A stretch of DNA of 29,305 nucleotides. It comes from a virus. Each line of letters opens with the position of its first letter. The first letter of the stretch is position 1. A program made the translations under genes and the position numbers. The notes beneath the pieces are model-generated. The model did not search any database. It was not told the DNA's origin and was given only the letters and a program-made list of their open reading frames with translations. The stretch is from positions 1 through 29,305 of the IMG/VR virus record IMGVR_UViG_3300030382_000094, one strand, 5' to 3'. Shown here piece after piece: positions 1 through 29,305 of this stretch.

Positions 1-1
1 A

Positions 2-328
2 AGAATCAAGAACTTAGAAGATGCAGTATCTGACCTCAAAAACCAAATAGGTGAAAAAGGTGATGTAGAAGAAATGACTGAAGAAGTAACTGAGCCTGGC
101 ACAAATCCAAAAACTATAACTACTAAAGAAGTAGTAGAATTTTCAGCAGAAGAAGAATTAGAAAATCTAAAAGCTGAGAACGAAAAACTTAAAACGGAAT
201 TAGCAGAACAACCTGCTGATGCTCCGATTAACACAAATAAATTTAGTGCAGATAAACCTGTATTAAACAAGAAACAATATAACAAGTTATCTAAGCAAGA
301 AAAGTTCTTGTATAACTTAAATAAATAA
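2..328 (+). CDS. Capsid scaffold-like protein, C-terminal part (continues from 28917-29305)
   Basis: This reading frame is open from base 2 and has no start of its own at the window edge. Its first codons (RIKNLEDAVSDL) repeat, in the same frame, the last codons of the gene cut by the right end. The two pieces therefore form one gene of about 225 aa on a circular map. This part is highly charged, with a predicted coiled coil (EELENLKAENEKLKTEL) and a basic tail (KQEKFLYNLNK). An acidic N-terminal half, a coiled coil, and a position 29 bp before the major capsid gene fit an internal scaffold or prohead core protein. A separate start at the ATG at 74 is possible but unnecessary. The scaffold role is inferred from position and composition, not from a recognised family. 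Confidence 0.72.
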   Translation, partial: RIKNLEDAVSDLKNQIGEKGDVEEMTEEVTEPGTNPKTITTKEVVEFSAEEELENLKAENEKLKTELAEQPADAPINTNKFSADKPVLNKKQYNKLSKQEKFLYNLNK

Positions 329-357
329 AAAATTAATTAACAAAAAAAAATTAAATT

Positions 358-1269
358 ATGGCGTTTACAACAACATCAAACTTTGCTGGAAAAGCGGCTG
401 GATTCTATGTATCAGCAGCACTTAAAGAAGCAAAATCATTGGATTACTTAACAATGATAGAAAACATAAAATATAAGAGTAACATCCAAAGACAAGCAGG
501 GAGTTCTGTTGTTCGTAATGCAGAATGTGACTTTACTGACTATGGTACATTAGCTCTTACTGAAAAAGTATTAGAACCAAAGAACTTACAAATCAACCTA
601 GACTTATGTAAGGCTACTTTATTAGATTCTTGGGAAGCATTACAAATGAGAGCAGGAGCAGGAGCACCACCACCTGCAAGTTTTGATGACTATGTAATTT
701 CTTACATGGGGAACATTATCGCAGAAGCAACTGAAGATTCTATATGGAGTGGAGCAGATGCTACTCAAGGTCAATTTGAAGGATTTTTAACTGCTACAAC
801 AGGAGCATTTGCAGTAGATGGAACAGTAGTAGGTTCTACTGCTTCAGGTGCTTATACGGCAGCAAACATTATTGCTAACTTACAAACTTTAACAACTGAT
901 TTGGCAGGTAATGTACCAGCTATCTTAGGAAAAGAAGATTTACATATCTATATGAATAACAAGACTTACGCTTTCTATGTATCAGCAGTATCTACTTTAG
1001 GATATGTTAATGCTTACAATATGAACGGAGATTATGAGCCTGTATTTGAAGGATATAAAATTGCAGTTTGTCCTGGAATGCCTGACAATCAATTAGTAGC
1101 AGCAGAGAAGTCTAACTTATTCTATGGAACTGACCTGATGTCAGATGCTACAAGAATTACATTGATGGATATGGCTGCTTTAGACGGAAGTGACAATATG
1201 CGTTTAGTAGCTAGATATTCAGGGGGTGTTCAGTTAGGAGTTGGTACTGACATAGTTCATCAAGATTAA
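358..1269 (+). CDS. Major capsid protein
   Basis: The product is 303 aa, Ala/Gly/Thr-rich, and has the overall look of an HK97-fold major capsid protein. The N-terminal region ends in helical segments (around residues 40-110), followed by an insertion of small and polar residues (GAFAVDGTVVGSTASGAYTA). The C-terminal half includes a peptide of the kind found near the capsid A-domain (EGYKIAVCPGMPDNQLVAAEKSNLFYGTDL). It sits directly after the scaffold gene, the standard order protease-scaffold-capsid. It is preceded by an A-rich leader (AAAAAAAAATTAAATT) rather than a Shine-Dalgarno, as is usual in Bacteroidota. A hairpin terminator follows at 1281, suggesting that most transcripts stop after this gene so that capsid protein is made in excess. 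Confidence 0.85.
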   Translation: MAFTTTSNFAGKAAGFYVSAALKEAKSLDYLTMIENIKYKSNIQRQAGSSVVRNAECDFTDYGTLALTEKVLEPKNLQINLDLCKATLLDSWEALQMRAGAGAPPPASFDDYVISYMGNIIAEATEDSIWSGADATQGQFEGFLTATTGAFAVDGTVVGSTASGAYTAANIIANLQTLTTDLAGNVPAILGKEDLHIYMNNKTYAFYVSAVSTLGYVNAYNMNGDYEPVFEGYKIAVCPGMPDNQLVAAEKSNLFYGTDLMSDATRITLMDMAALDGSDNMRLVARYSGGVQLGVGTDIVHQD

Positions 1270-1280
1270 TAACACAAAGA

Positions 1281-1312
1281 AGGGAGTGTAAAAGCTCCCT
1301 ACTTTTTAACTT
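1281..1312 (+). terminator. Hairpin terminator/attenuator after the capsid gene
   Basis: AGGGAG (1281-1286) pairs with CTCCCT (1295-1300) around an 8-nt loop, and ACTTTTT follows. The stem has only six pairs, so partial read-through into the next gene at 1329 is expected. Confidence 0.7.
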
Positions 1313-1328
1313 TTAAAAAAATAAAAAC

Positions 1329-1910
1329 ATGGCATGTACAGCACTTACACGCGGAAGAGGACTTGATTGTAATCGCATATCAGGAGGCGTAAAAAAAATA
1401 TTCTTCTCAGTATATGATGAAGATGTATCTTATACTTATGACGGCTCAAATCCTTTAGAAATAGATGCGATTGATTGGAACGCTACTACGATTTATGAAT
1501 ATGTTATGCCTCTTGGAGTAGCTAGTATTACTGATACTATTACAGGTTCAAGAGAAAATGGAACAATCTTTTATACTCCAACGGTGAACATAATTCTAAA
1601 CAGACTTACCAAAGAGGACCAAAACGAAATTAAGCTCTTAGGAAAAAGTAAAGTAAGAATTTTTGCTCAATTAAATGCTCAATTAGCTAACGGACATGAT
1701 GTATTTATTGCATTAGGAATGGCAAATGGAATGGAATTAAACGCAGGTACTATGGATAGTGGTGCTGCATTTGGCGACAGAAATGGTTACACTTTAACCT
1801 TTGACGGCTTAGAAGCTTTACCTTTTGCATTCCTTGAGGATTATACTACAACCCCTTGGGACCAAAGTGGTTTTGTTAATGAGGCAGGAACTTTCCCTAC
1901 AACAGCTTAA
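1329..1910 (+). CDS. Virion structural protein, possible tail tube protein
   Basis: The product is 193 aa and looks mostly beta-stranded, starting MACTALTRGRGLDCNRISGG. A central stretch (GSRENGTIFYTPTVNIIL) and a C-terminal hairpin-like segment (GDRNGYTLTFDGLEALPFAFL) recall tail tube proteins, which are beta-barrels with such loops. No other gene in the window is a clearer tail tube candidate. Its position right after the capsid gene and before the strong terminator at 1938 would also suit a head decoration protein. I associate this N-terminus with conserved but uncharacterised proteins of Flavobacteriia phages. That it is a virion protein is fairly safe; the specific role is inference. Confidence 0.55.
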   Translation: MACTALTRGRGLDCNRISGGVKKIFFSVYDEDVSYTYDGSNPLEIDAIDWNATTIYEYVMPLGVASITDTITGSRENGTIFYTPTVNIILNRLTKEDQNEIKLLGKSKVRIFAQLNAQLANGHDVFIALGMANGMELNAGTMDSGAAFGDRNGYTLTFDGLEALPFAFLEDYTTTPWDQSGFVNEAGTFPTTA

Positions 1911-1937
1911 TTAGTAGTTTTCATATATTCTTTGATT

Positions 1938-1962
1938 AGGGAGGCTTAGTGCCTCCTTTTTC
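1938..1962 (+). terminator. Strong Rho-independent terminator ending the capsid unit
   Basis: AGGGAGGC (1938-1945) pairs with GCCTCCTT (1951-1958) around the loop TTAGT, followed by TTTTTCTTT. It ends the scaffold-capsid transcript and lies between two converging genes, the rightward gene ending at 1910 and the leftward gene ending at 1964. On the minus strand the hairpin lacks a clear U-tract. Confidence 0.85.
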
Positions 1963-1963
1963 T

Positions 1964-2101
1964 TTACTCTATCTCTACCTTACCCATTGATGTATATAAA
2001 TGAGTTTTAGTAATTTTTTTAATCACTCCGACTACTTCTTTCATAAAATGTCCGTAGTCCTTGATTATTGTAACTTCCTGACCTACTTTGTAATTTTCCA
2101 T
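1964..2101 (-). CDS. Small leftward protein, SH3/KOW-like, 45 aa
   Basis: Read on the minus strand from ATG at 2101, this encodes MENYKVGQEVTIIKDYGHFM followed by KEVVGVIKKITKTHLYTSMGKVEIE and a stop at 1964. The pattern 'YKVGQEVTI...GVIKKITKTHLYT...GKVEI' is typical of small SH3-like/KOW-type beta-barrels that bind nucleic acid or ribosomes. It is the only convincing leftward gene in the window. It has its own host-type promoter (2126-2152, minus strand) and lies in an otherwise empty 270-bp gap, which supports it being real. A regulatory or host-takeover role is possible but not shown; the family is not identified. Confidence 0.65.
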   Translation of the reverse strand: MENYKVGQEVTIIKDYGHFMKEVVGVIKKITKTHLYTSMGKVEIE

Positions 2102-2125
2102 AATTTATTGTTTTAATTAATACGG

Positions 2126-2152
2126 CAAATATAAAAAAAATAAGTTAATCAA
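2126..2152 (-). promoter_or_regulatory. Host-type (Bacteroidota) promoter for the leftward gene
   Basis: On the minus strand TTTG (complement of 2150-2153) is followed after about 16 nt by TATATTTG (complement of 2126-2133). This matches the Bacteroidota consensus of a -33 TTG and a -7 TAnnTTTG. Initiation would fall near 2118, about 17 nt ahead of the ATG at 2101. It overlaps the upstream box of the opposing late promoter at 2147. Confidence 0.6.
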
Positions 2153-2182
2153 ATAAAAACGTACCTTTTCTATTATATAGTA
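2147..2182 (+). promoter_or_regulatory. Phage late promoter, copy 1 (portal/lysis unit)
   Basis: AATCAAATAAA (2147-2157), a 12-nt spacer, then CTATTATATAGTA (2170-2182). Both boxes and the spacing recur at four other places in the window (16042, 17547, 26890, 28855). The last A of the motif is the first base of the ATG of the next gene, so the mRNA from this site could be leaderless. Confidence 0.75.
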
Positions 2183-3450
2183 TGATACAAGCAATTAGGG
2201 AAACTCCGTTTATAGCTTATATAGAAACTGAAGCAAAGAGAATAGATACAAGTGTTACTTCAGCACATATAAGGCATTTGGCTAAGTTTTCAAATGACTT
2301 GGATGGTGCAGTATTTTATGCTTATGCAAAGACGGAAACGATTAACGACAGATACACAGAGTTAGGCTTTAAGTACAGCCCTACGCCTAATATGTATACA
2401 GGTATTGTAGACCTAAAACCAGCAGGATATTACAAGTATGAATTATATGAAGTAAGCTGGATTGGTGCAGTTGATGTGGCTTCAGGAAATGCACCAGCAA
2501 CTGAAACAGATGTCTTAACCCCTGTTGCTGATACTAAAGGAGTAGTACAAGGGCTTGTTGCTATTGGTAAATTGTATTTAGGAGAAAAATCAGGAGAAGA
2601 AGAAGTACAATATACCGAGTATGAAGCACCAAGTGCAACAAATTATATATATACAGGCGTTCCTTCACCTGATATTTTTAACGAGTATTCACTAGACTTT
2701 GATGGTGTAGATGATGTGTTAATAACAACTGAAGATAGTAGTATAATGCCTACGGAACAACTAACAGTAGGTGCTTGGATAAACCCTAGCACTTGGGAAT
2801 TTGCAGGAAATGCTCAAGTTCGTTACCCTTTAGGGTGCGTGTCAAGTGGAGGATGGGGGATATACTTTGAGAATAACTACAATGCTACGGAAACATTATT
2901 CAAAGGGATTATTCAAGTAGAGGATACAGGAGAGGGTTCGCCAGGATATTTATACCCAGATGGAGGAACAAGTTATAGTGTTGAGTTACGAGGGCTTAAT
3001 GGGTGGCACTATATTACTTTAACTTATACAAACACTACTGGCAAGGCTTCGTTGTATATGGATGGTAAAGTTATAGCAGAAGATACAGGAGCTGCTGGTA
3101 AGATAGTATATCATCCAACTAGTGATAGACCTTTAATGTTCGGAGCAGATGCCTTATTAGATACTACTGGACAGCATTTCTTTGAAGGCAATATAGATGA
3201 AGGTTCGGTATGGGATAAGTGTTTAAGTACAGCAGAAGTTTTAGCGGTATATAATAGAGGGCTTCCTATTGACCTTTTATCTAATACAGGGGATTATGTT
3301 AGTAGTGGTGATTTGCAGGGTTGGTGGAGAATGGGCGACCCAACAGGAACATCCGCTTACCCTACTATTGTAGACGCTAGTACAAATACGAATAATGGAA
3401 CAATGACTAATATGGCTTCTGGAGATATAAAGGAAGATGTACCTAAATAA
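2182..3450 (+). CDS. Virion protein with C-terminal LamG/concanavalin A-like lectin domain
   Basis: The product is 422 aa. Residues 1 to about 160 form a domain I associate with Bacteroidota phage structural proteins (VDLKPAGYYKYELYEVSW, then GLVAIGKLYLGE...VQYTEYEAPSATNYIYTG). Residues about 165-420 form a LamG-type jelly roll: SLDFDGVDDVLITTEDS, LTVGAWINPSTW, GWHYITLTYTNTTGKASLYMDGK, FEGNIDEGSVWDKCLSTAEVLAVYNRG and GWWRMGD. LamG domains commonly bind glycans. Located between capsid and portal genes, it may decorate the head or neck, or adsorb to cell-surface polysaccharide. The start is the ATG at 2182, which overlaps the late promoter motif; no later ATG would keep the N-terminal domain. 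Confidence 0.75.
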   Translation: MIQAIRETPFIAYIETEAKRIDTSVTSAHIRHLAKFSNDLDGAVFYAYAKTETINDRYTELGFKYSPTPNMYTGIVDLKPAGYYKYELYEVSWIGAVDVASGNAPATETDVLTPVADTKGVVQGLVAIGKLYLGEKSGEEEVQYTEYEAPSATNYIYTGVPSPDIFNEYSLDFDGVDDVLITTEDSSIMPTEQLTVGAWINPSTWEFAGNAQVRYPLGCVSSGGWGIYFENNYNATETLFKGIIQVEDTGEGSPGYLYPDGGTSYSVELRGLNGWHYITLTYTNTTGKASLYMDGKVIAEDTGAAGKIVYHPTSDRPLMFGADALLDTTGQHFFEGNIDEGSVWDKCLSTAEVLAVYNRGLPIDLLSNTGDYVSSGDLQGWWRMGDPTGTSAYPTIVDASTNTNNGTMTNMASGDIKEDVPK

Positions 3451-3451
3451 T

Positions 3452-3682
3452 ATGAGAGAAACAACCTATGTAATATTAGAAGAAACTGAAGTGTCAAGCA
3501 TTAATTTTAATGAAATAATAGAAGGTAGTCTTGATACTTTAAGATATTCTGTGGATGGAAGTAAGGTTATTGTAAAGTTCAAAGGCACAACTCCTGATTT
3601 TTTAGATGGGAAAACAAAATATACTCACGAAGAAATCCTTATTATTGTAGGAACTTCAGAATGGAATAAACCACAAGCATAA
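3452..3682 (+). CDS. Small hypothetical protein, 76 aa
   Basis: I chose the ATG at 3452, one base after the preceding stop, rather than an in-frame ATG at 3437 inside the upstream gene. The protein (MRETTYVILEETEVSSINFN..., ending IIVGTSEWNKPQA) is acidic and predicted to be alpha/beta, with VDGSKVIVKFKGTTPDF in the middle. It has no recognised family. Its place between the LamG protein and the portal suggests a virion or assembly accessory. Confidence 0.7.
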   Translation: MRETTYVILEETEVSSINFNEIIEGSLDTLRYSVDGSKVIVKFKGTTPDFLDGKTKYTHEEILIIVGTSEWNKPQA

Positions 3683-3697
3683 AATGGAAAATATACT

Positions 3698-5593
3698 ATG
3701 AAAGACAATATAATTAATATCAATTTAGAAACTAGCACAAGTCCAATAGTAGCTGAAGTACGAGGTAGAGATTGGATAGAATATGGAACAGAAGATTGGA
3801 AAAACCTTTATCCTCAATTCTTAATTGACCTTTATTATTCTAGTTCAATAACAGCAGCAATTGTAAATTCCACTTCAGAAATGATTGCAGGGGAAAACTT
3901 AATTATAGAAGATGAAGAAGATAGAGATTTAGAAGCTAGGACAAAACTTCAGCACTTTATGGATAGAGCAAACGGAAACGAAAGCCTACATGAAGTCCTT
4001 AAAAAAGTTGCTTTTGATTTTAAACTACAAGGAGCTTTTGCTTTAAATGTCGTATGGTCTAAAGACCGTACCCAAATAGCAGAAGTCTATCACGTAGACG
4101 TTTCTAAAATAAGATGTGCTAGACCTGATGAAATGGGAAAGACTAAAGGGTACTACATATCAGCAGATTGGTCAAACACTAGAACGAATAAACCTTATTA
4201 TGTTCCTGCTTTTAATGTTAATGACAGAACAAGTCCTAATCAAATTATGTACTCAGGTCTTTATAGTCCTAATATGAACTCTTATTATACACCTGATTGG
4301 GTGTCTTGTGCAAATTGGGCTTTAATTGATGGGCGTGTTTCAGAGTTTCATCTTAACAATATAAGCTCAGGGTTCTCAGGCTCGTTTATGATTAATTTTT
4401 CTAATGGCATTCCGACTCAAGAGGAGCGTTTTCAAATAGAGCAAAGCCTAACAGAGAAGTTTACAGGACAAAACAATGCAGGAAAGTTTATACTGACGTT
4501 TTCAGACGATAAGACAAGGACTCCTGAAATACAAGCTATAAGCCCTAGCGACTTAGATAAGCAATATATTGCACTCCAAGAATTACTCACGCAAAACATC
4601 TTATCAGGACACAGGGTAACCTCACCTATGCTTATGGGTATAAAGTCAGACACAGGACTTGGAAACAACGCTGACGAACTTAATTCAGCAGGGAATTTCT
4701 ATCTCAATTCTGTCATAAAGCCCTTCCAAGATATGATAGTAAAACAGCTTAGAAAAATATTCCAAGTAAACCAAATGGATATGCCTGTAAACTTTGTACA
4801 ATTAAAGCCTATTACTTTAGAATTTACTTCTGAGGACTTAAAAGGAGTTATGACAGAAGCTGAAATTAGAGAGGAATTAGGTCTTGAACCATTAGATGTA
4901 GAAGTAAGAGAGGATTTTAGTAAAGTAGAAAAGACAGAGTTAGATAAATTTATTGAAGAATATGGGGAGGATATGCCTGAAGATTACGAATTGATTGAAG
5001 AAGAAAAGATAGAAGATGAAGATTTAGATTTTGACTTTGAAGAAGTGTTAAATGATGTTGCGGGAGAAAAGATTGAGTTAGCTTCAACAGGAAGCCCTAA
5101 GCCTAGCCGTAAGTCAGAGCAAGATGGAATATCTAAAAAAAGTTATGATTATTTTAGAGTAAGATATGTTTATGCCCAAGATAATTTTTTAGTAAACAAA
5201 ACAGGGCAGAAAAGACCATTTTGCAGACAAATGATGGGAGCTTCTAAGACGGGGAAGATGTATCGTAAAGAGGATATACAAAGAATGTCAAAGATGGTTG
5301 TGAATGATTGGTATTATAGTGAAAGACAAAACAGGAAAATTGGTTGGGGTCCTAAAGGTGCTTTAAAATATGACATCTTTAAGTACAAAGGAGGAGGCAA
5401 TTGTCAGCACTTTTGGCTAAGAAAAATTTACAAAACAACAATAGGAGAATCTAAGACTACTAAGATAGAAGATGCTGATTTAATCGGTTACACTAAAGCT
5501 AAGTCTGAAGGGTTTACTGCTAAAAAGAACAGCACTTTAGTGGCTAAACCACCAAAGAGAATGAAGAATAAAGGATTTTTAACACCAAGATAA
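3698..5593 (+). CDS. Portal protein with fused C-terminal minor-head-like domain
   Basis: The product is 631 aa, longer than many portals. Residues 1 to about 430 are portal-like: an N-terminal clip region with YSSSITAAIVNSTSEMIAGE, a long middle, and a helical stretch with LLTQNILSGHRVTSPMLMG. An acidic linker follows (DMPEDYELIEEEKIEDEDLDFDFEE). Residues about 490-600 look like a separate domain: VRYVYAQDNF, KRPFCRQMMGASKTGKMYRKEDI, GWGPKGALKYDIFKYKGG and NCQHFWLRKIY. This Cys/His pattern resembles the conserved C-terminal region of minor head (MuF/SPP1 gp7-like) proteins. The fusion would provide portal and minor head protein from one gene. The portal call is firm; the nature of the extra domain is my recognition of the pattern. 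Confidence 0.85.
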   Translation: MKDNIININLETSTSPIVAEVRGRDWIEYGTEDWKNLYPQFLIDLYYSSSITAAIVNSTSEMIAGENLIIEDEEDRDLEARTKLQHFMDRANGNESLHEVLKKVAFDFKLQGAFALNVVWSKDRTQIAEVYHVDVSKIRCARPDEMGKTKGYYISADWSNTRTNKPYYVPAFNVNDRTSPNQIMYSGLYSPNMNSYYTPDWVSCANWALIDGRVSEFHLNNISSGFSGSFMINFSNGIPTQEERFQIEQSLTEKFTGQNNAGKFILTFSDDKTRTPEIQAISPSDLDKQYIALQELLTQNILSGHRVTSPMLMGIKSDTGLGNNADELNSAGNFYLNSVIKPFQDMIVKQLRKIFQVNQMDMPVNFVQLKPITLEFTSEDLKGVMTEAEIREELGLEPLDVEVREDFSKVEKTELDKFIEEYGEDMPEDYELIEEEKIEDEDLDFDFEEVLNDVAGEKIELASTGSPKPSRKSEQDGISKKSYDYFRVRYVYAQDNFLVNKTGQKRPFCRQMMGASKTGKMYRKEDIQRMSKMVVNDWYYSERQNRKIGWGPKGALKYDIFKYKGGGNCQHFWLRKIYKTTIGESKTTKIEDADLIGYTKAKSEGFTAKKNSTLVAKPPKRMKNKGFLTPR

Positions 5594-5595
5594 TT

Positions 5596-6156
5596 ATGGC
5601 ATACGTACTATTTATATCAGAAGAAAAACTTAAAGACTCAACTGCAATTAATCTTAATGTAGATACTGACTTGCTCTTGCCGTATGTAAGACAGGCACAA
5701 AAGCTATATGTTGAACCGAAACTTGGCACAGACTTAACTCAGAAACTTAAAGACGAAATCATAGCAGGTACTTTAGCAGGAGCTTATAAGACTTTAGTAG
5801 ATGACTATATTGGAGATATGCTCCCAAATTGGGGTCTATATATGTTAGTACCTTTTTTACGCTTCAAGGTGGAGAATGGAAATATTTACTCCAAGACTTC
5901 AGAAACAGGAAATGCTTTAAGTACGGAAGAAGCTCAACACTTCAGAGAGGAGATTAGAAATACTGCCGAATATTATACAGAGCGTATGATTGAGTATGTA
6001 ACTAATAACTTAGCTAGTTTTCCTGAATATTCTACAAATACAGGAGCAGATGTAAGCCCTGATAGAAATGCCTTCTATAATGGAATGAACCTTGAAAGAC
6101 CTAGCCAACAGGGAACAAGACTTACTTTGAGAAACTTTTTAAATTCTTCAGATTAA
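5596..6156 (+). CDS. Head-tail connector/adaptor protein (DUF6712-like)
   Basis: The product is 186 aa, largely helical, with an N-terminal VLFISEEKLKDSTAINLNVD and then LLLPYVRQAQKLYVEPKLGT. This resembles head-tail connector proteins of the gp6/DUF6712 type, which form a helical ring under the portal. The C-terminal half carries amphipathic helices (EEAQHFREEIRNTAEYYTER) and ends with a flexible segment (NGMNLERPSQQGTRLTLRNF). It lies 2 bp after the portal, the usual position for the first adaptor. The stop overlaps the ATG of the next small gene (TAATG). Confidence 0.7.
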   Translation: MAYVLFISEEKLKDSTAINLNVDTDLLLPYVRQAQKLYVEPKLGTDLTQKLKDEIIAGTLAGAYKTLVDDYIGDMLPNWGLYMLVPFLRFKVENGNIYSKTSETGNALSTEEAQHFREEIRNTAEYYTERMIEYVTNNLASFPEYSTNTGADVSPDRNAFYNGMNLERPSQQGTRLTLRNFLNSSD

Positions 6157-6278
6157 TGAAGAAACACTACAAAACAAAACCAATAAATATAACTAAGCTA
6201 AAATCCTACTTGGATAAAAAGCCTAAATTAAAAATAAATGACAGATCTAAAAGACACACTACAAGTAGGAATAGCTAA
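6156..6278 (+). CDS. Small basic protein, 40 aa
   Basis: MKKHYKTKPINITKLKSYLD followed by KKPKLKINDRSKRHTTSRNS. The ATG overlaps the previous stop (TAATG), and the 3' end overlaps the next gene by 41 nt in another frame. The protein is strongly basic and has no recognised family. The tight overlap favours a real translated ORF, but its shortness keeps confidence moderate. Confidence 0.45.
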   Translation: MKKHYKTKPINITKLKSYLDKKPKLKINDRSKRHTTSRNS

Positions 6279-6396
6279 CGGCTCGGCTATTGGCTTCAGT
6301 ATAACAGATTGCAACGAGATACTTACGCTAGTATCTTTAATATTAGCAATAGGCTTTACAGTATATAAGTTTATGAAATTCAACAAAGATGCCTAA
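6238..6396 (+). CDS. Single-span membrane protein, 52 aa (holin-like candidate)
   Basis: MTDLKDTLQVGIANGSAIGF is followed by SITDCNEILTLVSLILAIGFTVYKFMKFNKDA. Residues about 27-44 (EILTLVSLILAIGFTVYKF) form one membrane span, followed by a short basic tail, giving an N-out or N-in single-pass protein. It begins the group of small membrane proteins between the connector and the phosphoesterase. By size, topology and place it is a holin or spanin-like candidate, but no family was recognised. Confidence 0.6.
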   Translation: MTDLKDTLQVGIANGSAIGFSITDCNEILTLVSLILAIGFTVYKFMKFNKDA

Positions 6397-6520
6397 AAAA
6401 AGAAAACTCAATAGTACCAATCCTAAATTTCAACCTAAAGTTAAAAGAGATGATAAAGTGCTTAGAAAATTTATTCAAGAAGTTAAGGGAGTTAAAGTTT
6501 ACGCAATCTACTCACTATAG
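6389..6520 (+). CDS. Small basic protein, 43 aa
   Basis: The ATG at 6389 overlaps the end of the preceding membrane protein gene by 8 nt. It encodes MPKKRKLNSTNPKFQPKVKR then DDKVLRKFIQEVKGVKVYAIYSL. The N-terminus is very basic (PKKRK). The stop at 6518-6520 lies 1 nt before the TTG chosen as the start of the following DUF5675 gene, so the order is consistent with a tightly packed operon. Function unknown. Confidence 0.5.
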   Translation: MPKKRKLNSTNPKFQPKVKRDDKVLRKFIQEVKGVKVYAIYSL

Positions 6521-6521
6521 T

Positions 6522-6932
6522 TTGAGCAAAATAAACCTTTTAATTCTTAGAGATACATTTACTGAAGAGTCTACTATTGGAGAGTTGTTTTTAAATGGGG
6601 AGAGGTTTTGTGATACTTTAGAACTACCCTTTAGAGATAACCAAAGAAGCGTGTCCTGCATACCAACAGGAGAATACAGGGCAAGATTAAGATTACCAAG
6701 AGAAAGTGCTACAAGAGATTATGTTCACTTGTTAGTACAAGATGTACCAAGCCGAGATTACATATTATTCCATAGGGGAAATTCATCTAAAGACACACGT
6801 GGCTGTATTCTAGTAGGACAGGGAAGCCAACAAGACGTTGTTCACAATTCAACTTTAGCAATGGATTTACTGATAAAAGAAATAATAAATTTGGGTGGAG
6901 AAGATATTAAATTAATAATCAAAAATAAATAA
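6522..6932 (+). CDS. DUF5675 family protein, lysis-region candidate
   Basis: I chose the TTG at 6522, because the sequence from there (SKINLLILRDTFTEESTIGE) matches the usual N-terminus of DUF5675. The frame remains open upstream to an ATG at 6450, but that stretch overlaps another small gene. Family hallmarks follow: GERFCDTLELP, IPTGEYRARLRLP, YILFHRGNSSKDTRGCILVG. The conserved H, D and C (HRGN, DTRGC) could form an active site, because the arrangement recalls HxxN...GC motifs of L,D-transpeptidase-like folds. The family has no established function known to me. Being among small membrane proteins and with no standard endolysin in the window, it is the best candidate for cell-wall action. 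Confidence 0.75.
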   Translation: MSKINLLILRDTFTEESTIGELFLNGERFCDTLELPFRDNQRSVSCIPTGEYRARLRLPRESATRDYVHLLVQDVPSRDYILFHRGNSSKDTRGCILVGQGSQQDVVHNSTLAMDLLIKEIINLGGEDIKLIIKNK

Positions 6933-6933
6933 A

Positions 6934-7128
6934 ATGAAAAATTGGATAGCAAATGTAGTTTTAGGGAAAATCCTTAATAGTCGCAAGTTCGTTTATGCAG
7001 TAACAGGAATAGTAGTGCCTTTTTTAATGACTCACTTTGGGTGGGGAGCAGAAGTTGCCGAAACAGTATGGCAAACATTCTTAGTATTAATCTTAGGACA
7101 AGGAGTTGCAGACATCAGCAAGAGATAA
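6934..7128 (+). CDS. Small membrane protein, 64 aa, holin-like candidate
   Basis: MKNWIANVVLGKILNSRKFV is followed by two hydrophobic segments (residues about 20-34, VYAVTGIVVPFLMTH, and about 43-58, ETVWQTFLVLILGQGV), separated by a short Gly/Trp-containing turn. Two spans within 64 residues, a basic N-terminus and the ending DISKR fit a class II-like holin. It starts 1 bp after the DUF5675 stop. The holin role is inferred from topology and place. Confidence 0.65.
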   Translation: MKNWIANVVLGKILNSRKFVYAVTGIVVPFLMTHFGWGAEVAETVWQTFLVLILGQGVADISKR

Positions 7129-7852
7129 TAGATACAGATTAAAACCTCACGAGGTAGATCTCATAAAAGAAAGCAGGGCAAAAGATGAAAGGAGAAAGTT
7201 AATCATACCTGATTTACACGCTCCCTTCATTGAGCCTGGCTTTTTTGAGCATTGCAAAGCTATCTATAAGAAATGGAACTGTAACTCTGTTCACTTCACA
7301 GGTGACTGCCTGGATAATTCATTTTCGTCTTTTCACGAAATAAGTCCTGATGGCAAAAGTGCAGGTGATGAACTCGCTTTAGCAATAGAACAAATTAAGC
7401 CCTTTCATACCGAATGGCCTGTAGCTACTGTTTGCATTGGAAATCACGATGCTATCATCTCAAGGAAGCTAGTTGCTTCAGGACTATCTCAGGCGTGGCT
7501 AAAAGATTTTAATGATGTTTTAGGTACTCCAGGTTGGATATGGAAAGATAAGTTTGTAGAAGATGGTGTTATGTATATTCACGGAACAGGAAGCTCAGGA
7601 AGAAATGGAGCTATCAATAGAGCCATCAATTGGAACACAAAAATATGTCAAGGACATATACATACAGAGTCTAGTATAATCTATCACGCTAATAAAGACA
7701 GTCTGTTATGGTCTATGCAATTAGGTGCAGCTTTTGACGTAAACAGTTATGCTGCAAACTATGCAAAAAACTTTACCAAGAAACCTATAATTGCTGTGGG
7801 TATAATAATTGACAATGGGCGTTTGCCAATTTTAGAGCCAATGGAATTATGA
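7106..7852 (+). CDS. Calcineurin-like metallophosphoesterase
   Basis: The product is 248 aa with a full set of metallophosphatase motifs in order: PDLHAP (DxH, residues about 35-40), GDCLD (GDxxD), GNHD, a lone His in YIHG, and GHIH. These residues coordinate a two-metal centre that hydrolyses phosphoester bonds. The start is the TTG at 7106, overlapping the previous gene by 23 nt in another frame; I see no suitable ATG. Substrate is unknown: DNA, RNA, nucleotide or protein phosphate are all possible. It is unusual to find it among late, lysis-region genes; another possibility is nucleic acid repair or decay late in infection. Confidence 0.85.
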   Translation: MQTSARDNRYRLKPHEVDLIKESRAKDERRKLIIPDLHAPFIEPGFFEHCKAIYKKWNCNSVHFTGDCLDNSFSSFHEISPDGKSAGDELALAIEQIKPFHTEWPVATVCIGNHDAIISRKLVASGLSQAWLKDFNDVLGTPGWIWKDKFVEDGVMYIHGTGSSGRNGAINRAINWNTKICQGHIHTESSIIYHANKDSLLWSMQLGAAFDVNSYAANYAKNFTKKPIIAVGIIIDNGRLPILEPMEL

Positions 7853-7926
7853 AGAAAGACATCACTTGGCAAGTCTTTGGAATATACCTGCTAATTATAG
7901 TAGTCGTAATATGGCTCAATTTGTAG
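7849..7926 (+). CDS. 25-aa single-span membrane peptide
   Basis: The ATG overlaps the phosphoesterase stop as ATGA (7849-7852). It encodes MKKDITWQVFGIYLLIIVVV then IWLNL. It is nearly all membrane span after a short charged start. The perfect translational-coupling overlap and the clean hydrophobic segment support expression. It may be a holin-like, antiholin-like or exclusion peptide. Confidence 0.5.
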   Translation: MKKDITWQVFGIYLLIIVVVIWLNL

Positions 7927-7983
7927 TACCCCTTTACCCGTTTTAGGCACTTTCACAACTTTTTAATGGTAATATACTAGACA

Positions 7984-8037
7984 GCACTTAAAGTTGCTTA
8001 TCTAGTCAAAACACTATTAACACTTAAATTGTTAATA
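7984..8037. promoter_or_regulatory. Two related imperfect palindromes upstream of the early promoter
   Basis: GCACTTAAAGTTGC (7984-7997) and AACACTTAAATTGTT (8019-8033) share CACTTAAA and TTG and are both dyad-like; their centres are about 35 bp apart. The second extends to an 8-bp perfect inverted repeat, TATTAACA/TGTTAATA (8015-8022 and 8030-8037). They lie directly upstream of the -33 box at 8051 in a gene-free stretch (7927-8111) and could bind a regulator or form part of an origin. I see no other feature in the remainder of this gap. Confidence 0.4.
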
Positions 8038-8050
8038 AGTTTGTCTATAA

Positions 8051-8083
8051 TTGTGTTTATAATGTTAGATTTTTATATCTTTG
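8051..8083 (+). promoter_or_regulatory. Host-type (Bacteroidota) promoter for the early block
   Basis: TTG (8051-8053), 22 nt, then TATCTTTG (8076-8083), matching the Bacteroidota -33/-7 consensus TTG-N17-23-TAnnTTTG. Initiation is expected near 8090, about 20 nt ahead of the TTG start at 8112. This is the first promoter after the lysis block and the only good one ahead of the 8-kb early operon. Confidence 0.7.
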
Positions 8084-8111
8084 CTTCATATTAATCAATA
8101 CATTTTTAAAA

Positions 8112-8366
8112 TTGGAAAATCAATTTAGAGTAATTAACAGAGTAACACGAGAAGAACAAGTGTTTAACTCAAAAGAAATCAGTAAGTTCTTTCATTGCGA
8201 GTATGACCCTCAGACTAAGAAAGTCAAATATATGCACCAATGGAATGATTATGCAATAAGCACAATAAAACCTGAGAAAGAAAAACTACTAGACAATATT
8301 GTTATATCAGTTGTTGCAGTAGCTATAATCGTTTGTCTAACTAAACTTATAATGTTATGGATTTAA
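8112..8366 (+). CDS. Small protein with C-terminal membrane anchor, 84 aa
   Basis: It starts with TTG at 8112, placed by the promoter upstream. Residues 1-60 are soluble and mixed charge (RVINRVTREEQVFNSKEISKF). Residues about 62-82 (NIVISVVAVAIIVCLTKLI) are a membrane span at the extreme C-terminus, so the protein would be tail-anchored with its body in the cytoplasm. It is the first gene of the early operon, where host-takeover or superinfection exclusion proteins often lie. No family recognised. The end overlaps the next gene by 10 nt. Confidence 0.7.
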   Translation: MENQFRVINRVTREEQVFNSKEISKFFHCEYDPQTKKVKYMHQWNDYAISTIKPEKEKLLDNIVISVVAVAIIVCLTKLIMLWI

Positions 8367-8692
8367 AATGCGAGGACTACTACTTTTATCCTAATGGAGA
8401 ATACAAAACATTCTCAAAATGGGATAGCCAACTCTACTGCTTTGACAATGACTGTCATCAGATCAGCACAGCAGTTAGAATATTTGGAACTCAAAAACAA
8501 ATAGATACAGCCTTTAAAGATATATGTACACTTACAGGACTTAATCTTGATGAATGTTATACTTATGAGATTGAAAAGAAAGGCTCATTTCATTACAATA
8601 AAGAACAAAATAAGATAATTGCTAAAAAGCTCAAGCAATATAAAGAAGCATACAAAATAAATAAACGAGCTATAATTTTAAATTTAAGATAA
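8357..8692 (+). CDS. Hypothetical early protein, 111 aa
   Basis: The product is rich in aromatic residues and Cys in the N-terminal half (MDLKCEDYYFYPNGEYKTFS, then DSQLYCFDNDCHQ) and helical and basic in the C-terminal half (IIAKKLKQYKEAYKINKRAI). The several Cys and a His might bind metal but do not form a standard CxxC pair. It overlaps the previous gene by 10 nt, and its stop overlaps the next start (TAATG). Function unknown; an early accessory is likely from position. Confidence 0.7.
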   Translation: MDLKCEDYYFYPNGEYKTFSKWDSQLYCFDNDCHQISTAVRIFGTQKQIDTAFKDICTLTGLNLDECYTYEIEKKGSFHYNKEQNKIIAKKLKQYKEAYKINKRAIILNLR

Positions 8693-9297
8693 TGCCAATA
8701 CCTTTGGAAGAACAAACTAAAAAAGAATTAGAGAAAACACTTATGGATATGCCTGAACTTGAACAGGAAGAAGAACACGAAGTGGCTCCAATAATAAAGC
8801 AAATATTTAAAAGAAAAGAAGAAACAAATATGAAAACAAAGATTAAAGATTTAACTAAAGAACTATCCTATAAATGGAGAGTTCAATCAACCAAATTTGG
8901 AACAACAACTTGTGTAGCCTATATAGATGCAAGAGATTGTCAGGACTTACTAGATGAAGTAGTAGGAGCTGAGAATTGGCAAACTATTTATTATGAGCAA
9001 AACGGCTTATTATTTTGTAAAGTTGGTATATTTACAGGCAAAGAATGGGTGTGGAAATCAGACACAGGATCAGAAAGTAATGTTGAGAAAGATAAAGGAC
9101 ACGTTTCAGATGCTTTTAAAAGAGCTTGTGTTTCTTGGGGGATTGGCAGGTTCTTATATAGACTACCAATCCAAAGATTAAAAACTAAGAAGCATACAAA
9201 CGGAAAAGAATATCCTTATGCACCTGAAAAAGATAAAATAATTTTTGATGGAGAAACATTAACTAAGTATATAAATTGGAAACTAAATAATAAATAA
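8692..9297 (+). CDS. Rad52/Sak-like single-strand annealing protein
   Basis: The product is 201 aa. Residues about 50-200 show the Rad52/Rad22 pattern: KWRVQSTKFGTTTCVAYIDARD, VVGAENWQTIYYEQNG, WKSDTGSES and above all KGHVSDAFKRACVSWGIGRFLY, the family signature. Such proteins anneal complementary single strands during phage recombination and replication. The first 45 residues are acidic and may be a poorly conserved extension; an internal ATG at 8830 would give a 155-aa form. It is followed at 9304 by the SSB-like gene, forming a typical recombination pair. Confidence 0.85.
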   Translation: MPIPLEEQTKKELEKTLMDMPELEQEEEHEVAPIIKQIFKRKEETNMKTKIKDLTKELSYKWRVQSTKFGTTTCVAYIDARDCQDLLDEVVGAENWQTIYYEQNGLLFCKVGIFTGKEWVWKSDTGSESNVEKDKGHVSDAFKRACVSWGIGRFLYRLPIQRLKTKKHTNGKEYPYAPEKDKIIFDGETLTKYINWKLNNK

Positions 9298-9303
9298 ATA
9301 AAT

Positions 9304-9618
9304 ATGAAAATTACAGGAAAATTAGTAAAGAAATTACCAGCAGAAAGTGGTATATCAAAATCAGGAAAAGAATGGACAAAACAATCCATACTTGTAGAAC
9401 AAGAAGGAACGGACTATAATAAAGAAGTAGTGATAAGTTTCTTTGGAGATAAGGTTAAAGGTTTAAGGGATATTGAAGAAGGCTCACAAGTTAATGTGTC
9501 AATCAACTTATCTTCAAGAGAATTTAACGGCAAATACTATCATAATATAGATGGATGGTTTATAGCTAAGATGGGAGAAGAAGCAGAAGCTCCTACTGAT
9601 GAAGATTTACCATTCTAA
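9304..9618 (+). CDS. DUF3127 family, SSB-like OB-fold protein
   Basis: The product is 104 aa with the DUF3127 pattern: KITGKLVKKLPAESGISKSG, EWTKQSILVEQEG, KEVVISFFGDKV, EGSQVNVSINLSSREFNGKYYHN. The fold is expected to be an OB barrel. It ends in an acidic tail and DEDLPF, close to the DDDIPF tip by which bacterial SSB recruits partners. It probably coats single-stranded DNA and works with the Rad52-like protein encoded 6 bp upstream. The stop overlaps the next start (TAATG). Confidence 0.8.
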   Translation: MKITGKLVKKLPAESGISKSGKEWTKQSILVEQEGTDYNKEVVISFFGDKVKGLRDIEEGSQVNVSINLSSREFNGKYYHNIDGWFIAKMGEEAEAPTDEDLPF

Positions 9619-10127
9619 TGATAGCAGCAGATAATTTTAAAACCTTATGCAATCTTACAACATCTTTGATGGGGTTGCGTAAGGGTTCACTTTCCTTTAA
9701 AAGCAGAAAGAGTGAATTACAAGTACCAAGAACAGTAGCAGCAGTAGTATCAAGAATGGTAGATAATACGCATAGAACTATAATCAGCAAAGAGCTTAAA
9801 AGAGATAGAAGTCTGATATACCACTATGAAAAAATGCACACCTCTAACTATGCTTCTTGGAAAAAATACAGAGATTGTTTCAATAAAATCTACAATGCTT
9901 ATACTAGCATACACGATTCAAAAAGAACTTTTACAGATATGTTTCATCTAAGGCATCATCTTAGAGAGCAAGGTGTAAAGAATAGTTCAATTTGTCAGAC
10001 TACAATTAAGATTACATCAGGTAAAGTGGGGGTTGCTATAAAAGTTTCTTACAAAGACTTCTATGAACAGCTAGAATTGTGTAAGTTAGCCCTCAGAGAC
10101 TGTAACTATAATTTAGAGATTCTATGA
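9618..10127 (+). CDS. Protein with DnaA domain IV-like helix-turn-helix
   Basis: The product is 169 aa. Residues about 28-73 (FKSRKSELQVPRTVAAVVSR, then HRTIISKELKRDRSLIYHYEKM) follow the pattern of the DnaA C-terminal domain: R/K cluster, 'PR' with a helix, a second helix, then 'RDxSxIxHxxxK'. That domain binds DnaA boxes in bacteria. There is no AAA+ ATPase part. The rest is helical with a second basic patch. It could mark the phage origin, or occupy host DnaA boxes to interfere with host replication. Its position in the replication cluster supports either. Confidence 0.6.
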   Translation: MIAADNFKTLCNLTTSLMGLRKGSLSFKSRKSELQVPRTVAAVVSRMVDNTHRTIISKELKRDRSLIYHYEKMHTSNYASWKKYRDCFNKIYNAYTSIHDSKRTFTDMFHLRHHLREQGVKNSSICQTTIKITSGKVGVAIKVSYKDFYEQLELCKLALRDCNYNLEIL

Positions 10128-10762
10128 CTAAGCCAAACTACTATGCCGTTATCCCTGCTGAGGTAAGATATAGCAAAAACTTAACACCTAATGCTAAGTT
10201 ACTTTATGCAGAGATAACAGCACTATGTAATATGAATGGCAAATGCACAGCTTCAACTCAATACTTTTGTAGGCTCTATGAAGTTAGCAGAGTATCAATT
10301 CAGAAATGGCTAAAGAATTTAGAGGATCATAATTATATAAAGCGTATTAACATATATAAGCCCTATAGTAAACAAATAGAAGCTCGTCTGATAACTTTAG
10401 TTAATATACCTACTAAAGAAAAGTTTACAGATAATACTAATACTAAAGTATATACTAATATTAATCTTACAGATAGTAATAAAAAGGCGTTCTTTAAAAA
10501 ACCTAAATTAGATGATGTTAAAGATTATTGTATCTTACGAAAAAATAATATAGATGCTGAAGCCTTTATGGACTTCTATGAAAGCAAGGGTTGGGTTGTT
10601 GGTAAAAACTCAAAAATGAAAGATTGGAGAGCCTGTGTTAGGACTTGGGAGAAAAGAGAACAAAAGAAACCACAAACTATGAGTAAGATACATCAGCATT
10701 TACAAAAGAATATTAATGTAAAAGAAAAACTTTTAAAACAATTAAAAAATGAGACAAATTAA
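10124..10762 (+). CDS. Helix-turn-helix replication initiator-like protein
   Basis: The product is 212 aa. Residues 1 to about 90 form a winged helix of the HTH_36 type (YYAVIPAEVRYSKNLTPNAK, CNMNGKCTASTQYFCRLYEV, SRVSIQKWLKNLEDHNYIKR) as in phage replication organisers. The C-terminal region has FMDFYESKGWVVGKNSKMKD and WRACVRTWEKRE, common at the end of such proteins and similar in role to DnaD-type loader-binding regions. It likely binds the phage origin and recruits helicase. ATGA overlap with the previous gene. Confidence 0.75.
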   Translation: MTKPNYYAVIPAEVRYSKNLTPNAKLLYAEITALCNMNGKCTASTQYFCRLYEVSRVSIQKWLKNLEDHNYIKRINIYKPYSKQIEARLITLVNIPTKEKFTDNTNTKVYTNINLTDSNKKAFFKKPKLDDVKDYCILRKNNIDAEAFMDFYESKGWVVGKNSKMKDWRACVRTWEKREQKKPQTMSKIHQHLQKNINVKEKLLKQLKNETN

Positions 10763-11117
10763 AACAATGACAAAAGAAGAACTATTAACAAGTTCTGTGG
10801 ATTTAGTAAGTAAAACTTATATTGGATTAGGACAAAACAATGTCGAAGAAGATACAATTATGATTATGGCTCAAGACTTAGCCAAAGACTTAGAAAGAAT
10901 TTATAAAAACTTTTATTTTGAAGATGCTGAAAATGCTTTTTATGAAGGGATAAGAGCAGACATAAAAACTGATTTTATACACTTTAATATTCCTATCTAT
11001 ATTAGATGGTTAAAAAGTCATAAATCATTAATATGGGAAGCCAGGTCACAGTTTGATAATGGTGAAGATCCTAAGCAAATTCTATATTATAGACCTGAAC
11101 CAAAACTTTTAAAATAA
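10749..11117 (+). CDS. Hypothetical replication-region protein, 122 aa
   Basis: The product is helical and acidic, containing LAKDLERIYKNFYFEDAENAF and HFNIPIYIRWLKSHKSLIW. It directly follows the initiator-like gene, the place where helicase loader genes often sit, but no loader motif is visible. The start is ATG 10749, overlapping the previous gene by 14 nt; the in-frame ATG at 10767, 4 nt after the upstream stop, is equally possible. Function unknown. Confidence 0.7.
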   Translation: MRQIKTMTKEELLTSSVDLVSKTYIGLGQNNVEEDTIMIMAQDLAKDLERIYKNFYFEDAENAFYEGIRADIKTDFIHFNIPIYIRWLKSHKSLIWEARSQFDNGEDPKQILYYRPEPKLLK

Positions 11118-11188
11118 TGGAAACAGCAATTGCAGCAACAGTATTAATCATATTACTAATAGTATTTATAATACAACAAGACCAATGA
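11117..11188 (+). CDS. 23-aa membrane micropeptide
   Basis: METAIAATVLIILLIVFIIQ then QDQ. The start overlaps the previous stop (TAATG, 11115-11119), and its stop overlaps the next ATG (ATGA, 11185-11188), so it fits exactly between two genes as a coupled ORF. The product is one membrane span with a short polar end. The double coupling argues against chance; function unknown. Confidence 0.5.
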   Translation: METAIAATVLIILLIVFIIQQDQ

Positions 11189-11496
11189 AAACAAAAGAAA
11201 TTGTAAGAGAATTACTAAAAACTAACCCATCTCTAAAAGATGATGATAATAGGTTGTGTACTCATATTTGGTTTGAAGAAGCATTAAATATGAATATTAA
11301 TCCATATAAGCGGAACATAACAGATTTTTTAAGATTATATGCTAAGGGTAAATTCACATTAGCTCCAAGCATTAAAAGGGCAAGAGCTAAACTTCAAGAA
11401 GAAGAACCTGAATATAGAGGAAAGAAATATCATTTAAGAAAAGGAACTTATCAAGATAAATGGCGTAAAGACTTAGGTTATGAAAACAATAAGTAA
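11185..11496 (+). CDS. Hypothetical phage protein, 103 aa, possibly DNA-binding
   Basis: The product is basic. It begins MKTKEIVRELLKTNPSLKDD with a helix-rich N-terminal part, then FLRLYAKGKFTLAPSIKRARAKLQEEEPEYRG, a pattern I associate with a conserved uncharacterised phage family. The basic C-terminus (RKGTYQDKWRKDL) may contact nucleic acid. It overlaps the NinG-like gene by 17 nt. A regulatory role is a guess. Confidence 0.7.
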   Translation: MKTKEIVRELLKTNPSLKDDDNRLCTHIWFEEALNMNINPYKRNITDFLRLYAKGKFTLAPSIKRARAKLQEEEPEYRGKKYHLRKGTYQDKWRKDLGYENNK

Positions 11497-11884
11497 ACTA
11501 AAGAAAGAACTAGATAAATGGTTTAGTCTTTACATAAGGCTAAGAGATGCAACGGATCAAGGAATGGTACAATGCTTTACTTCAGGGAGGGTTTATCACT
11601 ACAAGAGTATTCACGCAGGTCATTTTATGTCTAGAAAATGTCTTTCAACTCGTTTCTGCGAGGTTAATGTACAACCACAATCAGCAGCAGACAATCTTTT
11701 TGGACAAGGGCAGCAGTATAAGTTCGGACTTAATCTTGATGCAAAATATGGAGAAGGAACTGCTGAAGATTTACAAATAAAGTCAAGACAAACACAAAAG
11801 TTTTCTAGAATAGATTATGAAGAAAAGATAGGTTATTACAAAGACCTTGTTGAAAAGTTAAAAAAAGAAAAGGGAATTGAGTAA
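11480..11884 (+). CDS. ninG: NinG-like recombination protein with altered zinc ligands
   Basis: The product is 134 aa. The NinG (lambda Rap) arrangement is visible: a helical N-terminus, QCFTSGRVYHYKSIHAGHFM, STRFCEVNVQPQSAADNL, QQYKFGLNLDAKYGEGT. NinG acts on branched DNA during recombination. In the classical form the first site is CxxC and the second is QCxxCN; here the first has C-F-T-S and the second Q-S-A-A-D-N, so three of four Cys are absent while AGHF and the spacing remain. Cys at KCLSTRFCEVN could substitute. It may use a different metal arrangement or none. Confidence 0.75.
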   Translation: MKTISKLKKELDKWFSLYIRLRDATDQGMVQCFTSGRVYHYKSIHAGHFMSRKCLSTRFCEVNVQPQSAADNLFGQGQQYKFGLNLDAKYGEGTAEDLQIKSRQTQKFSRIDYEEKIGYYKDLVEKLKKEKGIE

Positions 11885-11905
11885 ACTTTTATTTTAAGTT
11901 TGCGT

Positions 11906-12265
11906 ATGACAAAACCAATTTACGCTAGTCAAGAGCATCAATCAATCATAGATGTTTATATTACAATGTGTAAAGAGTTTGTAAAAGACATAAGCACTAA
12001 AACTAAATACAACAACTATTTAGATGTCTGTAAAATCATAATAGAATATCACAATGGATATGGAGAGGGAATGAGGGAGAACGGAAACTTTTACGATTGG
12101 ATAATGATTATACCAATAAACTTATCAGTAGCTACAAATGGGTTCTTTGCAGGAATAGAAACCAAAAGTAATGCAGCAGTAGTAAGGGCTTATAGGGTGT
12201 TGCTAGATGAAATGCTACAAGAAACAGTATCAAAGATAGATTTGCTAGAGCCAAAGAATGACTGA
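11906..12265 (+). CDS. Hypothetical early protein, about 119 aa
   Basis: The start is ATG 11906; TTG 11900 would add two residues. The product is helical, with YITMCKEFVKDISTKTKYNN, YHNGYGEGMRENGNFYDWIM and a C-terminal helix (RVLLDEMLQETVSKIDLLE). It has no recognised family. It directly precedes the sigma-like gene and overlaps it by 8 nt, so the two may be co-translated. A role with that factor is possible but unsupported. Confidence 0.7.
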   Translation: MTKPIYASQEHQSIIDVYITMCKEFVKDISTKTKYNNYLDVCKIIIEYHNGYGEGMRENGNFYDWIMIIPINLSVATNGFFAGIETKSNAAVVRAYRVLLDEMLQETVSKIDLLEPKND

Positions 12266-12833
12266 GATATATTTAGAAATATCAAAGCTAAGTGAGAAGT
12301 TCAGAACAATGGCTTATGGTATTACAACTGATAAAAACAAAATACACGAAGCAGTACAAGAATTAATGCTATATTTTATGCAGATGAATCCAAAGACATT
12401 AAAATCAATTTGGGATAAAGATGGAGTTGATGGAATAACAAGATATGGAGCAGTAGCTTTAAGAAGGGCTTTAACAAGTACAAGAAGCAATTTTTATTAT
12501 AAGTATGAAAAGTATTATACACATATTGACAGCTCTAGTTATAATTGCAGTAAAACTTTTAGTAATGATGATGTTGCACATAATATTGCAAATAATAAAA
12601 ATATATCAAACATTCCGAATGAGAAAATAGATCATACTCAATTAGATAAATTAGAAGATATTGATTTACAGCTTGACAAGTTAAATTGGTACGATAGGGA
12701 GTTATTCAAACTCTATTACTACGAAGGGAACACACTTGACTCACTCGCTGCTAAGACTAGGATAAGTCGCAACAGCTTATTCACCACAATAGATAAGGTT
12801 AGAGAGATACTTAAAAAGGAATTGAATGAATAA
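12258..12833 (+). CDS. Phage sigma factor-like protein
   Basis: The product is 191 aa. The C-terminal part (residues about 138-188: LDKLNWYDRELFKLYYYEGN, TLDSLAAKTRISRNSLFTTI, DKVREILKKEL) matches sigma-70 region 4, a helix-turn-helix that reads the -35 element. The N-terminal part (residues about 5-85, including DKNKIHEAVQELMLYFMQMN) resembles region 2, which binds core polymerase and melts the -10 box. The region between is Ser/Asn-rich and variable. It is encoded in the early block and is the best candidate to recognise the five-copy bipartite late promoter. Sigma-like structure is well supported by pattern; target recognition is inference. Confidence 0.75.
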   Translation: MTEIYLEISKLSEKFRTMAYGITTDKNKIHEAVQELMLYFMQMNPKTLKSIWDKDGVDGITRYGAVALRRALTSTRSNFYYKYEKYYTHIDSSSYNCSKTFSNDDVAHNIANNKNISNIPNEKIDHTQLDKLEDIDLQLDKLNWYDRELFKLYYYEGNTLDSLAAKTRISRNSLFTTIDKVREILKKELNE

Positions 12834-13227
12834 GTTCTTTGTACCCAATAAAGTCTATGAAGAACGCTTAGAAATATGCAGAGAATGTGTTTACTATTTT
12901 AAGCCCACAGGAAACTGTAAGAGGTGTATGTGTTTTATGAAAATCAAAGCACGAATAGCTCCAATGGAATGCCCTCAGAAGTATTGGCAAAAAACAACGG
13001 AAATAGAAACCCCTGATGACTTACCTCAACATCTAATAGAAGAAATCTTGGATATTTGGGATAACTTAAAAACAGGTAGAGCTAAGAATGTAGAAACTAA
13101 AAAGAAAATGATAGAGCTTTACAATACAATTTATATGACTAACTATGGAACAGGAACTAATTGTGGTTCTTGCATATCTACTTGTTATGATGGAATAAAA
13201 AAACTATATAAAAAATATACAGAATGA
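12826..13227 (+). CDS. Zinc-ribbon protein, 133 aa
   Basis: The N-terminal half has a CxxC...CxxCxC...C array (ICRECVYYFKPTGNCKRCMC, then PMECPQKYW), which should bind one or two zinc ions. The C-terminal part is helical and ends with NCGSCISTCYDGIKKLYKKY, holding further Cys. It overlaps the sigma-like gene by 8 nt. Such proteins often contact nucleic acid or polymerase, and its place next to the sigma-like gene makes a transcription role plausible. No named family assigned. Confidence 0.7.
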   Translation: MNKFFVPNKVYEERLEICRECVYYFKPTGNCKRCMCFMKIKARIAPMECPQKYWQKTTEIETPDDLPQHLIEEILDIWDNLKTGRAKNVETKKKMIELYNTIYMTNYGTGTNCGSCISTCYDGIKKLYKKYTE

Positions 13228-13439
13228 GTTATTTAACACACTTAAAAAGAAACAAGCATCACTATTCAAGTAGATGGATTGTAAAATATGATGATGATGA
13301 CTTAATAAAAGAAGTCAAACTAATATACAGCCCTGAAGAATATCGTAAGTCATCAAGGTCAAGAACACTAAACACACAAGAAGGTTTAATTAAAATATTA
13401 GAAAATGACAAAGAAAACAGATTACAAAAGAACTCCTGA
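13224..13439 (+). CDS. Small hypothetical protein, 71 aa
   Basis: The product is basic with MSYLTHLKRNKHHYSSRWIV and KYDDDDLIKEVKLIYSPEEY, then a basic tail. ATGA overlap with the previous gene; its 3' end overlaps the next gene by 35 nt in another frame. No family recognised. Operon position is the main support. Confidence 0.6.
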   Translation: MSYLTHLKRNKHHYSSRWIVKYDDDDLIKEVKLIYSPEEYRKSSRSRTLNTQEGLIKILENDKENRLQKNS

Positions 13440-13668
13440 ACCTCACTATTATGTAGGTAAAAAATATGGATACTCTGCTAGAGCAATAGTAGATGATTTT
13501 CAACTAAGTGCCTGGACAGCACAGGCAGCACAATATATTTTAAGAGCAGGTAAAAAAGAAGGGAGTTCAGCTCAACAAGATATACAGAAAGCAATAAATG
13601 TATTACACTTTGAGTTAGATAGACTCTATGTGGAAAAAGATATTAATACAGGAGCTTTAGCAGAATGA
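13405..13668 (+). CDS. DUF3310 family protein
   Basis: The product is 87 aa. PEPHYYVGKKYGYSARAIVD, WTAQAAQYILRAGKKEGSSA and QDIQKAINVLHFELDRL match the helical DUF3310 domain, found as a stand-alone protein or fused to nucleotide-metabolism enzymes in many phages. Its function is not established, though a MazG-like nucleotide role is often suggested. It overlaps both neighbours and precedes the first methyltransferase by an ATGA junction. Confidence 0.8.
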   Translation: MTKKTDYKRTPEPHYYVGKKYGYSARAIVDDFQLSAWTAQAAQYILRAGKKEGSSAQQDIQKAINVLHFELDRLYVEKDINTGALAE

Positions 13669-14288
13669 CAATAACTAACGAATGCAATCTGGAATTAATG
13701 GCAAGGTATGAGGATAACCACTTTGATTTTGCTATAACAGACCCACCTTACAATCTGAATTTTAAATATAATGAGTACAAAGACAATTTAAGTGAAAAGG
13801 AATATAAAGATTGGTGTTTTAAATGGTTTTCAGAGCTAGAAAGAATATGTGAAAAGGGTATTTTTATTAGTTGCGGAATAGACAATTTAGGATTATGGCA
13901 CGAAATAAAAAAACCTAAATGGGTTTTATGTTGGCATAAACCTGCTGCTATGGGTAGAAGTAGAGTTGGTTTTAATAATTGGGAGCCAGTATTATTTTAT
14001 GGTAAGGTTGCAAAGCAGGGGGTTGATGTAATAAAAGCACCAATAACACCTGACCCCACAATGAATTTTCACAGTTGTCCAAAGCCTGTAAAATGGTCTG
14101 AACGTATATTGCATAATTTTTGCGTAGATGGGGATAAAATAATAGATATTTTTTTAGGAAGCGGAAGTACCGCAATAGCCTGTCATAATTTAGGGTATGA
14201 TTTGACAGCTTGTGAGATAGATAAGGAATACTATAAGAAGGCTATGGAAAGAATTAATAATCATACCTCACAATTAAGAATAATATGA
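13665..14288 (+). CDS. DNA methyltransferase (N6-adenine/N4-cytosine, DPPY type)
   Basis: The product is 207 aa. The catalytic motif TDPPYN occurs near residue 25, and the AdoMet-binding motif DIFLGSGSTAIA comes near the C-terminus. The order, catalytic motif first, marks a beta-class amino-methyltransferase. Between them, VLCWHKPAAMGRSRVGFNNW and HSCPKPVKWSERI are typical of phage enzymes of this group. It likely methylates phage DNA to evade host restriction. No restriction endonuclease gene is adjacent. Base and target site cannot be told from sequence. Confidence 0.88.
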   Translation: MTITNECNLELMARYEDNHFDFAITDPPYNLNFKYNEYKDNLSEKEYKDWCFKWFSELERICEKGIFISCGIDNLGLWHEIKKPKWVLCWHKPAAMGRSRVGFNNWEPVLFYGKVAKQGVDVIKAPITPDPTMNFHSCPKPVKWSERILHNFCVDGDKIIDIFLGSGSTAIACHNLGYDLTACEIDKEYYKKAMERINNHTSQLRII

Positions 14289-14536
14289 CAATATATAAAT
14301 GTGAATGTGGCATAACTAAAGAGATAGGCAAAGCAACTATCGCTATGAGAGAGGGTAGATGGGTAACTATACAAGCTCTTTGTGATTGTGGAGAATGGAT
14401 GGAATCAGAACCTGAAGAAGGAATGCCAAGTCTTAGACGTACAGAGCCTAGTCTAAGTAAAAAAAGAGATAAGCTATGGGCTGGAGCTAAAGAAAAGCTA
14501 GTAGGTAAAAGAGGTATAAACGAACCATTTGATTAA
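14285..14536 (+). CDS. Small Cys-containing protein, 83 aa, zinc-ribbon-like
   Basis: It has IYKCECGITKEIGKATIAMR followed by QALCDCGEWMESEPEEGMPS. Two CxC(G) pairs about 28 residues apart form a compact zinc-ribbon. The second half is basic (LSKKRDKLWAGAKEKLVGKR). It sits between two methyltransferases with ATGA and TAATG junctions. Function unknown; a DNA-binding accessory is plausible. Confidence 0.7.
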   Translation: MTIYKCECGITKEIGKATIAMREGRWVTIQALCDCGEWMESEPEEGMPSLRRTEPSLSKKRDKLWAGAKEKLVGKRGINEPFD

Positions 14537-15681
14537 TGATAATAAACGGCAATAGCTTAGAAGAACTAAAAAAGTTTCCTGATAATTACTTTCACTCAGT
14601 AGTTACAGACCCTCCTTATGGACTTTCGTTTATGGGCAAGAAGTGGGATTATAATGTGCCAAGTGTAGAACTTTGGCAAGAAGTCTTTAGAGTATTAAAA
14701 GAGGGTGGTTATCTTTTAAGTTTTGCAGGAACAAGAACACAGCATAGAATGGCAGTAAATATAGAGGATGCAGGATTTGAAATAAGAGATGTGATTGCTT
14801 GGGTGTATGGTAGTGGCTTTCCTAAAAGTCATAACATAGGTAAAGCAGTAGATAAGTTGCAGGGTAATGAAAGAGAAGTAAGTGGTGTGGGTAAAGCAGG
14901 AAAAGGATTTAATAAGATAAAAGGATTTGGCATTAATACTACAAAAGGTGGTGAAGCGACAAGCGAATGGAATACTACAAAAGGAACTTCTGAATGGGAA
15001 GGTTGGGGTACTGCTTTAAAACCTGCACTAGAACCTATTACAATGGCACGAAAACCCTTTAAAGGAACAGTAGCAGAAAATGTATTAAAGAATGGAGTAG
15101 GTGGAATTAATATAGATGGGTGTAGGGTTGAAGGAAAACCAGAAAGCCCAGGAAGCACACCACCAACAGAGATGAAGGGCTTTGGTGGGTTCAAGGAAAG
15201 AAGCGAATATGATGATACAAAAGGCAGATTCCCTGCTAACTTTATACACGATGGAAGTGATGAGGTAACAGATTTATTAGAAGAAAGTAGTAGATTTTTC
15301 TATTGTGCAAAAGCAAGTAAGAAAGATAGGAATGAGGGGTTAGAAGATTTTGAATATAAAAGGAAAGCAGACCGCAAAATAGCAGATGGTAAAGGTGGAG
15401 AAAATCCTAGAAACAGAACTAACACTAAAAAGCAAAATCACCACCCAACAGTTAAACCTACTGACTTAATGAGATACTTAGTAAGGCTTGTAACTCCTAA
15501 GAATGGAATAGTATTAGATTGCTTTATGGGTAGCGGCTCAACAGGGAAGGCTTGTGCCTTAGAAGGATTTGAATTTGTAGGTATAGACTTAGACAAAGAC
15601 TATTGCGAAATAGCAAAGGCAAGAATAGACAAAGCACTAGAAGATAAGAAAACAGATGAAGCACAAACAGAATTATTTTGA
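14536..15681 (+). CDS. DNA methyltransferase (N6-adenine/N4-cytosine, DPPY type), second copy
   Basis: The product is 381 aa. TDPPYGLSFMGKKWDYNVPS near residue 25 holds the catalytic motif, and LDCFMGSGSTGKACALEGFE near the C-terminus holds the AdoMet motif, again beta-class order. The long middle (residues about 110-270, with AYDIFF-like FFYCAKASKKDRNEGL near its end) carries the target recognition region and a Gly/Thr-rich stretch. It is distinct from the 207-aa enzyme upstream, so two sequence specificities are probable. Protection from host restriction is the likely role. Confidence 0.88.
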   Translation: MIINGNSLEELKKFPDNYFHSVVTDPPYGLSFMGKKWDYNVPSVELWQEVFRVLKEGGYLLSFAGTRTQHRMAVNIEDAGFEIRDVIAWVYGSGFPKSHNIGKAVDKLQGNEREVSGVGKAGKGFNKIKGFGINTTKGGEATSEWNTTKGTSEWEGWGTALKPALEPITMARKPFKGTVAENVLKNGVGGINIDGCRVEGKPESPGSTPPTEMKGFGGFKERSEYDDTKGRFPANFIHDGSDEVTDLLEESSRFFYCAKASKKDRNEGLEDFEYKRKADRKIADGKGGENPRNRTNTKKQNHHPTVKPTDLMRYLVRLVTPKNGIVLDCFMGSGSTGKACALEGFEFVGIDLDKDYCEIAKARIDKALEDKKTDEAQTELF

Positions 15682-16061
15682 ACTTTGCTATAAACAATAA
15701 GCAAGATAAGCAGAGTCTTTTTAATTACTTAAAGGAACTTGATAGCAATTATATAGTAAGCGTAAAGAAACAAAGAAACAATAGAAGCAATATGCAAAAC
15801 AATTACTATTGGGCTTGTATAGTACAGCCATTAGGAGAATCACTCGGCTACTTTCCTGATGAAATGCACGATTGTCTAAAGGTTAAGTTCTCAAGTGAAT
15901 GGCAAAGCATAGAGATAAACGATAAGCAGATAGGACTGCAAACAGTTAAAAGTACAGCAAGACTAAACACTAAAGACTTTGAAGTGTATGCAGACCAAAT
16001 AAGAATATGGGCTTTAAGTGAATTAGGTATCAGACTAATGCTACCAAATGAATACGAGTAA
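15678..16061 (+). CDS. ninB: NinB-like recombination protein
   Basis: The product is 127 aa. The start is TTG 15678, overlapping the previous stop as TTGA. The NinB/Orf pattern is visible: QRNNRSNMQNNYYWACIVQP, FPDEMHDCLKVKFSSEW, STARLNTKDFEVYADQIRIW and ELGIRLMLP. NinB-type proteins bind single-stranded DNA and act with recombinases; here it would complement the Rad52-like and NinG-like genes. It is the last gene of the early block. The first late promoter's upstream box lies inside its 3' end (16042-16052). Confidence 0.7.
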   Translation: MNFAINNKQDKQSLFNYLKELDSNYIVSVKKQRNNRSNMQNNYYWACIVQPLGESLGYFPDEMHDCLKVKFSSEWQSIEINDKQIGLQTVKSTARLNTKDFEVYADQIRIWALSELGIRLMLPNEYE

Positions 16062-16077
16062 TTTCTATTATATAGTA
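16042..16077 (+). promoter_or_regulatory. Phage late promoter, copy 2 (terminase unit)
   Basis: TACCAAATGAA (16042-16052, 8 of 11 bases of the consensus AATCAAATAAA), a 12-nt spacer, then CTATTATATAGTA (16065-16077). It lies 27 nt before the small terminase start and marks the early/late boundary. Confidence 0.72.
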
Positions 16078-16104
16078 CAACTTGATTAATCAAATTATTT
16101 CAAA

Positions 16105-16359
16105 ATGACACACGGGGGAAAAAGAACAGGAGCAGGGCGTAAGGCAAAAGCAGAAGAGCAAAAGCTAATAGAGAATTTAACACCTATGAACGCAATGGCA
16201 TTAGAGTCATTACAAAAGGGCTTAGAAAAGAAAGAACAATGGGCTGTTAAATTATTCTTTGAATACTTCTATGGCAAACCTCAACAAAGAGTAGATGTTA
16301 CTTCAAATGAAGAAAGCCTTAATGTTCCTTTAATAAACTTTGTAAAAACTGAATCTTAA
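16105..16359 (+). CDS. terS: Small terminase subunit-like protein
   Basis: The product is 84 aa, starting MTHGGKRTGAGRKAKAEEQK, with the GGKRxGAGRK motif frequent at the start of phage terminase small subunits and related DNA-binding proteins. A helical core (MNAMALESLQKGLEKKEQW, VKLFFEYFYGKPQQRVDV) follows. It directly precedes and overlaps the large subunit by 11 nt. Small subunits recognise the packaging site and recruit the large subunit. It is shorter than many, but the context makes the call good. Confidence 0.75.
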   Translation: MTHGGKRTGAGRKAKAEEQKLIENLTPMNAMALESLQKGLEKKEQWAVKLFFEYFYGKPQQRVDVTSNEESLNVPLINFVKTES

Positions 16360-17551
16360 CGAAAAATATAATCCACTCTTTGAGTCTGATGCTAGATACT
16401 TTATAATTACAGGAGGTAGAGGATCGGGAAAGTCTTTTGCTGTTACAGTCTTTCTAACGCTACTAACTATGAGTGAAGGAATTAGAATACTCTTTACAAG
16501 ATACACTATGACCTCAGCACGTCTTTCAATAATACCTGAGTTCTTAGAAAAGATAAGCCTATTAGGATATGATGAAGTCTTTAGTGTAAACAAGGCAGAG
16601 GTTGTAAATCTAAAGAACAAGTCAGACATTCTATTTAGAGGTATCAAGACATCAGCAGGAAATCAGACAGCTAGTCTAAAGTCTTTAACAGGGGTTTCTA
16701 ATTGGGTACTTGATGAAGCTGAAGAACTTATTGACGAAAACATCTTTGATACAATTGACCTTAGTATTAGAGAAAAGAATATACAAAATAGAATCATCTT
16801 AGTTTTGAATCCCGTTACTAAAGACAATTGGATATATGAAAGATTCTTTGAGGGCAAAGGAATAGAAGCAGGTTTTAATGGCGTTAAAGGGAATGTATGC
16901 TATATCCATAGTACATACCTAGACAATAAAGAAAATCTCTCAGAGAGCTTCCTAGAGCGTGTAGAAGCTATAAAGCACACTAACTTCAAGAAGTATAAGC
17001 AAAAACTGCTTGGACAATGGCTAGATCGTGCAGAGGGTGTAGTATTTGACAATTGGTCAATAGGAGAATTTAATCCTGATGAACTTCAAACATCTTGTGG
17101 AATGGATTTTGGATTTAGTATAGACCCTGACTCGCTTACTGAAGTAGCTATTGATAAGAAGCATAAGAAGATATACCTTAAAGAACACGTCTATCGTAAT
17201 GGATTAAAGAGTCAAGAACTAGCTCAAATAGTCTTAGATAAAGTAGATAATATGTTGATTATCGCTGACAGCAGCGAACCACGTCTAATTGCCGATTTAA
17301 AGCATTTAGGAGTAAACATTAAGCCTGTTAAAAAAGGAACTATTGAAAGTGGTATAACTAGAATGCAAGACTATCACTTAGTAGTAAGTCCTGAATCAAC
17401 TAATATAGCTAAAGAGCTGAACAATTATGTCTATGCAGATAAAGGCTCTAAGCTGTACGTAGATAACTATAATCACGCAATAGACGGAATAAGATATAAC
17501 ATTATATACCACCTTGACAATCCAAATGCAGGTAGGTATTTTGTACAGTAA
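16349..17551 (+). CDS. terL: Terminase large subunit
   Basis: The product is 400 aa. Walker A is YFIITGGRGSGKSFA near residue 18-32, a Walker B-like motif WVLDEAEEL follows, then ILVLNPVTKDNW. The nuclease part includes GMDFGFSIDPDSL, IIADSSEPRLI and the final YNHAIDGIRYNI, whose Asp residues fit the RNase H-like active site. The first ATG (16469) lies after Walker A and would destroy the ATPase, so translation must begin upstream. The frame is open only back to 16346, and the best start there is CTG 16349, giving MNLNEKYNPLFESDARYF. The gene overlaps the small subunit by 11 nt. Confidence 0.92.
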   Translation: MNLNEKYNPLFESDARYFIITGGRGSGKSFAVTVFLTLLTMSEGIRILFTRYTMTSARLSIIPEFLEKISLLGYDEVFSVNKAEVVNLKNKSDILFRGIKTSAGNQTASLKSLTGVSNWVLDEAEELIDENIFDTIDLSIREKNIQNRIILVLNPVTKDNWIYERFFEGKGIEAGFNGVKGNVCYIHSTYLDNKENLSESFLERVEAIKHTNFKKYKQKLLGQWLDRAEGVVFDNWSIGEFNPDELQTSCGMDFGFSIDPDSLTEVAIDKKHKKIYLKEHVYRNGLKSQELAQIVLDKVDNMLIIADSSEPRLIADLKHLGVNIKPVKKGTIESGITRMQDYHLVVSPESTNIAKELNNYVYADKGSKLYVDNYNHAIDGIRYNIIYHLDNPNAGRYFVQ

Positions 17552-17582
17552 ACTAAAAAACGACAATTTCTATTATATAATA
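17547..17582 (+). promoter_or_regulatory. Phage late promoter, copy 3 (tail unit)
   Basis: AGTAAACTAAA (17547-17557, 8 of 11 bases of the consensus), a 12-nt spacer, then CTATTATATAATA (17570-17582). It lies 9 nt before the ATG at 17592 and overlaps the end of the large terminase gene. Confidence 0.72.
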
Positions 17583-17591
17583 TAAGAAGCT

Positions 17592-18233
17592 ATGAAAGTA
17601 AAAATTAAGAAGAAGGGAAAAGTAAAAGAGTTCAAGCTAATTAGTAAGTGGTCAGATGTAACTCTTGAAAAGTGGTTGAAGCTAATTGACTTTCACGAAG
17701 GCAGTAAGAGCAAAGAAGCAGAGGAAACAATAGCAGCATTATCTAATATTCCAAAAGACTTAATTAAGCAGTTGGAGTTAAAAGATGTAGCTATTATAAT
17801 GGGGAAGATAGCAGAGCTTCAGTCAAAGCAAGATAGTTCTTTAAAAAGGATAGTTGAAATAGATGGTAAAGAGTATGGCTTTCACCCTGACTTGGATAGT
17901 ATTACATTAGGTGAGTATGCCGATATAGAAACATTTATAAAGAATGATATTGAAAAGAACTTGCCTGAATTAATGGCAGTCCTTTATAGACCAATAACGG
18001 AAAAGAAGAATGATGTCTATACTATTGAAGCCTATGATGGCAATATAAAGATTAGGACAGAAGAAATGAAGAAGATGGCAGCAGAGCAAGTGCAAAGTGC
18101 GCTGGTTTTTTTTTATCGTTTAGGAAACGAATTGCTACTGACTTTGCCATCATTTTTGACGGAGCGGCTGAAGGAAATGAAGATGCAATTGCAAGTGAAT
18201 CCTTCTCAGAAAAGTGGGGGTGGTTCGGAGTAA
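17592..18233 (+). CDS. Tail assembly chaperone-like protein, 213 aa (frame 0)
   Basis: Residues 1 to about 170 form an alpha/beta domain (LISKWSDVTLEKWLKLIDFH, GFHPDLDSITLGEYADIETF, NLPELMAVLYRPITEK) common in Bacteroidota prophages. It ends YRLGNELLLTLPSFLTERL and a Gly/Ser tail. A run of nine T at 18106-18114 lets ribosomes slip -1 into a second conserved frame. A short form plus a frameshifted long form, at the start of a tail unit, is the hallmark of gpG/gpGT-type tail chaperones that guide tape measure folding. The chaperone function is inferred from this architecture. Confidence 0.75.
   Translation: MKVKIKKKGKVKEFKLISKWSDVTLEKWLKLIDFHEGSKSKEAEETIAALSNIPKDLIKQLELKDVAIIMGKIAELQSKQDSSLKRIVEIDGKEYGFHPDLDSITLGEYADIETFIKNDIEKNLPELMAVLYRPITEKKNDVYTIEAYDGNIKIRTEEMKKMAAEQVQSALVFFYRLGNELLLTLPSFLTERLKEMKMQLQVNPSQKSGGGSE
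18106..18114 (+). other. Programmed -1 frameshift slippery site
   Basis: Nine consecutive T give U-UUU-UUU in the zero frame (codons 18108-18110 and 18111-18113), a canonical -1 slip heptamer. The -1 frame is open to 18370, whereas the +1 frame stops at once (TAG at 18121). Confidence 0.75.
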
Positions 18234-18370
18234 TGTATAGGCTCACAGGAGGGGAGATTGTAAACTTAGAAAGAATAACAAATCTTAGTCTTTTAGAATG
18301 CTTAACTTGGTTAAGTTATGAAACAGATTTAGACTCACAAAATAAAGTAAAAAATGGCAGTAAACAATAA
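18113..18370 (+). CDS. Tail chaperone extension in the -1 frame
   Basis: After slipping at the T-run, the ribosome reads LSFRKRIATDFAIIFDGAAE, then SFSEKWGWFGVMYRLTGGEI, then LSLLECLTWLSYETDLD and stops at 18368-18370. This adds 85 residues for a total of about 259 aa. KWGWFGVMYRLTGG...LECLTWLSYE is the kind of conserved C-terminal domain found at this position in Bacteroidota phages. An ATG at 18233 could start a separate 45-aa protein, but conserved-looking residues upstream of it (EKWGWFGV) favour the fusion. The end overlaps the next gene by 17 nt. Confidence 0.7.
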   Translation, partial: LSFRKRIATDFAIIFDGAAEGNEDAIASESFSEKWGWFGVMYRLTGGEIVNLERITNLSLLECLTWLSYETDLDSQNKVKNGSKQ

Positions 18371-18926
18371 GACATATAATAACGTAATAGACACTCTTTG
18401 CCGACTAGGGCAGTATCACGAACAAATAGCAACAGTATCAGTTGGAGATATATATGACGTAAATCTTGAGAAGCAGGAAAAGATGGCACTCTTGCATATC
18501 AATCCAACATCAGTTAGTACAGAAGATTCAGCTCTTATCTATAACTTTCAAATCTTTATATGTGATTTAGTTTCGGAGAAAGAGAATTGGAAAACATATC
18601 AAGCAGAGCAGCTAACTAAATTAATAGACACTAAGACTAATGAACAGCAAGTATGGAATCAAACTTTAGAAATATGTACTGACTTTATAGGAATGCTTAG
18701 ACATAGTGTATATCAATCCTTGATTGGAGCGAATGACATTAACGACCCTGTGTACTTTACGGAAGATGAATTTACAATAGAACCATTCCAAGAAAGGTTT
18801 GACAATCTTTTATGTGGGTGGACTTTTACAATAGGCATTAAAGTAATGTATGACTTTGATACTTGTACTTTACCTATATTATCCGCAAAAGGAGCAGGTT
18901 ATCCTCCTAAAGTAGTGATTGGATAA
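18354..18926 (+). CDS. Neck/tail terminator-like structural protein
   Basis: The product is 190 aa, alpha/beta. TYNNVIDTLCRLGQYHEQIA, then SVGDIYDVNLEKQEKMALLH and an antiparallel-looking middle (SALIYNFQIFICDLVSEKEN), and a C-terminal beta segment (LLCGWTFTIGIKVMYDFDTC). This arrangement of a helix, a 'YNFxIxIxD' strand and 'LCGWTF' is what I recognise in tail terminator/completion proteins of Bacteroidota phages. It would cap the tail tube at the neck. It precedes an HK97 gp10-like gene two genes on. Confidence 0.6.
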   Translation: MAVNNKTYNNVIDTLCRLGQYHEQIATVSVGDIYDVNLEKQEKMALLHINPTSVSTEDSALIYNFQIFICDLVSEKENWKTYQAEQLTKLIDTKTNEQQVWNQTLEICTDFIGMLRHSVYQSLIGANDINDPVYFTEDEFTIEPFQERFDNLLCGWTFTIGIKVMYDFDTCTLPILSAKGAGYPPKVVIG

Positions 18927-19015
18927 TGTTAAAGATATTAAAAAGAATAAATAAAATAAAAATAGGTAAAATAGAAATACAATTTATACCACCAACAATA
19001 AAATTAAAAATATAA
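18926..19015 (+). CDS. 29-aa basic micropeptide
   Basis: The start overlaps the previous stop (TAATG). It encodes MLKILKRINKIKIGKIEIQF then IPPTIKLKI. It is basic and beta-prone. It fills nearly all of the 93-nt gap before the next gene. Reality rests only on the coupled start and the lack of other content; AT-rich DNA makes such ORFs likely by chance. Confidence 0.35.
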   Translation: MLKILKRINKIKIGKIEIQFIPPTIKLKI

Positions 19016-19019
19016 AATT

Positions 19020-19469
19020 ATGGCAAATTTAGTAGTAACAATATCCGAAAGTGTAACAGTTAATGGTGCGTTGAGAGGATCATCAAATAGTATAACAGTA
19101 GGAAGTATAGTTGATACCTATGAAAGAGTCTTGACAGCAACCCATTCTCAAACTACAACAATATGTACTTTTGCAACAACACCTTATACTTCAGCAGGAG
19201 CTTTAGATGTAGAGAATTGTAAGTATTTAAGGATTACAAATTTAAGTTCAACTGAAGATATGAAATTAGCTTTAGTTACTACAAATACTAATTATCAAGT
19301 TACAGTAAGAGCAGGGGGTTCGCATATGTTGTTTCAAGCAGAAGAAGGAGCAATAGGAGAAGAAGATACAAGTCCTGCTTTTCCTACATTAGAAGATATA
19401 ACAAGTGTGCAAGTAAGACCTTCAGGAAGTGAAGATGTCCAAGTTGAAACATTTGTTGCTCTTGTATAA
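19020..19469 (+). CDS. Beta-rich virion structural protein, 149 aa
   Basis: The product is Thr/Ser-rich and almost entirely beta: VVTISESVTVNGALRGSSNS, RVLTATHSQTTTICTFATTP, CKYLRITNLSSTEDMKLALV, then TVRAGGSHMLFQAEE. The pattern suits a small jelly-roll or Ig-like virion protein. Position within the tail block suggests a tail component; a tube role would compete with the 193-aa protein at 1329. The family is one I associate with marine viral metagenomes, with no assigned function. Confidence 0.6.
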   Translation: MANLVVTISESVTVNGALRGSSNSITVGSIVDTYERVLTATHSQTTTICTFATTPYTSAGALDVENCKYLRITNLSSTEDMKLALVTTNTNYQVTVRAGGSHMLFQAEEGAIGEEDTSPAFPTLEDITSVQVRPSGSEDVQVETFVALV

Positions 19470-19993
19470 TGAAAACTGCTAATATAGAAAGGTACTTAAA
19501 TAGCTTTGGTAAGCAAGTAGTAAATAGGTCTAAAGGTAATCTACAAAAAGCTAAAGGTGGTGGAACTAATTTAGAGAGTTCTATTAGCTTTAAAGTAGTA
19601 CCTGATGCTGATGGCTTTACAGTACAATTCTATATGGATAGCTATGGTACATTTGTAGATAAAGGTGTATCAGGAAATGAACAACGAAGAACATTTAAAG
19701 ATTATAAAGGTCAAGTAAAATCAAGTCCTTATAAATATACTAATAAGCAGCCACCGAGTAGAGTATTAGACAAGTGGATAGTCAAAAAAGGAATAGCACC
19801 AAGAGATGAGAAGGGAAGGTTTATGTCTAGGAAAAGTATCTCATTTTTGATTGCTAGAAGTATTAAAAAGAAAGGTATTGAAAGTACAAGTTTCTTTCAA
19901 AAGCCTTTAGGATTAGGACTTAAACAATTTGGCAAAGACTTATTAGGGAATGTAAAAGAAGATATAATAGAAGGAATAACAACAATAAAATAA
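19469..19993 (+). CDS. HK97 gp10-like tail completion/neck protein
   Basis: The product is 174 aa, basic. YGTFVDKGVSGNEQRRTFKD matches the conserved 'G..vd.Gt' region of HK97 gp10-like proteins, followed by PPSRVLDKWIVKKG and a C-terminal amphipathic helix (FGKDLLGNVKEDIIEGI). Such proteins join heads and tails. Junctions TAATG on both sides fit strict operon packing. Confidence 0.72.
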   Translation: MKTANIERYLNSFGKQVVNRSKGNLQKAKGGGTNLESSISFKVVPDADGFTVQFYMDSYGTFVDKGVSGNEQRRTFKDYKGQVKSSPYKYTNKQPPSRVLDKWIVKKGIAPRDEKGRFMSRKSISFLIARSIKKKGIESTSFFQKPLGLGLKQFGKDLLGNVKEDIIEGITTIK

Positions 19994-21429
19994 TGGCAGT
20001 AACAAAAATAGAACAAGCACCTTTATATAACATAGCACCTATAGGACAAGAAATGATGTTTGTAGTATCAAATGATGATGCTGTAACAAATCAACTTAAT
20101 GTAAAGTTTATTGTAAGGATTTATGTAAGTAGCACTACTCCACCTGTTATAGCTGATCCTGATGACGTGATAGGCTCTTTCAAGGTAACACCAAATAATG
20201 CAGGAAGGGGAATGATAGACGTAAGCACAATAGTTGGTAATTATGTTAAAGCAGATAATCTAGCTTCTAATGGTAGTGAGTTTAAAGGAATAGAAACAAG
20301 CGATAGTGAGCCACACCCTGTTCATTTAATTGATGAATATTCTTTAAATAATCATAGTGTTAGGCATCTAGCTATTAGGTTTAGTGTTGAATATCTTAAT
20401 ACATCAAATAATACAGTAGAAGAAGATGCAGATACAAGGATAGCTTCAGACGAGTATCTTGTTTTTAATGGCTACTTAAAAAGTACAGATATTAAATATG
20501 TAGGAAATACTTTTACTACTCAAGCAGGGTGGTTCGGATATGACATAGCTGATTTTGAAATAGGAGCTAGTGATAAGAAATTTTTAACTAATGCTCCTAC
20601 TACTCAATACGCTAATGGAGGAGATTATGGTACTCTCTCTTTTTTAATAACAAGTAGTGCTATGGCTGCAACACTAGATAAGGCTAAGTTTAAATACTAT
20701 AATAGTGCAGGAGTACAACAAGGAAACATTAATGCTTATGTAACTGCTGGTGGTGGAGCTTATACTACTTGGAGTTCTGATGCTTCAAACCAATTACTTC
20801 ATTTAGGCTGTTTTCCTGCAAATCTTAGGAATTACTCCTCAGGGTTTCGGAGTGCATATGCTTTAGGAACTCTTGATGGTGGGTATTATACAGTACAACT
20901 ACAAAATTCTACAGGTGATGCTCTGACACAATTATATACAATCTATCTTAATTGCCCTGACACTAAAGGATATGAAAGCATAAGACTCACTTGGCTAAAT
21001 CAATGGGGAGCTTGGGATTACTACACCTTTACAAAGAAATCAATTAGAAAAACATCTACAAAAGGAACGACATACAACCAACTAGGAGGAAGTTGGAATG
21101 GAAGTATGTACACTCCTTATGGCTATAAAGGTGGTACTAAGACTTTTAGAGTAAATGCAACTGAAACTATTACTATCAATACTGATTTTGTATCGGAAGA
21201 TGATACAGTAATGTTTGAAGAACTAACTAACAGTCCTGAAATTTATATGTTAGATTCATATAAAACCACATCAGTAGCAGTAAGTACAACAGAACTATTA
21301 AATGAATACGTAACACCTGTAAGATTAAAGAGTTCTAGCTTTACTAAAAAGACAATAGCTAATGATAAAGTAATGCAATATAAGTTTGAGGTAGAGAAAA
21401 GTAGAACCCTAAGAACACAATCAGTATAA
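19993..21429 (+). CDS. Large virion protein, probable tail/baseplate component
   Basis: The product is 478 aa, beta-rich. It starts MAVTKIEQAPLYNIAPIGQE and MMFVVSNDDAV, with conserved-looking IRFSVEYLN and EYLVFNGYL near residues 135-165. The C-terminal half has YESIRLTWLNQWGAWDYYTF and TKKSIRKTSTKGTTYNQLGG, patterns I associate with uncharacterised tail proteins in Bacteroidota phages. The gene shares TAATG junctions with both neighbours, the gp10-like and the 963-aa tail protein, so it probably belongs to the tail tip. No enzymatic motif seen. Confidence 0.65.
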   Translation: MAVTKIEQAPLYNIAPIGQEMMFVVSNDDAVTNQLNVKFIVRIYVSSTTPPVIADPDDVIGSFKVTPNNAGRGMIDVSTIVGNYVKADNLASNGSEFKGIETSDSEPHPVHLIDEYSLNNHSVRHLAIRFSVEYLNTSNNTVEEDADTRIASDEYLVFNGYLKSTDIKYVGNTFTTQAGWFGYDIADFEIGASDKKFLTNAPTTQYANGGDYGTLSFLITSSAMAATLDKAKFKYYNSAGVQQGNINAYVTAGGGAYTTWSSDASNQLLHLGCFPANLRNYSSGFRSAYALGTLDGGYYTVQLQNSTGDALTQLYTIYLNCPDTKGYESIRLTWLNQWGAWDYYTFTKKSIRKTSTKGTTYNQLGGSWNGSMYTPYGYKGGTKTFRVNATETITINTDFVSEDDTVMFEELTNSPEIYMLDSYKTTSVAVSTTELLNEYVTPVRLKSSSFTKKTIANDKVMQYKFEVEKSRTLRTQSV

Positions 21430-24320
21430 TGTCAGTACAACTTGAACTATATCCACAAAATTATCAAGGCTATTCTAATGGAGTAACTACTTCTACCACT
21501 ACAAGTTTTATTAGTGATGGTAGTACTTTTAGCACTTTAAATGGTAGTGCAAATTTATATACAATGGATTTGTACACTCCAAATTTTCCTTCAACAATGG
21601 CTGTAACTTATAGTCAAGAACAGCTTTTTATAAAAAAAGCAGTAAGAACTTACTTTGGGGGAGGAGATGCTTCTACATTAACGCCTTTGACGTGGTACAG
21701 CTATAAGACTTTTAATATGTGGTGTCTTGAACCTTCAAGCTCTGCTCCCTATCCAACACAAAGTGGAGGAGATGTTACGTTCACAGCTATTTGTGTAGGA
21801 GCAGGTACTTGTGCAGCTGTTGATTACACCTCAGCAATAATACAAAGACTTAGCGGATTAACTATAGGTCAAACATATACTGTAAGAGTAAATGTTTCTA
21901 ATAGCACTTCAGGAGATTTAAATATAGCTGTTTTGAATCCAACTATTACTGCAGGAGCAGGATTTATCTATGCAAACACTGTTGGTGCTGTTGGAAATTT
22001 AGGCTCAATATCGTTTCCTGGATATGTTGAGCTAGACTTTACAGCAGTAACAGCTGAAGATATAGTAGTTGTACATTATAAAGGAGCAGGGTGTAATTCA
22101 GTTACAATAAGTGAAGTATTAGTAGAACAAACAATAGTAACAACCACAGCTTTTGACTTAACTAGTGGCTCAGTAATTTGCGACCTTTATGAAGATGAAG
22201 ATATACCTCTGACTTTAAGTATTGATGACTTTAAAAATGTAGCAGAAAAAGTACAATCTTATTCTAAGGCGTTTTCATTACCTGCAACAAAAAGAAATAA
22301 TCAGATCTTTGATAATATATTTGAAATAACAAGAACAGCTAATGGCGTTATAGGATTTAATCCTTATGTAAAAACACAATGTATATTAAGAGAAGATGGC
22401 TTTGTTTTATTTGAAGGATATTTAAGATTGATAAACGTACAAGATAAAGAAGGTGAAGTTAGTTATGATGTAAACCTATATTCAGAAGCCGTAGCGTTAG
22501 CTGATGTATTAAAAGTAAAAGATTTTGTTTTATTAGATTTTACGGAATTAGAACACGACTACACAATCACAAACATTAAGGCTAGTTGGACAGGAGCTTT
22601 AACTTATACCAATGCAGCTACTTCCTCGTTTAGAGATGGAGATACTTTAAAATATCCTTTTGTAGATTGGTCGCATAACTTTCAATATGATAGTAGTTTC
22701 TTTCCTGTATTGCCTAATTTAGAGGCTGCATTTAGACCTTTTATTAATATTAAATATATAATAGAAAAGATATTTGCTGCCACACCTTTTACTTTTACAA
22801 GTTCATTCTTTGATAGTGCTGATTTTGAAAAGTTATTTATGGACTTTAATTGGGGAGATGCTCCTGTGCCACAAGTGTTTAATAATACAGGAAGTTTGTG
22901 GCTGATTAATGATTGGGCAGTAACAGGTGCTTTTGACTATGTAGAATTTGATAACGTTGTTTGGAATGGAGGTCCGCTACCTGCTAGTTTTGGATATGAT
23001 AGTAGTACAGGGCTTTTTACTGCAACTGCTGCTGCTCAGACTTATGATATAAATTTTGATATGGAGTTTAATAATCTTGGTACTACAAGTTTTGAGTGTG
23101 AGTGGGTAGTAACAGATGCAGGAGGAGTTGAACAGATTTTTAATCCAGTATCAACTCAATTTAGTTTTTCTTATAGTTACTCAGGAAGTTTCACAACACC
23201 ACCAATGGCAATAGGAGATACACTAGGGATGAGAATAAAAGAGATATCAGGAGCTGCTATGGAGATAGATGGTACAGGAGCGTTTACATTTGGTGTACCA
23301 CAAAACATATTGACAGTAACAACAGGTGCAGCTAATACATCAGACGCTACTTTATTACAAGCATTAAGAGGAGAACTAAACCAATGGGATTTTTTAAAAG
23401 GAATTATGACTATGTTTAACTTAGTAACTATTCCTGACAAGTCAAATCTTAGCAACATCTTAATAGAACCTTATACTGATGTATTTATAAATAATACAAA
23501 TAGTGCTTCAGCATCTACTCCAACAGGTATGTCTTTAGCTGCAAGAAGTATAGCTCACGATTGGACTGACAAGATAGATATATCAGAAATAAAACTAAGT
23601 CCTTTAACTGACTTAAAGAAAGAAACAATATTTAAGTTTGTAGAAGATGATGATGACTATGCTTTTAATTTATACAGGACTTCAGTAGAAGGACATTTAT
23701 ACGGAAGTCTGAAATATACAGCAACAGCATTTACAATATTAGAAGGACAAGATGAAATAATAGCAGAACCTTTTGCAGCAACAGTAATAAAACCTTTAAT
23801 GGAACAATTTGCAGACTTTATAACTCCTTCTATTTATTCTTACGATTCCTCTGATGGTACGTCTGAAGGCTTTGATAATAGCCCAAGAATTATGTATAAC
23901 AATGGTGTTAAAGACTTGACAAGTTGCACCTATGCAATACCTGCTCAGAATACAGACTCAGCTATTGCTGCTGAAGACCAATTTTTACAATTTAGTCATT
24001 TAACAGCTATCCCTACTGTTACGACTACACCTATACCTCTTGCAACTGATACAAAAGACTTTAACTTTGGAGCTTGTCAATTAATCGGACCTACTCCTGT
24101 TGCTGATAATTTATTCAGCAGATATTGGCAGCCATATTTTGGAGAGTTATATAATGCAGACACAAGAACTATGAGTATCAAAGTAAATCTAAATGCAGGA
24201 GATATTAATACTTTCAATATGTATGATACTGTATTTATCAAGAATAGACAATTTAGAGTTAATAAGATAGACTACAAACCAAATGATTTAGCAACTGTTG
24301 AATTTATACTTATACCATAA
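21429..24320 (+). CDS. Large tail protein (tail hub/baseplate candidate), 963 aa
   Basis: This is the largest gene. Residues about 1-240 form a Ser/Thr-rich beta region resembling carbohydrate-binding modules (LTIGQTYTVRVNVSNSTSGD, FPGYVELDFTAVTAEDIVVV). Residues about 245-370 contain DIPLTLSIDDFKNVAEKVQS, SKAFSLPATKRNNQIFDNIF, YVKTQCILREDGFVLFEGYL, a stretch I associate with tail proteins across Bacteroidota phages and prophages. The rest is mixed, ending TVEFILIP. It is placed before the fibre and tape measure, so a hub or Tal-like role with a substrate-binding N-terminus is likely, without proof. Confidence 0.7.
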   Translation: MSVQLELYPQNYQGYSNGVTTSTTTSFISDGSTFSTLNGSANLYTMDLYTPNFPSTMAVTYSQEQLFIKKAVRTYFGGGDASTLTPLTWYSYKTFNMWCLEPSSSAPYPTQSGGDVTFTAICVGAGTCAAVDYTSAIIQRLSGLTIGQTYTVRVNVSNSTSGDLNIAVLNPTITAGAGFIYANTVGAVGNLGSISFPGYVELDFTAVTAEDIVVVHYKGAGCNSVTISEVLVEQTIVTTTAFDLTSGSVICDLYEDEDIPLTLSIDDFKNVAEKVQSYSKAFSLPATKRNNQIFDNIFEITRTANGVIGFNPYVKTQCILREDGFVLFEGYLRLINVQDKEGEVSYDVNLYSEAVALADVLKVKDFVLLDFTELEHDYTITNIKASWTGALTYTNAATSSFRDGDTLKYPFVDWSHNFQYDSSFFPVLPNLEAAFRPFINIKYIIEKIFAATPFTFTSSFFDSADFEKLFMDFNWGDAPVPQVFNNTGSLWLINDWAVTGAFDYVEFDNVVWNGGPLPASFGYDSSTGLFTATAAAQTYDINFDMEFNNLGTTSFECEWVVTDAGGVEQIFNPVSTQFSFSYSYSGSFTTPPMAIGDTLGMRIKEISGAAMEIDGTGAFTFGVPQNILTVTTGAANTSDATLLQALRGELNQWDFLKGIMTMFNLVTIPDKSNLSNILIEPYTDVFINNTNSASASTPTGMSLAARSIAHDWTDKIDISEIKLSPLTDLKKETIFKFVEDDDDYAFNLYRTSVEGHLYGSLKYTATAFTILEGQDEIIAEPFAATVIKPLMEQFADFITPSIYSYDSSDGTSEGFDNSPRIMYNNGVKDLTSCTYAIPAQNTDSAIAAEDQFLQFSHLTAIPTVTTTPIPLATDTKDFNFGACQLIGPTPVADNLFSRYWQPYFGELYNADTRTMSIKVNLNAGDINTFNMYDTVFIKNRQFRVNKIDYKPNDLATVEFILIP

Positions 24321-25153
24321 TGGAAAACTTACCAGGATATTCTATAAGACCCTCAGCTATAACAGCAAGTGGAGAGGTTTATTTTACTGATGGAACTATT
24401 ACAGTAGTACCTAATCAACCTGCTTGTGAAGCCTATGGATATAGATACGATTCATCTACAGGAACTTGTAGAGCTTTTACTTTTAGCACTAATTTAGGTA
24501 GAAATTTAATTAATGAAAACAATATGGTTCAGGGTGCAGGGAATGTAACTGAATCAGGAACTAACAACACCTATATAATGGGTGAAGCGAATACTGTAAA
24601 AGGAGATTCAAGAAATAACATTATAATAGGAAATAATAATGAAATAGCTAATGGAGTAAGTACAGCATCAGTATTAGGGAGTTATGGATTCGCTCAAAGA
24701 GATGGAGAGGTAGTTATTGGTGGAGGTGGATTTAGTGGAGCAGGAAAAGGATATGCTCAAAGTTCTGTGGTAACTTTAACAGGAACAACAACAGATGCTA
24801 CTGCTACTAAGTTATTTGTTAATGGTAATTCTTCAATAACAACAATAGCTAGAGATGCTAATGCTATTACAACTTCTTTTACAGGCTTTGAAGCAAATGT
24901 AATGGGTGTAAGAACAGGTGGCACGGCAGCAGGTAGTGTTAATGATAGAATATTATTAAGAGCAACAGGGATAGTGTATGAAAAAGCACCTAATCAATCA
25001 GTATCAACATTAGGTAGCACAGGAACAGTTACAGGGTGGACAGCAGCAGTCGGATTTAGTGGGTCATTTGATATGGACTTTCAAGTAACAGGAGCAGCTA
25101 ATATGAATATAAGTTGGAGTTGTACTCTTAATCTTTACGAAATAAAAATATAA
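24320..25153 (+). CDS. Tail fibre-like protein with Asn/Gly repeat region
   Basis: The product is 277 aa. Residues about 65-130 carry repeated N-x-I/V-x-G/N units (NLINENNMVQGAGNVTESGT, NNTYIMGEANTVKGDSRNNI, IIGNNNEIANGVS), typical of left-handed beta-roll or trimeric adhesin (YadA-head-like) folds. A Thr/Ser-rich region and a final beta segment (GSFDMDFQVTGAANMNISWS) follow. The N-terminal 50 residues with two Cys (ACEAYGYRYDSSTGTCRAF) may attach to the baseplate. Likely a receptor-binding fibre. Confidence 0.65.
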   Translation: MENLPGYSIRPSAITASGEVYFTDGTITVVPNQPACEAYGYRYDSSTGTCRAFTFSTNLGRNLINENNMVQGAGNVTESGTNNTYIMGEANTVKGDSRNNIIIGNNNEIANGVSTASVLGSYGFAQRDGEVVIGGGGFSGAGKGYAQSSVVTLTGTTTDATATKLFVNGNSSITTIARDANAITTSFTGFEANVMGVRTGGTAAGSVNDRILLRATGIVYEKAPNQSVSTLGSTGTVTGWTAAVGFSGSFDMDFQVTGAANMNISWSCTLNLYEIKI

Positions 25154-25157
25154 TACA

Positions 25158-26888
25158 ATGGCAAAGGAAGTTTTAGAAATGGAAGTAAAGAGTAATATTA
25201 AAAATGTTACTAAAGAAACTGATGACTTAGGAAAAAGTATAGGCAAGGCTAGTGATGAAACCAAAGACTTAGATAAAGGATTAGAAGAAACAGGTAAGTC
25301 AGGGAGTAAGGGATTCAAAGCAATAGGTACAGCAGTCAAAGGCTTTGGAATGGCTTTAAAAGCAGCAGGGATTGGTTTAGTGATAGCATTATTTGTTTCT
25401 CTTAAAGAATCTTTAGAAAGGAATCAAAAAGTAATGAATACTGTTAATACCATTATGGGTACAATATCCACTACCTTTAATCAAGTTGCAAATGTTCTTG
25501 TTGAAGTCTTTAATTGGACTACAAAATCAACTGATAGATTTGATGGATTAGGAAAAACATTAAGTGGATTAGTTACACTAGCCTTAACACCTTTAAAGGT
25601 TGCATTCTTTGGACTTAAATTAGGTATTCAGGGAGTTCAATTAGCGTGGGAAAAGTGGGTAGGAGGAGCAGATCCTAAAAAGATAGCAGAGCTAAAGAAG
25701 GGAATAGACGAAACAACAGACTCCCTAGCAAAAATAGCAAAGGAAGCAGTTAGTGCAGGAGCAGACATCTACAATAATATAGGTGATGCAATAGGTGAGA
25801 TAGGAGCTATTGGCGAAAAGGCTATTGAAGGAATATCTGAAATAAGTATAAAGTCAAACTATGAACTAGCAAAAGCTACAACTGCTGCTGCAAATAGTTC
25901 AAAATTAGCAGAAGCGGCTATACAAGGTCTGATTGAAAAATATGATAGACAAGCAGAGTTACAAAGACAAATAAGAGATGATGAAACTAAGACATTTGCA
26001 GAAAGAATAGCAGCCAATCAAAAACTTGCAGACATTCTTGATGAACAAGAAACAAAAATGTTAGCACTAGCAGATACTAGAGTCGCTTCAGCAGCATTAG
26101 AGTTATCAGCTAATAAAGAGAATGTAGAGTTACAAGTTGCTTATCAACAAGCATTAAATGACAGGGCAGGAGTTGAAGCTCAAGTAGCAGGGTTTAGAAG
26201 TGAGCAAATGACTAATGAAGTTTCTTTAAATAAAGAATTAGGTGAAATAAAGAAGGAAGTATTAAACGCAAGTCTTGAAGGTATAGCATTAGAGCTGGAA
26301 GAATTAAAGAACTCTTATGAAATGCAGCTAGAAATGGCTAGGAAGTCAGGAATGGACACTACTGCTATTACTGAAAAATACGAAAGAGATAAAGCTAATA
26401 TTGTTAAGGCTAATACAAAGCAGATTGTAAAATTTGCTCAAATGTCATCAGACCAACAATTAGATATAGCATCTAGTACGGCAGGTAATATGGTTAAGAT
26501 ATTAGGAGAAGAAACAGCAGCAGGGAAGGCTATGGCAATAGTACAAGCAACTATTGATACTTATAAAGGTGCACAAGCTGCTTATGCTTCAATGGTAGGG
26601 ATTCCTGTAGTTGGTCCTGCACTTGGAGCGGTTGCAGCAGCAGCAGCAGTTGCTATGGGATTGAAGAATATACAAGCTATACAATCAGCAGAATCAGGTG
26701 GTGGTGGTGGTGGAGGAGGTGGAGGCGGAGGAACAGCACCACAAACTCCCGCACCACAAATGATGTCAGGAGCTTTTGAATTAAGCGGTGGAGTAGCTCC
26801 TGAACCTGTCAAGGCATTTGTAGTAACTGACGAGATGTCTAATAGCCAGAATCAATTAGCAAATATAAGACGTAGAGCTACTATTTAA
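25158..26888 (+). CDS. Tail tape measure protein
   Basis: The product is 576 aa. The N-terminus is a helical repeat of Lys/Asp/Thr (NVTKETDDLGKSIGKASDET), followed by a hydrophobic segment (residues about 68-85, KAAGIGLVIALFVSLKES). Long coiled coils occupy residues about 180-430 (EKYDRQAELQRQIRDDETKT, ELEELKNSYEMQLEMARKSG). An Ala/Gly hydrophobic stretch (PVVGPALGAVAAAAAVAMGL) and 12 consecutive Gly precede a tail ending NQLANIRRRATI. By the usual rule of about 0.15 nm per residue, the tail would be near 85 nm. It lies unusually far from the chaperone gene. Confidence 0.85.
   Translation: MAKEVLEMEVKSNIKNVTKETDDLGKSIGKASDETKDLDKGLEETGKSGSKGFKAIGTAVKGFGMALKAAGIGLVIALFVSLKESLERNQKVMNTVNTIMGTISTTFNQVANVLVEVFNWTTKSTDRFDGLGKTLSGLVTLALTPLKVAFFGLKLGIQGVQLAWEKWVGGADPKKIAELKKGIDETTDSLAKIAKEAVSAGADIYNNIGDAIGEIGAIGEKAIEGISEISIKSNYELAKATTAAANSSKLAEAAIQGLIEKYDRQAELQRQIRDDETKTFAERIAANQKLADILDEQETKMLALADTRVASAALELSANKENVELQVAYQQALNDRAGVEAQVAGFRSEQMTNEVSLNKELGEIKKEVLNASLEGIALELEELKNSYEMQLEMARKSGMDTTAITEKYERDKANIVKANTKQIVKFAQMSSDQQLDIASSTAGNMVKILGEETAAGKAMAIVQATIDTYKGAQAAYASMVGIPVVGPALGAVAAAAAVAMGLKNIQAIQSAESGGGGGGGGGGGGTAPQTPAPQMMSGAFELSGGVAPEPVKAFVVTDEMSNSQNQLANIRRRATI
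26697..26732 (+). repeat. GGN trinucleotide run coding for 12 glycines
   Basis: Twelve consecutive Gly codons (five GGT, then a mix of GGA, GGT and GGC) lie in the tape measure gene between its hydrophobic and C-terminal parts. They probably act as a flexible linker, and replication slippage there may vary its length. The reverse-strand polyproline frame here is only a shadow. Confidence 0.85.
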
Positions 26889-26889
26889 A

Positions 26890-26925
26890 AATCAAATAAA
26901 CTAACTAAAAATCTATTATATAATA
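26890..26925 (+). promoter_or_regulatory. Phage late promoter, copy 4 (protease unit)
   Basis: AATCAAATAAA (26890-26900), a 12-nt spacer, then CTATTATATAATA (26913-26925). As with copy 1, the last A is the first base of the next ATG, allowing a leaderless mRNA. The upstream box starts 2 nt after the tape measure stop. Confidence 0.75.
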
Positions 26926-27434
26926 TGCCGTGTACTAAATGTAAAGACGATAAATACAAATGGGGTAAAACAGGAGAGTGTGAATACGCTACTAAAGAAG
27001 CCTGTGAATCAGCTAATCATAAATACAGTAAAATGCAACCAACACCACTAGGAAAGAAGTCATATGAAGAATACGAGAAAGAATTAAAAGAATATAATTT
27101 GAGTAAAGTTGAAAGAGTAGAGTTAAAAAGCATTAAGATATTAAAAGAAAACTTAAAAAAAGGAGAGCAATTATTTAAAGAAGCTAAAAAAGAAGAAAAA
27201 GTGTTTTCTGAAGCTAAAGAAAAATATATAAAAAGCGAGAAAAAATTAGATAATACTATTAGTGTTCTTGATGGATTTGCGAATCAAGACCTTCCTAAAG
27301 ACAATAATATGTTAATATCGGCAGCAAAAGAATTAGGCATATCCCCTGACAAAATAAAAGAACTACAAGAAACTAGAGCTTTACGAAAAAAACTGCAAAG
27401 TTTAATAACTGACTTGAAAGGAAGCGTCAAATAA
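26925..27434 (+). CDS. Charged helical protein with N-terminal Cys motif, 169 aa
   Basis: Residues 1-30 (MPCTKCKDDKYKWGKTGECE, then YATKEACESANHKY) have CxxC plus two further Cys and resemble a small metal-binding or disulphide domain I associate with Bacteroidota phages. Residues about 45-169 are highly charged helices (LKSIKILKENLKKGEQLFKE, VERVEL just before). The VERVEL motif resembles KVELG in the next three genes. It sits before the protease, so a head-assembly helper is plausible; function unknown. The start at 26925 overlaps the late promoter. Confidence 0.65.
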   Translation: MPCTKCKDDKYKWGKTGECEYATKEACESANHKYSKMQPTPLGKKSYEEYEKELKEYNLSKVERVELKSIKILKENLKKGEQLFKEAKKEEKVFSEAKEKYIKSEKKLDNTISVLDGFANQDLPKDNNMLISAAKELGISPDKIKELQETRALRKKLQSLITDLKGSVK

Positions 27435-27490
27435 TTAAAGTTAGGCGAAAGGCATACACGCAAAAGTTCTCTTAGTAACCTAACTTTAAT
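27434..27490 (+). terminator. Long stem-loop between the 169-aa gene and the protease
   Basis: ATTAAAGTTAGG (27434-27445) pairs perfectly with CCTAACTTTAAT (27479-27490), a 12-bp stem closing a 33-nt loop, followed by TTTT and more A/T. It starts at the stop codon. It could be a weak terminator, an mRNA processing or stability element, or a regulator of the protease gene, whose ATG is 24 nt downstream. Confidence 0.5.
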
Positions 27491-27514
27491 TTTTAACTTT
27501 AATTAAATTATAAT

Positions 27515-28486
27515 ATGAAAGAAACAAAAATAGTAGAATTAGTAATAGCAGATGATAGTCAAGAGTTAGCTATTGACGCTATCTCGCTAGTAAGTTCTCC
27601 TGCAATAGAGCAAGACTTTGTATTCTTTGGTAAAGAGAAAAACAACTTGACATTTGCTAAGGTAGACGAAGAAAAGAGAATGCTAGTTAGTCCTGCACTT
27701 ATTCCTAACAAGCAGATATTCCGTTATGATCCTAACACCGATTCAGACTACTATGTTTATTTTAGTCCTGAAACAGTACGTAAGGCTTCAGAGTTATATT
27801 TAAAACATAACAACCACCACAAAGCCACTCACGAGCATTCTGAGAGAGTATCAGGAGTCTTGACTGTAGAGTCTTGGATAATAGAAGATCCTAAAATGGA
27901 TAAGTCCACTCTTTACGGATTTTCCCTTCCCAAAGGAACTTGGATGGTTATGTTATCCATCTCAAATGATGATTTATGGAGTAAGATAAAATCAGGCGAA
28001 CTTAAAGGACTTTCAATAGAAGGGTATTTCACAAATAAATTTGAACAAATGCAAAAGAAAGAACCAACAACGGAAGAAGTAAGAACTGCACTAAAAGAAT
28101 TGTTAAGTGTTCAGAAAGTTGAGTTAGGCGGAGTAGGTGATTTAGAAGGTGCAATAGAAAAATTAGAAAACCAAAGGTCAGGTGCTTATGGTATAAATAA
28201 AGATGCTTTAACTTTAAAAGAAAATACAAGCGGCTTTAGTATAACTAGGTTAGTAGCGGACTGGAAGGAATTAAATGCTGCTGCAAATGATAAATATAAA
28301 TTTGTAGATGAAGCAGAAGGAAATGTTAAAAGTGCTTTTAACGCACTTGCTCAACAAGCAGCAGAATTAGGTATTTCAGTAAATAAACTACCTGTATATA
28401 AAAAGTATGAAGCGTCAAAAAGTTTATTAAAAGAAATAGACGGATTTATTAAAGACGCAAAATCTATTCTTTCAAAATTAAAATAA
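27515..28486 (+). CDS. Prohead serine protease, XkdF-like (Peptidase_S78_2) with C-terminal extension
   Basis: The product is 323 aa. Residues 1 to about 175 match XkdF-type phage protease: VELVIADDSQELAIDAISLV, RMLVSPALIPNKQIFRYDP, FSPETVRKASELYLKHNNHH, the catalytic-like His in HKATHEHSERVSG, and Ser in ELKGLSIEGYF. Residues about 175-323 are a charged helical extension (QKVELGGVGDLEGAIEKLEN...) that may be a scaffold-like delta region removed or used in assembly. It cleaves scaffold and capsid in the prohead. It lies upstream of scaffold and capsid, the usual order. Confidence 0.8.
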   Translation: MKETKIVELVIADDSQELAIDAISLVSSPAIEQDFVFFGKEKNNLTFAKVDEEKRMLVSPALIPNKQIFRYDPNTDSDYYVYFSPETVRKASELYLKHNNHHKATHEHSERVSGVLTVESWIIEDPKMDKSTLYGFSLPKGTWMVMLSISNDDLWSKIKSGELKGLSIEGYFTNKFEQMQKKEPTTEEVRTALKELLSVQKVELGGVGDLEGAIEKLENQRSGAYGINKDALTLKENTSGFSITRLVADWKELNAAANDKYKFVDEAEGNVKSAFNALAQQAAELGISVNKLPVYKKYEASKSLLKEIDGFIKDAKSILSKLK

Positions 28487-28487
28487 T

Positions 28488-28853
28488 ATGAAACCAACAC
28501 CACAACAAATACTAAGTGCTTTAAATGAAATGATACAAAGCAAAACTGAACTAAAAACTGAAAAGGTTGAGTTAGGACTAATAGATGATGTAAAAGACAG
28601 GATAAGTAGTTCTAATAAAATTATGCAGGATATGGGTAAAGCCCAAAACCAAATGGAAGCAGCAATAAAAAGAACTAAAGCTGTTACAGAAACTGCTGAA
28701 ACACAAATAAAAATACAAAAGAATTTGATAGCACAAACTACAAAGGCACTTTCAGAATTGGGAATAAAACAAGAACCTAAAGAGCTAAAAGATTTAAGAA
28801 CTACTAATAAAACTTTAGAAAAATATATTAGTAATATGCCTTCAATAAAGTAA
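28488..28853 (+). CDS. Small coiled-coil protein, 121 aa
   Basis: The product is almost wholly helical (MKPTPQQILSALNEMIQSKT, TELKTEKVELGLIDDVKDR, then RTKAVTETAETQIKIQKNLI). The segment EKVELGLIDDVKDRI resembles QKVELGGVGDLEGAI in the protease C-terminal extension just upstream. It starts 1 nt after the protease stop. Likely a core or assembly protein of the prohead; no family assigned. Confidence 0.65.
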   Translation: MKPTPQQILSALNEMIQSKTELKTEKVELGLIDDVKDRISSSNKIMQDMGKAQNQMEAAIKRTKAVTETAETQIKIQKNLIAQTTKALSELGIKQEPKELKDLRTTNKTLEKYISNMPSIK

Positions 28854-28854
28854 A

Positions 28855-28890
28855 AATCAAATAAATAAATAACTATTCTATTATATAATA
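28855..28890 (+). promoter_or_regulatory. Phage late promoter, copy 5 (scaffold-capsid unit)
   Basis: AATCAAATAAA (28855-28865), a 12-nt spacer, then CTATTATATAATA (28878-28890). It lies 26 nt before the scaffold ATG at 28917, in the 63-nt gap after the coiled-coil gene. Confidence 0.75.
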
Positions 28891-28916
28891 CAAACTTACT
28901 ATAAATAAAAATTACT

Positions 28917-29305
28917 ATGGATTTAAAAGAAAAAATATTAGTTGCTTTAGGACTTGACAAAGAAGTTAAATTAGGTTGGCAAGGGAAGTCAGAAGATGGA
29001 ACTATTTTTGTTTCAACTGCTGAAGAATTAGAAGCAGGAGTGGACATCTCAGTATTAACTGAAGATGGTACTACAATCTTATTACCTGTCGGAACTTATA
29101 AGACTGATGATGGTCTTTCTTTCAGAGTTGAAGAAGAAGGTATTGTTGCTGAATTAATTGAGTCAGAAACAGAAGAAGAAGAAACTACTGAAGAAGTTGA
29201 AGCAGGAGAAGATAGAGGAGAAGATGATGACGAAGCATCAGTTGATGATTGGGAAGGAATGGAAAAGCGTATCAAGAATTTAGAAGATGCAGTATCTGAT
29301 CTTAA
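28917..29305 (+). CDS. Capsid scaffold-like protein, N-terminal part (cut by the window end)
   Basis: The frame is open from ATG 28917 to the last base. The first part (MDLKEKILVALGLDKEVKLG, then SEDGTIFVSTAEELEAGVDI and a beta segment) looks like a small folded domain. A strongly acidic stretch follows (ESETEEEETTEEVEAGEDRG, EDDDEASVDDWEGMEKRIKN). It joins the gene at base 2-328 on a circular map, giving about 225 aa. An acidic linker before a coiled coil is typical of scaffolding proteins. The start is supported by the late promoter 26 nt upstream. Confidence 0.75.
   Translation, partial: MDLKEKILVALGLDKEVKLGWQGKSEDGTIFVSTAEELEAGVDISVLTEDGTTILLPVGTYKTDDGLSFRVEEEGIVAELIESETEEEETTEEVEAGEDRGEDDDEASVDDWEGMEKRIKNLEDAVSDL
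29267..29305 (+). repeat. Terminal overlap with bases 1-39 (circular map junction)
   Basis: Bases 29267-29305 align without gaps to 1-39, in the same reading frame. Six of the 39 bases differ (three of them in the first four positions, three in the other 35), and each difference leaves the encoded amino acid unchanged (AGA/CGT for Arg, AAC/AAT, GAC/GAT, CTC/CTT, and a Lys third base). The window is therefore one turn of a circular or circularly permuted genome of about 29,266 bp. Confidence 0.8.

Follow-up and report, generated by a model that had tools for sequence, protein, structure and literature searches.

Conserved -1 recoding very likely gives short and long forms of a tail-chaperone-like protein in a family of presumed Bacteroidota phages

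A gene lying directly after the terminase in a virus record 29,305 bases long (the window, by which we mean this whole stretch of DNA) very likely undergoes conserved -1 recoding, with sequence comparison predicting a short product of 213 aa and a long product of 259 aa. This reading rests on the conservation of a T run, of both reading frames and of the -1 relation between them, together with a -1 part that has no start of its own, slip codons that are under constraint and a fusion that is colinear with homologues read in one frame. The same evidence upholds the programmed -1 frameshift that an earlier note on this DNA had proposed from the letters of the window. The full explanation, which we hold to be reasonably probable, is of one recoded gene on which the ribosome slips to produce 213-aa and 259-aa tail-chaperone-like forms. 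The phage is probably a siphovirus of marine Bacteroidota, a host that we infer.

Over the nine Ts the zero-frame codons read CTG GTT TTT TTT TAT CGT, and this frame continues for 39 codons past the slip to a stop at 18231-18233. The -1 frame passes through the run without a stop and continues for 85 codons from 18113 as far as a stop at 18368-18370. The 85-residue addition that it encodes ends ...KWGWFGVMYRLTGG...LECLTWLSYE...KQ, and the predicted fusion accordingly measures 174 + 85 = 259 aa. No ATG, GTG or TTG occurs in the -1 frame of the window between the upstream stop and the conserved part. The run is the only one of at least nine Ts in the 29.3 kb. The earlier note had placed a nine-T run with a zero-frame U-UUU-UUU at 18106-18114 and had described 85 codons of -1 frame without a good start; the coordinates and counts are right, and the lack of any of these three start codons before the conserved part agrees with that description. 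The features discussed here are collected in the table.

Table. Positions of the recoded gene, its slip site and its neighbours in the window.
Feature	Position	Strand	Evidence or remark
Terminase large subunit, upstream neighbour	16469..17551	+	Terminase_3 4e-27, Terminase_3C 2e-12, phrog_2 7e-34
Zero-frame gene, 213-aa short product (gpG-like)	17592..18233	+	Residues 1-174 common to the predicted fusion
Run of nine T	18106..18114	+	Sequence; at least nine T in 608/608 sequences
In-phase slip heptamer U_UUU_UUU	18107..18113	+	Slip codons without synonymous change
-1 frame part (gpT-like), 85 codons + stop	18113..18370	+	Aligns within single-ORF homologues
Overlap read in both frames: zero-frame tail, 39 codons + stop	18114..18233	+	
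Next gene, starting inside the end of the -1 frame	18354..18926	+	No significant family match
Tape measure protein candidate	25158..26888	+	Several phrog tape-measure families, best E 2.6e-11

In the model that we propose, most ribosomes would pass the slip site without shifting and produce the G-like short protein of 213 aa, and a minority would slip one base back on U_UUU_UUU (18107-18113) to produce the GT-like fusion of 259 aa. In lambda, the short form and the G part are modelled on the tape measure protein, with the T part recruiting the tail tube (PMC5009743). If this gene works like gpG/gpGT, its tape measure protein would be coated by the short form together with the G part, tail-tube subunits would be brought in by the -1 domain, and tail assembly would be controlled by the ratio of short to long forms. 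The ribosome as the slipping agent, the efficiency of the shift and the chaperone role are each something that we infer.

Relatives were gathered in eight IMG/VR scans with either part of the gene and one genome scan, together with the isolated Nonlabens phages P12024S and P12024L, giving 610 sequences including the window, with some contigs represented more than once. The first 448 sequences with both parts comprised 333 distinct ones, and the first 323 complete distinct sequences formed 75 clusters below 80% identity. Most search patterns excluded the slip site, and two covered it in part (FFYHLGND and FFLSFRER). Both parts were present in 608 sequences. In each of these the -1 frame carries the second part, and an in-phase T_TTT_TTT is kept within a run of at least nine Ts (nine in 578, ten in 27 and twelve in three), and the most distant cluster is ~26% identical to the window. 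The register has moved in some lineages (CGG TTT TTT TTT G; CTT TTT TTT TTC), where the codons changed too and the in-phase heptamer was kept. Among 126 independent close pairs, synonymous change was seen in 0/126, 0/126 and 0/115 cases at the three slip codons, and at a rate of about 0.2 at the codons around the slip. Phe at the slip is encoded by TTT 646 times and never by TTC, and other zero-frame Phe codons comprise 1165 TTT and 483 TTC. Because the arrangement is in phase in 608 of 608 sequences and the slip codons show no synonymous change, it is, as far as sequence comparison can speak, beyond chance or error. The check that had been suggested for this gene, a comparison of T-run length and of both frames across related genomes, thus returned the in-phase run and the -1 relation in every one of the 608; within the family we found no -1 gene with a separate start and no run of eight Ts, and the ten- and twelve-T runs occur only with the in-phase heptamer retained.

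Ribosomal slippage is the better guess as to the agent, by analogy, because known G/GT pairs work in this way. The main competing account, to which we give a lesser but appreciable weight, has RNA polymerase slip on the T9, adding a U or dropping two, with the altered mRNA then translated normally into the fusion. It draws on a T run that never falls below nine in 608 sequences of various registers (9, 10 and 12) when the heptamer needs only seven, on runs of nine A or T being given as bacterial transcriptional slippage sites in a review (PMC5009743), and on a search for ribosomal stimulators that found none: no stimulatory structure was detected in the downstream RNA (z +0.34; consensus -0.86 kcal/mol, with compensatory change in one of 13 pairs), and an Rfam search returned no match. 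In E. coli, U_UUU_UUU is also less shift-prone than A_AAA_AAG (PMC5009743). However, T9 runs elsewhere in these contigs occur at about the simulated rate, and the known G/GT cases, some of them without stimulators, have been attributed to ribosomal shifting (PMC5009743). The length of the run does not tell the two agents apart and was rejected as a discriminator, because any run of nine Ts contains an in-phase heptamer and the conserved residues at the site (aliphatic-Phe-Phe-aromatic) supply most of the extra Ts, so that residues and heptamer together largely force nine. A bolder version, which we regard as doubtful, is that polymerase acting on an obligatory T9 sets the ratio of short to long forms across this large clade of aquatic phages and that unshifted relatives build their tails with the long form alone, in which case the short form could be dispensed with or would have been added later.

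Two further observations concern homopolymers in these genomes. The 75 cluster loci (473 kb) contain 22 runs of at least nine A where one first-order simulation gave 64, a deficit of about three-fold; runs of at least nine T show no such deficit. A second T9, absent from the window, occurs in five of the 75 clusters in the shared context TATCAATTC TTTTTTTTT AGT; it lies ~930-970 bases past the slip in L092, L077, L076 and L081, and 1303 bases past it in L053.

The pattern of substitution in the overlap suggests that both frames are used, though unequally. Rates by -1 codon position are 0.130 at position 3, 0.100 at position 1 and 0.055 at position 2; since position 3 is the highest, the -1 protein dominates selection in this region. 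At the same time, the position-3 rate rises to 0.182 where the -1 frame is read alone, so that the lower value in the overlap points to added constraint from the zero frame. In 98.7% of clusters the zero-frame tail remains open over 20 codons or more, a share that falls to 12.5% when the synonymous codons of the -1 protein are re-drawn. Its stop varies among relatives from 16 to 84 codons, and therefore the first part of the tail alone is likely to matter. The remark in the earlier note that the 39-codon tail looks genuine holds in its count and in an openness beyond expectation, but probably not for the tail as a whole, given the shifting stop and the dominance of the -1 frame over substitutions.

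Further support for the fusion comes from phages that encode it without a shift. Structure and profile searches led through Flavobacterium phage 6H gp10 to PHROG 25418 and from there to homologues that have a single ORF and measure 259-301 aa, in Flavobacterium phages 2A, FPSV-F7 and laban6-1, with further examples in Cellulophaga phage Ingeline, Polaribacter phage Leef and Microcystis phage Mea-Yong924-1; the groups represented are Duneviridae, Helgolandviridae and Microcystis phages. Aligned with hhalign, the fusion profile matches the single-ORF profile over 217 columns that run through the junction (probability 98.1, E 8e-14), and it matches individual single-ORF proteins with E values of 3e-4 to 3e-6. 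Three of these homologues encode Phe-Phe as TTT TTT at the junction without a slip run (TTA TTT TTT GGA, TTG TTT TTT GCT and CTG TTT TTT GAA). Judged by these alignments, the predicted fusion is a colinear full-length protein for which the family of the window uses two frames and the single-ORF phages one. The one-frame versions, which are confined to distant phage families and were not seen within the 608 sequences, support the fusion on the same grounds; they also show that not every homologue has the short form.

Phage 6H itself was considered as a shifted relative with a U_UUU_UUC site and rejected, as relatives ~98% identical to it have one open frame. Its gp10 (L611 10352-10927) is cut to 191 aa where a small patch of sequence diverges, the net difference being two bases, and the relatives encode 293 aa in one frame; by this comparison 6H is locally disrupted at gp10.

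The role of the protein is less firmly indicated than its recoding. AlphaFold models have a mean pLDDT of 87 (good) for the short form and 78.5 (moderate) for the -1 part. Foldseek retrieved a protein annotated as a tail assembly chaperone (E 0.016, probability 0.98), Pfam Phage_TAC_7 (tail assembly chaperone) matched weakly in four of 74 members (best E 0.0054), and phrog_166 'tail protein' was matched by 21 of the 74 and a chaperone phrog by one. The profile showed no significant homology to lambda gpG, and a fold search of solved structures in the PDB gave no match. In Ingeline the fused homologue lies between the adaptor and the tape measure, three genes before the latter with two genes between, and both Ingeline and Leef are siphoviral (PMC8776804). 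A tail-chaperone role is our best functional guess, by analogy, on the grounds of architecture, weak family matches and siphoviral context. What stands of the gpG/gpGT designation in the earlier note is thus the short/long -1 architecture, but the chaperone name goes further than the weak homology alone would take it. The gene may instead encode, by either kind of slippage, the two forms of a different protein of tail or head-tail morphogenesis, an alternative that fits with chaperone matches that are weak and singly non-significant, with a gene that adjoins the terminase and with single-ORF homologues that would make the long form alone. We think this rather unlikely, given that short and long forms produced by a -1 shift are typical of tail chaperones, that the Ingeline homologue sits where it does and that the isolates for which the literature was consulted are siphoviruses.

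The placement of the gene after the terminase and far from the tape measure had been recognized correctly, as the tape measure candidate (25158-26888) begins 6.8 kb past the end of the fusion. The gene is therefore outside the usual place of G/GT between the major tail protein and the tape measure, a position that is not strictly defining. Of the 561 relatives whose sequence extends far enough, 432 have a TerL match upstream, and the tape measure lies 6.6-7.3 kb downstream in the window and in the four relatives with a match; with the same order in relatives, the unusual arrangement is evidently inherited.

Some observations on other genes of the window were made along the way. The terminase listed in the table is an ATG-started ORF that lacks a Walker A motif when read from its first ATG (16469), and its true start is probably further upstream. 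The in-frame stretch at 16345-16469 encodes LNEKYNPLFESDARYFIITGGRGSGKSFAV, overlaps the end of the small subunit gene and offers CTG as its only available start; at about 106 related loci CTG occupies the same position and ATG, GTG and TTG are absent, with TTG, ATG or GTG in others, making conserved CUG initiation of the terminase large subunit a candidate from sequence. The C-terminal part of the protein encoded at 2182-3450 matches PHROG 347 'tail terminator' (5.6e-49); by eye it resembles a LamG-type domain, and the PHROG name may be misleading.

The -1 part could in principle be a gene of its own, read independently from its own codon as annotated in P12024S and P12024L, where GenBank begins P12024L_41 with an ATG immediately at the stop of the gene before it; a TTG also stands at or after the slip in some relatives, including at the end of the run. 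We reject this reading as highly improbable, because the -1 frame is startless and its conservation reaches back to the slip, even in these same two phages. Upstream of the slip, the -1 frame contains no ATG or GTG in any of the 75 clusters, 42 of the 75 have no ATG, GTG or TTG either upstream or in the first 28 codons, and the fused homologues are colinear. A homopolymer sequencing or assembly error in a gene that is truly one frame, as a long T run in a single metagenomic contig might suggest, is refuted, since the same arrangement recurs across 608 sequences drawn from many samples and is shared by phages in isolation; it has next to no credence.

Programmed frameshifting of tail chaperones is well known (Xu, Hendrix and Duda 2004, cited in PMC3711429), and in the open-access literature we found no paper on recoding in the phage family of the window. 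What is new is a large and strongly supported recoded family whose gene order is unusual and whose unshifted relatives are useful. On this reading, two ORFs of unknown function in an abundant family of environmental phages are re-annotated as one recoded gene, and culturable flavophages that are shifted (P12024) or unshifted (Ingeline, Leef, 2A) form a natural test of whether tail assembly needs both forms. The family also offers a candidate recoding site in Bacteroidota hosts at which ribosomal and transcriptional slippage can be separated. Three relatives (L226, L227 and L228) occur in MAGs labelled Euryarchaeota and Pseudooceanicola, and these contigs are probably mis-binned.

Among the closest known systems are the Nonlabens phages, whose proteins (P12024S gp38/39 and P12024L gp40/41) belong to PHROGs 32199 and 38404. 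They are homologous to those of the window at ~30%, and their T9 is identical and in the same phase, in a gene that also comes directly after the terminase; the annotation, however, gives two hypothetical genes and starts the second at an internal ATG. The single-ORF homologues of PHROG 25418 resemble the predicted fusion in being colinear with it across the junction and differ from the window in having one uninterrupted frame and no slip run. Bacterial transcriptional slippage sites, which include those of Thermus dnaX and Shigella mxiE, likewise give two products from a homopolymer of about nine A or T; the genes concerned there are cellular. As in lambda gpG/gpGT, the window pairs a short zero-frame product with a predicted -1 fusion formed near the end of the upstream gene, and the fused second part needs no start of its own. 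Unlike the lambda pair, it would slip at U_UUU_UUU within a T9, its zero-frame tail runs for 39 codons past the slip, and the gene follows the terminase instead of lying between the major tail protein and the tape measure.
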